Notes under the pieces: generated by a model
The model's input: the letters and a program-made list of their open reading frames with translations, nothing else
What the model was told of the DNA's origin: nothing
Databases searched by the model: none
Assembly: GCF_000144695.1 (NCBI RefSeq)
Contig: NC_014378.1
Location: forward strand, 1,615,833-1,679,832
Length of the DNA stretch: 64,000 nucleotides
Reading direction: 5' to 3'
From: Acetohalobium arabaticum DSM 5501
GTDB lineage: Bacteria; Bacillota; Halanaerobiia; Halobacteroidales; Acetohalobiaceae
Shown: piece by piece, positions 1 to 64,000 of the stretch
How the letters are laid out: the number at the start of each line of letters is the position of its first letter
Numbering within the stretch: the stretch's first letter is position 1
Position numbers and translations under genes: made by a program

Positions 1-350
1 ATCAAGGTCTTTCCCGTTCCCGGCGGTCCGCTGAGCATAATTCCCTTTAGCGGTCTAATCCCCAGACTTTTTACCTTATTTATATCACGGACGAATTCTA
101 AAGCTTCAAGCAGCTCATTCTTAGCAGTTTCTTGTCCGCCAATATCTTCAAAAGTAACATCAGAAAAGCTTTCTTCAGCTCCCTGGTGGGTATTAAAGCT
201 CTTTTTAGTACCTAATCCCTGATTTTTAAAAATATTAAAGAGAAAATATCCAATCCCTACTAAGATTAAAGCTGGAAATAAATTAATTCCGCGAAAAGCT
301 AAAAAGATAACTACTGCTATACCAACTCCTAGACTTATCTCTTTAACCAC
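1..350 (-). CDS. FtsH-like AAA ATPase, N-terminal part (cut by window edge)
   Basis: Only about the first 116 codons are in the window. The start is GTG at 350, eight bases inside the preceding gene, behind a strong ribosome binding site (AGGGAGGTG) six bases upstream. Residues 5-40 form one or two hydrophobic membrane segments. After a linker comes the start of an AAA domain (FEDIGG near 67-72) and a Walker A motif GPPGTGKT at about 108-115. The spacing of a short membrane anchor directly followed by an AAA module resembles FtsH, but the FtsH periplasmic domain is missing, so it is probably a short FtsH-like membrane ATPase rather than FtsH itself. Whether a protease domain follows cannot be seen. 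It is translationally coupled to the 183-residue membrane protein upstream, suggesting the two work together. The family call is sure; the exact role is not. Confidence 0.8.
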   Translation of the reverse strand, partial: MVKEISLGVGIAVVIFLAFRGINLFPALILVGIGYFLFNIFKNQGLGTKKSFNTHQGAEESFSDVTFEDIGGQETAKNELLEALEFVRDINKVKSLGIRPLKGIMLSGPPGTGKTL

Positions 351-894
351 TACTTCCACCTCCCTGCAAAGCACCTGCAGGATAACTTCGTTTAATCACT
401 TTATAATATTCATCTCCACCAACACCTAATTTTAGATAAATATTACTTTCATCTACACTAACTTCTGCTGAATCTAATTTTAATCTATCCTTAAGTTCAC
501 CTAATTTATTACCTAAGTCAGTAAATCGACCAGTAATAATCGATTCATAAACTGATAGATGAATCTTCTGGTAAGCTGTCATTAATTTCTCATTATCTGA
601 ATTTTCTAACTTTATAATGTAATTACCTCTTCCTAGGGAACTGTTTAATAAAGAATCCAATTCTTGATATAGATTCTGTAGGTTTCCGACCTGATTTAAA
701 GTTATGCTGACCTCTCTTGTTTCATTTAAATTATTTATCTCTATCTTCTCTACTTCTTTAATGGCTAAAAGTTCTTCTCTTAACAAGTCTTCTGTCCGAT
801 AATTCTGAATATAATAATTCCCTCCAAAGAAGATAACTAAAGAAATAATCAATCCAACCGCTACTAACTCCAGACGAACTCCCTTAAACTCCAT
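343..894 (-). CDS. Membrane-anchored hypothetical protein, partner of AAA ATPase
   Basis: 183 residues. One membrane-spanning segment at about residues 9-28 (rich in V, I, L, F, G) is followed by a charged soluble region to the C terminus, so it should be anchored by its N terminus with the rest probably outside the membrane. No catalytic motif or named family is recognised. The ATG at 894 has a good ribosome binding site (GGGGG). The stop codon overlaps the GTG start of the AAA ATPase by eight bases, so the two genes are co-transcribed and probably translationally coupled. A reasonable inference is an accessory or substrate-presenting subunit for the ATPase. The gene has its own promoter just upstream and no close operon partner on that side. 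Confidence 0.7.
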   Translation of the reverse strand: MEFKGVRLELVAVGLIISLVIFFGGNYYIQNYRTEDLLREELLAIKEVEKIEINNLNETREVSITLNQVGNLQNLYQELDSLLNSSLGRGNYIIKLENSDNEKLMTAYQKIHLSVYESIITGRFTDLGNKLGELKDRLKLDSAEVSVDESNIYLKLGVGGDEYYKVIKRSYPAGALQGGGSSG

Positions 895-950
895 TATTTT
901 CCCCCTTCCACCTACAACTTGAACATTTACTAACTTATATCGACATAAGT

Positions 951-979
951 ATTATAACACAGCCGGCTCCAGGTAACAA
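951..979 (-). promoter_or_regulatory. Sigma-A-type promoter of the membrane protein/AAA ATPase pair
   Basis: On the minus strand TTGTTA (974-979) is followed by a 17-bp spacer and TATAAT (951-956), about 57 bases before the ATG at 894. Confidence 0.6.
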
Positions 980-1037
980 CTGTTAGAAAAATGTAAATAA
1001 TGGAATAGAGGAGCGCATCTCCGCTTCTTTTCGCTCG

Positions 1038-1405
1038 TTCATGATATTGCAGGAATAGTCAATATATTATTGTGATTATCACCAATGAGAGTTGTTGTAA
1101 GCATATATTGACTATTCTGGGTTATTTCGGAGAGAAAAAAGTATCTGAAAAGGAAAAACTTTCTAGACTGAACAGAGCAGAAATTTCATTGAGTTGGTTT
1201 TAAACACGCCCTTCAGATAATTTTGCATAATTATTGTTGATATATTTCAAAAAGCAACTTAAAGCAGCCCCAAATACAAAGAGTATTAATATACAAAGTA
1301 GAAGTTTTAAGTTATAGCTCTAAGTATAATTTATTGCTAATTGATAAGGGCTGATTTTGGCAGCGTTTGAAATATATCAACTCCAAACTGCAACATTACA
1401 TCAAT
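1038..1405 (-). repeat. Mosaic intergenic repeat R1 (A, C and D modules, no B)
   Basis: Non-coding copy of the R family. It holds module C (ends AATAGTCAATATAT / ATATATTGACTATT, about 1055-1125), then a degenerate module D, then a diverged module A whose inverted ends read GTTGATATATTTCAA and TTGAAATATATCAAC. It ends with a degenerate right terminal repeat (AACTGCAACATTACATCAAT) directly against the pgpA stop codon. The outer left terminal repeat and module B are absent. It occupies almost the whole gap between pgpA and the membrane protein gene. No protein-coding ORF is credible in it. Confidence 0.8.
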
Positions 1406-1849
1406 TTAAAGAAAGTTAAGTACTAATCTCAACAATACATTAGCCATTAGTCCTGCCAAAATATCATCCAGCATAATTCCTATCCCGCCGTGAAACTGCT
1501 GTAAGTTTTTGATGGGAGGCGGCTTAAGTATATCAAAGATGCGGAAAAGAATAAAAGCTGGAATAAAGTTATCTACTCCTAAACCGAAGACCGCTATAAA
1601 AAAGCCGGCCCATTCATCAATCACTATCTGAGCAGCATCTTTAACACCATATAATTCTTCTGCCCACTGCGAAATTAGTGTTCCGGCTATCACAAAGAAT
1701 AATATAAAAGCAAAATTTATCGTATATTTCTGTAGCCAGATAAAAGCAAACACTAAAGCTGCTATCGTACCAACAGTTCCTGGAGCTATAGGGCTTAAAC
1801 CACTGTAGAATCCAGTAGCCAACAGCTTAATTATTCTTTTCTTCAGCAT
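1406..1849 (-). CDS. pgpA: Phosphatidylglycerophosphatase A
   Basis: About 147 residues. It removes the phosphate from phosphatidylglycerol phosphate to give phosphatidylglycerol, the step after PgsA, and is an integral membrane protein. The family signature is visible: GLSPIAPGTVGT near the N terminus, DEWAG in the middle, and FRIFDILKPPPI with a following HGGIGIMLDDILAG. Several hydrophobic segments agree with a membrane location. The start at 1849 is preferred over an in-frame ATG at 1867 because AGGGG lies seven bases upstream of it and this is the expected length. It overlaps pgsA by 23 bases, so rimO-pgsA-pgpA form one unit whose last two products act consecutively. The stop codon lies immediately beside repeat R1. 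Confidence 0.9.
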   Translation of the reverse strand: MLKKRIIKLLATGFYSGLSPIAPGTVGTIAALVFAFIWLQKYTINFAFILFFVIAGTLISQWAEELYGVKDAAQIVIDEWAGFFIAVFGLGVDNFIPAFILFRIFDILKPPPIKNLQQFHGGIGIMLDDILAGLMANVLLRLVLNFL

Positions 1850-2393
1850 CGTTATTCCCCTTAACATTAGGCATAATCACTTTTCTACCTTTCCAGAGAT
1901 AATCAAGCCCTGAAATGACAGTTAGCAACACAGCCAACCAGAGTAATACAAGGCTATACGGAAGATTAATGATGATAGCTATAATAGCAATAATCTGTAA
2001 AGTAGTCTTATACTTCCCCAGCTTACTGGCCGAAATCACTATTCCATCAGCAGCAGCTACTACCCGAAGACCGGTTATAGCAAATTCACGTCCGATAATA
2101 ATAATTGCTGCCCAAGCACTAATCTCTCCCATATCTACTAAAGCTACTAAAGCAGCAGAAATCAATAATTTATCAGCTAAAGGATCAATAAACTTACCAA
2201 ATCTAGTAACCAAATTCTCTTTGCGAGCAATATAGCCGTCCAGACCATCAGTTACAGCTGCCAGACTGAATACAGCCACAGCAAGATAACGGGTATAAAC
2301 TGCAGATTCCCCCGCTGAATTGAATAATAAAAAGAACATAAAGATAGGTACTAATATGATCCGTAATAATGTTAATTTATTAGGCAGATTCAT
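1827..2393 (-). CDS. pgsA: CDP-diacylglycerol--glycerol-3-phosphate 3-phosphatidyltransferase
   Basis: 188 residues. It transfers the phosphatidyl group from CDP-diacylglycerol to glycerol 3-phosphate, giving phosphatidylglycerol phosphate at the membrane. The CDP-alcohol phosphotransferase signature D-G-x2-A-R-x8-G-x3-D-x3-D is clear around residues 49-75 (DGLDGYIAR, then GKFIDPLADK). Four or five hydrophobic segments follow the expected pattern, and the length is typical. The ATG is preceded by GGAGAGAG and overlaps the rimO stop codon by four bases (ATGA type). Together with pgpA downstream it makes the two-step phosphatidylglycerol branch. The rimO-pgsA linkage is common in Firmicutes. 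Confidence 0.95.
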   Translation of the reverse strand: MNLPNKLTLLRIILVPIFMFFLLFNSAGESAVYTRYLAVAVFSLAAVTDGLDGYIARKENLVTRFGKFIDPLADKLLISAALVALVDMGEISAWAAIIIIGREFAITGLRVVAAADGIVISASKLGKYKTTLQIIAIIAIIINLPYSLVLLWLAVLLTVISGLDYLWKGRKVIMPNVKGNNDAEEKNN

Positions 2394-3721
2394 TCTACTC
2401 TCTCTCCTATCAAATCATATTCATAAGCATCTTTTATTCTAACCTTAATAAACTCTCCAGGTTCTGCCTTGACATCCTCAACATAGACTAAACCATCTAT
2501 TTCTGGTGCATCCTGCTGAGTTCTACCAACAGCTAATTTCTGATCTTCATTCTGCTGTATCTCTTCTATCAAAACTTCAACTTCTCTGCCAATCCACTCT
2601 TGATTACGCTCTAAAGAAATTCTCTGCTGTAAATCCATAATCCGTTCATAACGTTCTTCTTTTATCTCTTCTGCTACTTGATCCGGCATCTCAGCAGCGG
2701 CAGTACCCTCCTCACGAGAGTAAGTAAAGACACCCAACCGATCAAACCTAGCCTGCTGAACAAAGTCCAACAGATTTTTAAACTCATCCTCTGTCTCTCC
2801 GGGGAATCCAACAATCAATGAAGTTCTGATACTTATTCCCGGAATTCTATCTCTCAATTTCCGAATTAAAGACAGAATATCCTCCTTGGTTCCCCGCCGC
2901 CGCATCTTACTTCTAATCTTATCATCAACATGCTGAATTGGCAAGTCTATATAATTACATATCCGTTCATGTTTGGCCATCACTTCAATTAATTCATCAC
3001 TGAAATCATTTGGATAGGCATATAGCAATCGAAACCACTTAATTCCTTTCACTTTCATCAACTCAGTCAATAATTCCACTAACCTCGGCTCTCCATATAA
3101 ATCACTACCATACTTAGTAATATCCTGGGCTATGATATTAACCTCTTTAACTCCTTGATCTGCTAATTCAACTGCTTCCGTAACAATATCCTCAATCTCT
3201 CTACTATGCAGTTTCCCTCTCAACTCAGGAATCACACAGTAACTACAACAGTTATTGCATCCCTCAGCTATCTTAAGATAAGCAGTATAATCCTGGCCTA
3301 TTCTCTTTTGAGGCAGTCTATTATGATAATTAAATTCTGGATTACCAACTTCAGCTCTACTCTTTCCTGATAATGTCTCTTTAATTACTTCCACTATTTT
3401 ATCAAAATTACCTGTACCTAAAATTCCATCTATCTCTGGAATCTCTGCTTCTAATTCTTCCAAGTGGCGCTGGGCTAGACAGCCGGTTACAATTAAAGAT
3501 TTACAGTTATCTTTCTTATACTCAGCCAACTGTAGAATTGTATCGATAGATTCTTCTTTAGCATCCCCAATAAATCCACAGGTGTTTACAATTAATACCT
3601 CTGCCTGGCTGTAGTCATTAACCAATTTAAAACCTGCTTCATCAATAAGTCCTAACATAATCTCTGCATCTACTTGATTCTTAGCACAGCCTAAATTAAC
3701 CAAACCAACAGCTACCATCAA
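2390..3721 (-). CDS. rimO: Ribosomal protein S12 (Asp) methylthiotransferase RimO
   Basis: 443 residues. A radical-SAM iron-sulfur enzyme that adds a methylthio group to an aspartate of ribosomal protein S12. The N-terminal UPF0004-type domain carries three cluster cysteines near residues 12, 48 and 81 (LGCAKN, NTCGF, TGCLAQ). The radical SAM motif CxxxCxxC is at about 155-162. A TRAM domain occupies the C-terminal 65 residues. Length and LGCAKN start fit RimO rather than the related MiaB. It is the first gene of a unit with pgsA (four-base overlap) and pgpA. A TATAAT with an upstream TG (extended -10) lies just before it. Confidence 0.95.
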   Translation of the reverse strand: MMVAVGLVNLGCAKNQVDAEIMLGLIDEAGFKLVNDYSQAEVLIVNTCGFIGDAKEESIDTILQLAEYKKDNCKSLIVTGCLAQRHLEELEAEIPEIDGILGTGNFDKIVEVIKETLSGKSRAEVGNPEFNYHNRLPQKRIGQDYTAYLKIAEGCNNCCSYCVIPELRGKLHSREIEDIVTEAVELADQGVKEVNIIAQDITKYGSDLYGEPRLVELLTELMKVKGIKWFRLLYAYPNDFSDELIEVMAKHERICNYIDLPIQHVDDKIRSKMRRRGTKEDILSLIRKLRDRIPGISIRTSLIVGFPGETEDEFKNLLDFVQQARFDRLGVFTYSREEGTAAAEMPDQVAEEIKEERYERIMDLQQRISLERNQEWIGREVEVLIEEIQQNEDQKLAVGRTQQDAPEIDGLVYVEDVKAEPGEFIKVRIKDAYEYDLIGERVE

Positions 3722-3746
3722 TTACACTCGCTCCCTTCTTAAATCT

Positions 3747-3755
3747 ATTATAACA
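3747..3755 (-). promoter_or_regulatory. Extended -10 promoter of rimO
   Basis: Minus-strand TGTTATAAT, that is TATAAT with TG one base upstream. The matching -35 is poor and would fall in the DUF362 gene's terminator stem. Confidence 0.45.
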
Positions 3756-3761
3756 TTTACT

Positions 3762-3797
3762 CAAAAAATTAAACAGCAATTTCACTTGCTGTTTAAT
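3762..3797 (-). terminator. Rho-independent terminator after the DUF362 gene
   Basis: Perfect 12-bp arms (ATTAAACAGCAA / TTGCTGTTTAAT) with a six-base loop, followed on the minus strand by TTTTTGA. Confidence 0.85.
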
Positions 3798-3852
3798 GAA
3801 TATTAGCATATACAATTATATATTATCTCAAGAATATTGTCCATATTTATCC

Positions 3853-4962
3853 TTAATCAATCTTAACTAAATCATACTCCCTGCTTCCTAATCCGATTCT
3901 TTCCGCATGAATCAACTGGGCTTTCCAGTCTAGATCAGGATCAACCCCCTTAAATTTATCCTCACCAGGTTCATGGTTACACTGCAGAGCACTATCTTCC
4001 TTTCCAGCCTGTTGATTAATTAAATCAACAGAAGCTTGGTCAATAGCAACCGGATCTTTAGAAGCCAAGATCCCGATATCATCAACTATATTCCGGTCAT
4101 TCCAGCCTACACAGTCACAGAGAGGGGTCACATCCATAACAAAATTAATATATCCTACTTTATCTTCTTTACCTTTTACAGCTCCTAAAGTATATTCAGC
4201 TATTCTCTCCTGTATATCATCTGCAGAATCGTCAACAAACCGAGGGGTAATAGCATCCGTGGGACAGGTAACTATACATTCACCACAGCCAATGCATTTT
4301 TCTTCATCCAATCTGCTTACCTCATCAATTTCAAAAGCATCCTCTGGACACCAGTCACTACACTCTCCGCAGGTAATGCACTCCTCTTCTTCTACTTCTG
4401 GTGTAACTACTGCATGCATCTGCTGCTTTCCTGCTCTGCTGCCAAGTCCCATTCCTACATTCTTAATTGCTCCGCCAAAGCCTGTCAATTCATGCCCCTT
4501 AACGTGAGCAACACTCAACATACCATCAGCTTCACAGATTTCACTGCCGATCTTGACTTTATCAAAGTGTTTTTGATTAATCTCTACTTCATAAACATTT
4601 CTCCCCTGTAGACCATCAGCAATCACTATTGGAGCCTGAACAGTAGAATAACCAAATCCATTAGCAATAGCAGTATTTAAATGATCTACAGAATTTGCTC
4701 TAGTTCCAACATAAAGAGTATTAGCATCAGTTAAAAATGGCTTCCCTGCTGCTTTCTTAATTTCCTCTACTAATCTTCTAATATAGACCGGGCGAATAAA
4801 AGCAGTATTCCCTTCTTCACCAAAATGAAGTTTAATACCAAACAATTCCTCTTTATCAATCATTTCATCAAAACCAGCTTTATAAAACAGCTGTGATAAT
4901 TTGTTAATTAAATTACTATCTTTATCTTCAGCTTTCATGTCTGCATAATACACTTCACTCAT
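3853..4962 (-). CDS. DUF362 protein with two [4Fe-4S] ferredoxin motifs
   Basis: 369 residues. The N-terminal half matches the DUF362 domain (GIKLHFGEEGNTAFIRP; a GFGGAIKNVGMG segment). Residues about 194-235 hold two ferredoxin-type motifs CxxCxxCxxxCP (CITCGECSDWCP and CIGCGECIVTCP), giving two 4Fe-4S clusters. The C-terminal part returns to DUF362 with DCVGWNDRN and a DPVAIDQAS segment. Proteins of this type are common in anaerobes, are probably cytoplasmic redox proteins, and have no settled substrate. It follows folE by 36 bases and ends in a clear terminator, so folE and this gene form a two-gene operon. Whether this reflects a pterin-linked job is unknown. Confidence 0.85.
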   Translation of the reverse strand: MSEVYYADMKAEDKDSNLINKLSQLFYKAGFDEMIDKEELFGIKLHFGEEGNTAFIRPVYIRRLVEEIKKAAGKPFLTDANTLYVGTRANSVDHLNTAIANGFGYSTVQAPIVIADGLQGRNVYEVEINQKHFDKVKIGSEICEADGMLSVAHVKGHELTGFGGAIKNVGMGLGSRAGKQQMHAVVTPEVEEEECITCGECSDWCPEDAFEIDEVSRLDEEKCIGCGECIVTCPTDAITPRFVDDSADDIQERIAEYTLGAVKGKEDKVGYINFVMDVTPLCDCVGWNDRNIVDDIGILASKDPVAIDQASVDLINQQAGKEDSALQCNHEPGEDKFKGVDPDLDWKAQLIHAERIGLGSREYDLVKID

Positions 4963-4998
4963 TACTAAATCCCCCTATCACTAACAGCCTGTACTTCT

Positions 4999-5559
4999 TT
5001 AATCTTTAATTAGCTTCAAAGCTTCCTCTCTAGCTGCCTGGTCATTCTGTAAAATTCCTCTAACAGCTGAAGTAGTAGTTAAAGAGCCAGGCTTTTTGAT
5101 ACCGCGCATAGTCATACACATATGCTCAGCCTCAACAACTACAATTACACCGCGAGCCTCCACATTTTTCATTATAAGGTCTGCTACCTGACTTGTCAAT
5201 CTTTCCTGTAACTGTGGCCGTTTAGCAAAAGAATCAACTACTCTAGCCAACTTACTTAAGCCAGTGACTTTACCATTCTCAGGAATATAACCTACATGGG
5301 CTTTACCATAAAAGGGAAGTAAATGATGTTCACACATTGAATAGAAAGAAATATCCTTCACTAAAACTAACTCTTCATGAGCTTGATTAAAAAAAATCTG
5401 CAAATCATCTGCTGGATCTTTATGCAATCCGCTAAAAACTTCCTCATACATTCTTGCTACTCTATCAGGAGTTTCTAATAATCCCTCCCGGTCAGGATCT
5501 TCACCAATTGCATCTAAAATCATACCTACCGCTTCTCTAATCTGCTCTTTATCCACCAT
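4999..5559 (-). CDS. folE: GTP cyclohydrolase I
   Basis: 186 residues. It converts GTP to 7,8-dihydroneopterin triphosphate, the entry to folate (and in some bacteria queuosine) synthesis. Zinc ligands are visible as Cys76 and His79 in CEHHLLPF and Cys148 in HMCMTMRG. The C-terminal TTSAVRG segment is typical, and the length is that of the bacterial type IA enzyme. ATG start with GGAGGG upstream. It is the promoter-proximal gene of a unit with the DUF362 protein. No other folate genes are adjacent. Confidence 0.96.
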
Positions 5560-5641
5560 TGATTACCCTCCAACTTTCTTTATTAATAAATTTTCTTAAT
5601 ATTATATTTTTTCATCATTCTTTAAATAATCTTTGCTTTTT

Positions 5642-5670
5642 ATTATAATTGGATATAATAAAAAAATCAA
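5642..5670 (-). promoter_or_regulatory. Promoter of folE
   Basis: Minus strand TTGATT (5665-5670), 17-bp spacer, TATAAT (5642-5647). The 239-base divergent gap between folE and the DUF3786 gene is very AT-rich and otherwise shows nothing I can name. Confidence 0.55.
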
Positions 5671-5798
5671 TATCTATAATATTTTTTCCCTATATTAAAC
5701 TTAAAATTAAATTTTTGCAAGGAATCTCGAAACTAATCATCAATTATATAAGTATAATACAAAAACAAAAATGAATAAATAAAAAAGGAGAGATTAAA

Positions 5799-6434
5799 AT
5801 GAAAAAATATGAACAGAACAATTTTATCATTGCCCGTAAGAAGGCTAGGAAAAAGTTTAAGGAGATACCGCCTCAAGAATTAGCTGCTAATAGCGGAGCA
5901 GATTTCCAATCCGACAATAATCGTCTACGATTAAGATTCTTAGCTGATGATTACTTTATAGACTATCCTGAGGGAGAAATCTATCTTGCTGATAAACAGG
6001 ATAAGGAGATAGACCTTAAAATTCAAATACTTATTTTATATTATCTTAATAAGGCCAGCGGTGCTCAGGTAAAAGATGAATTAATCTCCTATCGCGAAAT
6101 TCCTCACGGCGGCAATCAATATTATGATATTTTTAAACGCCGAGCTATCGACCCTTTAGTAAATAAATTTGGTCACCAGCCAGAAAAATTAATTGAAGCT
6201 GGCAAAAAATTAAATGGAGAAACAGCTGATACTGGTGACTACAGCATTACCATTCCTGTGTTACCTAAAGTACCTATGACTCTTATTATCTGGGCTGGAG
6301 ATGATGAACTTCCACCTTCAGGCAATATACTTTTAAACAAATCTATTCTAGGTTATTTATCAGCAAAAGATATATATGTAGCTGCTGGTATAACTGTTAA
6401 AGTCCTAACTAAAACAGCTGAAAACTTAGAATAA
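5799..6434 (+). CDS. DUF3786 domain protein
   Basis: 211 residues. The sequence matches the pattern of DUF3786 proteins: a basic helical start with ARKKARKKF, a LRLRFLADDYFIDYP strand region, ILILYYLNKASG, ISYREIPHGGNQYY and a C-terminal WAGDDELPPSGNILL segment. These cytoplasmic proteins occur in anaerobes and have no proven function; some sit near cobalamin or corrinoid genes, but no such neighbour is seen here. The ATG has a strong site (AAGGAGAG). A TATAAT hexamer lies at about 5753-5758, with no good -35. It is transcribed alone and stops just before a strong terminator shared with the convergent gene. Confidence 0.8.
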   Translation: MKKYEQNNFIIARKKARKKFKEIPPQELAANSGADFQSDNNRLRLRFLADDYFIDYPEGEIYLADKQDKEIDLKIQILILYYLNKASGAQVKDELISYREIPHGGNQYYDIFKRRAIDPLVNKFGHQPEKLIEAGKKLNGETADTGDYSITIPVLPKVPMTLIIWAGDDELPPSGNILLNKSILGYLSAKDIYVAAGITVKVLTKTAENLE

Positions 6435-6443
6435 AACGATAAA

Positions 6444-6472
6444 ATAAGTCCGTAAGCTGCTTGCGGACTTAT
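6444..6472. terminator. Bidirectional terminator
   Basis: 12-bp arms ATAAGTCCGTAA / TTGCGGACTTAT with one G-U pair and a five-base loop. It is followed by GAATTTTT on the plus strand and by TTTTATCG on the minus strand. The stop codon of the minus-strand gene lies inside the stem. Confidence 0.85.
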
Positions 6473-7128
6473 GAATTTTTGTTCTTATATTCTAATTTTC
6501 TTTGTGGAGAATTAAGCAGCTGTTCCTTTCCTAATCCATTAAAGCTGCGCAGAGATTCAATCACTATCTCCACTTGTGGTAAGTTCAACACCTGAACTAA
6601 GGGGAAAGAAATATAATCATTCGGCTGAATAGTAACCGGAATTACTGTTTTTATTTCCTCATTCTCTACTAATGCTTCTTCCCAGGGATTAATAATTCTA
6701 ACCTGATAGATCAATTGAATATGGGAAACCAATCTTCGACCTGAATTAAAAATATTAATATATAAATAAGTTTCATCTTCATTTACAGTTAAAGCATCAT
6801 CTTCTAAATCACCTTTTATCAATTGCTCATTAGTTACAAATTCATCTACAATTTCTTCTTTAGGCTTCTGGATAAACATAAATTTTATATCTTCTTCGTA
6901 TTCCTTTTTAAAGGATTCCCTCATAAAATCAAGAGTCTTTCTCCCCATTACAACATAACGCCAGGTAGCATAAGCTAAAATTAGACTTGTAAGCAAAGAC
7001 AGAAAACCAGAATATTTATTTCCAAATTGCACAACTCTTAATAGAATAGCTTTAAGAGTACTGAATTCAACAATTCCTAGCCCCATCAATATTACTAATA
7101 AAATAATTATCTCCATTCTAATCTTCAC
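6469..7128 (-). CDS. Hypothetical membrane protein with soluble C-terminal domain
   Basis: 219 residues. Two hydrophobic segments at about 5-20 and 40-63 anchor the N terminus. The remaining 150 residues are soluble and mostly acidic, with a beta-rich look (NDYISFPLVQVLNLPQVEIV). No family is recognised and no catalytic motif stands out. The pattern of two membrane segments followed by a beta-rich domain may suggest a membrane-attached sensor or scaffold, but this is only a shape argument. It appears to be a single-gene unit; a TATAAT with upstream TG lies about 50 bases before the start. The stop codon is inside the bidirectional terminator it shares with the DUF3786 gene. Confidence 0.6.
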   Translation of the reverse strand: MKIRMEIIILLVILMGLGIVEFSTLKAILLRVVQFGNKYSGFLSLLTSLILAYATWRYVVMGRKTLDFMRESFKKEYEEDIKFMFIQKPKEEIVDEFVTNEQLIKGDLEDDALTVNEDETYLYINIFNSGRRLVSHIQLIYQVRIINPWEEALVENEEIKTVIPVTIQPNDYISFPLVQVLNLPQVEIVIESLRSFNGLGKEQLLNSPQRKLEYKNKNS

Positions 7129-7259
7129 CTCTTTAAAAACGGCTCTGCTTAATAATATTTACAGCCAAGACAGAGATTATACCAAGAATAAAAAGGAGCT
7201 TTCCTGGTCTTACTTAAGTTTTATAATATGGAGAAAAGTTGAAGGGGTTAAATTGAAGG

Positions 7260-7484
7260 TTAATCAGTCTGAATAGTATACTCTTCATCAGTAAGCTGAA
7301 TACTTAGAATACTTTCTAAATTAAAAATCATCTTTTGGTCTCGTAGATGGCAGTAGCCGTATAATTTTTTATCAGTCATTTTATAAGGGTCCACCCGCCG
7401 ATAGCGAATATCCTGTTGAGAATTCTTATAAACTATCTTCACTCTTTTATTTTTTCTAATAGCAAGCCTTAAATCTTGAAACAT
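7260..7484 (-). CDS. Small stand-alone WYL-like domain protein
   Basis: 74 residues. The sequence looks like a minimal WYL domain: an N-terminal helix (LRLAIRKNKRVKIVYKNS), then RRVDPYKM, KLYGYCHLRDQ and a final FNLESILSIQLTDE. In longer proteins this module follows a helix-turn-helix and senses nucleic-acid or nucleotide ligands. Here no DNA-binding part is present. The ATG has a very strong G-rich site (GGGGGG). Whether it modulates another protein or binds a ligand alone is unknown. It precedes the 219-residue membrane protein by about 130 bases and may not be in the same unit. Confidence 0.6.
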   Translation of the reverse strand: MFQDLRLAIRKNKRVKIVYKNSQQDIRYRRVDPYKMTDKKLYGYCHLRDQKMIFNLESILSIQLTDEEYTIQTD

Positions 7485-7537
7485 ACTTCTGCCCCCCTAT
7501 ATTAAATAGTTTCCTACCGCTACTGCCTTCTAAAACA

Positions 7538-7831
7538 CTACTTTACCAAGCCATTCTCTTTCATTAAACGCATAGTCTTATCAGGATAATCAGTAACTAC
7601 AAATACTTCCTGAATCGAAGAACTAGTTTTAGCTAACACCTTTATTCCGGTTGGGGTATTATATTTTAATTGTAAATACGGCTGCATTCCGCTACCACCG
7701 CGCTGATTAATCCGCCCGGGAATGATGCTTTTAATACTCTTTAAAGCAGCTAAGTCCTCTAATAGAGGTAATACATCCTCAATTATAGTATGTTCTTGTT
7801 TAATCTTATTGATTCGATATTTACCGCTCAT
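7538..7831 (-). CDS. DUF2103-like conserved small protein
   Basis: 97 residues from the ATG at 7831, which has AAGGAG eight bases upstream; an in-frame GTG three codons earlier overlaps that site and is less likely. The sequence (KYRINKIKQEH, SIIPGRINQRGG, TPTGIKVLAKTSSSIQEVFVVTD) resembles the DUF2103 family, described as predicted metal-binding. I see few of the cysteines expected of a metal site, so the family call is moderate and the function unknown. It lies 53 bases upstream of the WYL-like gene on the same strand and could share a transcript with it. Confidence 0.6.
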   Translation of the reverse strand: MSGKYRINKIKQEHTIIEDVLPLLEDLAALKSIKSIIPGRINQRGGSGMQPYLQLKYNTPTGIKVLAKTSSSIQEVFVVTDYPDKTMRLMKENGLVK

Positions 7832-7914
7832 TTTCGTCACTCCTTCCTGCTTCTTATACTCTTTATTCTGGATAAAATAAAAAATTACCTGCTGAATCGA
7901 GCTTAAATTTTATA

Positions 7915-7959
7915 AAAAGAAAAAAGAAGGGCTGATAAAATTCATTTTATCAACCCTTC
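7915..7959 (-). terminator. Terminator after argH
   Basis: 15-bp arms GAAGGGCTGATAAAA / TTTTATCAACCCTTC (one G-U pair) with a four-base loop, followed on the minus strand by a T-rich run. Confidence 0.88.
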
Positions 7960-7966
7960 CCCTTCT

Positions 7967-9337
7967 TTATTGGCATTCTTTCTTTTCAGCTGTAATCGCC
8001 CGCTTAATCTCCTCTTTAGCCGGTCCGCCGACTGAATCTCTGGCATCTACAGCCGTTTCAATATCTATCTTCTGATAGATATCATCGCTGAATCTATCAG
8101 AAAAATTCTGCCATTCTTCTAATTCAAGTTCAGACAGTTTTTTATCCTCATTAATACAGTATAGAACTGTCTTACCTACTACTTCATGGGCCTCTCTAAA
8201 GGGAAGTCCCTGTTCTACTAAGTAATCGGCTACCTCAGTAGCATTAGTAAAGCCGTCCTCAGCAGTTGCTTCCAGCTTAATCTGATTAAAGCTTGTCTTG
8301 GCTAACATTCGAGCAAATAATTCTAATGCTCCCTTCAGAGTATCTACTGTATCAAATAACCCCTCTTTATCCTCCTGCATGTCCTTATTGTAAGCTAGAG
8401 GTAAACCTTTCATCACTGTCAGAAGCTGCATTAGATGGCCATAAATCCGGCCTGTCTTACCGCGGATTAATTCCGGTACATCGGGATTCTTCTTTTGAGG
8501 CATAATACTGCTTCCCGTACAGAAAGCATCATCAATATCAACAAAATCAAACTCCTGTGAGGTCCAGAGCACCAATTCTTCACTGAATCTACTTAGATGC
8601 ATCATCAGAGTAGAACTAGCAGCTAGAAATTCAATTACAAAGTCCCGGTCACTTACTGTATCCAGACTATTCTGGCTTACTCCATCAAACCCAAGCTCAT
8701 CAGCCACAAACTGCCGGTCAATATCAAAAGTAGTTCCGGCCAAAGCTCCTGCTCCTAACGGCAGTACATTAGTCCGCTTATAGACATCTTCTAAGCGGTC
8801 ATAATCACGCTTTAATTTATAATAATAGGCCAACAGGTGATGAGCAACTCGTACCGGCTGTGCTCTCTGTAGATGCGTATAGCCAGGCATGATAATATCA
8901 ATATTTTCTTCAGCTAACTCCAATAGTACCTGCTGTAATTTTTCGATTAAAGCCTGAATAGCTTCAATCTGATCTCTAAGATAAAGCCGCATATCTAAAG
9001 CAACCTGATCATTCCGACTACGGGCAGTATGCAGCTTACCGCCTACTGAACCGATCTTATCAATCAGGCGCTGTTCAATATTCATATGGATATCTTCCAG
9101 TCCAATCTCAAACTCAAAATCACCGGCTTCTATCTCTTCTAAAATTTCTTCCAAACCGGCAATAATCTGGTCTCGCTCCTCATAGGTTAAAATTCCACAT
9201 TCTGCTAACATCTTAACATGGGCAATACTGCCCTGAATATCATATTTATATAGCCGCTGATCAAAGCCGATAGAAGAAGTATATTCCTCCACTAGCTGAT
9301 CAGTCTCAGCTTCGAATCTACCACCCCATAGCTTCAT
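7967..9337 (-). CDS. argH: Argininosuccinate lyase
   Basis: About 456 residues. It splits argininosuccinate into arginine and fumarate, the last step of arginine synthesis. Visible features include KLWGGRF at the start, [11 protein letters not shown], the catalytic histidine region [12 protein letters not shown], and the fumarase/aspartase-superfamily signature [11 protein letters not shown]. The start at 9337 is chosen because AGGAGGAGC lies just upstream and MKLWGGRF is the conserved beginning. The longer in-frame version would add an unlikely 11 residues. It overlaps the GNAT gene by 20 bases and ends the argF-argG-GNAT-argH operon, followed by a strong terminator. Confidence 0.97.
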
Positions 9338-9839
9338 AATCCTGCTCCTCCTTAATCTTTCCCGCATCAACCTGGTCTAATTCTTTCTGAATTACTGCCC
9401 GAGTATAATCAGGGTCATCTCTAATTTCAATAATCTCATAACCTAGTTTTTGATAAAACTCCATCAATTTTTTTGAACTGTAAGCCGAATAGAGAGTAAT
9501 TCTTTCTCCCCCCTGGGCCTTAGCCCATCTTTCTACCTCTGCTACTAATCTCTGGCCGACACCTTGGTTCTGATACTCACCTATTACTCCCAATCTACTT
9601 AAGTAAAAGTCTTTTCCATTCGATGAATAGAACCGAACTGAGCCAACAGGCTTATCATTAAGGTAAGCAATTAAAATATTCTTCTCTTTAATATCTTCCT
9701 CAACATCCTCTATCGTCTCCGACAACGCTGGAGTCGTTGGGGAGCGAGAAGGAACATTATAATGTTGAAAAGCACGTTTTGTAAGCCTAAAAACCAAATT
9801 ACTGTCTTCCATCTCTGCCTTCTTAACTTTAAATTTCAT
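9318..9839 (-). CDS. GNAT-family N-acetyltransferase inside the arg operon
   Basis: About 173 residues from the ATG at 9839, which has GGAGGAG upstream; an in-frame ATG at 9857 overlaps that site. The acetyl-CoA binding motif Q/R-x-x-G-x-G is seen as QNQGVGQRL, preceded by the usual beta-4 strand ([10 protein letters not shown]) and followed by a C-terminal [10 protein letters not shown] segment, all typical of GNAT enzymes. It lies 13 bases after argG and overlaps argH by 20 bases, so it is firmly part of the arginine operon. This makes an acetyl-transfer role in arginine synthesis, such as supplying N-acetylglutamate, attractive. The substrate cannot be read from the sequence. Confidence 0.85.
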
Positions 9840-9870
9840 CTCTCTTCTCCTCCCCATTTAAATATATTTA

Positions 9871-11079
9871 TTACTCCTTATGAATTGTACTATCAACCTT
9901 TAACGGCAGCCCAAAGAGTTCAATAAAGCCGACAGCTGCATCATGATTGAAGGTATCCGACTTTTCATAAGTAGCCAGATTCTCCTGATAGAGAGACTCA
10001 TCGGATTCTCTGCCCACTACAGTAGCATTGCCTTTATACAGCTTCAATTTAATCGTACCGCTTACATATTTTTGTGTACTTTCAACAAAAGCATCCAAAG
10101 CATCCTTCAATGGTGAAAACCACTGTCCATAATAAGTCAATTCAGCATACTTTTCAGCAATTACTTTTTTATAGTGAGCCGTTTCTCTATCCAACACTAA
10201 ATCCTCAAGATGTCTATGCGCAGTCAATAAGACAGTCGCTGCCGGTGCTTCATAAATCTCACGCGACTTAATACCGACTAATCTATTCTCTACCATATCA
10301 ACCCGACCGACACCATGTTTACCTGCTATTCCATTTAACTTATCTACTAATTCTACCGGACCATACTCCGTACCATTTAAGGCTACAGGCTCTCCCTGCT
10401 CAAAAGTAACCTCTACATACTCCGGTTCATCCGGTGCTTCCTCTGGATCAGTTGTAATCTGATAAACATCGGCTGGCGGCTCTTCAGCTGGATCCTCTAA
10501 AACACCGCATTCGATGCTGATTCCCCAGAGATTCCGATCGATACTGTAAGGACTCTCTTTTGTAGCTCCTACTGAAATTCCTTCTTTATCAGCATAATCA
10601 ATCTGTTCCTGTCTAGAGCCAAACTCCCATTCTCTTAGGGGAGCAACAATCTCAATTCCCGGTGCTAATGCTTGAAAGGAAACATCAAATCTTACCTGAT
10701 CATTTCCCTTACCAGTACAGCCGTGAGCTACAGCATCTGCCCCTTCCTGTTTAGCAACTTCGATCATCTTTTTAGCAATTAATGGCCGAGAATAAGCAGT
10801 AGCCAGTGGATACTTGGCTTCATACTTTGCCCCTGCCTTCAGTCCTTTAAATGCATAATCAGTCAAAAATTCTTCCTTCAAATCCTCTACATATGCCTTG
10901 ATAGCTCCTGTTTCTAAAGCCTTCTCCTTAACCGGCTCTAAATCTTCATTCTGTCCTACATCAGCAGCAAAGGCAACTACTTCAGCATCATACTTATCCT
11001 GCAGCCACTTAACTGCAACTGAAGTATCCAGTCCTCCTGAATAGGCTAATACAATTTTGTTGATGTTTTGTTTATCCAT
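9871..11079 (-). CDS. argG: Argininosuccinate synthase
   Basis: 402 residues. It joins citrulline and aspartate with ATP to form argininosuccinate. The PP-loop ATP motif AYSGGLDTS is at about residues 12-20. The conserved [12 protein letters not shown] and the [11 protein letters not shown] segment are also present. Length is typical. ATG start with GGAGGAATT upstream. It is the second gene of argF-argG-GNAT-argH, 64 bases after argF, and its product feeds ArgH. Confidence 0.97.
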
Positions 11080-11143
11080 TATAATTCCTCCTTAATTAGT
11101 TTATCCTAATTTAGACGTCTTTTATACTTATACTCGCAAAAGA

Positions 11144-12085
11144 TTATAAATCCTCTTTTTTAGCCTGATCAGCCATTAATTCTACCATAATTGCCTTTTG
11201 AACATGCATTCTATTCTCTGCTTCATCAAATACTACTGACTGTGGACCATCAATTACTCCAGCAGTAACCTCTTTACCGCGATAAGCCGGCAGACAGTGT
11301 AAAAAGACTGCCTTATTCTGAGCTGCATTCATAACTTCTTCATTAACCTGATAATCTTTAAAGGCTTTCATTCTCTCCTCTGCTTCATCCTCATCGCCCA
11401 TACTGGCCCAGACATCGGTATAGACAGCATCAGCATTTTCAGCTGCCTGAAGAGGATCAGTAAGAATCTCAATCTGACTACCGCTCTCTTCAGCCTGTTT
11501 ATCTGCTGTAGCTACTATATCTTCATCTGGTCTATAGGCGTTAGGTACAGCCAGCGAAATATCCATTCCTACTTTAGTAGCACCAATCAGTAGAGAATGA
11601 GACATATTATTGCCATCACCTATATAAGTTAGTTTCTTATCCTGCAGTGATCCCAGCTTTTCCTGAATAGTATATAAATCCGCTAATACCTGACAGGGGT
11701 GCAGTAAATCAGTTAAACCGTTGATCACCGGAATTGATCCTGCTGCTGCCAATTCCTCTACATCACTGTGATCATAGGTTCTAATCATAATACCGTTCAC
11801 ATATCTAGATAGCGTCTTGGCTGTATCACTGATCGTCTCTCCTCTACCCAATTGAATATCATCAGAACTTAAGAATAATCCATGGCCTCCTAACTGAAAC
11901 ATACCTGTTTCAAAGGAAACCCGCGTTCTAGTTGATGATTTCTGAAAGATCATCCCTAAAGTCTGTCCGGCCAAAACTGGATGATCAATTCCCTGCTTAT
12001 TCTGCTCCTTTAATTTATTAGTTAAGCTAAAGATCTGCTTTATCTCTTCATCGGTTAAATCAGAAATTGTTAATAAATGATCCAT
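11144..12085 (-). CDS. argF: Ornithine carbamoyltransferase
   Basis: 313 residues. It makes citrulline from ornithine and carbamoyl phosphate. Signature motifs: carbamoyl-phosphate site SSTRTRVSFE, the HPCQVLADL segment and the ornithine-binding FLHCLPAYRG. Length is that of the anabolic enzyme. It is the first gene of the operon and is preceded by a promoter in which an ArgR-box-like dyad covers the -35. Its partner substrate would come from CarAB, encoded in the next transcription unit under the same kind of operator. Confidence 0.97.
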   Translation of the reverse strand: MDHLLTISDLTDEEIKQIFSLTNKLKEQNKQGIDHPVLAGQTLGMIFQKSSTRTRVSFETGMFQLGGHGLFLSSDDIQLGRGETISDTAKTLSRYVNGIMIRTYDHSDVEELAAAGSIPVINGLTDLLHPCQVLADLYTIQEKLGSLQDKKLTYIGDGNNMSHSLLIGATKVGMDISLAVPNAYRPDEDIVATADKQAEESGSQIEILTDPLQAAENADAVYTDVWASMGDEDEAEERMKAFKDYQVNEEVMNAAQNKAVFLHCLPAYRGKEVTAGVIDGPQSVVFDEAENRMHVQKAIMVELMADQAKKEDL

Positions 12086-12117
12086 AATTACTACTCACTC
12101 CTCATCTCTTTTTTATA

Positions 12118-12146
12118 ATTATACATCTTTGAGAATAATTATTCAA
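12118..12146 (-). promoter_or_regulatory. argF promoter with ArgR-box-like operator
   Basis: Minus strand TTGAAT (12141-12146), 17-bp spacer, TATAAT (12118-12123). The perfect dyad GAATAATTATTC (12133-12144) overlaps the -35 and resembles the known ARG box (TGAATAATTATTCA). The same layout precedes carA and argC. Confidence 0.8.
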
Positions 12147-12197
12147 GGTTTTTTATAAAAAAATTGGGATTTCTCTATTTTCGGGCACTTACACTAT

Positions 12198-12731
12198 ATT
12201 GATATATTGTGTCACTCTACAATGTTTCCGTATATACCCTTTATTTGTAATTTTCTATCATAATCGGTATAATCTCATTCATGATATTGCGGGAATAATC
12301 AATATGTATCCGCCGCTTGCCGTTCGTTCGACATCCTGTCTCACTCACTGTCAAAAACTGGCCCTCCATCGTCCGTGATTCCGGGCCAGTTTTAAGAGTC
12401 GCTCTGGACACATATTGACTATTGATAATAAAATATATTGCTGTGATTATCACCAATGAGAGTTATTGAAAGCATATATTGACTATTTATGGTATTACAG
12501 AACAGAAATTTCATTGGTTTGGGTTTTAACGCTTTCCCTCAGATAATTTTGCACAATTTAGTTGATATCTTGCAAAAAGCGACTTTAAAGCAGTCCCACA
12601 AGAGAGAATAGTTAACATATAAAGCGGAATCTTTAAATCATAATACTAAGATTTATTTACTGCTAAGTGACTAGGACTGATTTCTGGAGCGTTTGCAAGA
12701 TATCAACTCTAAACTGCAACAATATATCAAT
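12198..12731 (-). repeat. Mosaic intergenic repeat R2
   Basis: Full-length copy (534 bp) with outer ends ATTGATATATTG and CAATATATCAAT. From left to right it contains module B (12294-12423), module C (to about 12484), a short linker, and module A (about 12561-12706, ends GTTGATATCTTGCAA and TTGCAAGATATCAAC). The module B stem arms are CTGGCCC (12358-12364) and GGGCCAG (12383-12389). It lies between the argF promoter and the small coiled-coil gene. ORFs crossing it do not look like proteins. Confidence 0.88.
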
Positions 12732-12758
12732 TATATTCTTTTATAATCCCCTAGCTTC

Positions 12759-12767
12759 TGTTATAAT
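12759..12767 (+). promoter_or_regulatory. Extended -10 promoter of the small coiled-coil gene
   Basis: TGTTATAAT, that is TATAAT with TG one base upstream, 34 bases before the presumed AUC start. No good -35 is seen. Confidence 0.5.
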
Positions 12768-12800
12768 ACGGATAATAATCAATATACAGGAGTTGATAAT

Positions 12801-12962
12801 ATCAATAATCAAAAGAAGATAAAGAAGGAAATTAAAGAACTGGAAGAACAGATAGAAGAGTTAAAGGATAGAATGCCGGCCCATTCTGTTAATATTGAAA
12901 TGATGGACAAGTTAGAAGAATTAGAAAATAAATTAGAAACTTTAAAGGATAAACTAAATTAA
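12801..12962 (+). CDS. Small coiled-coil protein with apparent AUC start
   Basis: 53 residues, too short for routine ORF calls. Read from ATC at 12801 it gives an almost entirely charged helix with heptad-like leucines (EIKELEEQIEELKDR) interrupted by MPAHSV, then a second helix (KLEELENKLETLKDKL). The PAHSV segment between two coiled-coil halves is a pattern I know from small conserved Firmicute proteins of unknown role. AGGAG (12788-12792) sits eight bases before the ATC, and there is no in-frame ATG, GTG or TTG at that point. The first in-frame ATG is the one in RMPAHSV, which would cut the protein in half. Either the gene starts at AUC or its start has mutated. Confidence 0.6.
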   Translation: MNNQKKIKKEIKELEEQIEELKDRMPAHSVNIEMMDKLEELENKLETLKDKLN

Positions 12963-12994
12963 GTGCCAGCCATCTCGACTGACACTCAACAACT

Positions 12995-15900
12995 TTAAGC
13001 TAAGTATTCATCTAAAGAAAGAACCTGTAAGTTATTCAAATCCTGTTTCAATATCTTCAAGAAAGCCTTAACCGTACTCAACGAAGTTAAGCAGGTCAGG
13101 CCGTACTCTACAGCAGTTCGCCGCAGCTGAAAGCCGGTTCTGGCAGCTATCTTACCGCGTGTTGGCGTATTAACAACTAAATCAACCTGGTTCTCTTTAA
13201 TTATATCAAAAACATCCTTTTTATCATTCTGCTTAGAAATAGATTCAATCTCGATTCCTGCTTCTGATATTCTCTGGGCTGTATTAAGTGTTCCTACTAG
13301 ACTAAAGCCTAATTCAACAAACTCTTCTGCTACTTCGATAGCCTCTTCTTTATCCCGATCGGCTACTGATAATAAGACTTTACCTCCCTGCGGCAGATTA
13401 AAGCCTGTCGATAAAAGCGACTTATATAAGGCTTTAGAGAAAGTAGTATCAGTACCCATCACCTCACCGGTTGATTTCATCTCAGGACCTAAGAAGACAT
13501 CCAGATCTGTTATCTTCTCAAAAGAGAAAACAGGCGACTTAACTGTAATCAAGTCTGACTCCGGTACTAAGCCATAATCATAGCCTAATTCCGGCAGTTT
13601 CTTCCCTAACATCGTCTTAGTAGCCAGCTTCACCATCGGTACTCCTGTTACCTTACTCAAAATTGGAATGGTTCGACTGGCCCGCGGATTAACCTCCAGC
13701 ACATAAGGCTTACCTTCCTTATCAATCACAAATTGAATATTCACTAATCCATTCATCTCTAACCGCTTCACTATCTTGATTGTATCCTCTACTATTCTAT
13801 CAATCTGCTGGTCTGTTAATGTCTGCGGCGGATAGACAGCCATACTGTCTCCGGAATGGACTCCGGCCTTTTCGATATGCTCCATAATGCCGGGGATCAC
13901 TGCATTATTACCGTCAGCAATAGCATCTATCTCTACTTCTTTGCCCGGTATGTATCTATCAATTAGCACTGGATGATCCGGGGATACCTTGACTGCTAAC
14001 TCCATATATTCTACTAATTCTTCTTCTTTATAAACAACTTGCATAGCTCTGCCGCCCAATACATAGGAAGGCCTTACCAACAAAGGATAGCCCAAATCAT
14101 CAGCAATCGCTAATGCTTCCTCCCTTGAAGTTGCTGTCGTCCCTGCTGGGTAATCGATATTTAGCTCATCCAGCACCTGTGTAAACTTATCCCTATCTTC
14201 TGCTAAATCCATACTCTTAACCGGAGTTCCCAACACTTCCACGCCTCTTTCAGCCAGCAGCTGGGCTAAATTAACCGAAGTCTGACCGCCAAACTGTAGG
14301 ATAACACCATCGGGATCTTCCCGGTCAATAATATTCAATACATGTTCAACAGTTATCGGTTCAAAGAATAACTTATCAGAAGTATCATAATCAGTGCTTA
14401 CTGTTTCCGGATTATTATTAATAATTAACGACTCCATACCTTCTTCCGAAAGTGCCTTAACTGAATGGACACTGCAGTAATCAAACTCAATACCCTGACC
14501 GATTCTTATCGGCCCGGAGCCAACTACTAATACGCTGTCCTTCTCAGAATCGAATGTTTCATCCTCCCGTTCGTAGGTAGAATAATAATAAGGAGTTGCC
14601 GCTTCAAATTCTGCTGCACAGGTATCCACCATCTTAAAGACTGCTTTAACTCCAAGTTCTTTTCGTTTAGCTGCTACCTCTTCTTCTGGAGCCTGAAGCA
14701 GTTTAGCTAAATAAGCATCGGAAAAACCATTCCGCTTCAGTTCTTCAAGTCTATCAGCCTCTAAATCATCTAAACTACTTTCCTTTAATTCATCTGCCTG
14801 TTCCACTAAGTAAGCTAACTTAAAGACAAAGAACTTATCTATACCTGTCAGTTCAACTATCTCCATCAGATCAAAACCGCGCTGCAGGGCTTCGATAATA
14901 ACAAATAACCGCTCATCTGTCGGCATCTCCAGTTTTGTTATCAATTCTTTCCTTGATAATTGGCTGAAGTCAGCAGCAATCAGATCAAGATCACTGTCCA
15001 GCGATTCAATAGCCTTCATGATTGATTCTTCGAAGTTTCTGCCGATCGACATTACTTCTCCTGTCGCCTTCATCTGGGTTGATAAATCCCTATCAGCCGA
15101 ACTGAACTTATCAAACGGCCACCGCGGAATCTTGGAGACGACATAATCTAAAGCTGGTTCAAAACAGGCAGTAGTCTCCTGAGTAATGGAATTCTCTATT
15201 TCATCCAGCCGCAGTCCGGTTGCAATCTTGGCTGCTACTCGGGCAATAGGATAGCCGGTTGCTTTCGAGGCTAAGGCACTCGAGCGGCTGACCCGTGGAT
15301 TAACCTCAATAACATAATAATCCAGACTATCAGGATGAAGAGCAAATTGAACATTACAACCGCCTTCAATTCCTAATTCCTTAATTATCTCCAAAGAGGC
15401 AGATCTAAGCATCTGATACTCCAGATCTGCTAACGTCTGACTGGGAGCCACTACGATACTATCACCGGTATGGATACCAACCGGATCAATATTCTCCATA
15501 TTACAGATAACAATACAGTTATCAGCTCCATCTCTTAAAACTTCATATTCAATTTCCTTCCAGCCGGCAATACTCTTTTCGATTAAGACCTGGCTTATGG
15601 GACTATTATTCAGTCCTCGACTGACAATATCCTCTAATTCCTGGCTATTGTCAGCAATTCCACCGCCGGCTCCCCCCATAGTATAAGCCGGTCGAATGAT
15701 AACCGGAAAACCAATTTCAGCAACAAACTCTTTGGCTTCCGCTAAAGTATCAATAATTTGACTCTCTGCTACCGGCTGTCCGATCTCTTCCATAGTAGCT
15801 CTAAATCTATCTCTATCTTCTGCCCGCTGAATGGAATCCAGGGAAGTACCTAATAGTTCAATTCCGGTCTCTTCTAAGATACCAGCTTCAGCCAATTCTA

Positions 15901-16198
15901 CAGCCAAATTCAATCCTGTCTGACCGCCCAATGTAGGCAGAATTCCATCTGGCTCTTCTTTTTTAATCACTTCCTCAACAAAATCTATCGTTATCGGCTC
16001 CACATAAACCTGATCGGCAATATCAGTATCCGTCATAATCGTAGCTGGATTGCTGTTGACCAATACAACTTCAATTCCTTCTTCTTTCAAGGCTTTACAG
16101 GCCTGAGTCCCTGAATAATCAAACTCAGCTGCTTGCCCGATCACAATTGGTCCTGAACCGATTACTAATACCTTCTCTACTCCTTCTTGCTTTGGCAT
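12995..16198 (-). CDS. carB: Carbamoyl phosphate synthase, large subunit
   Basis: 1067 residues, the usual length. It makes carbamoyl phosphate from bicarbonate, ATP and ammonia supplied by CarA. Two homologous ATP-grasp halves are visible, each opening with [12 protein letters not shown] (about residues 10 and 555). Each half also has a GGQT and an EVNPR(V/A)SR segment (about 299-305 and 835-845). The C-terminal allosteric domain follows (residues about 930-1067). ATG start with AGGAGGGATG upstream, 11 bases after carA. The operon carries an ArgR-type operator, so it is probably run for arginine synthesis, though it may serve pyrimidines as well. Confidence 0.97.
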
Positions 16199-16209
16199 TT
16201 ACATCCCTC

Positions 16210-17289
16210 CTAGGCTGCTGAATCTACTATTAACTCAATAAATTTATTGAATAGAAAGTCTGAATCATGTGGGCCTGGTGCTGCTTCCGGATGATACTGG
16301 ACTGAAAAGATCGGCAGTTTAGTATGCTTCATTCCTTCGACGGTATCATCATTTAAATTCTTATGGGTTACTATCATCTCTTCCGGCAGTGACTCTTCCT
16401 TGACGGCATAACCGTGATTCTGGGAGGTAATATATACCTGCCCAGTGCTTAAGTTCTTAACCGGATGATTGGCCCCCCGGTGACCAAACTTCAACTTATA
16501 AGTATCGGCTCCTAGCGCCAGGGCTAGAATCTGATGTCCAAAGCAGATTCCAAATAGCGGTAGTTTACCGACTAGTTTCTCCACCTCTGCTATCACCTCA
16601 GGATTATCCTTCGGATCTCCTGGTCCATTAGAAATAAAGAGACCGTCAGGATTTAGCTCCAGAATCTCCTCAGCAGTAGTATCAGCCGGCAGAACAGTTA
16701 AATCAGCATTACACTGCTTAAAGGAATCTAACATATTCTCCTTAACTCCCAAATCTAAGACAGCAATATGGTATTTGGATTGAAAATCAGCCTGAAGAAA
16801 ATATGACTCCCCAACAGTTACTTCCTGGACTAATTCAGAGCTTAGACTACTCTCTTTAGCCTTCTGGACTAGACTGTTCGGATTTAAATCTTCTGTCGAA
16901 ATTACTGCCTGCATCATTCCCTGGTTTCTGATATGCTTAGTCAAAGCCCGGGTATCTATATTCTGAATTCCAATTACATTATTCTCTTTAAGAAACTCCT
17001 CATCTGTCTTCTGGCAGCGCCAGTTACTGGGATAATTACAGCTTTCTCTAACTACAAATCCGCTTACCTGAGGCTCATCCGACTCATTATCTTCATCATT
17101 AATACCGTAATTTCCGATTAATGGATAGGTCATAGTTACAATCTGACCGCGGTAAGAGGGATCAGTCATTACCTCCTGATATCCGGTCATACTAGTATTA
17201 AAGACTAACTCCCCTGTTACTTCACCTGCTGCTCCAAAGGATTCTCCTTCAAAATAAGTCCCATCCTCTAAAGCTAAAATTGCTTTCAT
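16210..17289 (-). CDS. carA: Carbamoyl phosphate synthase, small (glutaminase) subunit
   Basis: 359 residues. The class I amidotransferase domain in the C-terminal half hydrolyses glutamine and passes ammonia to CarB. The catalytic cysteine lies in FGICFGHQIL near residue 248, and the His-Glu pair in YHPEAAPGP near 330. The N-terminal CPSase domain shows FNTSMTGYQEV and SYRGQIV. ATG start with AGGAGGGTG upstream. It is first in carA-carB and is preceded by a promoter with an ArgR-box-like dyad. Confidence 0.97.
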   Translation of the reverse strand: MKAILALEDGTYFEGESFGAAGEVTGELVFNTSMTGYQEVMTDPSYRGQIVTMTYPLIGNYGINDEDNESDEPQVSGFVVRESCNYPSNWRCQKTDEEFLKENNVIGIQNIDTRALTKHIRNQGMMQAVISTEDLNPNSLVQKAKESSLSSELVQEVTVGESYFLQADFQSKYHIAVLDLGVKENMLDSFKQCNADLTVLPADTTAEEILELNPDGLFISNGPGDPKDNPEVIAEVEKLVGKLPLFGICFGHQILALALGADTYKLKFGHRGANHPVKNLSTGQVYITSQNHGYAVKEESLPEEMIVTHKNLNDDTVEGMKHTKLPIFSVQYHPEAAPGPHDSDFLFNKFIELIVDSAA

Positions 17290-17336
17290 TATTCACCCTC
17301 CTAAATTTATATAAGCTTAATACTATTCTTTTTATA

Positions 17337-17365
17337 ATTATACATAAGAATGAATAAAAATTCAA
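17337..17365 (-). promoter_or_regulatory. carA promoter with ArgR-box-like operator
   Basis: Minus strand TTGAAT (17360-17365), 17-bp spacer, TATAAT (17337-17342). The sequence TGAATAAAAATTCA (17351-17364) matches the ARG box and overlaps the -35, as at argF and argC. Confidence 0.8.
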
Positions 17366-17377
17366 GGGAGATATAGA

Positions 17378-17409
17378 AAAAGAGCTGAAGAATATCCTCC
17401 AGCTCTTTT
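17378..17409 (-). terminator. Terminator after putP
   Basis: 10-bp arms AAAAGAGCTG / CAGCTCTTTT with a 12-base loop, followed on the minus strand by further T residues. It lies just upstream of the carA promoter. Confidence 0.75.
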
Positions 17410-17425
17410 AAGCAGTATTCACTCT

Positions 17426-18907
17426 TTAAGCATTATTCATTTCTTCCGCAACTTCATTAAATTCAGTTAAGATGCCAGCACTTTCCTCACCTGCAACTAA
17501 GTTAACAATTGAAATGGTTAAAACATTAACAATAAATCCGGGAACTATCTCATATAAGGAATTACCGAAGAATACTGCTCCCAGGTCAAACTCTTTCCAG
17601 ACAATTAAAACAATAGTTCCCATAATCATTCCCGCCAGAGCCGACTTCCAGCTTGTATTCTTAGAAAAAAGAGCAAATAAAACAATCGGACCAAAAGCTG
17701 CTCCAAATCCACCCCAGGCATAGGCCACTAAACCCAATACTGTATTATTAGGATTTAAAGCTAAAAAGAGGGCTATAAGTGAAGTCACTAACACTGAGCC
17801 TCTACCAACATATATCAGTTCCTGTTCAGAAGTATCTTTTTTAATCTTTTTATAGAAATCTTCAGTTATAGTAGAGGATAAAACCAACAGCTGTGAATCA
17901 ATAGTAGACATAATAGCTGCTAAAATAGCTGCCAGTAATATTCCACTAACCCAAGGATTGAATAATTTATCAATCATATAGATAAAGACCTTCTCCTGAT
18001 CTCCTCCGGATAGATTTTCAAACATCGGAATTGAAATTAAGCCGATGATAACTGCTCCCCCTAAAGAAACAAAGACCCAGATAACAGCTATCCGCATAGC
18101 TTTAGGAATCTTTTTTACTGAGTCAATTCCCATAAATCTAGCCAAGATATGGGGCTGTCCAAAGTACCCTAAGCCCCAGGCTACCGCTGAAATAATACCC
18201 ATCATAGATATGCTGCTATCAGCAGGTAATAGACTTAAAGAAGCTCCTTTAGCCAAGGCTGCCGTCTTAACTCCTTCAAATCCGCCCACAACATTATAAG
18301 CTAAAATAGGTACAATTATTATTGTCGAAACCATCAATAATCCCTGAACTAAATCAGTCCAGCAGACAGCTGAAAAGCCTCCCAAAAAAGTATAAAGCAT
18401 AATCACAAAAGTACCAATCAATACTGCCGCAGCATACTGAATATTAAATATCGATTCAAACAGCTTCCCTGCTGCCACAAGTCCAGAAGAAGCATAGATT
18501 GTAAAGAATAATAATGTGATCAGAGCCGATATAATCCGCAGCAAACCGGTTGGATCCTTAAATCTCTCTTCAAAGAATGAAGCTAAAGTTATAGCATCTG
18601 TCTTCTGAGTATAAACTCTGAGCCTACTGGAGACAAACTTCCAATTTAGATAAGTACCAACAAAGAGCCCGATAGCAATCCAGGCCTGTTCTACTCCGCC
18701 CAGATAGACAGCACCAGGCAGTCCCATAAGCAGCCAGCCACTCATGTCGCTGGCCTGAGCTGATAAGGCCGTCACCCAGCTACCGAGACCTCTGCCGCCT
18801 AATAAGTAATCTTCAACATCAACTGTTCGCCTATAAAAATAGATCCCAATTGACATCATAAAGATAAAGTAAACTATAAAAGCTAATAATGTCTGAATCT
18901 GAATCAT
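17426..18907 (-). CDS. putP: Sodium/proline symporter PutP
   Basis: 493 residues with about 12-13 hydrophobic segments, the sodium:solute symporter fold. The opening (YFIFMMSIGIYFYRR), LGGRGLGSWVTALSAQASDMSGWLLMGLPG and the internal FGQPHILARFM are those of PutP. It should import proline with Na+, useful both as a nutrient and as an osmoprotectant. The ATG has GGAGGAAGGGGAG upstream. It is a single-gene unit with its own promoter and terminator. PutP is the most likely member, though close paralogues take other solutes. Confidence 0.92.
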   Translation of the reverse strand: MIQIQTLLAFIVYFIFMMSIGIYFYRRTVDVEDYLLGGRGLGSWVTALSAQASDMSGWLLMGLPGAVYLGGVEQAWIAIGLFVGTYLNWKFVSSRLRVYTQKTDAITLASFFEERFKDPTGLLRIISALITLLFFTIYASSGLVAAGKLFESIFNIQYAAAVLIGTFVIMLYTFLGGFSAVCWTDLVQGLLMVSTIIIVPILAYNVVGGFEGVKTAALAKGASLSLLPADSSISMMGIISAVAWGLGYFGQPHILARFMGIDSVKKIPKAMRIAVIWVFVSLGGAVIIGLISIPMFENLSGGDQEKVFIYMIDKLFNPWVSGILLAAILAAIMSTIDSQLLVLSSTITEDFYKKIKKDTSEQELIYVGRGSVLVTSLIALFLALNPNNTVLGLVAYAWGGFGAAFGPIVLFALFSKNTSWKSALAGMIMGTIVLIVWKEFDLGAVFFGNSLYEIVPGFIVNVLTISIVNLVAGEESAGILTEFNEVAEEMNNA

Positions 18908-18942
18908 ATTCTCCCCTTCCTCCTTAACAAAATATTACTTTT

Positions 18943-18971
18943 AGAATAACATAACCTGTAATATTATTCAA
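18943..18971 (-). promoter_or_regulatory. Promoter of putP
   Basis: Minus strand TTGAAT (18966-18971), 17-bp spacer, TATTCT (18943-18948) with an upstream TG. Confidence 0.5.
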
Positions 18972-19005
18972 CTTCTTTTGTAATTATTATTAAGAGAGGA
19001 ATAAT

Positions 19006-19389
19006 TTAAAATATATTCTTAAAATTGATCTTTTGAGTATTGGGTACATTCTGGACCAATCTCCTGCTAACTGCTATTTCAAGTAAAGCTTCTGTTTTCT
19101 CCTCTTCATTTACTGCTTTCTTGATTTTGATCAAAGAATTCTCCAGCCCATCTACCCGGCTGTGGTCTACTAAAGGAGTCCATAAGTTTTGGGTCTTTTC
19201 CCATCTATCCTGTAGGGCTTCATTAGTTGTTTTTGCTGTCTGCCAATCTTCATTCTGTATCTCAGTTTCCAATTTATTCAGTTTATCCAAGATTGGTTCA
19301 GCCGAATTGACTACTTCTCTGTAACCATAAACAGATAATCCTAATAATAAAATTAAAAAGATAGTTATCCCGATTACTAGCTTATTCAT
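19006..19389 (-). CDS. DUF4363 family membrane-anchored protein
   Basis: 127 residues. One N-terminal membrane segment (residues 4-23) is followed by a helical soluble part with NEDWQTAKT, a tryptophan pair region (RWEKTQNLWTPLVDHSRVDGLENSL) and a long final helix, the pattern of DUF4363. Such proteins are often encoded beside DUF421 genes in spore formers, and that is the case here: the DUF421 gene is 21 bases upstream on the same strand. The function is unknown; the pairing suggests the two act together at the membrane. Confidence 0.75.
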   Translation of the reverse strand: MNKLVIGITIFLILLLGLSVYGYREVVNSAEPILDKLNKLETEIQNEDWQTAKTTNEALQDRWEKTQNLWTPLVDHSRVDGLENSLIKIKKAVNEEEKTEALLEIAVSRRLVQNVPNTQKINFKNIF

Positions 19390-19410
19390 ATTTAACCCCT
19401 CTCTAGGTAA

Positions 19411-20085
19411 TTAAGAATCATATAATTGATAGAATATATTGCCTGAAGAATCAATATTAGCAAATAAAACATCTGATAAATCATTAATTCCAAAATTGGA
19501 TAATTCATTCTTTAACCAGTCTTTTGATAAGCCAACCTCATCTAGATTCGGCTGGTATACTTTTCCATCAACTATTAAGGAATAAGCAACACCTTCATAA
19601 TCAGTCTCTATTTCCAGATCCTCGGGAGTAACCGGCCTATTTTGTGATTTAGGAATTACACTTACCTGACCATTAGTTTCAATAAAAGCAAATTCTATTT
19701 CAGCTAGATTATGATATCCTTTTACTCTCAATTCCTCTAATAATTCATGAATACTAATTCGATTCTTTCTCAATTCCTCTTCATTTAATTGTCCATTCTC
19801 AATTAATATATCCGGGCTGCCACAGACTATCTCTCTAGCCTTAAAACTTTTAGTATTAATTACAGAAATATAAATCTGTAAAATTAAGATTAATGAAATA
19901 GGCAATAAACTATTAATCAATGGAACATCTGTATTCTGCATCGGCATTGCTGCTAACTCTGAAACCATAATTGTAACTGCTAAATCAAAAGGCTGCAGCT
20001 CTCCAATCTGTCTTTTACCCATCAACCGCAGAACTACCAACACAGCTAAATATAGAATAACTGTTCTGATAATTACAATTAACAT
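19411..20085 (-). CDS. DUF421 (YetF-like) membrane protein
   Basis: About 224 residues. Three hydrophobic N-terminal segments lead into the conserved core LVVLRLMGKRQIGELQPFDLAVTIMVSELAAMP, followed by two soluble YetF-type domains. The C-terminal part has SKDWLKNELSNFGI. The open frame extends to a TTG at 20103, but the ATG at 20085 has GAGG nine bases upstream and is preferred; an ATG at 20094 is also possible. Members occur in spore formers, some near spoVA genes. No biochemical role is settled. It is followed at 21 bases by its usual DUF4363 companion. Confidence 0.85.
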   Translation of the reverse strand: MLIVIIRTVILYLAVLVVLRLMGKRQIGELQPFDLAVTIMVSELAAMPMQNTDVPLINSLLPISLILILQIYISVINTKSFKAREIVCGSPDILIENGQLNEEELRKNRISIHELLEELRVKGYHNLAEIEFAFIETNGQVSVIPKSQNRPVTPEDLEIETDYEGVAYSLIVDGKVYQPNLDEVGLSKDWLKNELSNFGINDLSDVLFANIDSSGNIFYQLYDS

Positions 20086-20165
20086 ATTAACCATCCTCTT
20101 CAATTATAGTTTCAACTATAGTATTGACAAAAGGATAAAGCCAATATGTATCTTCTAACCCATTA

Positions 20166-21314
20166 TTAACCTGGATAAACTTTACTTCCCTTTTTATAAG
20201 TAGCCAGCACTTCTAACTCTTCATCAACAACGACAAAATCAGCCACATAATCAGCTTTTAACCTCCCCTTCCTTTCCAGCCCTAGCTTATAAGCAGGATT
20301 AACTGTCGCCAGCTTTAGAGCCTGACTGAAATTTAATCTCGTAAACTCTACCACATTAGCTACAGCATCTATTAATTTTAGAGTACTGCCGGCTAAAGTC
20401 CCATCAGTTAGCCGGGCTCTACCCTGCTTATCCACTGTCACTTTTTGATTACCTAAATTATATTTACCAGCCCCCATACCGGCAGCTTGCATGCTATCAC
20501 TTATTAAAATTACTTTATCCACTCCCTTGATCTTAAGCAGTAACCCTATCACTTCCGGATGAATATGGATTCCATCAGCTATTACTTCACAGCTGCAGCT
20601 GTCATTATTCAGTACTGCTCCTACTGTACCCGGCTGTCTATGATGTAGACTATTCATCTTATTAAAGATATGAGTAGCACAGCTTAAACCATAAGAAAAA
20701 GCCTGCTGCATAACCTCCAAGGAAGCAGCAGAATGGGCTACAGAGGTAGTAATCCCTTGTTGTTCTAAATAATCCACCATTTCTAAACCACCATCAACTT
20801 CGGGAGCTAAAGAAACTATCTTGATTAAGTCCTTATAATCAGTTAATAACCGGTCAACATAACCTCTATTAGGAGCAGTTATGAACTCTTTCTTCTGGGC
20901 TCCAGCCTGTTTAGGATTAATAAATGGTCCTTCTAGATGAGCACCTATAATATTAGAACAGCTTGTCTGGGCTTCTTTAATTATCTCTAAAGTATCCAGC
21001 AGCAGAGATTTAGGAGCTGCTAAAGTAGTTGGCAGCAGAGAAGTAACCCCCGTTTTAAAGCCGTAATGAGATAACCTTTTGACACTTGCTAAACTGGCTT
21101 CCATCACTTCTACACCTGCTCCACCGTGAATATGAGTATCTATCAAACCAGGGATAATCTGACAGCCAGAATAATCTACTAATTTAAAATTAGATAAATC
21201 ATATTCAGCTAAAGTATCAGTTATCTTCAGTACAGTACTGTCGGCTATAACTAAATATTGAGCCTTTGATTTCATAGGAGTATAGATTAAATCAGCTTTA
21301 ATAATGCATTTCAT
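20166..21314 (-). CDS. nagA: N-acetylglucosamine-6-phosphate deacetylase
   Basis: 382 residues. It removes the acetyl group from N-acetylglucosamine 6-phosphate in amino-sugar and cell-wall recycling. Amidohydrolase features are clear: metal-binding DTHIHGG near residue 59, HLEGPFINPKQAGAQ near 125, VAHSAAS, THIFNKM, and the catalytic aspartate in LISDSMQAAGM. ATG start with GAGGCG upstream. No nagB or phosphotransferase gene is next to it, so it seems to be expressed alone or at the head of the DUF421 pair, 80 bases away. Confidence 0.95.
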   Translation of the reverse strand: MKCIIKADLIYTPMKSKAQYLVIADSTVLKITDTLAEYDLSNFKLVDYSGCQIIPGLIDTHIHGGAGVEVMEASLASVKRLSHYGFKTGVTSLLPTTLAAPKSLLLDTLEIIKEAQTSCSNIIGAHLEGPFINPKQAGAQKKEFITAPNRGYVDRLLTDYKDLIKIVSLAPEVDGGLEMVDYLEQQGITTSVAHSAASLEVMQQAFSYGLSCATHIFNKMNSLHHRQPGTVGAVLNNDSCSCEVIADGIHIHPEVIGLLLKIKGVDKVILISDSMQAAGMGAGKYNLGNQKVTVDKQGRARLTDGTLAGSTLKLIDAVANVVEFTRLNFSQALKLATVNPAYKLGLERKGRLKADYVADFVVVDEELEVLATYKKGSKVYPG

Positions 21315-21468
21315 TCTATCGCCTCACTGAGAATATAATAATCATTAATCATCATCTATTTCTATGACTCTGCATTTTCACCTGCAGATATAATTTTTTC
21401 TTTGAATTAATCGTATAAAAAAGGATATTATAATAAATCATAGTTATATAGTCATCTTTTTAATCAGC

Positions 21469-21507
21469 TTGATATTATTATTCAATATAGTATATACTTT
21501 ATTGAAT
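21469..21507 (+). promoter_or_regulatory. Promoter and 28-bp operator-like dyad of the metal transporter
   Basis: TTGATA (21469-21474), 18-bp spacer, TATACT (21493-21498). A 28-bp dyad spans 21480-21507: outer arms ATTCAATA and TATTGAAT around the perfect palindrome AGTATATACT, with only one pair of positions off symmetry. It covers the spacer and -10, a classic repressor site. By gene context a Zur- or MntR-like metal repressor is likely. Confidence 0.65.
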
Positions 21508-21535
21508 ACAATTATTTTACAGAAGGAGGATTAAT

Positions 21536-22447
21536 ATGTTCAATCTAAACAGAGCCTTTAACTTAGTAATTTTGTTTTTGGTAGTTGGATTAATGTTAAG
21601 TATAGTTAATCCAGTAATGGGGCAGGAAACATCAACAGCCTATGTCAGTTTCTATCCTTTATATGATGCAGCAACTAAAATTGGTGGTAATCAGATAGAT
21701 ATCAAGTTAGTAATTCCTAACGGAGCAGAAGTACATAGTTATAAACCGTCTCCGCAGAAAATAGCCCAGTTAGAAACAGCAGATATCTTCTTTTATAATG
21801 GAGTTGGACTTGAATCCTGGGCCGATAAAGCAGTTCAGAATCTCAAAGGTTCCAAAGTAAAGACAGTTAATCTCAGTAAAAGTGTTGACCTGCTTCCACT
21901 TGCTGACCATCATAACAAACATCATAATGACCCCCATATCTGGTTGGATCCTCTCAATATGAAGATGATTGGAGAGGTAATAACAGAAGAATTCTGCAGA
22001 CTGGATCCTGAACATAAAGAGATCTATCAACAGAATTTTGACCAGTTTGCTCAACAAATTGACCAGCTCCATAAGGAGTATAAAACAGTATTAGCTGATA
22101 AACAACAGAAGTATATTCTAGTCTCTCATTCAGCTTTTGGTTACTTAACTAACCGTTACGGGTTAGAACAGATATCGGTTACTGGAATAGCCCCTCACGA
22201 AGAACCATCACCGAATACTTTAGCCCGGTTGACTCAAAAGGCCAATCAATATAATCTAAATTATATTTTTAGAGAGACATTATCCAGTCCAAAAACCGTT
22301 AATGCCTTAGCCCAGGAAGCAGATCTTGAAATATTACCGCTTAATCCAATTGCCGGGCTAACTGAAACAGAACAGCAAAATAATGAAGATTACTTTTCCT
22401 TAATGAGGCAGAATCTTGATAATTTAAAGAAAGCAGTGAAGAAGTAA
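21536..22447 (+). CDS. znuA: Metal (zinc-type) ABC transporter, substrate-binding protein
   Basis: 303 residues of the cluster A-I metal-binding protein family. The N terminus (residues about 8-30) is a signal peptide, but no cysteine lies at its end, so it is not a lipoprotein. A histidine-rich loop (DHHNKHHNDPH, near 122-132) followed by IWLDPLNMK is typical of zinc rather than manganese binders. VSHSAFGYL and TGIAPHEEPSP are family segments. It captures the metal outside the cytoplasmic membrane and delivers it to the permease. The ATG has AGAAGGAGG upstream. It is the first of three overlapping genes. A soluble form fits a periplasm. Manganese cannot be excluded. Confidence 0.85.
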   Translation: MFNLNRAFNLVILFLVVGLMLSIVNPVMGQETSTAYVSFYPLYDAATKIGGNQIDIKLVIPNGAEVHSYKPSPQKIAQLETADIFFYNGVGLESWADKAVQNLKGSKVKTVNLSKSVDLLPLADHHNKHHNDPHIWLDPLNMKMIGEVITEEFCRLDPEHKEIYQQNFDQFAQQIDQLHKEYKTVLADKQQKYILVSHSAFGYLTNRYGLEQISVTGIAPHEEPSPNTLARLTQKANQYNLNYIFRETLSSPKTVNALAQEADLEILPLNPIAGLTETEQQNNEDYFSLMRQNLDNLKKAVKK

Positions 22448-23142
22448 TGGATAAGGTAATTACAGTTAATAATCTATCCTTTGCTTACGAAGAAGAGCCT
22501 ATTCTTAAAAATGTTAATTTACAGGTTAACAGAGGAGATTTCCTTGCTTTTATCGGGCCTAACGGTTCCGGCAAAAGTACATTATTAAAGCTGTTACTGG
22601 GCTTGTTAACAGCAGACCAGGGAGAAATAAAGCTACTAGAGACTGAAATTAATGATTTTACCGACTGGACTAAGATAGGTTATATTCCTCAGAATGTCAG
22701 AAACTTTAACAATAGCTTTCCAGCTACTGTCAGAGAAGTTATCGGCTCTAATCTCTATTCAGAAATGAACTTTTTTAAATTATTAACAGCCGAGTTAGAA
22801 GAAAGAATTGATAAAGCATTGAAGTTAGTTAATATGCTGGATTATAAGGACAGCCTGATTGGTAATCTCTCGGGAGGCCAGCAGCAGCGCATCTTTATTG
22901 CTCGAACATTAGTTACTGAACCAGAAATTATCTTTCTGGATGAACCGCTGACTGGCGTAGATATCAATGCTCAGAATGAATTATACGAATTGCTGACCAA
23001 GCTAAACCAAGAATTAGAGATTACAGTCACTATGGTCTCTCATGATCTTAATTCTATCTATAGATATACTGATAGAATTATCTCAGTTAAAAACTGTCAA
23101 CTTGTTGATAAAAAACAATTACGGGAGGGGGAGATATGTTAG
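22447..23142 (+). CDS. znuC: Metal ABC transporter, ATP-binding protein
   Basis: 231 residues. Walker A GPNGSGKST (about 36-44), ABC signature LSGGQQQR (about 140-147), Walker B IIFLDEP, and a switch histidine in TMVSHD are all present, so it should be an active ATPase. It powers import of the metal bound by the preceding protein. The ATG shares one base with the upstream stop codon (TAATG), so translation is coupled. The C-terminal end overlaps the permease gene by seven bases. Confidence 0.92.
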   Translation: MDKVITVNNLSFAYEEEPILKNVNLQVNRGDFLAFIGPNGSGKSTLLKLLLGLLTADQGEIKLLETEINDFTDWTKIGYIPQNVRNFNNSFPATVREVIGSNLYSEMNFFKLLTAELEERIDKALKLVNMLDYKDSLIGNLSGGQQQRIFIARTLVTEPEIIFLDEPLTGVDINAQNELYELLTKLNQELEITVTMVSHDLNSIYRYTDRIISVKNCQLVDKKQLREGEIC

Positions 23143-23984
23143 AAATTCTGAGCTATTCCTTTATGCAGCGGGCCTTCATAGTCGGAAATATTATCGGAGT
23201 CATCTGTCCTTTAATCGGAACCTTTCTGGTCTTAAAACGATTAGCCTTAATCGGCCATACTCTATCCCATGTAGCCTTAGCCGGTATAGCCTTAGGAATG
23301 TTTTTAGGTGTTTATCCTCTTTATATGGCACTTATAATTTCAATTATGGCTGCTTTAAGTATCGAAAAGCTGCGGCAGAATTATAAAGACTACGCAGAAT
23401 TATCACTGTCGATAATTCTAGCTGCTGGTCTGGGAATAGCTACTATTTTAATCGGTTTAATTAATGGCAATTCAGGAATCTTCAGTTATCTATTCGGCAG
23501 TATCTCGCTAGTTACTAATCAGGATCTATTTACTGTTCTCCCGCTGGGAATTATAATCATCGGTATTATTATCTATTTTTATTACGGTTTCTTTGCTATT
23601 GCCTTCAATGAAGAGGAAGCCAGACTGGCCGGAATTCCGGTTAAAGGACTTAATATTCTATTCATGATTCTAGTCTCAGTTACTGTATCATTATCGATGA
23701 GGATTATCGGCGGCTTATTAGTATCTTCGTTGATTACTCTTCCAGTAGCAACCGGCCTCCAGCTAGCAACTAGCTTTAAAGACACAATTAAGTACAGCAT
23801 CATCTTTAGTCTGCTGGCAGTTAATCTCGGTTTAATTATCTCTTTCTATCAAGATTTAGCTCCAGGAGGAACTATAATTCTAATTAGTGTAGTCTACTTA
23901 TTGGGAGCATTAGGATATAAGAAGATCAAACAGACGCTTCATAATTCCCAAGAAAACAGACTGGACTCAGATAAAAAAATTTAG
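23136..23984 (+). CDS. znuB: Metal ABC transporter, permease
   Basis: 282 residues with about eight membrane segments, matching the ABC-3 permease family (FLVLKRLALIGHTLSHVALAGIALG near residues 29-53, and EEARLAGIPVKGL later). It forms the membrane channel for the zinc-type transporter. It overlaps znuC by seven bases and its ATG follows GGGAGGGGG. No convincing terminator follows; a weak hairpin (CAAATTA / TAATTTG) and then repeat R3 come next. Confidence 0.92.
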   Translation: MLEILSYSFMQRAFIVGNIIGVICPLIGTFLVLKRLALIGHTLSHVALAGIALGMFLGVYPLYMALIISIMAALSIEKLRQNYKDYAELSLSIILAAGLGIATILIGLINGNSGIFSYLFGSISLVTNQDLFTVLPLGIIIIGIIIYFYYGFFAIAFNEEEARLAGIPVKGLNILFMILVSVTVSLSMRIIGGLLVSSLITLPVATGLQLATSFKDTIKYSIIFSLLAVNLGLIISFYQDLAPGGTIILISVVYLLGALGYKKIKQTLHNSQENRLDSDKKI

Positions 23985-24044
23985 AATAAAAAAAAGCAAA
24001 TTACAAAGAATAATTTGTGAGCTAATCTTAATTCTCTACTTTTT

Positions 24045-24470
24045 ATTGATATATTGTGTCACTTCCCACTTGTAGCTAATATGGTCTCATTCATGATATT
24101 GCAGGAATAGTCAATATGTATCCGCCGCTTGTCGTTCGCTCAACATCCTGTTTCGCTCACTCTCAAAAAACAGTTTTCCGCCGTCCATGGCTCCAAACTG
24201 TTTTTAAGAGTCGCTCTGGACACATATTGACTATTTATAGTACAGAAATTTCATTGGTTTGTTTTTTTTAACGCTTCCTCAGATAATTTTGCACAATTAG
24301 TTGATATCTTGCAACAAGCGACTTTAAAGCAGCCCCATAAGAGAAGATAATTAACATATAAAGTAGGCTCTTTAAATCGTATCTCTAAGATTAGTTTATT
24401 GCTGATTGACTAGGGCTGATTTTCGGAGCGTTTGCAAGATATCAACTCTAAACTGCAACATTATATCAAT
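24045..24470 (-). repeat. Mosaic intergenic repeat R3
   Basis: 426 bp with terminal inverted repeats TTTTATTGATATA / TATATCAATAAAA. Contains module B (24106-24235; stem arms AACAGTTT at 24169-24176 and AAACTGTT at 24195-24202) and module A (about 24300-24445). Modules C and D are absent, so this is the simplest complete form of the family. An apparent 27-codon N-terminal extension of the germination gene falls mostly inside it. Confidence 0.88.
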
Positions 24471-24512
24471 AAAACTATACTTACTTGCTTAAATAAAGGA
24501 GAAGGTATATAT

Positions 24513-26117
24513 ATGTGGCAGCAGTTAAAGAAGTGGCTACAGGATAAGTACATAGCACAACAGAATGAAAAAGAGGATACTGCTGATATGTTTTTCAACA
24601 GTCTGGCTGAAAATGAAGCAGTGCTGAAAAAACGTCTAGACAAGATCGATGATGTCCGCTTTAGAGATATCAAACCAGCTGATGGAGATAATAATCAGCT
24701 TAAGATGACCCTGGTCTATATTACTGATTTAGTCGATAAAGAAATAATTAATAATCATATCTTAAAGCCTATCCTATCCCACAAGCAGAACTCAGACTTG
24801 GAGGCATTGATAGAAGATAAAGATGCAGAAGTCCTTAAAAACCAGATTATTGATGCTGAGGATATGACCAAATTAGATAAAATAGAAAAAGCAATAACTG
24901 ACTTAATGGCTGGAAAATCAATCCTACTTATCGACCAGACCCCCTATGTATTCAGCATCGCCACCCAGGGCTGGGAAGAGCGGAGTGTCCCTGACCCAGT
25001 AGTCGAACGAACTGTCCGCGGTCCTAATGTCTCCTTTATGGAGAATATCAAAACCAATACCGGATTAATTCGAAGAAGAATTAAAGATGATAACTTAAAG
25101 ATAGAGCCCTTCACTAAAGGAAGACAGACCAAAACTAAGATAAATGTAATCTATCTCGACGGAGTTGCTAACCAAAAGATTGTAAAGGAAGTCAAAAAAC
25201 GAATTGAAAGCATTGAAGTAGCCGGAATTAATAGCGCCCAGCATCTGCTGGAATTAATTGAAGATAATCCGCTGTCCCCTTTTGAAACAGTATATTTGAC
25301 TCAGCGGCCTGATATAATATCTGCCGGCTTATTGGAAGGACGAGTAGCTATCTTAATTGACGGTACCCCTACAGTCTTAACAGTTCCTAAACTCTTTATG
25401 GAGAATTTAATCAGTCCTGAAGATTATTATTCCCGTATTTATTATACTCTTGTAATCAGAATAATTAGGTTTTCTGCCTTTCTAGTTGCTGCCACTCTAC
25501 CGGCCTTCTATATTTCACTACTGGGCTTTCATCAAGAAGTACTACCGCTGACCTTGGTTAATTCAATCTATACTGCCCGGGAAGGAGTTCCTTTTCCTAT
25601 AGCTGTGGAAATGATAGTCTACGGCCTCTTCTTTGAAGGGATTAGAGAAGCCGGAGCCCGAATTCCTACCGGCTTAGGCTCTTCAGTAACTATCGTCGGC
25701 GCCTTGATTTTAGGTCAGGCAGCAATCAGCGCTGGTTTTCTAAGCCCTGATGGAGTAATTATCGGTTCACTGACCGGAATTGCTGTCTTCTTAACTCCTA
25801 CATTAGAATTTAGTAATACTTTATTAATACTAAGGCTATTATTTGTTGGAGCAGCAAGTATAGCTGGATTTTATGGGATGACTATTCTCTTTTTGTTAGT
25901 TACAATGCATCTAACCAGTTTAAGATCCTTCGGAGTCCCCTATACGAAACCGATAGCTCCACTGCAGCTTACAGACTTAAGAGACTTCTTTATACGGGTA
26001 CCGTATCTACTGATGAATACGCGGCCTGAATCTCTAGAAAACGAAGATCAGACCCGCCAGGATAATCAGCCCAGCAGACGGTTCTTCTTCAAGTATAAAC
26101 TAACAGAAGATGATTAA
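24513..26117 (+). CDS. gerKA: Spore germination protein, GerA/GerKA family (A subunit)
   Basis: About 534 residues. A subunit of a nutrient germinant receptor of the inner spore membrane. A soluble N-terminal domain of about 270 residues is followed by five or so membrane segments containing SLLGFHQEVLPLTLVNSI and the conserved EGIREAGARIPTGLGSSVTIVGALILG block. The frame is open 27 codons further upstream, but that stretch lies in repeat R3; the ATG at 24513 with GGAGAAGG before it and an amphipathic MWQQLKKWL start is preferred. It opens an A-B-B-C receptor operon. Whether it is GerA, GerK or another specificity type cannot be decided. Confidence 0.9.
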   Translation: MWQQLKKWLQDKYIAQQNEKEDTADMFFNSLAENEAVLKKRLDKIDDVRFRDIKPADGDNNQLKMTLVYITDLVDKEIINNHILKPILSHKQNSDLEALIEDKDAEVLKNQIIDAEDMTKLDKIEKAITDLMAGKSILLIDQTPYVFSIATQGWEERSVPDPVVERTVRGPNVSFMENIKTNTGLIRRRIKDDNLKIEPFTKGRQTKTKINVIYLDGVANQKIVKEVKKRIESIEVAGINSAQHLLELIEDNPLSPFETVYLTQRPDIISAGLLEGRVAILIDGTPTVLTVPKLFMENLISPEDYYSRIYYTLVIRIIRFSAFLVAATLPAFYISLLGFHQEVLPLTLVNSIYTAREGVPFPIAVEMIVYGLFFEGIREAGARIPTGLGSSVTIVGALILGQAAISAGFLSPDGVIIGSLTGIAVFLTPTLEFSNTLLILRLLFVGAASIAGFYGMTILFLLVTMHLTSLRSFGVPYTKPIAPLQLTDLRDFFIRVPYLLMNTRPESLENEDQTRQDNQPSRRFFFKYKLTEDD

Positions 26118-26133
26118 TAAAGGAGAATAAAGA

Positions 26134-27231
26134 GTGAAGACAAGAATCTCTACTTATCAGACAGCTCTATTATTAGTAGTTACCATCTTAGCTACTTCAA
26201 TAGTCTTTTTACCGGAATTAATCATTACCCGGGCTAAACAGGATGCCTGGATAGCAATCATTCTGTTAATCGGGTTTATGGGAGTTATTTCCCTTATCTA
26301 TACTCTACTAACTAGACGAATGGGAAGCACTGACTTGATAAACTTTAACCGCCGAGTGCTAGGCCGAGTTTTGACTATTCCTTTAGGATTGGGCTTAATA
26401 GCTTACTTTCTGATCAGTAGTGGGGTGATTCTCCGCGAAACTTCAGAAATTATGGTTGCTGTTTATATGCCTGAAACTCCACTCTGGTTCTTTATTCTAA
26501 CCGGACTCTTAACAGCAGCGGCTTTTGTCTATTACGGACTAGAGGTTATGGCCCGTTCCTTTGAAATATTATTCTATCTATACCTTGTAGCCTATCTATT
26601 TGCATTCTTGATTGTAATTAAAGACTTATCCCTATCCTTCTTACGGCCAATGTTAGCAGAAGGAATCAAGCCGATACTGCAGGGAGCCTATCCCGGCCTG
26701 CTTTTTTTCGGTGAATTATTTTTGATTCTGCTCTTTGCCCCGCAGATGTCTAAACAGAATCAGGCCCATAAATCATTATTAGGAGCAATTGGTATTATCG
26801 GTACCTTATTTTTAATTGCTGTTATCTCGAGTTTAGCCTTGTTTGGAGCAGAATTAGCCAGTAACTTAACCTTTCCGGTATTGTCAGTCCATAGATATGC
26901 TGAAGCCTTGGGCTTTTTAGAGCGGCTTGATCCGCTATTTATCTTTTACTGGATCGGCAGCGGAATCATTAAGACGGCTATTTTCTTTTATGGTGGTATC
27001 TATATCGGGCAGAAGCTGCTCGGACTATCTACATATTATGCTTTAATTCCATTTGCTTTACCGCCAGTCTTTTATACTGCCTTTTATTACTTTCAGAATG
27101 TAGCAGAGATCGCTGAATTTTTAACTACTGCTATACCGTATTATCTCTTTATTCAGGTGTTCTACCCACTATTATTATTAATCATCAGTCTCATCAGAGG
27201 AATCAAAGCTGAGGAAGGGAGAGACAGATGA
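26134..27231 (+). CDS. gerKB: Germinant receptor B subunit, first copy (GerKB-like permease)
   Basis: 365 residues with about ten membrane segments, the spore-germination amino-acid permease family (AAT type). It starts with GTG at 26134 behind AAAGGAG, 16 bases after the A subunit. Characteristic parts are LLVVTILATSIVFLPE, the short NFNRRVLGR loop, and a conserved YPLLLLIISLIRG end. It sits in the inner spore membrane and probably forms the germinant-binding membrane core. The next gene is a close paralogue: their first 30 residues differ at only four or five positions. The two overlap by four bases. Confidence 0.9.
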   Translation: MKTRISTYQTALLLVVTILATSIVFLPELIITRAKQDAWIAIILLIGFMGVISLIYTLLTRRMGSTDLINFNRRVLGRVLTIPLGLGLIAYFLISSGVILRETSEIMVAVYMPETPLWFFILTGLLTAAAFVYYGLEVMARSFEILFYLYLVAYLFAFLIVIKDLSLSFLRPMLAEGIKPILQGAYPGLLFFGELFLILLFAPQMSKQNQAHKSLLGAIGIIGTLFLIAVISSLALFGAELASNLTFPVLSVHRYAEALGFLERLDPLFIFYWIGSGIIKTAIFFYGGIYIGQKLLGLSTYYALIPFALPPVFYTAFYYFQNVAEIAEFLTTAIPYYLFIQVFYPLLLLIISLIRGIKAEEGRDR

Positions 27232-28319
27232 AGACTAGAATCTCTACTTATCAGGCAACTCTATTATTGGTAGTTACTGTCCTGGCTACTTCGATAGTCT
27301 TTCTGCCGGAATTAGTCATTACCCGGGCTAAGCAGGATGCCTGGCTGGCAGGTATCTTATTAATCAGTTTTGCTGTAATCAATGCTGTTATTTATATATT
27401 ATTAACCAGAAGAATGGGGCGAACTGATTTGATTAACTTTAACCGCCAAGTATTGGGGAATCTCTTAACTATTCCGGTAGGACTAGGATTAATAGCTTAC
27501 TTTCTGATCAGTAGCGGAATTGTTATCCGTGATACTGCTGAAATCATGATTGGTGTCTATATGCCGGAGACTCCACTCTGGTTCTTTATTCTGACTACTC
27601 TATTAACAGCAGCAGCCTTTGTCTACTACGGCTTAGAAGTGATGGCCCGTTCCTTTGAAATCATCTTTTACTTCTTTATAATTACTTTTCTGGTGATATT
27701 CTTAATGATAGTCCCGGACTTATCAACTGCCTTTATTCAACCTGTCTTAGGCGATGGTATAGCACCGGTACTAAAGGGTGCTTATCCAGGTTTGAGATTC
27801 TTTGGTGAATTCTTCTTAATCCTTATCCTTGCCCCACAGCTAGCAAAGCAGAAAGAAGCTTATAAATCCCTATTGGGAGCAATTATAATCTTAGGTATTC
27901 TATTCTTAATGACTATTCTCTCGGCTTTAATGTTATTTGGAGCAGAACTGGCCAGTGAGTTAACCTTTCCTCTGCTGTCAGTACATAGATATGCTGAAGC
28001 TTTGGGCTTTCTCGAACGGCTTGATCCGCTATTTATCTTTTACTGGGTCGGAGGCAATATCTTTAAAGCAGCTATCTTCATCTATGGTGCTGTCTATACT
28101 GGACAGAAGCTGCTGGGGCTTTCTACTTATTATATTTTAATTCCCTTTACTCTACCGATCATCTTCTACTTTGGATTTTATTACTTTCAAAACGTAGCAG
28201 AAATATCTAAATTTATAATGTCAACTATACCATACTATCTAGCTATTCAGACCTTCTATCCGCTGGTATTATTGATTATTAGTATCTTAAGGAGGATTCA
28301 GACCAATGAAACCAGCTAA
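27228..28319 (+). CDS. gerKB: Germinant receptor B subunit, second copy (tandem duplicate)
   Basis: 363 residues with the same topology and the same blocks as the preceding gene (IVFLPELVITRAKQDAW, YMPETPLWFFILT, VHRYAEALGFLERLDPLFIFYW). It is clearly a tandem duplicate. Differences concentrate in the loops and in membrane segments near residues 145-230, where ligand contacts might differ. ATG overlaps the first copy by four bases, and its 3-prime end overlaps the C subunit by 14, so all four genes are translationally linked. Having two B subunits in one operon may widen germinant range or tune it. Confidence 0.9.
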   Translation: MKTRISTYQATLLLVVTVLATSIVFLPELVITRAKQDAWLAGILLISFAVINAVIYILLTRRMGRTDLINFNRQVLGNLLTIPVGLGLIAYFLISSGIVIRDTAEIMIGVYMPETPLWFFILTTLLTAAAFVYYGLEVMARSFEIIFYFFIITFLVIFLMIVPDLSTAFIQPVLGDGIAPVLKGAYPGLRFFGEFFLILILAPQLAKQKEAYKSLLGAIIILGILFLMTILSALMLFGAELASELTFPLLSVHRYAEALGFLERLDPLFIFYWVGGNIFKAAIFIYGAVYTGQKLLGLSTYYILIPFTLPIIFYFGFYYFQNVAEISKFIMSTIPYYLAIQTFYPLVLLIISILRRIQTNETS

Positions 28320-29523
28320 CCTCAAAAAAACAGTCATTCTTCTGCTGATCCTATCTCTAGCAATTACTTTAAGCGGCTGCTGGAGCGCCCGCGAATTCGA
28401 TACTTTAGCTCTCGTTAAGGGCGTCGGCATTGATCTAGCCGAAAAGGAAGACCGCATTAAGTTTACTATCCAGATGATCAGCCCCAATCCACAACAGGGA
28501 GGAGGCCAACCCGGTGGCGGTGGAGGACAGGCAGGCCAATCAAGCCAATTCTGGACTACCTCAACTACCGGCTACAGCATCTTCGAGGCCAACCGTAATC
28601 TAGTTAAGACAATCGGCCGCAAGCCTTTTTATCCTCATACTGAAGTATATATCATCGGAGAAGAACTAGCGCGGCAGGGGATCAAACCCTATATCGACTT
28701 CTTCAACCGCGATCCTGAGATCCGCCGCCGGGCCTATATAATAATTGCCAAAGGAGAGGCTGAAGATATTCTTAAAGCTCCGCATGGAGTCGAAACAGTA
28801 CCGATCTTAGCCGTCAAACAGATCATCGATGGTCAGAGCATCAGCGGATCGATCTATTCCACCAATCTACGGGAGTTTACTGTTTCGGCGCTCAGCAATA
28901 CTACAGATCCAGTTACAGCTGCAGTCGAGTTAAGGCCAGGCGGTCCCGAAGAGGAAGGAGAGGAGAATAAAGATAACTTAATCTACATCAACGGCGCCGC
29001 TATGTTTAAAGGAGATAAATTAGTCGACTGGCTAACTAGAAAGGAAACCCGCGGCCTAAACTGGGTTCAGAAACCGTCAGAAATCATCGGTCCTGTCTTA
29101 ATTAAAGCACCAGATGAAGATAAAAGAATCGGGATTGAAGTGCTAAAAGCTACCTCCAGTGTAGAACCAGAGCTTGAAGACGGAGAGTTTAAAATGAAGG
29201 TAGAGATTACTGTCGAAGGTAATATTTCAGAAGCCCAAATCCGCAAGTATGATATCACTAAAGTGGGCAACATAACCCACTTGGACCAGCGCTTTGCCCA
29301 GGTAATTAAGAATGAAATTATCAATGGTTTACAGAAGAGCCAGCAGTATCAGGCCGATATCTTCGGCTTTGGAGAAACCATCAGGAATAAGTATCCCCAG
29401 GAGTTTAAAGAGAAGCAAGATAACTGGGATCAAATCTATTCCAAGCTGCCGGTGACAATTGAAGTTAAATCCAACATTAGACGGCCGGGTATGGTCAAGG
29501 AAGGAATCGGGACTTATAAATAA
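28306..29523 (+). CDS. gerKC: Spore germination lipoprotein, Ger(x)C family (C subunit)
   Basis: 405 residues. Signal peptide with lipobox LSGC placing the lipid-modified cysteine at residue 25. The Ger(x)C family follows: ARDFDTLALVKGVGID-like start (here SAREFDTLALVKGVGI), PHTEVYIIGEELAR, and a C-terminal domain with QADIFGFGE. An unusual glycine-rich insert of about 15 residues (GGGQPGGGGGQAGQ) lies near residues 66-80 and is probably a flexible loop. It completes the receptor operon, overlapping the second B gene by 14 bases. The product should be on the outer face of the inner spore membrane. Confidence 0.92.
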   Translation: MKPANLKKTVILLLILSLAITLSGCWSAREFDTLALVKGVGIDLAEKEDRIKFTIQMISPNPQQGGGQPGGGGGQAGQSSQFWTTSTTGYSIFEANRNLVKTIGRKPFYPHTEVYIIGEELARQGIKPYIDFFNRDPEIRRRAYIIIAKGEAEDILKAPHGVETVPILAVKQIIDGQSISGSIYSTNLREFTVSALSNTTDPVTAAVELRPGGPEEEGEENKDNLIYINGAAMFKGDKLVDWLTRKETRGLNWVQKPSEIIGPVLIKAPDEDKRIGIEVLKATSSVEPELEDGEFKMKVEITVEGNISEAQIRKYDITKVGNITHLDQRFAQVIKNEIINGLQKSQQYQADIFGFGETIRNKYPQEFKEKQDNWDQIYSKLPVTIEVKSNIRRPGMVKEGIGTYK

Positions 29524-29535
29524 AGGAGGATTGTC

Positions 29536-29994
29536 ATGTTCAACATCAAGGATAAATACTTCTCAGGTATAATGACCGGTATTCTTATTAATATACCAAT
29601 TAATATCTTAGATTACATCTTCTATCTACTAAATATTAATCAGTATCATATGTGGCAGATTGCAGCTTCAGCTTACTTTAGAATTCAGGATGTAGATACT
29701 GTACCGGCTTTAATTGTAGGAGCAATCAGTGATTACTCAACAGCTATACTCCTAGCAATAACTATAGTATATCTTTTATCTATCACAGGTACAGATTACT
29801 TCTGGGCTAAAGGATTATCTGTTGGAGGCATTTGGTGGCTATTTGCTTTTGGAGTAATGTTACGCATTAAAATAGGTAGAATCGACCCTATCGATGCCGG
29901 CACCAATCTCTATCATGTAAGTGAGCATATGTTATTCGGAGTTTTAGTTGCCTGGATAATTACTAAATACGGCCAGGAAGCGTTGGCAGAATAA
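29536..29994 (+). CDS. Hypothetical four-helix membrane protein after the ger operon
   Basis: 152 residues with about four hydrophobic segments (near 10-30, 60-85, 98-110 and 128-145). No family is recognised. It begins 12 bases after the C subunit with AAGGAGG upstream, so it is probably co-transcribed with the germination genes and might be a fifth component of the receptor locus. A histidine (YHVSEHMLFG) lies in the last membrane segment region. It could equally be an unrelated passenger. Confidence 0.6.
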   Translation: MFNIKDKYFSGIMTGILINIPINILDYIFYLLNINQYHMWQIAASAYFRIQDVDTVPALIVGAISDYSTAILLAITIVYLLSITGTDYFWAKGLSVGGIWWLFAFGVMLRIKIGRIDPIDAGTNLYHVSEHMLFGVLVAWIITKYGQEALAE

Positions 29995-30032
29995 CAAAAT
30001 CATCTCTAACCAAACTAATAATGTAGGAGGTT

Positions 30033-31034
30033 ATGAAAATGGAATTTTCTGATTTGCTACCCGATATCTCTATCTTCAAAAAATCAATTACTACTGAAGA
30101 ACAGATTTCTTCAACAGAAGCATATAATCTCTGGAATGCCCTAAGGGCTAGATATATAAGTATTGAAACTTATAAGCTCTATCGAAACTTTGTCCATGAT
30201 CGCGATTTTGACTTGCTACTTGATGGACATATCGAAGATTTTCAAGAACAGATAACTATGCTGGAGAATTTAGCTGATAAGTATAAAGTTAAAGTTCCCG
30301 CCAAACCCTCTGATCAACTACAAACTTCTGCCCATATTGATATAATCACTGATAAACTGATCTTTAGAAGAATTTATTCTGATTTAATATCAGAACTATA
30401 CTTTTTAAGCCGTTCGATAAGCAGTACTACCTATAATGATAAGTTAAGAAGATACTTTATAGACTTTGTCGAAAATCACCTAAATAATTATGAAAACCTC
30501 TATAAGTATGGGAAAACAAAAGGCTGGACTGATGTAGCCCCTTCATTTAAAACCCACCAACCGGGTGAAAAAGAGCAGTTATCTGCCGGAGAAGCAGGCC
30601 ATATCTGGGATCATCTTAATCTAAGGTATGACCAAGTCCAACTGACCCGTATCTTCCTAGACTTCGTTCACGATACAGAATTTAAATTAATATTGGAACA
30701 GGGAAACAAAATCCTTCAAAAACAGGCTAAATTACTGGCAGAGAAAGCAACTGAATATGAAGTACCAACCCCGGAAAAACCCCCAGCTTCTCAAAAAGCA
30801 AAGATAGATCCAGAAATCATGGAAGATAAATTTGCCTACCGGGTCATTCTCAAAGGAATCCAGGAAGCTATTGACTCCCACATTGGAGCAGTAATCGAAA
30901 CCATCAGAAATGATAAACTGCGTAAGTTGTTCTTTGATCTCTATAACGAAGAGGTTGAACTCTTTAATGATTTAATTGAATACGGTAAGATGAAAGGCTG
31001 GACACATATAATACCTACTTATAGAAAAGCTTAA
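30033..31034 (+). CDS. DUF3231 family protein with internal duplication
   Basis: 333 residues made of two similar halves, about 20-165 and 185-330. Each half begins with a E-A-x-x-(L/I)-W-(N/D) helix (TEAYNLWNALRARY, and GEAGHIWDHLNLRY), continues with a FVHD motif, and ends with YG(K)xKGWT. This is the four-helix-bundle DUF3231 family, common in spore formers and related in fold to ferritin-like coat proteins. The function is unproved. ATG follows TAGGAGG. It comes 38 bases after the small membrane protein and may share the germination transcript. Repeat R4 begins six bases after its stop. Confidence 0.82.
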   Translation: MKMEFSDLLPDISIFKKSITTEEQISSTEAYNLWNALRARYISIETYKLYRNFVHDRDFDLLLDGHIEDFQEQITMLENLADKYKVKVPAKPSDQLQTSAHIDIITDKLIFRRIYSDLISELYFLSRSISSTTYNDKLRRYFIDFVENHLNNYENLYKYGKTKGWTDVAPSFKTHQPGEKEQLSAGEAGHIWDHLNLRYDQVQLTRIFLDFVHDTEFKLILEQGNKILQKQAKLLAEKATEYEVPTPEKPPASQKAKIDPEIMEDKFAYRVILKGIQEAIDSHIGAVIETIRNDKLRKLFFDLYNEEVELFNDLIEYGKMKGWTHIIPTYRKA

Positions 31035-31039
31035 AATAT

Positions 31040-31637
31040 ATTGAGATAATGTTGCAGTTTAGAGTTGATATCTTGCAAACGCTCCGAAAATCAGTCCTAG
31101 TCATTCAGTAATAAATTGCCCTTATAGCTAATTTTAAAATTTTAGCTTATATGATAATCATTCTCTCTTTTGGGACTGCTTTAAAGTCGCTTGTTGCAAG
31201 ATATCAACTAATTGTGCAAAATAATCTGAGGGGCGTGTTAAAACCAGATTAATGAAATTTCTGTGCTGTAATTGCAGCAATACATTTTGTTATCAATAGT
31301 CAATATGTGTCCAGAGCGACTCTCACTGGCGCTAACCGCAACGTCCTGTTGCAGCGCCAGTACTAGGACGTCCTGTCCGTCGTTAAAACTAACCCGGAAC
31401 CATGGAGGCTGTAGAGAAACAGATTTTAGCTCCTTGTTTTTAAATCAGAGCATTAATATTATCTCTTTGCTCAATAAGTTCATCCCATAGCCAGCATTGG
31501 TTTGTATGCTGGCTATGGTGGAAGGCTAGTTTTCGAGAGTGAGTGAGACAGGACGTCGAACGAACGGCAAGCGGCGGATACATATTGACTATAATCTGCA
31601 ATATCTTGAAAGTACAAAACTGCAACAATTTAAGTTG
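31040..31637 (+). repeat. Mosaic intergenic repeat R4
   Basis: About 598 bp filling the convergent gap between DUF3231 and argD. Left end ATTGAGATAATGTTGCAG (slightly diverged), then module A (about 31064-31210), then module B (31295-31592) enlarged by two insertions in its arms and loop: a hairpin TGGCGCT / AGCGCCA near 31323-31363, and a loop insert of about 110 bp with CCATAGCCAGCAT / ATGCTGGCTATGG (near 31490-31520). The same loop insert occurs in R7. The module B stem is AAAACTAACC / GGCTAGTTTT with one mismatch. Right end is degenerate, four bases from the argD stop. Confidence 0.82.
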
Positions 31638-31641
31638 ACAT

Positions 31642-32832
31642 CTATGACTCTGCAATTATCTCTTCCAATATTGCCACTGCTTCATCAATATCACTCTCTT
31701 CTACAATCAGCGGCGGTACAAAGCGCAGCGTCGTATCACTGACGGCATTAATCAATAAACCCTGCTCGAAGGCCTCACTGACTATTTCATTAGCATCAAA
31801 CTCAACTTCTAGGCCAATCATCAGCCCCTTACCGCGGATGCTGTCCACTACATCATACTTTTCAACTAAATCCTGCAGCTTAGCCTGGAAGTAATCTCCC
31901 ATCTCAGCTGCATACTCAACTAAGTCTTCCTCCAGAATGGTACTCAGCGTTGCATAGGCTGCAGCACAGGCTAAAGGATTACCGCCGAAGGTAGAACCGT
32001 GATCACCGGGAGTAAATGCATCAGCCACCTCTTCTTTAGCCAGAAAAGCACTAACCGGTACGCCGTTGCCTAAAGCTTTAGCTAGACTAAAGATATCCGG
32101 CTCAATGCCGTAGTGCTCGTAGGCAAAGAGCTTGCCAGTCCGGCCAAGGCCTGTCTGAATCTCATCTAAAATAAGTAAAATACCTTCCTCATCACATAAT
32201 TCTCTGATGCCCTTGAGATACTCTTGAGTGGCCGGATTGATACCACCTTCACCCTGAATCGGTTCGACCATAATGGCAGCAGTCTTATCGGTAACTGCTT
32301 CCTTGAGAGCTTCTAAATCATTATACGGTGCTGATTTAAAGCCTTCGGGCAGCGGTACAAAGGGCTTCTGATACTTCTTCTGGCCTGTGGCAGCTATTGT
32401 AGCCAGCGTCCGGCCGTGGAAGGACTTTGTAGTTGTAATCACCTCATAACGATCCTCATTCTGCGCTTTAAAGTATTTCCGGGCTAGCTTAATTGCTCCT
32501 TCATTGGCTTCCGCTCCGCTGTTGCCGTAGAAGACTTTGTCACCGGCTGAATTCTCCACCAGCAATTCATTCAGTTTAGCCTGCGGTTCGATATAATAGA
32601 TATTGGTACAGTGAATTACTTTATCCACCTGCTCCTTGATTGCTTCATTAACCTTCGGATGACTGTGGCCTAAGGCATTAACTGCAATTCCGGCTAAAAA
32701 ATCAAGATATTCATTACCATCTTTATCATAGATTCTCACGCCTTCTCCTTTATCAACTACAATCGGTACTCGATCATTGAAGACATTCATAAAGTAATCT
32801 TTATCTGCCTGGACAATCTCTTCCTTCTTCAT
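31642..32832 (-). CDS. argD: Acetylornithine aminotransferase
   Basis: 396 residues. A class III PLP-dependent aminotransferase that converts N-acetylglutamate semialdehyde to N-acetylornithine. The PLP lysine is in SLAKALGNG (near residue 250), the preceding LILDEIQTGLGRTG is the class signature, and FYGNSGAEANEGAIKLAR binds the cofactor phosphate. ATG start with GGAGGGAG upstream, 14 bases after argB. It is the last gene of argC-argJ-argB-argD. Its stop codon is directly against repeat R4, and no ordinary terminator is seen. Confidence 0.95.
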   Translation of the reverse strand: MKKEEIVQADKDYFMNVFNDRVPIVVDKGEGVRIYDKDGNEYLDFLAGIAVNALGHSHPKVNEAIKEQVDKVIHCTNIYYIEPQAKLNELLVENSAGDKVFYGNSGAEANEGAIKLARKYFKAQNEDRYEVITTTKSFHGRTLATIAATGQKKYQKPFVPLPEGFKSAPYNDLEALKEAVTDKTAAIMVEPIQGEGGINPATQEYLKGIRELCDEEGILLILDEIQTGLGRTGKLFAYEHYGIEPDIFSLAKALGNGVPVSAFLAKEEVADAFTPGDHGSTFGGNPLACAAAYATLSTILEEDLVEYAAEMGDYFQAKLQDLVEKYDVVDSIRGKGLMIGLEVEFDANEIVSEAFEQGLLINAVSDTTLRFVPPLIVEESDIDEAVAILEEIIAES

Positions 32833-32846
32833 TCTACTCCCTCCTC

Positions 32847-33710
32847 TTATTTAGTTATCATAGTTCCGATTCCTCTATCAGTAAATATCTCCAACAGCAA
32901 AGAATGGGATATTCTACCATCCAGAATATGTGTTCTCCTCACTCCGCCATCTAAGGCATCAATACAGGAGTTCACCTTAGGAATCATTCCCCCGGCTATC
33001 TGTCCTGTTTCTATCATATCCTCAGCTTCTTCTATTGTCAGCGAGGAAATCAAAGAATCTTTATCACTTTCTTCTTCTAAGATCCCCTCAACATTTGTCA
33101 GTAGAATTAACTTATCAGCATCTAAAGCCGCTGCTAGCTGTCCAGCAACTAAATCAGCATTAATATTATAACTCTCACCTTCTGAACCGACACCGATCGG
33201 CGATACAACCGGCAGAAAACCGCTGTTTATCAGATTATCCAGCACCTCAGGATTAATCTCTGTTACCTGTCCAACATATCCTAAATCTACATCATCCTCC
33301 AGTTCATAATCCTCAGCTTCAATCAAATTACCGTCCTTACCGGAGATGCCGATGGATTTACTGCCGAATTGATTAGCCAGCGAAACAATCTCTTTGTTGA
33401 CCTGTCCTACTAAAACCATCTCCACAACTTCCATAATCTCTTTAGTCGTAATTCTAAGTCCCTGATGAAACTGACTCTCGATTCCAAATCTATCCAAGGT
33501 CTCATTAATTACTGGCCCACCACCGTGGACAATCACCGGATTAACTCCTACATACTTAAGTAATGTAATATCCTCTAATACTGACTTCTTAATCTCATCA
33601 TTAACCATAGCACTACCGCCGTACTTAATTACTACTGTTTTATCATGAAATTTACGCATATAAGGTAATGCTTCAACTAATATATCTGCTTTCTTAATTA
33701 AGTCCTCCAC
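32847..33710 (-). CDS. argB: Acetylglutamate kinase
   Basis: 287 residues. It phosphorylates N-acetylglutamate, the usual control point of the acetylated pathway. Motifs: [10 protein letters not shown] (about 26-35) and [15 protein letters not shown] (about 60-74), then [26 protein letters not shown]. It starts at GTG (33710) behind GGAG with a seven-base spacing. An N-terminal helix like that of arginine-inhibited enzymes may be present ([14 protein letters not shown]), which would fit feedback control. It is third in the operon. Confidence 0.95.
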
Positions 33711-33745
33711 TTTATCACTCCACTTCTCAACTATAAATTATATTT

Positions 33746-34972
33746 TTACGTATGATATTCACCATTAATCTTAACATACTCATATGAAAGGTCACAGGTC
33801 CAGACTTTGGCCTGTCCCGAACCTAAATGTAGATTAAGCTTGATCTTAATCTCATCACGGGCTAACAGATCACGCAGCTTTTCAGGATCAGTTAATTCCT
33901 GTTTTCCGTCTACCAGCAGTTTCTGGCCATTAATCTCTAAATCTAGCCTGTCTAATTCTATCTGACCGCCGGAATAGCCTGCGGCAGCTACTATTCTGCC
34001 CCAATTAGGATCTTCGCCGAATAATGCAGTCTTAACTAATTGGGAGTTTGCTATTGCTCTAGCAATGGAATTAGCATCACTTAAAGTCAGAGCATTTACT
34101 ACCTCTATTTCTACAAATTTAGTTGCTCCTTCGCCGTCTTTAACTATCTGTTGGGCTAGATACTTGGTTACTTCCTTTAATGCAGCCAGGAATTTATAGT
34201 AATTATCTCCCTTATGATTGATCTGTTCATTTCCTGCCTGACCGTTAGCCATAATAGCCACTGCATCATTTGTACTCTGATCACCGTCCACAGTAATCCG
34301 ATTGAAAGATTCATCGACAGCTTCAGTCAATGCTTCCTGCAGCAACTGCTGAGAAATATTAAGATCAGTTGTAAGAAAACCCAACATTGTCGCCATATTG
34401 GGTTCAATCATTCCTGAGCCCTTAGACATACCGCCTAAGATTACTTCCCGGCCATCTATTTCAAAAGCCACAGCCATCTCCTTAGGATAGGTATCTGTAG
34501 TCATAATCGCCCGGCAGGCCTTCTTTCCGCCGGCGGGATGGAGCTGATCTGTAATCTCCTCAATTCCAGAAGTTACAGCCTCCATCGGCAGCTGCTGACC
34601 GATAATTCCTGTCGAAGCCGGAAAGATTAAATCAGCATCGATCCCTAACTCCTCTCCCAGTGATTCATTTATCCTATTAGCATTCTTAAATCCTTCTTCG
34701 CCGGTACAGGCATTGGCATTACCGCTGTTGATAATAAAGGCCTGAGCCGTACCGCGTTCCTTGATCTCTTGACCAATCAAGACCGGCGCTGCCTTAACTT
34801 GATTCTGAGTAAAAACAGCTGCCAGATTTGCCTCTGTTTCACTATATATCAAAGCTAAATCCTTTTCATACTCTTTGATGCCACAATTAATCCCTGCTCC
34901 CAAAAATCCTAGCGTATTAGTAATTCCCCCTGATAGATCTTTGAACTCTACTTCTACTGGATTAGTAACCAT
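33746..34972 (-). CDS. argJ: Glutamate N-acetyltransferase ArgJ
   Basis: About 408 residues. It moves the acetyl group from acetylornithine to glutamate, recycling it; bifunctional forms also use acetyl-CoA. The self-cleavage and catalytic threonine lies in RAIMTTDTYPKE, splitting the chain into alpha and beta parts. SGNANACTG and EDPNWGRIVAAAGYSG are also typical. The start at 34972 is preferred because AGGAGG stands seven bases before it; an in-frame ATG 11 codons upstream is less likely. It follows argC by 37 bases. Whether it is mono- or bifunctional is not decided by sequence inspection. Confidence 0.95.
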   Translation of the reverse strand: MVTNPVEVEFKDLSGGITNTLGFLGAGINCGIKEYEKDLALIYSETEANLAAVFTQNQVKAAPVLIGQEIKERGTAQAFIINSGNANACTGEEGFKNANRINESLGEELGIDADLIFPASTGIIGQQLPMEAVTSGIEEITDQLHPAGGKKACRAIMTTDTYPKEMAVAFEIDGREVILGGMSKGSGMIEPNMATMLGFLTTDLNISQQLLQEALTEAVDESFNRITVDGDQSTNDAVAIMANGQAGNEQINHKGDNYYKFLAALKEVTKYLAQQIVKDGEGATKFVEIEVVNALTLSDANSIARAIANSQLVKTALFGEDPNWGRIVAAAGYSGGQIELDRLDLEINGQKLLVDGKQELTDPEKLRDLLARDEIKIKLNLHLGSGQAKVWTCDLSYEYVKINGEYHT

Positions 34973-35009
34973 ACCATCGCCTCCTTTATTTATTACTACA
35001 TTCACTAGA

Positions 35010-36050
35010 CTATGGAATTATTCCTGCAAAATCCAAACCTTCTTTTTCATCTAAATCAGACATTAGATTCAGATTTTGGATAGCCTGGCCGCTGGCTCCC
35101 TTGATTAAATTATCTATCACAGAAATAATTATTAGTCTTCCCGTCCGCTTATCTAGCTTAATTCCTAAGTCACAGTAATTAGAACCTGTTACCTCTTTAA
35201 CCTCCGGCATCTTTTCCTCCTGTCTAATGCGGGCAAAAGGTTCTTGACTGTAGAATTTCTGGTATAATTCTATTAACTCTTTGCTGTTTACCTTCTGGGT
35301 TAAATCAGCATAAATCGTACTCAGAATCCCCCGTTTCATAGGCACTAAATGAGGTGTGAAAGAAAGTATAACCTCTTTAGCTGATAAACCGGCTAAATTC
35401 TGCTCTATTTCTGATGTATGGCGGTGCTCACCAACTTTATAGGCCTTAAAGCTTTCGGCTACTTCCGAAAAATGGGTTACCCGACTGGGCTTTCTACCGG
35501 CTCCTGTCACTCCGGATTTAGCATCAATAATGATGCTCTGACTATCAACAAGCCCTTCTTCTACTACCGGCGCCAAAGCTAATGTAGCCGAAGTAGGATA
35601 ACAGCCGGGATTGGCTACCAAACCGGCTTCTTTAATTTCTTCTTTATTCAGCTCCGGCAGCCCATAGACTGCTTTATCAATCAACTCAGAGCTTTCATGC
35701 TTCTGCTGATACCAGTCTTCATAGATCTTCTGGCTACTGTAACGATAATCTCCGCTTAAATCTATCACTTTTACGCCAGCCTTAATTAACTCCGGTACTA
35801 CCGACATAGAAACACCGTGCGGTAAAGCCGTAAAGACTATATCTACTCTTTTAGCCTGCTGTTTTATATCAATCTCTTCACACTTTAGGTCAACAATTCC
35901 CGCTAAAGCAGGATAAACTTCAGATATCTTCTGTCCCGTAAAGCTTCTCGAGGTCAGAAATTCTATCTCTACTTTAGAATGATTGGTCAATAAGCGGACT
36001 AATTCAGCTCCGGCATAGCCGGTTGCTCCTATAATTCCTGCTTTAATCAT
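35010..36050 (-). CDS. argC: N-acetyl-gamma-glutamyl-phosphate reductase
   Basis: About 346 residues. It reduces acetylglutamyl phosphate with NADPH. The dinucleotide fold GIIGATGYAGAELVRLL is at the N terminus, the catalytic cysteine in VANPGCYPTSATLAL near residue 150, and GEHRHTSEIEQ further on. The start at 36050 is chosen because AGAGGTG precedes it and MIKAGIIGATG is the family start; a longer frame to 36077 exists. It is the first gene of argCJBD. The nearest promoter/operator is more than 500 bases upstream because repeat R5 lies between. Confidence 0.95.
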   Translation of the reverse strand: MIKAGIIGATGYAGAELVRLLTNHSKVEIEFLTSRSFTGQKISEVYPALAGIVDLKCEEIDIKQQAKRVDIVFTALPHGVSMSVVPELIKAGVKVIDLSGDYRYSSQKIYEDWYQQKHESSELIDKAVYGLPELNKEEIKEAGLVANPGCYPTSATLALAPVVEEGLVDSQSIIIDAKSGVTGAGRKPSRVTHFSEVAESFKAYKVGEHRHTSEIEQNLAGLSAKEVILSFTPHLVPMKRGILSTIYADLTQKVNSKELIELYQKFYSQEPFARIRQEEKMPEVKEVTGSNYCDLGIKLDKRTGRLIIISVIDNLIKGASGQAIQNLNLMSDLDEKEGLDFAGIIP

Positions 36051-36097
36051 TGGTATCACCTCTTTTTTGATAATCAACTTTTAAAAGTTGCAACTTT

Positions 36098-36563
36098 ATT
36101 GATATATTGTGTCACTTTCCATTTGCAGCTAATATAGTTTCTTTCATGATATTACGGGAATAGTCAATATGTATCCGCCGCTTGTCGTTCGCTCAACGTC
36201 CTGTTTCGCTCACTGTCAAAAACTGCCCCTCCGTCGTCCATGACTCCGGGTCAGTTTTAAGAATCACTCTGGACACATATTGACTATCTGTAATAAAGTG
36301 TTATCATCAATGAAAGTTACATTTAGAAGTTACTCTAGATACATGATAATATATTAGATTACAAATAGTCAACATTTCTCTAGAGCGACTCTTAAGATTA
36401 GTCCGGAACCACGGACGGTGGAGGACTAATCTTTGAGAATGAGTGAGACAGGACGTCGAACGAATGGCAAGCGTAAGAGATTTGTTGACTATAATCTGCA
36501 ATATCTTAAACGAACGGCAAGTGTTTGCAAGATATCAACTCTAAACTGCAACAATATATCAAT
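36098..36563 (-). repeat. Mosaic intergenic repeat R5, in the argC leader
   Basis: 466 bp with outer ends ATTGATATATTG / CAATATATCAAT. It has two module B copies in opposite orientation: B1 at 36159-36287 and a diverged B2 at 36364-36492. The B1 stem is CTGCCCC / GGGTCAG with one mismatch; the B2 stem is AAGATTAGTCC (36394-36404) / GGACTAATCTT (36423-36433), perfect. Only the right end of module A remains (TTGCAAGATATCAAC near 36524-36540). It lies between the arg promoter (36579-36607) and argC. Confidence 0.87.
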
Positions 36564-36578
36564 ATAACATTGATTATA

Positions 36579-36607
36579 ATTATACACAACAACGTATAAA
36601 AATGCAA
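36579..36607 (-). promoter_or_regulatory. argC promoter with ArgR-box-like operator, upstream of R5
   Basis: Minus strand TTGCAT (36602-36607), 17-bp spacer, TATAAT (36579-36584), followed by TATAA as at argF and carA. TTGCATTTTTATACG lines up with the ARG-box sequences of the other two, including the overlap with the -35. It is about 530 bases from the argC start. Confidence 0.6.
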
Positions 36608-36619
36608 ATGTTTGATAGA

Positions 36620-36655
36620 AATTAAAAAGAGCCTCCCGCTAAACGGAAGGCTCTT
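36620..36655 (-). terminator. Terminator after cspA
   Basis: 12-bp arms AAGAGCCTCCCG / CGGAAGGCTCTT with one G-U pair and a five-base loop, followed on the minus strand by TTTTTAATT. Confidence 0.88.
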
Positions 36656-36691
36656 ATCAGAAGAATTTATATTATTCTCCATAATAGGCAG

Positions 36692-36892
36692 TTATATTTT
36701 AGTTACCTCTTCAGCTTGAGGACCTTTATCGCCCTCTACTACTTTAAACTGCACCTCTTGTCCTTCTTCTAATGTCTTAAATCCTTCTTCCTCAATTGCA
36801 GAAAAATGTACGAATACATCATCTTCTCCTGGTACTTCAATAAATCCATAACCTTTTTTTCCATCAAACCACTTTACTGTTCCTGTTTTCAT
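36692..36892 (-). CDS. cspA: Cold-shock protein, CspA family
   Basis: 66 residues, one OB-fold cold-shock domain. RNA-binding motifs RNP1 (KGYGFIEV) and RNP2 (VFVHFSAI) are intact. It binds single-stranded RNA and DNA and acts as an RNA chaperone. The sequence is strongly acidic for this family. ATG with AGGAGGAATT upstream, and a near-consensus promoter 55 to 85 bases upstream that gives a leader of about 50 bases. It is a single-gene unit with its own terminator. Confidence 0.96.
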
Positions 36893-36947
36893 AATTACTA
36901 ATTCCTCCTATTTTTTCTTACACTTAATAAATTTATTCAACATACTT

Positions 36948-36976
36948 AGTATACCATGTTACTATCCATCTGTCAA
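36948..36976 (-). promoter_or_regulatory. Strong promoter of cspA
   Basis: Minus strand TTGACA (36971-36976, perfect -35), 17-bp spacer, TATACT (36948-36953). Confidence 0.8.
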
Positions 36977-36994
36977 AGGAAAAACCACTATAAA

Positions 36995-37570
36995 TCAAAT
37001 TATTTGTTTAAAGATCTCAACTACTCTTTCTCCATTATTCTTCTCTACAGAAGTCGATTCACCGGTTAAAGCAGCCTCCTGTACTTCCAGATTATTAGCA
37101 GAGATAATACGGAGGTCAGCTCCAACAGCATCTCCTGCTTCCAATTCAACAATATCGCCGGGAACCAACTCTTTTGAATCAATCTCTCTCCATCTACCGC
37201 TACGCAGTACTCGAGCTGTAGGCGTCTCCATTCTGCGTAAGGCCTGCAGCGACTCCTCTGCTCTATGTTCTTGAAAGACACCTAAAACAGCATTCAGAAT
37301 AACAATTACTGAAATCACTACTGTATCCTTCACTTCACCAACAATTCCAGAAACTACAGCAGCCAGCAGAAGAATAATCACTAAAAAGTTCTTAAATTGA
37401 TCCAGAAACATCTCAACAAGAGTCCGCTGATTCTTCTGCTGAACTATATTCTTTCCATACTCTTTTAACAGTTCTGCTGCTATTTCATCAGTCAAGCCTT
37501 TTTCTCTGTTAGTCTTAAATTCTTTTAATATCTTATCTATCTCCACTTGATACCACTTCTTATCAGCCAT
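36995..37570 (-). pseudogene. Cation-transporting P-type ATPase, N-terminal remnant
   Basis: 191 residues, matching only the first fifth of a P2-type (Ca2+-type) ATPase of about 880-900 residues. The N-terminal cation ATPase domain is present (WYQVEIDKILKEFKTN...GL), followed by the first two membrane segments (FLVIILLLAAVVSG and VVISVIVILNAVLG). Then the actuator domain runs up to its catalytic TGES motif (AALTGES). After VEKNNGE the reading departs from the family and stops. The phosphorylated-aspartate domain, the ATP-binding domain and the remaining membrane segments are all absent, and the cspA promoter begins within 20 bases. It cannot pump ions and is best seen as a deletion remnant, 27 bases after the helicase gene. 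Confidence 0.82.
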
Positions 37571-37597
37571 AACTGATTCCTTTCCTTGTTGATACTT

Positions 37598-39100
37598 TTA
37601 CTTTATCTGTTCAGTAAGCAGTTCTTCAAGGCTTTTTTCTAATTCCTCCCCTTCTTGATTAACAATAACATCCAGAATACTTTTGTCCAGATTATGTTCT
37701 TTTGAATTATTAACTATCTTATCCAGATTACCGACTACTGATTCAAAGAGATTGATCTTATCATGTAATACATTCACTATCTTCTCTTCAATAGTTCCCT
37801 TAGTACAGAGATTATAAATCTTTACTTCTTCAGTCTGGCCTAAACGATGGACTCGGCCAATACGCTGTTCTAGCTTCATTGGATTCCAGGGTAGATCATA
37901 ATTAATAATTACATTACAGAACTGGAGATTAATTCCCTGCCGGCCAGCAGCAGTACTGACTAACACATCTCCCTGTTCAGCAAAGAAGCGCTTAGCCCGC
38001 TCCTTTTGAGTATCATTCAAAGTTCCATCGAATTTGACAGGCATCAGCCCGCGCTGATAAAGATAGTAACAGATATAATTCTGGGTAGCCAGATATTCAG
38101 TAAAAATAACAGCCTGTCCATCAATCTCTTTTAATAACTCCTCTACCACTTGTACCTTCTGATTAATCTGAATTTCTTCTGCTAACTGTAATAGCTGTTC
38201 TACTTTCGGCACTAATTCTTCTGCAGCCGAGTTCAAAAAATTCTGTAGAGTTTCAATCACTGCAAAGGAACTGCTGCAGATCTCCCGCTGGAGAGTCACC
38301 AGATGGAGCAGATTCCTATTCTCTGCTCTACAGCGGTCATACTCCTGCTTAACTAATTCAGTAATCCCGTCATAGAGCTGCTGTTCTGGCGACGTTAATT
38401 CCAGCGGAATCAGCTTTACATCCCGGTCAGTAAAGTCCAGTTCTGAATCAGTTCGCTCATTCCTGATCATTACCTGGTCTAAATTCTGTTTCAATAAGTC
38501 AGAATCATTAACCCTAAATAATTCCGACTTAAGCAGCGAAACAAGATTATATAGTTCATCCAGATCATTCTGTATCGGCGTTGCTGTCAAAAACAACATA
38601 TACTCTGGAGATAGATTATTTACAAACTGCCAATTTAATGTATCACTATTCTTCAATTTATGGGCCTCATCAACAATCACCATATCAAAATCTCTCTGAT
38701 AGATCACTTCAGCATGGCGTTCTCTTTTAGCTAAATCTATCGAAGCAATCTGATGGTCAAAGTAATGCCAGCCCTTTCCCTTGCGGTTATTGAAGATATC
38801 GATATCGAACTTATTAGTTAATTCCACCCACCATTGGTAGCTCAGCGAAGCAGGAGTCAGAATCAATACCGTTTCTACTTCACCGCGCAGAATATACTCC
38901 TTCAATATTAAACCGGCTTCAATTGTTTTACCCAATCCTACTTCATCAGCCAATAATGCTCTACCATCAAGTTCATCAATCACCCGCTGGGCTGTCTCTA
39001 TCTGATGAGGATATAAAGCAAAATCCCTTTCTGCCCAGAAGTCTGCAAGCTCATCTAGAACAACTAAATCATTATCCACTGCCCGTTGGTTAATAGCCAT
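37598..39100 (-). CDS. SNF2/RapA-type helicase-like ATPase
   Basis: 500 residues, superfamily 2. Motif I (ADEVGLGKTIEAG, about 52-64), motif II as VDEAH (near 160), motif III FLTATPIQNDL and motif VI QRIGRVHRLGQ (near 430) are complete, so ATPase activity is likely. It is close to the shortest form of the family and resembles Bacillus YqhH in size; the extra domains of RapA are absent. The role is likely nucleic-acid or RNA-polymerase remodelling in the cytoplasm, but unproved. ATG with AAAGGAG upstream. The P-type ATPase remnant follows in the same direction. Confidence 0.85.
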   Translation of the reverse strand: MAINQRAVDNDLVVLDELADFWAERDFALYPHQIETAQRVIDELDGRALLADEVGLGKTIEAGLILKEYILRGEVETVLILTPASLSYQWWVELTNKFDIDIFNNRKGKGWHYFDHQIASIDLAKRERHAEVIYQRDFDMVIVDEAHKLKNSDTLNWQFVNNLSPEYMLFLTATPIQNDLDELYNLVSLLKSELFRVNDSDLLKQNLDQVMIRNERTDSELDFTDRDVKLIPLELTSPEQQLYDGITELVKQEYDRCRAENRNLLHLVTLQREICSSSFAVIETLQNFLNSAAEELVPKVEQLLQLAEEIQINQKVQVVEELLKEIDGQAVIFTEYLATQNYICYYLYQRGLMPVKFDGTLNDTQKERAKRFFAEQGDVLVSTAAGRQGINLQFCNVIINYDLPWNPMKLEQRIGRVHRLGQTEEVKIYNLCTKGTIEEKIVNVLHDKINLFESVVGNLDKIVNNSKEHNLDKSILDVIVNQEGEELEKSLEELLTEQIK

Positions 39101-39208
39101 TTATCTCTACTCCTTTTCTACTTTTAGCCTACCTTTAGGATATTCGACCTGCGTCTAAATCATAAAGGTAGTTTTCGGCAGAAAAGAAAATTCAAGTAAA
39201 TATGCTGT

Positions 39209-39610
39209 TTAATCCTTGAAATTAATTCCGGCCATACCTCCAATGAGTCCTGTCATCGAACCAATACCAAGCATAATTAAACTTCCCAAAGTAAATAAAG
39301 TCTCTACCCACATCAGACTCAAAAGAAAAATCAATCCAATATGCCCTAATCCAACTAAGCCTCCATTCAGCCAGCCATTTCCCTCTACATTGAGTCCAGT
39401 TAAGAAAGATCCAGTCAGAATCGATAGATAATTAAATATAATCAATATCTTTTGAATTATTAGATCATCTATATCTATAAAAGTAATTATCAGTCCCCCA
39501 ATAATACTTACAGCCAATAACAGCAGAAAGCTAACAACTATTCCTCTGAAAATCCATTTCACCGATAAAGTCGACTTATCTGCACTAGAATCAGAATATC
39601 TGCTCATCAT
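39209..39610 (-). CDS. TIGR04086 family (YrzE-like) membrane protein
   Basis: 133 residues with four hydrophobic segments and small glycine-rich turns (GLNVEGNGWLNGGLVGLGHIG). This matches the TIGR04086/YrzE family, small membrane proteins found widely in spore-forming Firmicutes, without known function. ATG follows GGAGGC. It is alone between the helicase gene and repeat R6. Confidence 0.72.
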   Translation of the reverse strand: MMSRYSDSSADKSTLSVKWIFRGIVVSFLLLLAVSIIGGLIITFIDIDDLIIQKILIIFNYLSILTGSFLTGLNVEGNGWLNGGLVGLGHIGLIFLLSLMWVETLFTLGSLIMLGIGSMTGLIGGMAGINFKD

Positions 39611-39726
39611 AAAGCCTCCATATAAGTCATAAAGCAGTTTAGTATATTATATTGTGTTAAAATGATTTTATGAAAGGCTAGAGAAAATAAAAAATGGCCT
39701 CTATCGGCCACACCTCTTAACAGAAT

Positions 39727-40362
39727 ATTGATATATTGTTGCAGTTTCAAGATATTGCAGTGATAGTCAATATGTATCCGCCACTTGCCGTTCGTTCGAC
39801 GTCCTGTCTTACTCACTGTCAAAAACTGACCCTCCGCCGTCCATGGCTCCGGGTCAGTTTTAAGAGTCGCTTTGGACACATATTGACTATTGATAATAAA
39901 ATATATTGCTGTGATTATCACCAATGAGAGTTGCTATAAACATATATTGACTATTTGCGGTATTACATTGTAATCACAACCTGGTTGTTTCGGAGTGAAA
40001 TCTAGCTTTTTTCATCACAACTTCTGATTGCTTTCAAAATAACTCAGCCACATCATGAGAGTCTAACTTATTTGCAATTAGCAACAGAAGAGAAAAAAGA
40101 TCTAGAGCGGAGAAACTTCCCAGACTGTAATTACAGAACGGAAATTTCGTTAATATGGTTTCACGCCACTTCCGATAATTTTGCACAATTAGTTGATATC
40201 TTGCAACAAGCGACTTTAAAGCAGCCCCAAAAGAGAAAATGGCTAACATATAAAGTAGGGTATTCAAACAGTAGCTCTAAGGTTAATTTATTGCTAATTA
40301 ATCAGGGCTGATTTTCGGAGCGTTTGCAAGATATCAACTCTAAACTGCAACAATATATCAAT
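39727..40362 (-). repeat. Mosaic intergenic repeat R6
   Basis: 636 bp with clear outer ends ATTGATATATTGTTGCAG / CTGCAACAATATATCAAT. Module order: B (39763-39891, stem AAACTGACCC at 39823-39832 and GGGTCAGTTT at 39851-39860), C (to about 39953), an enlarged module D (about 39978-40125, interrupted by roughly 80 bp), and A (about 40193-40343). It ends 13 bases before the surE stop codon. Frames across it give no credible protein. Confidence 0.88.
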
Positions 40363-40374
40363 TTAACTTTATCT

Positions 40375-41145
40375 TTAAAAAATATCCAAATCCTTCTGAC
40401 TTAATTCCTCAATCGCTTCAAAATCAGTCAAGTTAAGTCTAATCGGAGTAATCGAAATCCGCTGTTGATTAACAGCTGCTACATCAGTCTCTTCATCATT
40501 GCCCTCTTCTACAATATCGCCGCCCATCCAGTAATAGTCTTCCCCCCGTGGATCTGTACGCTGATCAAAAGTGTTAATGTAACTTCTATTACCCAGCTTA
40601 GTAATCTGAACTCCTTCCAATTCTTCTCTATTACAGGGAGGAATATTAACATTTAATAATACTTCCTTATCCAATCCTTTTTCTGCTAAATCCTCTACTA
40701 ATTCGGAAATAAATTCAGCAGCATAAGTAAAGTTTAAATCATCATAAGCTGCCAGTGAAACTGCAACAGCTGGTACTCCTAATAATATTCCCTCAAATGC
40801 TGCCGATACAGTACCAGAATAGAGAACATCACAGCCTAAATTAGGTCCCCGGTTAATACCGGAAATAACTATATCAGGCTTTTCTTCTAGAATTGCTTCA
40901 ATTCCTAATTTTACACAGTCGGCCGGTGTACCATTAACAGCTAAACTCTCAGCATCAGCACTATCATAATTAACTTCTTTTACCCGCAGCGGGCGATGCA
41001 GAGTAATAGCATGTCCTGTTGCACTCTGTTCTCTATCAGGTGCTACTACCAATACTTCATTATCCGGATTCTTCGCTAAGGCTCTAGCCAGCTGCTGAAT
41101 TCCATCAGCATAAATTCCATCATCATTAGTAACTAAAATTTTCAT
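40375..41145 (-). CDS. surE: 5'/3'-nucleotidase SurE
   Basis: 256 residues. It removes the phosphate from nucleoside monophosphates with a divalent metal and is linked to survival in stationary phase. The metal-binding N terminus MKILVTNDDGIYADG is complete, with GRNPGC-like GTPADCVKLG and SGINRGPNLGCDVLYSGTVSAA further on. The second of two consecutive ATGs (41145) is preferred since it matches the family start and is seven bases after GGGGAG. In Firmicutes it can be adjacent to pcm, but not here. It is a single-gene unit, and no terminator other than R6 is seen after it. Confidence 0.95.
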   Translation of the reverse strand: MKILVTNDDGIYADGIQQLARALAKNPDNEVLVVAPDREQSATGHAITLHRPLRVKEVNYDSADAESLAVNGTPADCVKLGIEAILEEKPDIVISGINRGPNLGCDVLYSGTVSAAFEGILLGVPAVAVSLAAYDDLNFTYAAEFISELVEDLAEKGLDKEVLLNVNIPPCNREELEGVQITKLGNRSYINTFDQRTDPRGEDYYWMGGDIVEEGNDEETDVAAVNQQRISITPIRLNLTDFEAIEELSQKDLDIF

Positions 41146-41253
41146 CATTTCTCTCCCCTTCCATTACCAAATAAATCACTGTCTTAATTGGAGCATTAGT
41201 TAGTTCTACTTAGTTTAATTAATTTAATCTCATTTAAAACTTGCTAGCTACAA

Positions 41254-41282
41254 TTGACAGCATAAGCAATATAAGTTATACT
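41254..41282 (+). promoter_or_regulatory. Promoter of the tRNA pair
   Basis: TTGACA (41254-41259, perfect), 17-bp spacer, TATACT (41277-41282), 33 bases before the first tRNA. Confidence 0.8.
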
Positions 41283-41314
41283 ACATATTGTTCGCTACGA
41301 AATAATATTCCTTA

Positions 41315-41392
41315 CGGAGCATGGCGCAGCTTGGCTAGCGCACCTGGTTTGGGACCAGGGGGTCGCAGGTTCAAATCCTGCTGCTCCGACCA
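41315..41392 (+). tRNA. tRNA-Pro (anticodon TGG)
   Basis: Cloverleaf with acceptor CGGAGCA / TGCTCCG, D arm GCGC/GCGC, anticodon arm CCTGG-TTTGGGA-CCAGG (anticodon TGG), T arm GCAGG-TTCAAAT-CCTGC, discriminator A and an encoded CCA end. Confidence 0.95.
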
Positions 41393-41396
41393 TTGT

Positions 41397-41473
41397 GGAC
41401 CCATAGCTCAGTTGGTCAGAGCCATCGGCTCATAACCGATTAGTCGTAGGTTCGAATCCTACTGGGTCCACCA
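41397..41473 (+). tRNA. tRNA with CAT anticodon (Met or lysidine-type Ile)
   Basis: Acceptor GGACCCA / TGGGTCC, D arm GCTC/GAGC, anticodon arm ATCGG-CTCATAA-CCGAT (anticodon CAT), T arm GTAGG-TTCGAAT-CCTAC, encoded CCA. It is not the initiator type, which would have a GGG/CCC stem. Both elongator tRNA-Met and tRNA-Ile2 use CAT; the GGACC acceptor resembles Bacillus tRNA-Ile2, but I cannot decide. Four bases separate it from tRNA-Pro. Confidence 0.9.
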
Positions 41474-41477
41474 TTTC

Positions 41478-42227
41478 TTATACTACCCCATTCACCTGCC
41501 AAAGTACATATATAATAGTAACTATAATAAAATTCCAGGTAGCATGAGCAATAATACTGGTATATAATGACTGGCTTACTTCATAAAGAATAATTAATCC
41601 TAGTCCACCTAAAAAGGTAGCTAAAAAAGACCATAAACTAAAATGTAAAGCCCCAAAAATCACTGCTGCTAGAAGCCCACCTTTAAATAATCCAAATCTA
41701 TCCTTAAAATACTGATACATTAAACCACGAAAGAATACTTCTTCTGTAATCGGAGCTACAATAACAATCAAAGAAGCATATAGAATAAAGGTCAATTGAT
41801 TCTGGCTCTCCATTAACTCCGTTATTATCGGTTGAGAAGGAATCACAATTCCCCACCATTCCATAATCAGTTTCTGAACTCCCAGATTAACCAGCATTGC
41901 CATAGAACAGATACCAAAACCGCCTATAATCCCTAAAGTAACCATTTTTTTAAGATCAATCATCTGAAAACCTAAAATTTTTAATGATAGACCATACTTA
42001 GTAAAAATTATATACATACTTACTATTAACATAGTAGCAAACTGTAAAAAATTAACTATAATCTGTTTATAAGACAGCACCCCCGGTATAATATAGGATA
42101 AATGCTCCAGCAAAGAAGCTACCAAAAAATTAAATAACAACGTCATACTTATAGTAATTAAAATTATAAGTAAGATATCAGTTCCGGTCCAGACAACTTT
42201 TTGGTTCTGATATCGGCTTTTAAACAT
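41478..42227 (-). CDS. CPBP family intramembrane glutamic protease
   Basis: 249 residues with about seven membrane segments. The CPBP (Abi/Rce1) signature is present: motif 1 EEVFFRGLMYQYF (near residue 165), motif 2 FGALHFSLW, and a later HATWNF. These proteins are intramembrane proteases or bacteriocin-immunity-like proteins; the substrate is unknown here. ATG with GGAGGGGCAGG upstream and a good promoter 30-60 bases before it. It is a single-gene unit; the stop codon lies four bases beyond the convergent tRNA. Confidence 0.88.
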   Translation of the reverse strand: MFKSRYQNQKVVWTGTDILLIILITISMTLLFNFLVASLLEHLSYIIPGVLSYKQIIVNFLQFATMLIVSMYIIFTKYGLSLKILGFQMIDLKKMVTLGIIGGFGICSMAMLVNLGVQKLIMEWWGIVIPSQPIITELMESQNQLTFILYASLIVIVAPITEEVFFRGLMYQYFKDRFGLFKGGLLAAVIFGALHFSLWSFLATFLGGLGLIILYEVSQSLYTSIIAHATWNFIIVTIIYVLWQVNGVV

Positions 42228-42257
42228 ACCTGCCCCTCCTTTGGTACAATTAATTGT

Positions 42258-42286
42258 ATTATAAACTACTTTAGAATATGTTGCAA
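42258..42286 (-). promoter_or_regulatory. Promoter of the CPBP protease gene
   Basis: Minus strand TTGCAA (42281-42286), 17-bp spacer, TATAAT (42258-42263). Confidence 0.65.
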
Positions 42287-42349
42287 AATTAAAGAGATAT
42301 ACTTACATCTGGTGAATGCAAATATATCCCTACTTAATCCATATTTAAT

Positions 42350-43147
42350 TCATTCACTTTTGAGTGTAAATTTCCTCTCTATAACTTCACCCTGTCTGCC
42401 AAAAGGTCCAAACGCCTCACCATTAAGGACAACTTTGACTCCAGCCGCATTGGCTGAAAGAAATTCTACACTCCGGTCAGCATGCCAGCTTCTTTCTGTA
42501 CCTGAACTCAGCATTTCCTCTAAAACTATCTTTCCATCCACTACTACCTTTATCCAGGATGTTTCGAGCACCTTAATCGTAATATTTCTTTTCGAAGGTT
42601 CAGTATTTCTATCCTTGACCTTAATTTCTTGTTTATTCGTATCAGCCTCTATTCCTGTACTGACAGACTCTTGAGAAGTATTATCCTTCTTTTCCTCTGA
42701 TAAAATCATATTACTCTGCTCCGTTTGGGTTAAATTGCCTATAATTCCCTGCTTATAAAGAATAGTCCCGCCCAAAAAAACCATGAGTAAAATAACTACT
42801 GCCGCTACAATCTTCATTAGGTGATTGCTGATAAAACATAATACTTTCTCTGCTGTTGATTCATCTTCTTCTATCTCCGTTTTACCTTTTTTAACCTCTT
42901 GACGTAGATCTATTAATTCATTATACTCATTTAATATTTCTTGGCCGTCAAGCCCAACATAATTAGCATATACCCGCAAAAACCCTTTCAAAAAGACTTC
43001 TTGAGAGATTACTTCAAAATCCCCTGCTTCGATTGCTTTTAGATACTTTTTTCTAATTTTAGTCGACTTCTGTACTTTATCAATCGTAATTCCACGGTCT
43101 AAACGGGCCTGCCTAATCTTTTGACCCAATTCTTCCATATCTCCCAT
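42350..43147 (-). CDS. rodZ: RodZ-like cytoskeletal/helix-turn-helix membrane protein
   Basis: 265 residues. An N-terminal helix-turn-helix of the RodZ type (LGQKIRQARLDRGITIDKVQKSTKIRKKYLKAIEAGDF), one membrane segment at about 112-130, a linker of low complexity, and a C-terminal DUF4115 domain (IKVLETSWIKVVVDG...). This is the architecture of RodZ, which links MreB to cell-wall elongation. The ATG at 43147 has AGGGG eight bases upstream. In Bacillus the orthologue is ymfM, near pgsA and the ftsK/spoIIIE cluster, parts of which occur in this window. Confidence 0.88.
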   Translation of the reverse strand: MGDMEELGQKIRQARLDRGITIDKVQKSTKIRKKYLKAIEAGDFEVISQEVFLKGFLRVYANYVGLDGQEILNEYNELIDLRQEVKKGKTEIEEDESTAEKVLCFISNHLMKIVAAVVILLMVFLGGTILYKQGIIGNLTQTEQSNMILSEEKKDNTSQESVSTGIEADTNKQEIKVKDRNTEPSKRNITIKVLETSWIKVVVDGKIVLEEMLSSGTERSWHADRSVEFLSANAAGVKVVLNGEAFGPFGRQGEVIERKFTLKSE

Positions 43148-43182
43148 TCTAGTAGCCCCTTTCCACTCTCCTTTCAGTTTTC

Positions 43183-43974
43183 CTAAATTAAGCTAATAAA
43201 ATTAAATACTAAAATCAAACTTCCGATTCCCCAGACATAATAAGCAAAGTATTCGAATTGATCCTTTTCTAGCGCCTTTAATAAGAATTTGATAGCTGCA
43301 TAGCCAACCACCGCTGCAGTAACCGTTCCTATAAGAAGGGATAAGTAATTAACCTCTATACCGCCTACTTCAAATAAATCAATAACTTCCAATAAAGTAG
43401 CACCTAAAACCGCTGGAATAAAGATCAAAAATGAAAATCTAGCCGCCGCCTTTCGCTTCAATCCTATAAATAATCCAGCTATAATAGTAATTCCCGACCT
43501 AGATATTCCAGGCGTAATTGCTATTCCTTGAGCAATACCAATTATTATAGCCTGTAACAAACTTAAATTTCTAACTTTTTTATCAAATCTAATATTCATA
43601 TTCTCCACCCACCATAACAGACCACCAGTTACCAGTAAAGCAATACCCACAGCTGAAACTGAACCAAATAAGCTTTCAAAAGTATCTTTCAGAACAAATC
43701 CCATAACTGCTGTAGGAAAAGTAGCTGTTATTATCAGTAGTCTTTCTTTATTATATTTAAAATCAAGACTTAATAAATCCCTAATATCATCCCAATAAAA
43801 GACAGTTACTGCAATCAAGGTTCCAAAATGAAGAAAGACATCATAGATTAAGTGTGGTTCTGTAAAGCCCAATAAATTCTTAAAGATCACTAAATGGCCT
43901 GAACTGCTAATCGGTAAGAACTCTGTTATTCCCTGTACTATTCCCAAAATAATACTATCCAATATTGACACCAA
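43183..43974 (-). CDS. uppP: Undecaprenyl-diphosphatase
   Basis: 263 residues with about eight membrane segments. It recycles the undecaprenyl carrier of cell-wall synthesis by removing a phosphate. Active-site motifs are intact: GIVQGITEFLPISSSGHLVI (10-29) and IAQGIAITPGISRSG. It starts at TTG (or the adjacent GTG) behind GGAAG. Overproduction of the family gives bacitracin resistance. It lies 36 bases upstream of rodZ on the same strand and may share its transcript; both serve the cell wall. Confidence 0.93.
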   Translation of the reverse strand: MVSILDSIILGIVQGITEFLPISSSGHLVIFKNLLGFTEPHLIYDVFLHFGTLIAVTVFYWDDIRDLLSLDFKYNKERLLIITATFPTAVMGFVLKDTFESLFGSVSAVGIALLVTGGLLWWVENMNIRFDKKVRNLSLLQAIIIGIAQGIAITPGISRSGITIIAGLFIGLKRKAAARFSFLIFIPAVLGATLLEVIDLFEVGGIEVNYLSLLIGTVTAAVVGYAAIKFLLKALEKDQFEYFAYYVWGIGSLILVFNFISLI

Positions 43975-44080
43975 TTATCCACTTCCTTTATTTTCATAAA
44001 TTTAAACTTCTATTATTTATCATTATATGATTATTCTATATAATAACTGCTATTCCCTTTATCAAGTATAATATTAATAG

Positions 44081-44114
44081 AAAAATCTATACCATTTTGT
44101 AAAATGGTATAGAT
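44081..44114 (-). terminator. Terminator after the RecU-like gene
   Basis: Perfect 14-bp arms ATCTATACCATTTT / AAAATGGTATAGAT with a two-base tip, followed on the minus strand by a T-run. Confidence 0.88.
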
Positions 44115-44140
44115 CCACTATGACAATATCCACAATTAAA

Positions 44141-44689
44141 CTATTTTTCTTCTCTATTAGCTATAACCTTATCAACTACACTGAGATAATCCAGTAAAAC
44201 CAATCCGTTAGCCTCTAACTTATATTTATCTATGGCTATCTCCTCATAGGGAATACTCTTTCTGCCGCCCTGCTGTTTTTTAATCATATATTCATCCAAT
44301 AATTTAAAGGGAAGATAATAAGATTCATCCAACTTTTTGAATCTAACTAATAAAAAAGCTACTGCTCCACATTGATTCTGGTCTTTTAAATACTGGTACT
44401 GATGCTGTTTGATATTCTTAAGATCAAATCTTGTCTCTACATTAGTCTCTTTAGCATCAAATACAATAGTTCGTCCTTGATAAGTACCGATATAATCAAC
44501 AGTTGATTTCTGCTGATAAAAAGCTTTAGTAATCTTACCAGTCTGCGGATTAAAGTTAAGAACTTTAACCGGAATCGGAATTTTTTGTATCTTGGCTATT
44601 CCCTGTGAATTATAATATTGATTAGTAGTCTCTAATTCAGTCTCCAACTGCCGTCCACGATTAGCATAACCCTGGCGATACTTAGTCAT
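44141..44689 (-). CDS. recU: RecU-like Holliday junction resolvase
   Basis: 182 residues. RecU-type nuclease fold: an N-terminal YANRGRQLETELE, a catalytic-core segment STVDYIGTYQGRTIVFDAKET (Asp, Asp and Lys of the PD-(D/E)xK type) and a C-terminal YYLPFKLLDEYM. It should cut four-way junctions during recombination and chromosome segregation. In Bacillus recU is beside ponA; here it lies four bases after a sigma factor gene, which is unusual. The sequence has diverged from Bacillus RecU, so a phage or paralogous origin is possible. Confidence 0.8.
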   Translation of the reverse strand: MTKYRQGYANRGRQLETELETTNQYYNSQGIAKIQKIPIPVKVLNFNPQTGKITKAFYQQKSTVDYIGTYQGRTIVFDAKETNVETRFDLKNIKQHQYQYLKDQNQCGAVAFLLVRFKKLDESYYLPFKLLDEYMIKKQQGGRKSIPYEEIAIDKYKLEANGLVLLDYLSVVDKVIANREEK

Positions 44690-44693
44690 CTAA

Positions 44694-45521
44694 TCACTCC
44701 AGATATCCTTTAAGCTGCTTAATTCTTGTCGGATGCTTCAAGCGGTTTAAAGCCTTAAGCTGTATCTGTCTAATCCGCTCTCTAGTTACTCCCAATTCTT
44801 CTCCAACTTCCTTTAGAGTACGGGGCCGACTGTCACGCAGACCAAAACGCAGCCTGATTACTTCTGCTTCTCTATCCGATAATTCTGTTAACAGCTCCTC
44901 TAAATCCTCCTTTAGAAGCTGTTGGCTTGTCCCTTCCACCGGATCATCAGCACTACCGCTTGGTACTAGCTGACCTAATTCAGTATCCCTATCATCACCA
45001 ACAAACTGATTTAAAGAAGCAAGATTCTGATCTGTTATTACCCGCATTACTTCCTTTATTTTCTCTAATGAAATATCTGTCTCCTCAGCTATCTCCTCAG
45101 CAGTAGGTTCTCGGCCTAACTCAGTCTGGAGATCATCCTTAACTTTAAATATCTTATTTGTCTTCTGCCAGACATGAACCGGAATTCTAATTGTCTTTCC
45201 CTGGTTAGCAATAGCTCTAGTTACTCTCTGTTTAATCCACCAGGATGCATAAGTACTAAACCGATATCCTTTATCAGGATCAAACTTCTCTACTGCTGTA
45301 ATTAAACCAATATTACCTTCTTGGACGAGGTCCTGTAGATCCAGCCCCTTCCCCTGATGTTTATTAGCAATACTAACTACTAAACGTAAATTATGGCGTA
45401 TTAATTTATCTTTCGCTTCAGAATCTCCAGCCTGAGCCTTTCTAGCTAAAGAAATTTCCTCTTCTTTTGTCAATAAGTCATGTGAAATATCTTGATAATA
45501 TTGATTAATAGAATTAATCAT
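44694..45521 (-). CDS. RpoD-related sigma-70 factor (group 2 type)
   Basis: 275 residues without region 1.1. Region 2 ([29 protein letters not shown]...[14 protein letters not shown]) is almost that of the housekeeping factor. Region 3 ([17 protein letters not shown]) and region 4 with a helix-turn-helix [24 protein letters not shown] are also complete. It should direct RNA polymerase to SigA-like promoters. The small size and the absence of dnaG upstream argue for a secondary factor rather than the primary RpoD. It heads a two-gene unit with recU. Confidence 0.9.
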
Positions 45522-45729
45522 ACTTCCCTCCTGTTATATATAAATTATTTAAAAAATATTGGATTCAAATTAATACACTACTCTAAACTCTTCTTTAAAA
45601 CAATCAAACATTCCTGCTTAAATTACAAATCTAAAAAATCTTTAATTTTTTTACCATAAATTATTTTTATAAAAACTGTATATCATTACTTCTAGTCTTA
45701 CACAATAAATGCCAAAGGAGTGATTTTAA

Positions 45730-45945
45730 ATGGATACTCTTGATAGATTAGCACTTATTCTAGTAATTATTGGTGCTCTAAACTGGGGATTAATTGGATT
45801 ATTTGAATTTGACTTAGTAGCTAATCTCTTCGGCGGACAGAATGCTGCACTTAGTAGATTAATTTATTCTTTAGTTGGACTAGCCGGCCTATACTCAATC
45901 ACTTTCTTATTTAGAGAAGAAACCGTTCCAACTGATGAAAGCTAA
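45730..45945 (+). CDS. DUF378 small membrane protein
   Basis: 71 residues with two membrane segments (about 7-25 and 42-62). The DUF378 pattern is plain: RLALILVIIGALNWGLIGLFEFDLVANLFGG, then LSRLIYSLVGLAGLYSI. Function unknown. ATG with AAAGGAGTG upstream; transcribed alone and followed by a perfect terminator. The 208-base gap shared with the divergent sigma gene is AT-rich, and no promoter in it is clear. Confidence 0.88.
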   Translation: MDTLDRLALILVIIGALNWGLIGLFEFDLVANLFGGQNAALSRLIYSLVGLAGLYSITFLFREETVPTDES

Positions 45946-45958
45946 AAATACAAGGAGT

Positions 45959-45990
45959 AAAAAGCGACTACCGCTCGGTAGTCGCTTTTT
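45959..45990 (+). terminator. Terminator after the DUF378 gene
   Basis: Perfect 15-bp arms AAAAAGCGACTACCG / CGGTAGTCGCTTTTT with a two-base tip. The LysM gene on the other strand ends just beyond it, so it may serve both. Confidence 0.92.
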
Positions 45991-45993
45991 AGT

Positions 45994-46962
45994 TTAAAAA
46001 GAAATATTAATTCTCTTCTGATCCAAACTGCTATCTTCAGCTGTCACAAAATCTATTCTGTGTGATCCTTCAACTGAAAACTCTTCTTTAGTTACTTTAA
46101 TTAGATGGTAGCCTTTAGGTTTATCAGTTACTACCACTTTAAGAGTTCTATCTTCTAAATCTAATGCTTCAATATCATATCCGACCGCTCCAATAACAAT
46201 GTTTTCTTCAAAATCAATTCTTTCCGGAGCTTGAATCCCGAAATTTTCGAGAATTCTTTCCAATCTAAATTTAGTATCAGCAGTAAATAAATTATCCTTG
46301 ACAGTTCCATTGAAATTATTTTCATTATCTCTAGCTAAAGTATCAAAATATATCCCATTTTCATTATTACTTTCGTTAGCCACCTCTATATCTCCTTCAT
46401 ATTCTTCTAAACTTTTTTTCTGATTATCTTGATTATCCGGACAAGGAATCAGCAATATTCGCCCAGGATAGATTAAATCAGAATCACTGATGCTGTTATA
46501 GTAAACTAACTGATTTACTGTTGTATCAAATCGCTGTGCTAATCTAAACAGCGTATCTCCCGGTTTCACTGTATATTCAAAGTAACATTCCGGTCTTTGA
46601 GGTAGAATAATCGGAAGATTAATTACCATTCCGGTCTGAATCACATCTGGGTCTTCTATATCAGGGTTTACACGAAGTATGCGAGCTACAGTGGTATTAT
46701 ATTTACGAGCCAATAAAAATAACGTCTCTCCCTGCTGAACTATATGCTGGGCTAATTTAACTGACGGTGAAGGTGGTGTTGGTTCTTCCAGTCCAGAAAT
46801 TAGATCATCCAGTAGATTCAATTGTTGATTTTGAATCCGGCGCAGCTGACGGATTATCTGTTCTGGATCAGAATCTGTTACCTGTTGGTCTAACTGTCTA
46901 TAATTTTGCTGTAATAACCTTTCCCGGCTACGGACCACGCGCGATAATGAAATTCCATTCAT
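45994..46962 (-). CDS. LysM-domain protein with uncharacterised C-terminal domain
   Basis: 322 residues. There is no signal peptide. After a glutamine-rich helical N terminus (about 1-65) come two LysM peptidoglycan-binding modules, about 72-118 (VQQGETLFLLARKYNTT) and 130-175 (VKPGDTLFRLAQRFDTT). An acidic linker leads to a C-terminal domain (about 205-322, beta-rich, ending IDFVTAEDSS...) that I do not recognise. Lack of a signal peptide in a LysM protein of a spore former suggests a spore-coat or cortex-associated role, as for SafA-like proteins, but this is inference. ATG with AAAGGAGG upstream. Confidence 0.8.
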   Translation of the reverse strand: MNGISLSRVVRSRERLLQQNYRQLDQQVTDSDPEQIIRQLRRIQNQQLNLLDDLISGLEEPTPPSPSVKLAQHIVQQGETLFLLARKYNTTVARILRVNPDIEDPDVIQTGMVINLPIILPQRPECYFEYTVKPGDTLFRLAQRFDTTVNQLVYYNSISDSDLIYPGRILLIPCPDNQDNQKKSLEEYEGDIEVANESNNENGIYFDTLARDNENNFNGTVKDNLFTADTKFRLERILENFGIQAPERIDFEENIVIGAVGYDIEALDLEDRTLKVVVTDKPKGYHLIKVTKEEFSVEGSHRIDFVTAEDSSLDQKRINISF

Positions 46963-47030
46963 TCTATTCCTCCTTTCTACACTTTACAGTATATTTATGT
47001 ATTAATCATTAGTTTGTGAGTCCAATTAAG

Positions 47031-49226
47031 TTATTTACCACCTTCATTCAATAATTCTTCTAATTCTTCTTCATCAATCAACACTTCGCGCGCCTTACTA
47101 CCTCGATGTTCACCAACAATCCCTTCTTCTTCCATAGTATCAATTAATCTAGCTGCTCTGGTATAACCGATTCGCAATTTACGCTGCAGAAGTGAAATAG
47201 AAGCCCGCTCTGTAACGGCTATCCGTACAGCTTTCTCATATAATTCATCTTTATCATCAGTTTCTATAGTAATATCTTTATCCTTAATTTCAGCTAATTT
47301 CTCAGCATACTCCGGATTATCCTGGCGTTTAATATACTTAACTAAGTTCTTTACTTCCTTTTCCGAAATAAATGCCCCTTGAATTCTTGTCCCCTGCTGT
47401 GAACCTACTGGCGAGAATAACATATCCCCCTTACCCAATAGTTTCTCCGCTCCTCCAGTATCTAAAATTGTCCGTGAATCGGCCTGAGAAGAGACAGCAA
47501 AAGAGATTCGGCTTGGAATATTAGCCTTAATCACTCCGGTAATTACATCTACTGACGGCCGCTGAGTAGCAATAATTAGATGTATTCCGGCTGCTCTTGC
47601 CATCTGAGCCAGCCGACAAATAGCATCTTCTACTGCATCGGCTGCTACCATCATTAAATCTGATAATTCATCTATAATCACTACTACATAAGGCAATTTC
47701 TGGTCAGCCTCATCTTCAGATAACTGGCGATTATAACTAGCAATATCCTTAGCTCCGCTGTCAGCAAATAATTCATAGCGATTCTCCATCTCCTGGACAA
47801 CCCATTTTAGGGCTGAAGCTGCTTTTTTAGGATCAGTCACTACTGGTGCTATCAAATGGGGTATCTTATCATAAATATTAAGTTCTACCTTTTTAGGATC
47901 AATTAACATTAATTTAAGCTCGTCCGGACTTCCGCGATAAAGAAGGCTACTGATAATACTATTAATACAGACACTCTTTCCCGAACCAGTAGCTCCTGCC
48001 ACCAACAGATGAGGCATTCCGGATAAATCTGCTACTACTGACTTGCCGGTTATATCCTTGCCTAGAGCAATCCCCAGTTTAGAATCAAAGTTTTGAAATG
48101 CATCAGACTCTAGAATTTCTCTGAGTGAAACCATGATCTGTTCTTGATTAGGCACTTCAATCCCCACTGCTGCTTTACCCGGAATCGGTGCTTCAATTCT
48201 GACATCTGAAGCAGCTAAGGCGAGAGCAATATCATTCGAAAGGCTCGATATACGGCTGACTTTCACTCCCGGAGCCGGATGAACCTCGTAACGAGTAACT
48301 GTTGGTCCATAACTTACATCTCCAACTTTAGCATCAACACCAAAGTTATCCAGAGTTTTCTCTAATAAGTCGCCGTCAGCCTGATTTACTCCAGCACTAC
48401 TTCCTACCTGAACCTTTTGTAGTAGTGATAGGGGGGGGAGAATATATTCATTATCCTTTACTTCTAATTCTTCAGCAAAAAGCTCCGGTTGTTTAATCTC
48501 CTGTTCAGTACCAACCTGCAGCTTATTCTGTTTTTCAGTATTTGACCGGTCTGCTTTTTCTTGTTTTGGCAGCTGTTTTTCTTTATTATCTTTGCTGTTT
48601 TTATTAACTTTAACCTGACTACTTTCTTTTTCTTGAACAGTTTCCGAATTTTTTGTAGCCTTCTTCTCCGGAATTAACTTCTTTTTGAACTGATTTAATT
48701 TATTTTTGAACTTAACAGATAATTCCATAAAATATTCAGTTATCTGTTTTACAAGTGTGGATAAAAATAGATCAGTCGCCAGTAACATTCCGATTAAGCT
48801 AACAGCTCCTAATACAATATAGGCTCCTAAATCCTCTAAGCTTCTCCGTAATATATATAGGATTACTGCGCCAACTAGGCCACCGCCTCTTCCCTGCAGA
48901 GCAAATTTAAATTCTAATTTAGTCCCAGACTCAAAATGAAACAGAGTCAAAATAACTAAAAAGAGCAGACATAAACCTATTGATCGTCCAGTAATCTTGA
49001 ATTCTTTATCTCTAACTAAATTAATCCCCCACATTAAGAAAACAAAAGGTACTATATAGGCTCCATTTCCCAAAATCACTTTAAATCCCTGGGTTAAAAT
49101 CCTACCTACCAATCCTGTAGCTTTAAAATAAAAACTAATTCCTAATAGAATAGCCAGTACGATAAGAAATATTCCCAATAATTCATTATTCCGTTCCTGA
49201 TATATTTTAACTAGCGTTGACTTCAA
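47031..49226 (-). CDS. spoIIIE: FtsK/SpoIIIE DNA translocase
   Basis: About 731 residues. Four membrane segments near the N terminus, a variable charged linker (about 170-250), then a motor with Walker [11 protein letters not shown], a [11 protein letters not shown] Walker B and [12 protein letters not shown], ending in a winged-helix gamma domain ([27 protein letters not shown]). It pumps chromosomal DNA across the division septum, in spore formers into the forespore. The start is TTG at 49226, with GAGGTGG six bases upstream. The longer frame to 49319 begins inside the nptA terminator and is not real. The tepA-ylzJ pair, its usual neighbour, is about 3.6 kb away. Confidence 0.93.
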
Positions 49227-49284
49227 CTTAAACCACCTCACCACCTTATTCGAGACCGGAATTAAATAATCCTGCAATTTATAA

Positions 49285-49325
49285 TTAACCAAAAAAGAAT
49301 GTATCCTGGCAGGATACATTCTTTT
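49285..49325 (-). terminator. Terminator after nptA
   Basis: 15-bp arms AAAAGAATGTATCCT / AGGATACATTCTTTT around GGC, followed on the minus strand by TTTTTTGG. The ATG of a spurious extension of ftsK lies in this stem. Confidence 0.92.
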
Positions 49326-49333
49326 AATTACTA

Positions 49334-50986
49334 TTATTCACTTTTCAAGTCTTCTAAAACTGAATAAGCAATTTTAGTTACTTGGTCACCTATATGTTCT
49401 ACATTTTTAAGTACATCTAAAAAGACAACTCCGGATACCGGTAAACAGTCTCCATCATTTAACCGTCCTAAATGAGAATTGCGATAATCCTTTTCTAAAG
49501 TATCGATTTCACCTTCTAATTCTAAAAGTTTATTAGCTTTCTTAATATCCAATTCCTCTAAAGCTTTAATGGAAATCTGCACAGCTTCATCTACCTTTTT
49601 AAACATATACTCAATATCTTCTATAGCCTGTCCAGAAAACTCAAGCTTATGTTCAATTTTATATTCAGCTAATTCAGCAATATTCTCAGCATTATCGGCT
49701 ACACTTTCAATAGCATCTACTAGCTTTAAGTATCCATTAAGTCTGCTGATATCCTTTTCCGATAAAGACTTATTCGAAATATCAGTTAAGTAAGCTACAA
49801 TACTGCATTCTAAATCATTAATAACCTCTTCAATCTCTTTAATCTCAGCTGCCAAGTCCTCATCTTCACTTAAAAAAGATTCTTGAGCCTTAATAACAGA
49901 CTTTTGTGACAATTTACTCATTCTGATCAATTCTTTTTTAGTCTGATCTAGAGCAACACCTGGAGTTTCAATCATTCTTTCATCAATATACTTAGTCCCG
50001 CTCTTAAACTCCACATCTTTTTCAGGTATTAATGAAGTAACTACTTTTACTATAACGCCTACAAAAGGCAGCCAGAGAAGAGTATTTAAAATATTGAAGG
50101 CTGAGTGGGTATTCGCCAATAATCTACCGGCACTGACCTCCTGCCCAAAATAATTGGATAGACCAATAAAGAACTTTTCTAATGCTGCTGGTAAGTCTGG
50201 AATCAAATATAAAGCAGCAATAAATGTAAAAGTACCAAGTACATTAAAGATCATATGGGCCATAGCTGAACGCCTAGCAGTAGAGTTAGTCCCAACACTA
50301 GATAATAAAGCAGTTATAGTAGTTCCGATATTATCTCCTAATAAAATAGGTACTGCCATCTGATAAGTAATGGCATTTACTGATATAAGACTAATTAAGA
50401 TACCAATACTAGCACTACTGCTTTGAACCATAACAGTCACTACAGTCCCCAATATAACTCCTAAAATCGGCGAAGATCCAAACCTCTCCATCGCAACAGC
50501 AAACATCTGTGAATCACGCAGAGGTCTCATGGTTTCCTTCATAGTGCTTAAACCTAAAAAAAGAATACCAAACCCTAGCAGAACCTGACCTATATACTTA
50601 GTCTTCCGCTTCTTTCCAAATAAGTATAGAGCAGCTCCTATAGCAATAGCATGGAAGGAATAATGTGATATTTTAAAGGCAATTAATTGAGCAGTAATTG
50701 TAGTCCCAATATTGGCCCCCATAATAACTCCAATAGACTGTTTTAAAGTCATCAAACCAGCATTAACAAAGCCTACCACCATAACAGTAGTAGCACTACT
50801 GCTCTGGATAATAGCAGTTACACCTGTCCCCACTAACACCCCTGCTATGCGATTAGTGGTCAACATCTCCAATAACTGTCGCAGTTTTTTTCCTGCTGTT
50901 TTCTGTAAACCATCTCCCATCTGCTTCATTCCATAGATAAAAAGCCCTAGTCCCCCTAACAGATTAAATATCATTCCTAGCGACAA
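49334..50986 (-). CDS. nptA: Na/Pi cotransporter with PhoU-like tail
   Basis: 550 residues. About eight membrane segments with two repeated QSSSATT/QSSSAS elements (near residues 63 and 185), each followed by a GANIGTT or GDNIGTT box; these are the Na/Pi cotransporter signature. The C-terminal 200 residues are helical and PhoU-like ([38 protein letters not shown]-type, shown only in part). It should use the Na+ gradient to move phosphate. Start is TTG at 50986 behind GGAG. The adjacent gene upstream encodes the transporter part only. It ends in a strong terminator. Confidence 0.92.
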
Positions 50987-51022
50987 AACACTTCACTCCT
51001 CCACAAATTATTAATTACCTCA

Positions 51023-51031
51023 ATTATAACA
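51023..51031 (-). promoter_or_regulatory. Extended -10 promoter of nptA
   Basis: Minus strand TGTTATAAT, 37 bases before the TTG start; no good -35. Confidence 0.5.
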
Positions 51032-51054
51032 TATAAAAGTTAGAAATACTAGTT

Positions 51055-51996
51055 TTAAGTTCTACTAAATGCATAAGTAATTGACTCGACTAACCAGTAG
51101 AATCTGTCAAATAACAAAAAAAATAAAATAGCATTAATTAAATTAAATCCAGTATGTCCGTTAGCAATTTGGCGGGCTAGATTACTGCTAGTAAGAGTAA
51201 TTAAAGAGGAATAGAAGTTAACCATAGGTAGAAAGATTAATGCCCCTACAAAATTAAAGATAATATGTCCTATCGCTATCTTCTTTGCTGTTGCAGAGCT
51301 ATTAACTGCTGCAATCACAGCAGTAATACAGGTACCTATATTACTACCTAATAATAATCTAAGTGCAGTAGACAGCTGAATTAAGTTCTGTTTAGCTAAA
51401 GCAAGGATAACTCCTATAAAAGCACTACTGCTTTGAAGAATAGCTGTTCCAGCCACTCCGCTTCCTAAAGCCAAAAATGAATTCCCTGATAATCTAAAGA
51501 TAATTCTTAAAAAAAATTCTGTATCTTTCAGCGGAGCAAAAGCAGCAGTCAATAAATTTAATCCGAAAAATATAAGCCCAAAACCAATAAAGACTCCAGT
51601 ATAACTCAACCATTTATCATCTTCTGACTTATAATAAATAAAATAACAGATTACTCCTATAAGAAAGAATATCCAAAGATAATTCTCTAGATTAAACGAA
51701 AAGAGCTGACCAGTAACTGTAGTTCCAATATTAGCACCAAGTACTAAGCTCAATGCTTGATATACCCCCAACAAGCCAGCATTGACAAAACTCATAATCA
51801 ATACTATTGTGGCACTACTGCTCTGAAAAAGAACTGTGATTAACATCCCAACTACTAGGCTGAATAATCTATTCTCAGTAATTTTATGTAGTAAAAACTT
51901 AATCCGATAATCAACAGCATCCTTTAAACTGATATTAGTTAGCTTCAAACCATAGATAAAACTAAACAAACCGCTGAACAGAATTATTAAAACCAT
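51055..51996 (-). CDS. Na/Pi symporter domain protein without PhoU tail
   Basis: 313 residues. The same transport core as NptA next door: QSSSATIVLIMS with GANIGTT in the first half, then LQSSSAFIGVI and GSNIGTC in the second, with about eight membrane segments. It ends after the transport domain and lacks the PhoU-like regulatory tail of the neighbour. The core is intact, so it is probably functional; the pair may be paralogues with different control or substrate. ATG behind GGGGAGAGG. The gap to nptA is 68 bases with an nptA promoter in it. Confidence 0.88.
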   Translation of the reverse strand: MVLIILFSGLFSFIYGLKLTNISLKDAVDYRIKFLLHKITENRLFSLVVGMLITVLFQSSSATIVLIMSFVNAGLLGVYQALSLVLGANIGTTVTGQLFSFNLENYLWIFFLIGVICYFIYYKSEDDKWLSYTGVFIGFGLIFFGLNLLTAAFAPLKDTEFFLRIIFRLSGNSFLALGSGVAGTAILQSSSAFIGVILALAKQNLIQLSTALRLLLGSNIGTCITAVIAAVNSSATAKKIAIGHIIFNFVGALIFLPMVNFYSSLITLTSSNLARQIANGHTGFNLINAILFFLLFDRFYWLVESITYAFSRT

Positions 51997-52083
51997 TTAG
52001 TCCTCTCCCCTGTTAATTTATCTTTACTTACACTAAATTAATATGCAATCACTGCTGTTAAATCCACTTCAAACTGACATTTT

Positions 52084-52761
52084 ATTGATATATTGTTGCA
52101 GTTTAGAGTTGATATCTTGCAAACGCTCCGAAAATCAGCCCTAGTCACTCAGCAGTAAATCAACCTTAGTGTTACGATTTAAAGATTTCGCTTTATATAT
52201 TAACCTTTCTCTCTTGTGGGACTGCTTTAAAGTCGCTTGTTGCAAGATATCAACTAATTATGCAAAATTATCTGAGGAAGCGTTTAAGACCAGATCAATG
52301 AAAATTTTGTGCTGTAACCACAGCTTGGGAAGTTTCTCCGTTCCAGATCTTTTTTCTCCGAAATAACCCAGGCTGTAATTGCAATGTGATACCACAAATA
52401 GTCAATATATGCTTGTAGCAATTCCTATTAATGATGACCATAGCAATTTATTATATTATAATAGTCAATATGTGTCCAGAGCGACTCTTAAAAACAGTTT
52501 GGAGCCATGGAGGGTCCGCAGGATTATAAATCCTTGCTCCTAGCCTTGTCAATTAGAGCACTAATACTATCTTTTTGCTCAATGAGTTACTCCCATAGCC
52601 AGTATTGGTCTTTATGCTGGCTATGCGGAAAACTGTTTTTTGAGAATGAGTGAGACAGGACGTCGAGCGAATGGCAAGCAGCGGATACATATTGACTATT
52701 CCCGCAATATCATAAATGAGACCACATTAGTCGCAAATAAGAACTGCAACAATATATCAAT
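52084..52761 (+). repeat. Mosaic intergenic repeat R7 (most complete copy)
   Basis: 678 bp with 24-bp near-perfect terminal inverted repeats (TTTTATTGATATATTGTTGC at 52081 and its complement at the right end). Order: A (52108-52254, ends GTTGATATCTTGCAA / TTGCAAGATATCAAC), D (about 52324-52375), C (52395-52466), B (52460-52700). B's stem is AAACAGTTT (52492-52500) / AAACTGTTT (52630-52638), with a loop insert of about 115 bp shared with R4. The gap from 51997 to 52830 contains nothing else that I can support. Confidence 0.9.
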
Positions 52762-52830
52762 AAAACCATAGAGATAGAAGAACAGAATTCTATCCCCATG
52801 GTTACAATTAACAATATCTTATTTTAATAC

Positions 52831-53055
52831 TTAAATCTGTGGTTCAAATTTAATCATAGTTCCAGGTTGATAATCTGCATTCAGATAATCTTGAGGATTA
52901 GAACTAATAACCTTGACTATCTCTCCTTTATCAACCTCTGTTTGATTGATTAACATTGTTACTCCATCAACTTCAAGCTCAACTAACTCTTCTTCAGCTT
53001 CTTCATCTTCCTCAGCGAATATATCTCCCGCTGGAATGATAGAGTAATATACCAT
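52831..53055 (-). CDS. ylzJ: YlzJ-like protein
   Basis: 74 residues. It matches the YlzJ-like family: YYSIIPAGDIF at the start, VELEVDGVTMLINQ, and a conserved end (KVISSNPQDYLNADYQPG). The middle has an acidic insert (EEDEEAEEEL). The function is unknown. It lies 11 bases after tepA, as in Bacillus, where ylzJ comes between tepA and spoIIIE. Here ftsK/spoIIIE is separated by R7 and two phosphate transporter genes. Confidence 0.82.
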   Translation of the reverse strand: MVYYSIIPAGDIFAEEDEEAEEELVELEVDGVTMLINQTEVDKGEIVKVISSNPQDYLNADYQPGTMIKFEPQI

Positions 53056-53066
53056 TTACTTCACCT

Positions 53067-53915
53067 CTACATTAATGTATTTTGCCTGACTACTTCTATA
53101 GCTTCAGTTGCAACATCTCCATTATTGGCTTCAATATCTACTTTACTATCTTTATTATCTTCTTCAGCATCAATTTTTTCTTTTAGTGCTTTAATAGCTT
53201 GGCTCAAGCCACCTACTTCATCAATCATCCCTTTATCCACTGCTTCCTCTCCAATCAAGACTGTCCCTACATCTCTAACTAATTCACCAGTTCTAAACAT
53301 TAAGTTCCTGAAATCTTCATTGGAAATATTAGAATGTCTACTGACAAAATTAATAACTCTATCCTGCATTTTATCCAGATAATCATAAGTTTGAGGAACT
53401 CCAATTACTTTCCCAGTTAAGCGAATAGGATGAATAGTCATAGTAGCTGTTTCAGCAATAAAAGACTTATCCGTAGCTACAGCTATCGGCCCCCCAATGC
53501 TATGTCCACCTCCTAACACTAAAGAAACTGTAGGTTTAGAAAGGCTACTCAACATTTCCGAAATGGCTAATCCTGCTTCTATATCCCCTCCAACAGTATT
53601 CAGAGTTATAATTACACCTTTAACCTTCGGATTCTGCTCTACAGCTACTAATTGAGGAATTAAATGTTCATATTTGGTGGTTTTATTCTTCGGTGGCAGA
53701 CTTCTGTGGCCTTCAATCTGGCCTACAATGTTGATGCAGTGAATATCATTATCTATATTCTTAGGCAACTTTGTCTGGCCTAACTGTTTTAATGTTTCTA
53801 ACTTTCCTGCAGATTTCTGAGAAGAAGCCTTCTTTTTTCTTTTAGGTTTAGATTTACGCGGAATACTAATTTTATTCTCTTCTTCAGTTTCTTGCTCTTG
53901 ATTATATTCGGACAA
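53067..53915 (-). CDS. tepA: TepA, ClpP-like serine protease family
   Basis: 282 residues. A ClpP-fold domain (about 58-235) with [21 protein letters not shown], the nucleophile segment [16 protein letters not shown] and [11 protein letters not shown]. These match the TepA (YmfB) group, thought to degrade or help processing of exported or signal peptides. The first 50 residues form a strongly basic and acidic disordered tail ([11 protein letters not shown]). Start is TTG at 53915 with GGAGGTG upstream. It is co-transcribed with ylzJ. Confidence 0.88.
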
Positions 53916-54009
53916 ATCAACTACACCTCCATAAGAAATAATTTATTTTTAGTATGATAATCTCAAGATTATTTATGCATTTAGCTTATTGAATAACTAA
54001 AATTAAGTA

Positions 54010-54038
54010 TTGAAATTAATGATAAAATGATATAAAAT
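54010..54038 (+). promoter_or_regulatory. Promoter of the thi operon
   Basis: TTGAAA (54010-54015), 17-bp spacer, TAAAAT (54033-54038), about 20 bases upstream of the TPP riboswitch. Confidence 0.6.
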
Positions 54039-54056
54039 ATAAGTACAATCAAATAA

Positions 54057-54145
54057 TCAAGCTAGGGGTGCCTTAAATGGCTGAGAGGAGCTTAGCTTCA
54101 ACCCTATAACCTGACCTGGATAATACTAGCGTAGGGAAGCTGCCT
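54057..54145 (+). promoter_or_regulatory. TPP riboswitch (THI element)
   Basis: Contains the conserved cores AGGGGTGCC (54064-54072), GGCTGAGA (54079-54086), ACCC near 54101, AACCTGACCTGGATAATACT and AGCGTAGGGAAGCT. These match the thiamine pyrophosphate aptamer. A terminator hairpin follows, so ligand binding should end transcription before thiS. Confidence 0.95.
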
Positions 54146-54171
54146 GATAAAGTTAACTATCAGTATATATC

Positions 54172-54203
54172 AAAAATGCTTCCTTATAAGGAAGCATTTT
54201 TTT
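54172..54203 (+). terminator. Riboswitch-controlled terminator upstream of thiS
   Basis: AAAAATGCTTCCTTA / TAAGGAAGCATTTTT, followed by further T residues. It lies between the TPP aptamer and thiS and is the likely expression platform. Confidence 0.9.
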
Positions 54204-54232
54204 ATTATTTAATATTAAGAAAGGAGGATAAA

Positions 54233-54433
54233 ATGAAGATAATCTTAAATGGAGAAGAAAAAGAATTAACATCAGAAATACCATTAACTGACTTTTTAAC
54301 TGCTCAAAACTTAGACCCTGATAAATTAGTAATACAATATAATCAAGAAATTATTCAACAAGAAGAATGCTCCAGTATCATCTTAACTGCTGGAGATAAA
54401 TTAGAAGTACTTAAATTTGTAGGAGGAGGATAA
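54233..54433 (+). CDS. thiS: Sulfur carrier protein ThiS
   Basis: 66 residues. Ubiquitin-like carrier ending in a GG pair (FVGGG) that is thiocarboxylated to carry sulfur to the thiazole of thiamine. The ATG at 54233 has AAAGGAGG upstream. A longer frame to 54176 runs into the riboswitch terminator and is not used. It is the first gene of thiS-thiG-thiH-thiE; the ThiF that adenylates it is not encoded here. Confidence 0.93.
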
Positions 54434-54435
54434 AA

Positions 54436-55206
54436 ATGTCTGATAAATTAATCATTGGTGAAGAAAAATTGGAGAACAGATTATTTACCGGAACAGGAAA
54501 GTTTCCAAATCAAGAGATTATCCCTGATACAATTAAAGCTGCTAATTCCAAAGTAGTAACAATGGCTTTAAGAAGAGTAAACTTTGATACCCCAGAAGAA
54601 AATGTGATTAATTATATCCCTGATAACTGCAGATTACTACCTAATACTTCAGGGGCTAGAACTGCCGAAGAAGCAGTCAGAATTGCTAAAATTGCCAGAG
54701 CTGCTGGTTGCGGTAATTGGATTAAAATAGAAGTTATCTCAGATAATAAGTATCTACTTCCAGATAACCAAGAAACAATTAAAGCTACAGAGATATTAGC
54801 TAAAGAAGGATTTGTAGTACTGCCTTATGTAAGTCCCGATTTAATGGTTGCTAAAAAATTAGAAGAAGCAGGAGCAGCCGCAGTAATGCCTTTAGGAGCC
54901 CCTATTGGTTCTAATCGCGGTTTAAAAACAAAAGAATTAGTTAGAATCTTAATTGATGAAATCAAATTACCAATAGTAGTAGATGCAGGAATTGGTAAAC
55001 CATCCCAAGCTGCCGAAGCTATGGAAATGGGGGCTGATGCTGTATTAGTTAATACTGCAATAGCTACTGCAGAAGATACTGTTGCTATGGCTAGGGCCTT
55101 TGATCGAGCTGTTAAGGCTGGACGAGAAGCATATTTAGCTGGTACCGGAAAAGTTAAAAATAAAGCTTCAGCTTCATCACCACTAACAGGCTTTTTAGGT
55201 GAATAA
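54436..55206 (+). CDS. thiG: Thiazole synthase ThiG
   Basis: 256 residues. It forms the thiazole phosphate from deoxyxylulose 5-phosphate, dehydroglycine and ThiS thiocarboxylate. The TIM barrel shows [10 protein letters not shown] at the start, the Schiff-base lysine in NWIKIEVI (near residue 97), [13 protein letters not shown], and a phosphate-binding [24 protein letters not shown] behind GTAGGAGGAGG, two bases after thiS. It acts with ThiH, encoded next. Confidence 0.97.
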
Positions 55207-55207
55207 A

Positions 55208-56308
55208 ATGAGTTATTATGATACCTATAGTAAATTTAAAGATGTTAACTTTTCTGATTATCTAAAGCAAATAACAGCTCAAGATGTAACCAAAGTACTA
55301 ACTAAAGATAACCTAGATCAACAAGACTTTTTAACTTTATTAGCCCCTGCAGCTAGTAATTTTTTAGAAGAATTAGCTCAAAAAGCACACGAATTAACTA
55401 TTCAACATTTTGGTAGAACTATATCCCTATATGCTCCATTATATGTATCAGATTACTGTGTTAATCAATGCAGTTACTGTGGCTTTAATGTAACTAATGA
55501 TTTTCAAAGAAGCAAACTTGATTTAAGTGAAGTTGAAAAAGAAGCTCAAGCAATAGCTAAAAAAGGATTTAAAAATCTACTAATTTTAACAGGAGAATCT
55601 AGAACCCATGCTCCTATTTCTTATCTGAAAGAAGTCATTAAAGTACTTAAAGATTATTTTCCTTCTTTAACAATTGAAATTTATCCTCTAGAAACCGAAG
55701 AATATAAAGAATTAATTGCCGCTGGAATTGACGGATTAACTATTTATCAAGAAGTTTATGATGAAGAAATTTATGATCAGGTACATGTTAAAGGACCTAA
55801 AAAAAATTATCAATTTCGTTTAAATGCTCCTGAAAGAGGATGTCAGGCCGGAATGAGAAAGGTAAATATTGGTGCTTTATTAGGGCTTAATAATTGGCAA
55901 GAAGAAACATTTTGGACTGGTTTACATGCCCAATATCTTCAAAATAAATACTTAGAAACAGAAATTAATATCTCTGTACCTAGATTAAGACCACATATTG
56001 GTTCCTATCAACCTAATTCTATCGTAGAAAATAAAGACTTAGTCCAAATTATGTTAGCTTACCGATTATTTTTACCTCGAATAGGGCTTAATTTATCAAC
56101 TAGAGAAAGTGCTCAACTAAGAGATAATTTAATCCCCTTGGGAGTTACTAAATTATCTGCTGAATCATCTACAGCAGTAGGTGGATATGCTCATGATAAA
56201 GATGAAAAACAATTTGATATTTCTGATGATAGAACTGTTGATGAAGTTAAAAAAATGCTAATAAAGAAAGGCTACCAACCAGTTTTTAAATGCTGGCATA
56301 GAATATAA
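55208..56308 (+). CDS. thiH: 2-iminoacetate synthase ThiH
   Basis: 366 residues. A radical SAM enzyme that breaks down tyrosine to dehydroglycine for ThiG. The cluster motif CxxxCxxC is at CVNQCSYCGFN (near 86-93). The ThiH-type C-terminal parts INISVPRLRPH and SAESSTAVGGY are clear. The ATG at 55208 has AGGTG six bases upstream; a GTG three codons earlier overlaps thiG and is less likely. Use of ThiH rather than ThiO fits an anaerobe. Confidence 0.95.
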   Translation: MSYYDTYSKFKDVNFSDYLKQITAQDVTKVLTKDNLDQQDFLTLLAPAASNFLEELAQKAHELTIQHFGRTISLYAPLYVSDYCVNQCSYCGFNVTNDFQRSKLDLSEVEKEAQAIAKKGFKNLLILTGESRTHAPISYLKEVIKVLKDYFPSLTIEIYPLETEEYKELIAAGIDGLTIYQEVYDEEIYDQVHVKGPKKNYQFRLNAPERGCQAGMRKVNIGALLGLNNWQEETFWTGLHAQYLQNKYLETEINISVPRLRPHIGSYQPNSIVENKDLVQIMLAYRLFLPRIGLNLSTRESAQLRDNLIPLGVTKLSAESSTAVGGYAHDKDEKQFDISDDRTVDEVKKMLIKKGYQPVFKCWHRI

Positions 56309-56323
56309 TGGAGGAAGAATAAT

Positions 56324-56959
56324 ATGGTCAAAAATGTTTTAGACACAGATTTGTACTGCCTAACAGCCGAAGAATATTCATTAGGACGAAGCAATATTGA
56401 AGTAGTTGACAAAATGTTAAGAGCAGACATTGAAATTATTCAGTACCGAGCTAAAAAGAAAAAAATGCTTTACAAATATAAAGAATGTCTTAAACTTCGT
56501 AAAATGACTAAGCAAGCTGGAGTTAAATTCATTATTAATGATGATGTTGATCTGGCTTTAGCTGTAGATGCTGATGGAATTCATATTGGTCAAGAGGACC
56601 TCCCCATTGAAGAGGTAAGAAATCTTGTCGGGCAAGATAAGATCATTGGATTATCAACTCATTCACCCCAGCAAGCTAGAGAAGCTCAAAATCGTGGAGC
56701 TGATTATATAGGAGTTGGTCCAATTTTTAAAACCAATACTAAAGAAGATGTCTGCAATCCTGTTGGATTAGAGTATTTAGATTATGTAGTAGAAAATATT
56801 GATCTTCCTTTTGTAGCAATTGGAGGTATCAAGGAACACAATATGGATATAGTAAAAGCTCGAGGAGCTAAATGTATTAGTATGGTAACTGAAATTGTAG
56901 GTGCAGAAAATATAATAAATAAAATTAAAAACATTAGAGAAAAAATAAATCAAAAATAA
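56324..56959 (+). CDS. thiE: Thiamine phosphate synthase ThiE
   Basis: 211 residues. It joins the thiazole and pyrimidine units to thiamine phosphate. TIM barrel motifs: IEIIQYRAKKK near 40, FIINDDVDLALAVDADGIHIGQEDLP, GLSTHS, DYIGVGPIFKTNTK and FVAIGGI. ATG with GGAGGAAG upstream, 15 bases after thiH. It is the last gene of the operon. The pyrimidine-forming ThiC and ThiD must be elsewhere. Confidence 0.95.
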   Translation: MVKNVLDTDLYCLTAEEYSLGRSNIEVVDKMLRADIEIIQYRAKKKKMLYKYKECLKLRKMTKQAGVKFIINDDVDLALAVDADGIHIGQEDLPIEEVRNLVGQDKIIGLSTHSPQQAREAQNRGADYIGVGPIFKTNTKEDVCNPVGLEYLDYVVENIDLPFVAIGGIKEHNMDIVKARGAKCISMVTEIVGAENIINKIKNIREKINQK

Positions 56960-57008
56960 AAAATGAAAACAATATAACTGACTCTATTGTTCCCTCCTAT
57001 ACTATACA

Positions 57009-57050
57009 TTAAAAAAGCAAGTAAAAGGCTTTAAAGCCTTTTACTTGCTT
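57009..57050 (-). terminator. Terminator after rnj
   Basis: Perfect 15-bp arms AAGCAAGTAAAAGGC / GCCTTTTACTTGCTT with loop TTTAAA. The T-run (TTTTTAAT) follows on the minus strand; on the plus strand the flank is A-rich, so thiE gets at most the hairpin. Confidence 0.9.
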
Positions 57051-57056
57051 AAAAAA

Positions 57057-58727
57057 TTACACTTCCATAATAATCGGTAGAATCATCGGTCTTCGCTCTA
57101 TCTTATGATAAATAAAGCTACCAAGAGCATCCTTGATCTCAGACTTAAGGATTGACCACTCAGTAACATTATTCTGTTCACACTTGCTTAATGCTTTCTC
57201 TACTCTTCTAGTAGCAGCTGAAATCAATTCTCCCGATTCGCGAATATAAACAAATCCACGCGAGATAATATCAGGACCGGCTACAATCTGACCGCGATCA
57301 TCTATCGTAACTACCACAATCAAAACTCCATCTTGTGAAAGTAAGCGGCGGTCTCTTAAAACGATATTTCCTACATCGCCAACACCTAAACCATCTACTA
57401 ACACCCGGCCAGCTGTAACTGAACCGGTCGTCTGTCCATCATTATTACTAAATTCCATTACATTACCCGGTTCATTAATAAAGATATTCTCCTCTGGAAT
57501 TCCTACTTCTCGAGCAAGTTTAGCATGACAATGCATATGGCGATATTCGCCGTGGACGGGAATAAAGTATTCGGGTTGGACTAAATTCAGCATTAATTTC
57601 AACTCTTCCTGGCTGGCATGACCAGAAACATGAACACCTGAAACAGATTCATAGATAACATCTGCTCCACGCTTAAAGAGCTTATTTATTGTCTTACCAA
57701 CAGACTTTTCATTACCAGGAATAGCTGTAGCTGAAACAACTACAGTATCTCCAGATTTTATATTAATCTGACGATGATCACCGCGGGACATCCTGGTTAA
57801 AGCAGCCATAGGTTCACCCTGGCTACCTGTAGTAATCAAGGCTATCTGATCATCCCGAAGATCCTTTAATTCATCTAAATCAACTAACATTCCATCAGGA
57901 ATATCTAGATAACCTAATTCGCTAGCAATTTCAACGTTATTGATCATACTCCTCCCGGTGACAGCAACTTTACGATTCTGATTAAAGGCGGAATCTATAA
58001 ACTGCTGAATTCGATCAATATTAGAAGCAAAAGAAGCAACAATAATTCGGCCATCCGCATCACTAAATATCTCATCGATCGTCTCGCCTACTACTTTTTC
58101 TGACATAGTATATCCTTCGCGTTCAGCATTGGTACTATCAGAAAAAAGAGCCAACACTCCTTCTTGCCCCAATTCAGCTAACCGGTGTATATCCGCCATT
58201 TGATCATTTACTGGCGTTTGATCAAACTTGAAGTCACTGGCATAGACTAACGTACCAACCGGAGTATGGACTGCTAACGCACAGGCATCGGCAATACTGT
58301 GATTGACACGAATAAATTCCACATTAAAATGTTCACCGATTTGGGCTGTATGGCCAGGATAGACATGCTTAAGGTAGGAATCTTTCAACAAACCATGTTC
58401 TTCTAGATTACCGCGAACCAATCCCAAGGTAAGTTTAGTACCGTAAACCGGAACATTAATCTCTTTTAATAGATAAGGCAAAGCCCCGATATGATCTAAA
58501 TGTCCATGTGTCAAGACGATTCCTTTAATTCGATCCCGATTCTTCTTTAGATAAGTCATATCAGGAATCACTAAATCAATCCCTAACAGATCATCCTCGG
58601 GAAACATAATACCCGCATCAATAATTAATATTTCATCTTCTATTTCTACTACCATCATATTCTTTCCAATTTCACTAACCCCACCTAAGGGAATACATGA
58701 AAGTTTATCTATTTGATTGTTCGACAT
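57057..58727 (-). CDS. rnj: Ribonuclease J
   Basis: 556 residues. Metallo-beta-lactamase/beta-CASP ribonuclease with 5-prime exonuclease and endonuclease activity, a main agent of mRNA decay in Firmicutes. Metal-binding HGHLDHIGALPYLL (near residue 74-87), a DFKFDQTPV aspartate, and the beta-CASP motifs GHASQEEL and PVHGEYRH (near 365-395) are complete. ATG at 58727; GGAGGTG is 12 bases upstream. As in Bacillus (rnjB), it follows dapA and should precede tepA, but the thi operon is now in between. A single gene with promoter and terminator. Confidence 0.96.
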   Translation of the reverse strand: MSNNQIDKLSCIPLGGVSEIGKNMMVVEIEDEILIIDAGIMFPEDDLLGIDLVIPDMTYLKKNRDRIKGIVLTHGHLDHIGALPYLLKEINVPVYGTKLTLGLVRGNLEEHGLLKDSYLKHVYPGHTAQIGEHFNVEFIRVNHSIADACALAVHTPVGTLVYASDFKFDQTPVNDQMADIHRLAELGQEGVLALFSDSTNAEREGYTMSEKVVGETIDEIFSDADGRIIVASFASNIDRIQQFIDSAFNQNRKVAVTGRSMINNVEIASELGYLDIPDGMLVDLDELKDLRDDQIALITTGSQGEPMAALTRMSRGDHRQINIKSGDTVVVSATAIPGNEKSVGKTINKLFKRGADVIYESVSGVHVSGHASQEELKLMLNLVQPEYFIPVHGEYRHMHCHAKLAREVGIPEENIFINEPGNVMEFSNNDGQTTGSVTAGRVLVDGLGVGDVGNIVLRDRRLLSQDGVLIVVVTIDDRGQIVAGPDIISRGFVYIRESGELISAATRRVEKALSKCEQNNVTEWSILKSEIKDALGSFIYHKIERRPMILPIIMEV

Positions 58728-58849
58728 CTAACTAATTAACACCTCCACAGATTTATAAAGTACTATTTTACTTATCGTTTAATCTATAAACCGGTCCCGT
58801 CCACAAGTAGATTAAAATAAAAAAACCCGTCCCAGATTACTCTGTTACT

Positions 58850-58878
58850 ATTATAAAGGATTTATTCTATGAAAACAA
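58850..58878 (-). promoter_or_regulatory. Promoter of rnj
   Basis: Minus strand TTGTTT (58873-58878), 17-bp spacer, TATAAT (58850-58855). It gives a leader of about 115 bases. Confidence 0.55.
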
Positions 58879-58927
58879 GTGAAAATAGAAAAAAGAAGCC
58901 TTTAATAACTTTAATAAACTAAATCCA

Positions 58928-58959
58928 GTAAAAAAGTGTGCAGCTTTAGCTGCACACTT
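58928..58959 (-). terminator. Terminator after dapA
   Basis: Perfect 11-bp arms AAGTGTGCAGC / GCTGCACACTT with loop TTTA, followed on the minus strand by TTTTT. Confidence 0.92.
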
Positions 58960-58970
58960 AAATTAATCTT

Positions 58971-59852
58971 TTACAGTAAATTATGATTCTGTAAAAGTGA
59001 TTTTAGAGCTTCTGTCTGCTGTTGATTAGCATCAACAAGCGGCGGACGGACAGGTCCAGCTTCATATCCTATTAAATTAACAGCCTTTTTAACCGGAATT
59101 GGATTAGTAGTTATAAATATCTTAGCAAATACATCACCTAATTCAGCATTTAATTGAGCCGCTTTCTGTACTTGGCCGGATTTATAACAGTGAATCATCT
59201 CTTTTATCCTATTACCTACTAAATGCGCAGCAACACTGACTACTCCTGTACCTCCAACACTCAAAATTGGCAGCGTTAATCCATCATCACCACTGTAGAT
59301 TAAAAAGTCATCATCAGTCAGCCGATTAACAGTAGCTACCTGTTCTAAATCTCCACTTGCTTCTTTAACAGCTACTATATTCTCTACTTCTGCCAGCCTT
59401 GCAACAGTTTCAGCTTCAATATTCTTCGATGTCCGGCTAGGTACATTATAGAGAATAACCGGTAAATCAGTTACTTCAGCCACCTGTTTAAAATGCTTAT
59501 CTAACCCGTCTTGAGGAGGCTTATTATAGTAAGGAGTAACCAGCATTACTCCATCTACTCCTAAATCCGTTGCTGTTTTAGTCATCTCTATACTGGCCTG
59601 AGTTGAATAGGAACCGGTTCCAACAATTATGTTAACTTTATCTCCTACTTCTTCTTTGACTACTTCTACCAGCTTAATCTTCTCTTCTTTATTCAGTGTC
59701 GGTACTTCTCCTGTAGTTCCAAACAACAAAATGCCATCTGAACCATTATCAGCTAAGTAATTAGCCAATCTAGCAGCCGCTTCATAATTAACCTCTAAAT
59801 CATCAGTAAATGGCGTTACCATCGCGGTAATAACTTCTCCTAAATCAGTCAT
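58971..59852 (-). CDS. dapA: 4-hydroxy-tetrahydrodipicolinate synthase
   Basis: 293 residues. It condenses aspartate semialdehyde and pyruvate, giving the common precursor of lysine, diaminopimelate and dipicolinate. TIM barrel motifs: ITAMVTPF, GTTGEVPTL (near 44-52), VTPYYNKP, the tyrosine in LYNVPSRTS and the Schiff-base lysine in VAVKEASGD (near 160). ATG behind GGGGGG. It is the last gene of asd-dapG-dapA, with a strong terminator. Its product feeds DpaAB, encoded upstream. Confidence 0.97.
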   Translation of the reverse strand: MTDLGEVITAMVTPFTDDLEVNYEAAARLANYLADNGSDGILLFGTTGEVPTLNKEEKIKLVEVVKEEVGDKVNIIVGTGSYSTQASIEMTKTATDLGVDGVMLVTPYYNKPPQDGLDKHFKQVAEVTDLPVILYNVPSRTSKNIEAETVARLAEVENIVAVKEASGDLEQVATVNRLTDDDFLIYSGDDGLTLPILSVGGTGVVSVAAHLVGNRIKEMIHCYKSGQVQKAAQLNAELGDVFAKIFITTNPIPVKKAVNLIGYEAGPVRPPLVDANQQQTEALKSLLQNHNLL

Positions 59853-59870
59853 CTAAATCCCCCCATGGAA

Positions 59871-61094
59871 TTATTCTGCTAAATTAAACTGCTCATGTAG
59901 AGCACAGAGCGCCTTTTTTTCTTCATCTTCCCTAATTAGACAGGAAATAGTAGTATGAGAATCAGTAGTTTGATAGATAGAAACTCCATCTCCTTCTAAA
60001 GCCTTCACTACCTTTGACATCACCCCTGGCTGTCCTGTCATTCCTGCCCCTACTACTGAGATCTTAATTAAATTATTACCAATCTCATAATTATACTCTG
60101 TTTCTGCTAAGACTTCTTCTGTCTTCTCTATTAATTCGTTATTGATAATGAAGGTAACCATCTCCGGCCGCACATTAATGAAATCAACGCTGATTCCTGC
60201 TTCAGCTAAAACCTCAAAACAGCCTAAATCAGTAGCAAATTCTTTCTCTTCCCGCGGAATAATCTTTACTAAACTGACATTAGTGCGGCTAGCAACTCCA
60301 GCAACTAACTGATCTCCCTTAATGTCCATTTCATCACTATTTTTAAACTTATCAGAAATAACTGTTCCAGCTGCATCACTAAAAGTAGATTTAATCATTA
60401 CTGGTACCCGTTCCCGCTTAGCAATTTCAGCTGCCCGCGGATGAATTACCTTGGCTCCTTGATAAGCCAGTTCACCAACTTCTGTATAGGTAATATGTTT
60501 TAAAGTCTTAGCATCAGGTACTAAATCAGGATCGGCTGTCATAACTCCTTCTACATCAGTATAGATCTCAACCATCTCTGCATGGAGAGCAGCGCCGAGC
60601 ACACAGGCAGTAGTATCGCTCCCTCCCCGTCCTAAGGTAGTAATTTCACCTTCTTCAGTAATCCCTTGAAAACCGGCTACAATCGGAGTGAAATTATTCT
60701 CCAGCGCCTCTAAAATCCGGCCAGGATTAACTTCTAAAATTTTTGTACTTCCATGATTATCATCAGTTACAATTCCTGCTTGAGCACCAGTCAAGGCTTG
60801 ATAATCATAGCCTCTAGACTTCAATTTCTGGCCTACTACAACAGTAGAAATCACTTCTCCACAGGACATCAATAGATCTTTATCCCGGGGATTAATATAT
60901 CCATAAGCCTCTTTAGCTAAATTAATCAGAGTATCAGTAGCATAAGGAGATCCTTCTCGACCCATAGCCGAGACTACAACTACCGGCTTATATCCCTGAT
61001 TAATGCTGTTGATTATTTTATCTACCACCAGCTCTCTCTTTTCTGGGGTATCAAGAGAAGAACCGCCGAACTTTTGAATTAAGACATTACGCAT
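59871..61094 (-). CDS. dapG: Aspartate kinase (DapG/LysC type)
   Basis: 407 residues. It phosphorylates aspartate, the first step to lysine, threonine, methionine and diaminopimelate. The catalytic start QKFGGSSLDTPEKR and TLGRGGSDTTA are clear, and two ACT regulatory domains occupy the C-terminal 140 residues. Position between asd and dapA matches Bacillus dapG, the diaminopimelate-inhibited isozyme, but the effector cannot be read here. ATG with AGGTGGGGG upstream. Confidence 0.95.
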   Translation of the reverse strand: MRNVLIQKFGGSSLDTPEKRELVVDKIINSINQGYKPVVVVSAMGREGSPYATDTLINLAKEAYGYINPRDKDLLMSCGEVISTVVVGQKLKSRGYDYQALTGAQAGIVTDDNHGSTKILEVNPGRILEALENNFTPIVAGFQGITEEGEITTLGRGGSDTTACVLGAALHAEMVEIYTDVEGVMTADPDLVPDAKTLKHITYTEVGELAYQGAKVIHPRAAEIAKRERVPVMIKSTFSDAAGTVISDKFKNSDEMDIKGDQLVAGVASRTNVSLVKIIPREEKEFATDLGCFEVLAEAGISVDFINVRPEMVTFIINNELIEKTEEVLAETEYNYEIGNNLIKISVVGAGMTGQPGVMSKVVKALEGDGVSIYQTTDSHTTISCLIREDEEKKALCALHEQFNLAE

Positions 61095-61117
61095 TCCCCC
61101 ACCTCTCTTTCTAGCAA

Positions 61118-62128
61118 TTAGAATTCAGTCTCAATTAACTTTTCAGCAATCTGAATTGTATTTAAAGCAGCTCCTTTCCGCAGATTATTAGCCACAATCC
61201 AAAGATTTAGACCTGCTTCTAGCGTCTCATCTACACGAATTCTACCCACTAATACATCGTCATCTTCTTCAGAATCTATCTGCGTTGGATAAGCTAACTC
61301 ATCAGGATTATCAATGACTTTAACTCCCTCAGTTTCTGATAATAGTCTTTTGGCCTCTTCGGCTTCCAACTTAGAACCTAACTCTAAATTAACTGACTCG
61401 CCGTGGCCGATCAAAACAGGAATTCTTACTGTTGTTGCTGTTACTTTTATCGAATCATCATTCATAATCTTTTGAGTCTCATTGACCATCTTCATTTCTT
61501 CTTTAGTATAATCATTATCAAAGAAAACATCAATATGTGGTAAAGCATTAAAGGCAATCTGTTCAGGATATACTTCCGGGTCAATTTCTTCTTCATTCAG
61601 AATTTTTTCCGATTGTTCAACCAATTCATCCATAGCATCCTTTCCTGTACCTGAAACAGCCTGATAAGTAGAAACAACAATTCGCTCGATACCTACCTTA
61701 TCATAGATAGGCTTGAGGGGAACTACCATCTGGATTGTAGAACAGTTAGGATTAGCAATAATCCCCTCATGCTGAGCAATATCCTCTGGGTTTACCTCAG
61801 GTACTACTAATGGCACATCATCATCCATTCTAAAGGCACTGCTATTATCGATCATTACTGCTCCTCTACTGACTACTTCCTCAGCCAAATTCTCACTTGC
61901 TGTGCTTCCAGCACTAAACAAGGCAATATCTACATCCTCAAAGGATTCTGGGGTAGTAACTTCTACTTCATACTCCTCTCCTTTAACTGTCATAATCGTT
62001 CCGGCTGATCGTTCAGTAGCCAACAGCTTCAGATCATCATAAGGAAAATCCCTCTCCTCTAAAATATTCAGCATCTCTCTTCCTACAGCTCCAGTAGCTC
62101 CAACTACAGCAACATTACATCTTTTCAT
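61118..62128 (-). CDS. asd: Aspartate-semialdehyde dehydrogenase
   Basis: 336 residues. It reduces aspartyl phosphate to aspartate semialdehyde with NADPH. N-terminal dinucleotide fold VAVVGATGAVGREML, a conserved IDNSSAFRM, the catalytic cysteine in ANPNCSTIQMV (near residue 128) and the active histidine in PVLIGHGESVNL. ATG with AGGAGG upstream. It is the first gene of the asd-dapG-dapA group. dpaB lies 351 bases further upstream with R8 in between. I looked for a lysine riboswitch there and saw none. Confidence 0.97.
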   Translation of the reverse strand: MKRCNVAVVGATGAVGREMLNILEERDFPYDDLKLLATERSAGTIMTVKGEEYEVEVTTPESFEDVDIALFSAGSTASENLAEEVVSRGAVMIDNSSAFRMDDDVPLVVPEVNPEDIAQHEGIIANPNCSTIQMVVPLKPIYDKVGIERIVVSTYQAVSGTGKDAMDELVEQSEKILNEEEIDPEVYPEQIAFNALPHIDVFFDNDYTKEEMKMVNETQKIMNDDSIKVTATTVRIPVLIGHGESVNLELGSKLEAEEAKRLLSETEGVKVIDNPDELAYPTQIDSEEDDDVLVGRIRVDETLEAGLNLWIVANNLRKGAALNTIQIAEKLIETEF

Positions 62129-62204
62129 AGTAAATACCTCCTGATTTTAGATTAATTAGATAGATTCATCTTAATTTAATATAATGCTTCACTTTGTTAC
62201 AGTG

Positions 62205-62462
62205 CATTATAAAGCCTGGGAAGTTTCTCCGTTCCAGATCTTTTTTCACTCCGAAACAACCCAGGCTGTGATTACAGAGTAAAGTTTTACATAAATATAG
62301 CCAATATATTAGATTACAAATAGTCAACATTTCTCTGAAGCGACTCTTAAAACTGATTCGAAACCACGGACGGTGGAGAATCAGTTTTTGACAATGAGTG
62401 AGACAGGACGTCGAACGAATGGCAAGCGTAAGAGATTTGTTGACTATATCTGCAATATGTTA
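62205..62462 (+). repeat. Mosaic intergenic repeat R8 (partial: D, linker, B)
   Basis: Partial copy of about 258 bp. Module D is intact (62212-62272, GCCTGGG / CCCAGGC ends), followed by module B (62319-62447) of the diverged type also found as B2 in R5 (ends AATAGTCAACATTTCTCT and AGAGATTTGTTGACTAT). Stem AAACTGATTC (62350-62359) / GAATCAGTTT (62378-62387) is perfect. The outer ends and module A are missing. It lies between dpaB and asd, ending about 18 bases before the dpaB stop. Confidence 0.82.
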
Positions 62463-62479
62463 AGCAGAAGCTGCTATAA

Positions 62480-63073
62480 TCAAATCCCTTTATACTCTAT
62501 TAATACCGGCTGAATCTGTCTTTCCTCTAGAGCATACTCTAAAGTATCCGGTATCAAATCCATCCGGGCTACTAATGAATTAATCTTTCTCTGTGGATTA
62601 TCCTGCCCAAAGGGAACAAAATATATATTCTTAGTATTCAATAATTTACCTAAATTGTGAGCATTATTGCCTAGACCATCATTAGAAGCAAGTGCTAACA
62701 CCACTGGACGATTATTTCTCAAGTGAGACTTAACTGCCATCAATACCGGAGTATCAGTAATTGCATTGGCTATCTTGGCCAATGTATTTCCGGTACAAGG
62801 TGCAACAATCAAGATATCCAACAGTTTATCAGGACCGATCGGTTCAGCTTCTACTATTGTAGTTTTAGGTTCTTGATCTGTAATCTCTGTTATCTTAGTC
62901 TTCCATTCCTCAGCTGTACCGAACTTAGTATCCATATTCTGAACTGACTTTGATAAGATAGGTGTAACTACTCCCCCAGCCTCTACTATCCTCTTTAATT
63001 GAGGAAGCACCTGATCAAAAGTACAGTGAGAACCAGTAACTGCAAAACCAATTCGTTTACCATCTAACTCCAA
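62480..63073 (-). CDS. dpaB: Dipicolinate synthase subunit B
   Basis: 197 residues. A flavoprotein-type (Pfam flavoprotein/UbiX-like fold) subunit of dipicolinate synthase, which makes the dipicolinic acid stored in spores. Recognised by GKRIGFAVTGSHCTFDQVLPQLK at the start (given in part), a LLDILIVAPCTGNTLAKIANAITDTPVLMA segment (given in part) and LALASNDGLG. The start is TTG at 63073 behind GGAGGTG. It follows dpaA by 29 bases. Expected to be expressed in the mother cell late in sporulation. Confidence 0.94.
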   Translation of the reverse strand: MELDGKRIGFAVTGSHCTFDQVLPQLKRIVEAGGVVTPILSKSVQNMDTKFGTAEEWKTKITEITDQEPKTTIVEAEPIGPDKLLDILIVAPCTGNTLAKIANAITDTPVLMAVKSHLRNNRPVVLALASNDGLGNNAHNLGKLLNTKNIYFVPFGQDNPQRKINSLVARMDLIPDTLEYALEERQIQPVLIEYKGI

Positions 63074-63102
63074 ACAGATACACCTCCTTTGGAAGGCTGA
63101 CC

Positions 63103-63984
63103 TTAGATTCTTTCAGCAATTAATCGCGGAGTTATTCTACCTAAAATCTCTCCAGCAGTCTTAGGAGCTACTCTCCCCGGCAAACCTAAACTTAAGACAG
63201 CTTCAATTCCTAACTCTTCAGCAGTGGCAAAGTCCGTACCGCCCGGCTCTGATGCTAAATCAATAATTAAAACTTCTGACTTTACTTCACTTAGCACCTC
63301 TTTGTCCAGCACTACAGCCGGTACAGTATTGAAGATAAAGTCCATTTCAGAGATTACTTCTTTTAAATCAGAAAACTTGACAGGAATTATTCCCAGCTCT
63401 TTGGCGCGGGCTCTATCAGCAGGATTTCTTGCTGCTCCGTAAGTCTTACTGCCTAATCCTTTCAACATCCTGGCTTGAGTCAGACCTACTCTACCTAGCC
63501 CCAATACTATAGATTTATTGCTATGTAGAGTAATATCAGACTTTTCCATAGCAACCTGAATAGCTCCTTCAGCTGTAGGGATCGAATTTAGAATGGCCAA
63601 CTCATCCAGTTTAGCCAGCTGGATTAATTCCAGATTATTCTGCTGGCAGTAATCCTTCATCTCTTCATCTGCTATTCCGATCATAAATATACTTTCTGGA
63701 GCTAATTGAGTAAAAAAATCCTGTGTCAATTCTACAGCTCTATCACCAAAGGTTGCCTTGAGATATCCTTCTTCGTTAGTTCCAGTCATAGGAGCAATCA
63801 CTACATTAGCATCTTTAACTACTTCCAAAACCTTATCTTCAACTATTAAACCTTCAATTTCACTTTCCGGCCGGCCTAAGGTCTTAACTTTAGCATCTAC
63901 TGCTATCAGAGATTCCAACATAACTTCTTCTCTAGTTCCACCGCCCAAGACTGCTATCTCAACTCCAGTTAACTTATTATCCAT
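63103..63984 (-). CDS. dpaA: Dipicolinate synthase subunit A
   Basis: 293 residues. The NAD(P)-binding dehydrogenase-like subunit of dipicolinate synthase. N-terminal domain with EIAVLGGGTREEVMLESL, a central VLGLGRVGLTQARMLKGLG dinucleotide-binding motif (near residue 160) and a final domain with LGLPGRVAPKTAGEIL. ATG with AAGGAAGGGG upstream. It pairs with dpaB and, with dapA, dapG and asd downstream, covers the path from aspartate to dipicolinate. Its promoter lies beyond the window. Confidence 0.94.
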   Translation of the reverse strand: MDNKLTGVEIAVLGGGTREEVMLESLIAVDAKVKTLGRPESEIEGLIVEDKVLEVVKDANVVIAPMTGTNEEGYLKATFGDRAVELTQDFFTQLAPESIFMIGIADEEMKDYCQQNNLELIQLAKLDELAILNSIPTAEGAIQVAMEKSDITLHSNKSIVLGLGRVGLTQARMLKGLGSKTYGAARNPADRARAKELGIIPVKFSDLKEVISEMDFIFNTVPAVVLDKEVLSEVKSEVLIIDLASEPGGTDFATAEELGIEAVLSLGLPGRVAPKTAGEILGRITPRLIAERI

Positions 63985-64000
63985 TCAAACCCCTTCCTTT

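Follow-up and report, generated by a model that had tools for sequence, protein, structure and literature searches.

A MITE-like palindromic repeat lies between a conserved arginine promoter/operator and argC in Acetohalobium arabaticum

In Acetohalobium arabaticum DSM 5501, a 464-bp repeat (R5) sits between the arginine promoter/operator and argC, as had been claimed in an earlier sequence-only reading of this DNA; this observation is confirmed, real and well above chance. R5 belongs to a family of MITE-like palindromic repeats whose copies have multiplied in the A. arabaticum lineage. The explanation that accounts best for the findings, and which we regard as probable, is that ArgR-controlled transcription would run through R5, which would form a self-contained hairpin, possibly cut by RNase III, and leave the ribosome binding site (RBS) much as before. 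The window, i.e. the whole stretch of 64,000 nucleotides that was analysed, covers positions 1615833-1679832 of a single 2,469,596-bp contig. On its minus strand, csp and a terminator are followed by the promoter TTGCAT-17-TATAAT (36607-36579), R5 (36562-36099), a 48-nt stretch with the RBS and, at 36050, the ATG of argC. R5 was measured from terminal inverted repeat (TIR) to TIR, and the 466 bp given before lie within the choice of boundary; the reported distance of 48 bases to the argC ATG is correct. The family comparison comprised A. arabaticum, G001 (same genus), G002, G003 and G004. The features are, in window coordinates:

35010-36050, minus strand: argC, first gene of argCJBD (open frame; family relatives 66-79% identical)
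36048-36063, minus strand: argC RBS AGAGGTG (36063-36057) and ATG (36050-36048), from the sequence and the alignment with relatives
36099-36562, strand not applicable: R5, MITE-like palindromic repeat, from TIR pairing and genome-wide copies
36099-36118, plus strand: argC-proximal TIR (TTGATATATTGTGTCACTTT)
36158-36290, minus strand: module B, TwoAYGGAY-like, in the sense of argC transcription (149.9 bits; loops ATGGAC and AGGAC; fold)
36222-36255, minus strand: weak terminator-like hairpin of module B, then TTTTGAC (dG -12.7 and T-tract score 3.14; the csp terminator has -20.0 and 3.81)
36343-36372, minus strand: promoter-like site inside R5, TTGACT-18-TATCAT, from the consensus scan only
36362-36494, plus strand: module A, TwoAYGGAY-like, in the opposite orientation and predicted to pair with module B in the leader RNA (156.7 bits; fold)
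36543-36562, minus strand: promoter-proximal TIR (TTGATATATTGTTGCAGTTT on the minus strand)
36579-36584, minus strand: argC promoter -10 TATAAT after a 17-bp spacer, invariant in 5/5 family genomes
36591-36608, minus strand: ArgR-box-like operator (TTTGCATTTTTATACGTT) overlapping the -35, placed in the same way at carA and argF and in the relatives
36602-36607, minus strand: argC promoter -35 TTGCAT, invariant in 5/5 family genomes
36627-36655, minus strand: upstream csp terminator, which separates csp from the argC promoter (terminator and promoter scans)

The proposed resemblance of the argC promoter to those of argF and carA holds, since both of these read TTGAAT-17-TATAAT and have the same box, identically placed over the -35, which gives all three a common arrangement of box, -35, 17-nt spacer and TGTATAAT. 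A whole-genome search with the argC promoter/operator pattern (up to 3 mismatches) returned only 3 sites in 2.47 Mb, located at argC, carA and a gene for an amino-acid ABC-transporter binding protein, and zero matches were obtained with the reversed pattern, which argues against a chance occurrence. The four other family genomes contain 1-3 such sites each at the same mismatch limit, those that were read being mostly at the same kinds of gene, and the reversed pattern found nothing there either. Directly relevant for the arginine operon is that the pattern occurs before argC without any mismatch in all five family genomes, each of which also encodes ArgR above the curated cut-off. Hence, the hallmarks of an ArgR-regulated promoter, namely an ArgR box at the promoter, its retention in relatives and an encoded ArgR, are all present. 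The operator itself is imperfect (TGCATTTTTATACG versus TGAATNNNNATTCA), and its right half bears one change, ATACG for ATTCG, that is absent from three relatives; relaxed selection on the operator was considered, and its few changes were judged too weak as evidence. A simple consensus scan does not single out the argC promoter, so that its support comes from conservation and not from the scan score. Comparison of the five genomes thus shows a putative ArgR-dependent promoter/operator that is ancestral and conserved.

The leaders of relatives without the element were compared, as the sequence-only reading had suggested. G001-G004 keep the promoter/operator directly before argC with no insert. 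In G001, the csp gene and the terminator are likewise found upstream of the argC promoter, and the A. arabaticum leader with the R5 flanks joined aligns with the G001 leader. Because the same promoter/operator without R5 stands upstream of argC in 4/4 relatives, the claim that the element entered a working leader is borne out. Most simply, the insertion would date after the split from G001, a genome that is nearly free of the repeat family, in which the structured module and an exact R5-type TIR each occur once. Counted from the presumed transcription start, it would have stretched the argC leader from approximately 58 to approximately 522 nt.

The 20-bp TIR of R5 occurs at 93 sites in the genome (up to 3 mismatches), compared to 2 sites in the reversed control. 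These form at least 55 pairs that are 278-729 bp apart, which is a lower bound since pairs were counted in the fetched genome stretches only. The copies are intergenic and contain no long reading frame that belongs to the element itself. According to simple ORF-based gene calls, 44 of the 55 copies lie between co-oriented genes, and they end mostly about 70-200 nt before the next start, which places R5 with its 48 nt among the closest. The flanks reveal a symmetric AT-rich target preference with T at -10 and A at -1 on both sides. A target-site duplication of 2-15 nt was found neither at the element boundary nor at shifted boundaries; some of the described repeats also have no, or unclear, target duplications (Table 1 in PMC2229807). 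Accordingly, the family shows the TIRs, short length, non-coding nature, high copy number and mostly intergenic position of MITEs and lacks a target-site duplication.

An autonomous transposon with the same ends was not found in the stretches examined, and the stretches read around similar TIRs elsewhere in the order contained no transposase. TIR pairs 1.7-1.9 kb apart at two loci were considered as the parent and rejected: the IS3-type transposase inside has its own ends and was inserted into the repeat later. These IS3-type insertions (L055:1250-3250 and L068:1800-3700) are at different places within the element. In G006 and G008, the stretches that carry similar TIRs were likewise rejected as the parent, as they hold ordinary genes, short TIR elements or palindromes. 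In the order relatives G006, G008 and G009, the outer TIR is found in short elements, the smallest being a near-perfect 35-bp palindrome of two TIRs (L163:299-333). A term search of the A. arabaticum DSM 5501 genome paper (PMC3035264) gave no description of these repeats under the terms used.

Several other copies deserve mention. One (31041-31636, TIR to TIR) lies approximately 5 bp past the argD stop, hence argCJBD is bracketed by two family elements. Another (12199-12730) lies upstream of the argF promoter, on the opposite side of the operator compared to R5, which means that two arginine operators adjoin an element. The copies at L051, L059, L061, L077 and L042 share the flanks AATGTAGAATTAAA / element / TATTCTTTCAAAA and seem therefore to lie within copies of another repeat; sites of that repeat without the element could show exactly where the insertions begin and end.

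Inside R5, a covariance model recognizes two inverted copies of a 133-nt unit, modules A and B. The model has 96 matches in A. arabaticum and 1, 6, 16 and 8 in G001-G004, respectively. In a draw of 299 genomes from the phylum, ten have matches, namely G000-G002, six others with full-length E-values down to 3e-25, and G294 with a weak match. No match was found in plasmids and phages, and a search for the exact core pattern over genome contigs hit only uncultured Clostridia and one Bacillota MAG. In G093, a module copy separates the 23S from the 5S rRNA gene, in a region of strong transcription (L141:1501-1635). A second inner unit with the ends AGTTGATATCTTGCAA (12555-12712, 31059-31214, 40186-40343 and 52103-52260) gives weak matches to the module model (E ~1e-4) and may be a divergent module copy. 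Modules at 31464-31594 and 52592-52701 carry in the first hairpin an insert with its own hairpin (CATAGCCAGCATTGG...ATGCTGGCTATG), which is common to many copies.

The consensus fold, derived from 34 varied copies, comprises 38 pairs, 23 of them with compensatory changes. Its terminal stem varies in sequence between genomes with the pairing kept, the long first hairpin is tipped by an ANGGA loop on a stem of three pairs, and the second hairpin contains GA/GA tandem mismatches and an AGGA loop. Across 27 copies taken from ten further genomes, 97.1% of the pair cells are paired versus 35-44% with the partners slid, 33 of the 38 pairs change on both sides, and the covariation score is 0.73 versus 0.24 in shuffles, values to be read in the light of an alignment fitted to the model and of the relatedness of copies inside a genome. 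With each combination of pair, type and genome counted a single time, 15 G-U pairs stand against one A-C pair. Hence, the fold seems to be important on one strand, be it as RNA or as that DNA strand, and more than a palindrome of the duplex.

This architecture recalls TwoAYGGAY RNA, which was first listed in PMC2864571 and is characterized by two hairpins with AYGGAY-type loops, a tandem G-A stem and a variable outer stem, and which has been proposed to bind CsrA (PMC4333381). Read off the alignment of copies from other genomes, GGA is present in the first loop in 27/27 and in the second in 25/27 cases, the second loop usually being AGGA and thus one base shorter than the AYGGAY type; in most copies, GA/GA stands between covarying pairs of the second hairpin. 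However, the module matched no Rfam family at threshold, and with RF01731 the best copies reached 26.9 bits (L143) and 26.1 bits (A. arabaticum) against a gathering threshold of 43. We therefore term it TwoAYGGAY-like and do not file it as a member of the family. G160 additionally has an above-threshold RF01731 match elsewhere in the genome. Rfam microRNA matches to R5 were discarded, being far below threshold and of the kind that any long hairpin gives.

Regarding the transcription of argCJBD, it is likely, on the conservation described above, that the argC promoter is still used and that R5 RNA is part of the leader. It could be argued that R5 carries its own promoter, so that the operon is driven from within the element, partly or wholly free of ArgR, with the upstream promoter as a relic. 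Correia elements do have functional promoters (PMC10969869), and the promoter-like site inside R5 has the orientation of argC and a score of 10/12. However, such sites are frequent by chance (9 found on both strands versus 3.5 expected) and the upstream promoter has kept its conserved core, which makes this possibility rather unlikely.

Transcription from the conserved promoter, the preferred reading, would have the following consequences. R5 would have been inserted approximately 10 nt downstream of the presumed argCJBD start, and, provided that the promoter is still in use, the argC mRNA would begin with the approximately 522-nt leader. R5 would then close on itself, forming a hairpin of approximately 460 nt via its TIRs and the two inverted TwoAYGGAY-like modules, and would leave the argC RBS much as before. 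The computed fold of the leader RNA from 36572 is consistent with this picture (-200 kcal/mol, z = -14.7), keeping in mind that minimum-energy prediction is not dependable in its details for RNAs of 460 nt and takes no account of co-transcriptional folding. All 340 paired R5 bases find their partners within R5, and the predicted unpairing over AGAGGTGATACCAATG is nearly equal with R5 and with joined flanks, being slightly lower at the start codon with R5. In silico, R5 thus behaves as a closed domain. Among the effects that had been suggested for R5, a direct block of translation is disfavoured by this computed fold, and strong interference with the initiation of argC translation is not predicted. 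Most plausible is an effect on mRNA processing or stability. In the Neisseria mtrCDE leader, a Correia element lies just downstream of the promoter and RNase III cuts at its TIRs (PMC10969869). By analogy, the double-stranded RNA of modules A and B would offer a target where RNase III could cut, and perhaps the R5 leader is processed in this way; the mature leader would then be close to the ancestral one.

The modules raise the question of CsrA. On a genome-wide scale, one can imagine that the transposable family spreads TwoAYGGAY-like modules as candidate CsrA-binding RNAs (approximately 96 copies). Transcribed copies would then bring the operons around them, in this case the arginine operon under ArgR control, into the CsrA network, or would serve as a scattered sponge for CsrA; we regard this idea as speculative and improbable. 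For the argC leader itself, the R5 RNA could be regulatory, with the sense module B and its intact GGA loops binding CsrA as a post-transcriptional layer atop ArgR. Module B alone is predicted to fold canonically with both GGA loops present, its architecture is that for whose relatives CsrA binding was proposed (PMC4333381), and csrA is encoded in A. arabaticum. However, module A can pair with B in one long predicted duplex that hides both, for which reason we rate CsrA binding low here. Moreover, the insertion in the argC leader is species-specific. The gene csrA scored above the cut-off in 9/11 module carriers, two carriers having no clear gene, and in 211/299 phylum genomes; being common in the phylum and not clear in two carriers, its co-occurrence is uninformative as evidence. 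Taken together, a CsrA-dependent argC leader appears very improbable. Finally, that R5 largely blocks expression by termination or mRNA decay, leaving argCJBD poorly expressed in this strain, is hardly credible, since the predicted large hairpin and weak terminator-like site of the leader, the one candidate in R5 where no strong terminator was found, stand against intact open frames of argC, argJ, argB and argD and an unchanged promoter core.

The argC case represents a polarised natural experiment: four relatives show the ancestral leader, and in a single species a 464-nt hairpin has come between operator and gene. It opens a way to study how operons cope with, or exploit, a large mobile leader hairpin. 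Furthermore, a fold like that of TwoAYGGAY, an RNA for which a role with CsrA has been proposed, can evidently form the conserved centre of mobile repeats that are present in many copies, and it covaries strongly across the phylum. Such a repeat-borne module makes both its mode of spread and the proposed CsrA binding testable.

Compared to known ArgR/AhrC-controlled arginine promoters, the operator over the argC -35 is shared with carA, argF and the four relatives, but only in A. arabaticum does a repeat part the operator from its gene, by more than 500 nt. The closest parallel to the insertion is the Correia/NEMIS element in the mtrCDE leader of N. gonorrhoeae (PMC10969869), likewise a small non-coding TIR repeat just downstream of an operon promoter whose RNA is a long hairpin. 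However, the sequences are unrelated, R5 has roughly three times the length, contains two structured modules in inverted orientation and showed no target duplication, and RNase III cleavage has been shown for mtrCDE but is a proposal for R5. ERIC/IRU and similar repeats (PMC2229807) are also intergenic palindromes that give long RNA stem-loops when co-transcribed with genes; ERIC differs in being approximately 127 bp long, enterobacterial, with a reported target duplication and with another sequence and internal fold. With TwoAYGGAY RNA (RF01731), the module shares the two A(N)GGA(Y) loops, the tandem G-A pairs, the variable outer stem and weak covariance matches in G160 and A. arabaticum, but it resides within high-copy TIR-bounded repeats and its consensus has 133 instead of 168 positions. 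Hence, a MITE-like element in a leader has precedent, and what sets the present case apart is an element that is built from, and spreads, a phylum-wide TwoAYGGAY-like module.

Follow-up and report, generated by a model that had tools for sequence, protein, structure and literature searches.

Nested hairpin modules around a conserved folded domain form candidate non-autonomous mobile elements in Acetohalobium arabaticum

Introduction

Small bacterial repeats are usually treated genome by genome, and their movement is mostly obscure. The REP/TnpA-REP system combines a short palindrome bearing a GTAG tag with a Y1 transposase. Further systems with points of likeness to the repeats studied here are the miniatures and one-ended derivatives of IS91/IS801, the BOX elements of Streptococcus, the mitochondrial double-hairpin elements, and the TwoAYGGAY RNA family (Rfam RF01731), which in the cited part of its description is proposed to bind CsrA (PMC4333381). 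A search of the literature returned no description of the element reported here, and no Rfam family explains it.

The window analysed is the whole stretch of 64,000 nucleotides from A. arabaticum DSM 5501. The original prediction for this window held that copies of a modular repeat gain, lose and flip modules as units, being small elements that insert into each other or are moved as cassettes. Both the observation and its interpretation were borne out in part, and three points are added that the prediction did not contain: the strand-specific fold of module B, the nature of module A as an inverted relative of B, and an IS91-family link in a relative.

Results

The sequence and module map revealed the eight expected copies, R1 to R8, with the module lists claimed for them. 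R3 holds only B and A; R8 consists of D and B only and also lacks terminal inverted repeats (TIRs); and R5 carries two opposed B copies, B at 36159-36291 and inverted B at 36364-36492. The features are as follows.

36098..36563, plus strand: R5, TIR-bounded composite of L, B, spacer, inverted B and right TIR (TIRs, module map)
36098 and 36551-36563: TIRs of R5, ATTGATATATTGT / ACAATATATCAAT (sequence)
36156..36293, minus strand: first B domain of R5, folded strand minus (152.7 bits with the B covariance model, whose training sequences include R5's own)
36359..36496, plus strand: second B domain of R5, folded strand plus (154.7 bits with the same model, R5 again being among its training sequences)
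12198..12731, plus strand: R2, TIR-bounded composite L-B-C-A (near-identical copies elsewhere)
12291..12428, minus strand: B domain of R2 (B covariance model, 155.0 bits)
12432..12487, plus strand: C hairpin of R2 (module match)
12561..12707, plus strand: A head of R2, stem GTTGATATCTTGC / GCAAGATATCAAC (sequence, module match)
24045..24470, plus strand: R3, composite L-B-A (TIRs)
24103..24240, minus strand: B domain of R3 (B covariance model, 156.5 bits)
24300..24446, plus strand: A head of R3 (sequence)
31040..31630, minus strand: R4, composite L2-B-A with the loop insert and E inside B; one of its TIRs is degenerate and its end is given approximately (module map)
31324..31382, plus strand: insert E of R4, a pair of hairpins whose plus-strand loops read GTCCT (sequence)
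31415..31520, plus strand: loop insert of R4, with the hairpin CATAGCCAGCAT, placed in B's P3b loop (module map, alignment)
31057..31217, minus strand: A head of R4, matched by the model built from B alone (29.6 bits and E 1e-4 for 239 kb)
39727..40362, plus strand: R6, composite L2-B-C-D-A whose D loop holds an additional insert (module map)
39759..39896, minus strand: B domain of R6 (B covariance model, 156.5 bits)
40183..40345, plus strand: A head of R6, matched by the model built from B alone and opposite in strand to B (27.5 bits, E 3.6e-4)
52084..52761, minus strand: R7, composite L-B (loop insert)-C-D-A (module map)
52536..52625, plus strand: loop insert in B of R7 (module map)
52101..52263, minus strand: A head of R7, found by the B-only model (26.7 bits, E 5.9e-4)
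1054..1116, plus strand: R1, C joined to 12 nt left over from the 5' arm of B (comparison with R2)
1236..1405, plus strand: A head and right TIR of R1 (sequence)
62210..62451, plus strand: R8, with a D hairpin, a B domain and no TIRs (module map; B 156.6 bits)

Other features of the window were also recorded. Positions 26135-27997 hold two pairs of 300-nt direct repeats with a spacing of 1,094 bases, 78% and 69% alike, which probably represent a gene duplication. A TPP riboswitch match at the gathering threshold lies at 54054-54154, and four direct repeats of 35 nt, about 400-600 bases apart, lie at 50403-51837.

Use of R5 as query against the A. arabaticum genome (a single contig of 2,469,596 bases) gave 131 matches. 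The outer TIR pattern occurred 132 times genome-wide, in comparison with one occurrence of the reversed control, and the layout of R1 to R8 is therefore not due to chance. At least 61 distinct TIR-bounded copies were resolved, most of them of 280 to 740 bp. R2 was identical to the copy L053 across 534 bp, with unrelated DNA beyond the TIRs, and was 99.8% and 99.4% identical to L014 and L020, again with unrelated flanks. Likewise, L038 and L068 shared 99.5% identity across 731 bp with unrelated flanks beyond the TIRs, and R3 and L058 were 98.4% identical with different flanks. In these recently moved copies the borders of the unit fall exactly at the TIRs. These data show that the composites of A. 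arabaticum have moved whole, and recently.

Target-site duplications had been suggested as a mark of the module borders. Among 53 A. arabaticum copies there was none of 4 bp or more; duplications of 2-3 bp were at or below chance, and 1-bp duplications numbered 33 against 25 expected. Analysis of the joined flanks of the 54 elements having both flanks revealed a preferred insertion site, AT-rich and roughly 22 bp long, that is used in both orientations. Inspection by eye of the ORF lists at eight further TIR places showed no obvious autonomous partner with the same TIRs. Among these places, Pfam was run on the genes of L120 only, and they proved to be of the IS3 family. L120 is a TIR-bounded copy of 1,866 bp, a length due to an IS3-family insertion between B and C (1310-2529 of the locus, at about 639.6-640.8 kb of the contig). 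These genes were rejected as the element's own transposase because they look like a later insertion.

The B domain is about 130 nt long, and its outer stem doubles as a terminal inverted repeat. Within it, one stem has G.A mismatches in tandem and a GGA loop of 5 nt; another has an internal loop of GGA/GGA and a GGA loop of 6 nt. The B covariance model was built from 72 sequences, after one spurious match had been dropped from 73 of suitable length. In the MAFFT alignment (A2) of these 72 sequences, 98.1% of cells were paired and 22 of the 30 pairs had double changes; this alignment was made without structure, yet the structure tested was predicted from it. For 58 distinct sequences from other genera the values were 95.1% and 29 of 30, in rows aligned to the covariance model and hence leaning towards its structure. 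Slid controls, with the partner shifted by 1 to 3 columns, gave 31-41% pairing.

The strand that folds was indicated by wobble pairs, which were counted, as were the loops, on the first 58 of 119 A4 rows (full-length B) and all 60 A3 rows after removal of duplicates. On the GGA-loop strand, G.U outnumbered A.C by 97 to 7 in 55 Acetohalobium B domains (22 to 7 after leaving out two mostly-G.U pairs) and by 71 to 20 in 58 B domains elsewhere, with 11 of the 20 A.C cells at one pair; cells were counted per sequence, not as independent events. The consensus energy was -34.1 on the folded strand and -19.4 on the opposite one, and the GGA-loop strand is the one on which the internal loops show tandem G.A and GGA/GGA. 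The P3b loop motif ANGGA was kept in 53 of 55 Acetohalobium domains and 41 of 58 elsewhere, and the P2 motif AGGA in 54 of 55 and 54 of 58. Altogether, the data show that B is a conserved folded domain kept by selection on one strand. The wobble asymmetry tells which strand folds, and is compatible with RNA or with single-stranded DNA.

The B-only model also found the A modules (E 3e-5 to 1e-3 in 239 kb), on the strand opposite the B of the same copy; 33 of the 119 model matches were A heads, as read by eye from their coordinates. By this model, A is a diverged, inverted relative of B, so that the standard composite is two-headed. The wobble count on A heads was 4 G.U to 3 A.C, too even to indicate a strand.

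Comparison of the copies showed that their parts reassort. Two left-end types and two B types occurred in all four combinations (14, 10, 13 and 8 copies). L013 and L060 have identical B and only 81% identity in A; the reverse is seen in L018 and L041, with A 98% alike, the head identical from its stem on, and B 78%. In the 36 elements that have both B and A in full, Mantel r was 0.10 between B and A, 0.67 between the two halves of B and 0.09 between those of A. Of 142 internal breakpoints, 31 were no more than 6 nt away from a stem border, against 18.4 expected, the breakpoints being non-independent. They are thus somewhat enriched there, while most lie elsewhere; exchange is not strictly modular, and exchange confined to module borders is only weakly supported.

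The module changes themselves differed in part from those predicted. It had been proposed that B was cleanly removed from R1; comparison with R2 from position 1054 showed instead that 12 nt of B's own 5' stem arm, AATAGTCAATAT, remain, fused to C through ATAT, an arrangement consistent with a microhomology deletion. L022 looks, from its sequence, like a similar deletion at short repeats. Of the outer ends said to be common to B and C, the right end ATATTGACTATT is indeed shared and the left end is not, in the ordinary copies inspected, and the idea that B docks at C found no support. As C sits between two direct repeats of ATATTGACTATT, it may be lost by slippage; it is in tandem in L045 and L061.

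The loop insert was confirmed as common to R4 and R7, with a length of about 106 bp (about 110 bp predicted), and lies in the P3b loop of B. The hairpin TGGCGCT/AGCGCCA described for a B arm of R4 was present; it belongs to a module of its own, E, which lies at a homologous junction in B of R4 and L012 and in A of L019. In genome G002, B carries a hairpin with ends similar to those of E, and in genome G030 two near-identical B relics carry an insert in the P3b loop, as in A. arabaticum. With regard to the flipping of modules, the opposed orientations of B are real. R5 does not demonstrate a switch: its second B is followed by inverted left-end sequence, which identifies R5 as a head-to-head copy. 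The same arrangement was found in L010, L015, L026 and L028, and head-to-head B pairs are also present in G030. L011 is a hybrid in which the first B is fused with an inverted second B, apparently by deletion between repeated arms.

The B covariance model matched 13 of 59 genomes of the class, with 55 matches in G030. In genomes of the same family B occurs without A, C or D. The original prediction had tied simple deletion from one long ancestor to a lack of solo modules anywhere; B stands without the other modules in other genomes.

The csrA gene was present in all 13 genomes with B, in comparison with 41 of the 59 overall, a co-occurrence uncorrected for kinship. The single B copies of G032 and G035 lie 7-9 kb from csrA, a proximity dropped as coincidence; as seen by eye, they adjoin a transport operon, with flagellar genes further away. 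In A. arabaticum, counted over the first 82 of 119 A4 rows, B showed no preferred orientation with respect to genes (35 with, 27 against), and among single copies in G030, 29 of 35 ran against the gene direction. The orientation of B in G030 followed the chromosome half in 43 of the 51 listed matches (of 55; origin and terminus positions assumed), and in 36 of 41 without the 10 matches in close pairs. Genes there share this trend, only 2 of the 35 single copies being informative, both for replication, and the seven listed B matches of G014 had the opposite sense. Replichore bias was set aside as evidence because it is confounded with gene direction in G030 and opposite in G014.

At its gathering score RF01731 matched nothing in the window. 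It was likewise without a match in R5 at E 10 and in G000 (A. arabaticum), G001-G004 and G016. Among 41 genomes searched, only G014 had a match, and the best score at the loci of ten relatives was 26.9 bits, the gathering score being 43. The B model at the RF01731 places of G014 reached a best E of 0.66, which is not convincing. Two of those places (L128, L129) lie within a dispersed repeat that is bounded by long terminal inverted repeats, CTGCAAAAAGCTAATTTTTCGC, and the TwoAYGGAY RNA family may thus itself be mobile DNA. Rfam matches of R5 to microRNA precursors were rejected, being far below gathering scores and due to its inverted symmetry.

In G030, several B elements adjoin an ORF with Y2_Tnp and Zn_Tnp_IS91 domains, and this genome has eight full-length matches of the IS91-family element. 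Two ends are common to the autonomous element and the B elements: AGGAAAYTATG...TTGTGGATAACTT on the left and GGGTGGCGNAGCCATTTTGTTC on the right. In the stretches fetched, 22 of 27 distinct right ends have the GTTC terminus, and in several places a new element begins directly after GTTC. Scored against shuffled flanks, the left end was found in 13 of 25 G030 copies, the right end in 14 and both in 8; the left end was also found in 5 of 8 copies of G003 and G004. The two ends lay on opposite sides as ter and ori in 8 of the 25 G030 copies when G030's ends were used, and in 7 when those of G032 were used.

In A. arabaticum, G030's left end was found in 5 of 61 copies, the right end in 2 and both in none. 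The ter-like and ori-like ends of the G032 IS91 element were found in 5 and 7 of the 61 (9 copies altogether), on opposite sides in 3; the highest scores were 22 and 21, the null maxima being 15 and 12.5. Inspection by eye of A. arabaticum ends showed no GTTC terminus. Separately, the flanks of L012, L013, L017, L040 and L045 show a GGCC...GGCC hairpin and an GGAAATTAT motif resembling an IS91 end. The solo B flanks that were scored in G001, G002, G014, G016, G017, G023, G025, G032 and G035 had neither end. Matches to PF04986 (Y2 transposase) numbered ten in G030 and none in the A. arabaticum genome, and just 5 of the 13 genomes with B have a Y2 transposase. As an IS91-like end is present in 9 of 61 copies only and the genome has no Y2 transposase, we infer rather than observe mobilisation of this kind in A. 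arabaticum.

Discussion

We somewhat favour the reading that the composites are non-autonomous mobile elements of nested hairpin modules with B as their core, carried by IS91 in G030. The basic unit would be B, of about 130 nt, which probably acts as single-stranded DNA during transposition. In G030, judging from the sequence, B rides between the ends of an IS91-family rolling-circle element, with a GTTC terminus in common; in A. arabaticum it is joined with the inverted, diverged A, the hairpins C and D and outer TIRs. As read from the alignments, the variants come from nested insertion, into loops or at junctions, from deletions at short repeats, from the pairing of copies head to head, and from the reassortment of their parts. 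The TIR-bounded composites of A. arabaticum moved without an IS91-type shell, which IS91 leaves unexplained.

By another explanation, which we regard as less likely yet quite possible, the elements would be of the MITE kind, with TIRs recognised by a transposase acting in trans, and B would have been inserted by chance at the IS91 ends of G030, their association being incidental. The clear TIRs, at which the recently moved copies are exactly bounded, the preference for an AT-rich target entered in both orientations, and the few IS91-like ends and missing Y2 transposase of A. arabaticum all agree with it. Against it stand the absence of target duplications of 4 bp or more and of any obvious transposase of the element's own in the ORF lists, read by eye, of the eight further TIR places; it also leaves the one-strand fold and the common ends of G030 unexplained. 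It is unlikely that B is a CsrA-binding regulatory RNA with two GGA-loop hairpins per head that would have spread as a mobile sponge. The anatomy of B does resemble that of the Rfam family proposed, in the cited part of its report (PMC4333381), to bind CsrA, with the GGA loops kept in P3b and P2, and csrA accompanies B in 13 of 13 genomes (41 of 59 overall); this co-occurrence is nevertheless uncorrected for kinship, B shows no orientation preference in A. arabaticum (35 vs 27) and mostly opposes genes as single copies in G030 (29 of 35), and R5 is unmatched by RF01731 even at E 10.

Decay of one long ancestor by internal deletion would account for R1 and L022, which resemble microhomology deletions, and for C, which can be lost between direct repeats. 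As the source of all variants it is highly improbable: B occurs without other modules in other genera, which contradicts it, identical units stand at new sites, modules reassort and nested inserts are found in two different hosts. The movement of whole units, reassortment, solo B and nested inserts thus support mobile elements over decay, and small moving, nesting elements, as originally predicted, hold better. That several small elements exist, some nested within others, with units moving whole and parts reassorting, is likewise supported.

A broader view is doubtful and is offered tentatively. B might represent a class-wide mobile lineage in which a folded, strand-specific, non-coding domain is the unit of selection, a structured single-stranded DNA that HUH rolling-circle transposition would carry as cargo or use for recognition, and that could flip, pair head to head and take smaller hairpins into its loops, the elements growing by such nesting. 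If so, TwoAYGGAY RNAs would be such mobile DNA instead of regulators. One folded domain can be traced across 13 genomes, from solo B to elaborate nested composites, and its copies serve as concrete cases of modules being gained, lost and swapped. Through the common ends of G030, a connection that can be tested is drawn between hairpin repeats, HUH transposition and a group of candidate RNAs.

With regard to known systems, the two GGA-loop hairpins and the tandem G.A in a stem are shared with TwoAYGGAY RF01731, as far as the cited part of PMC4333381 and the family name describe it; RF01731 differs in that R5 is unmatched, the order of hairpins is another in the G014 copies, and it lies there in a dispersed repeat of its own. 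The mitochondrial double-hairpin elements are likewise small mobile hairpins, but organellar. BOX of Streptococcus, in the portion of PMC3049150 cited, is similar in architecture, with a fixed module order, variable content, predicted stem-loops and mutual insertion; BOX has target duplications, whereas B has a class-wide spread and the IS91 link. The miniatures and one-ended derivatives of IS91/IS801, as presented in the cited part of PMC3189936, are also non-autonomous, with IS91-family ends, no target duplication and a tetranucleotide terminus, and tandem insertion immediately behind an earlier copy, as seen in G030, is a further likeness (PMC3189936). Those miniatures are described there as fragments of the IS, whereas the interior of B is a conserved folded domain common to several genera and, unlike them, the A. 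arabaticum copies carry TIRs (PMC3189936).
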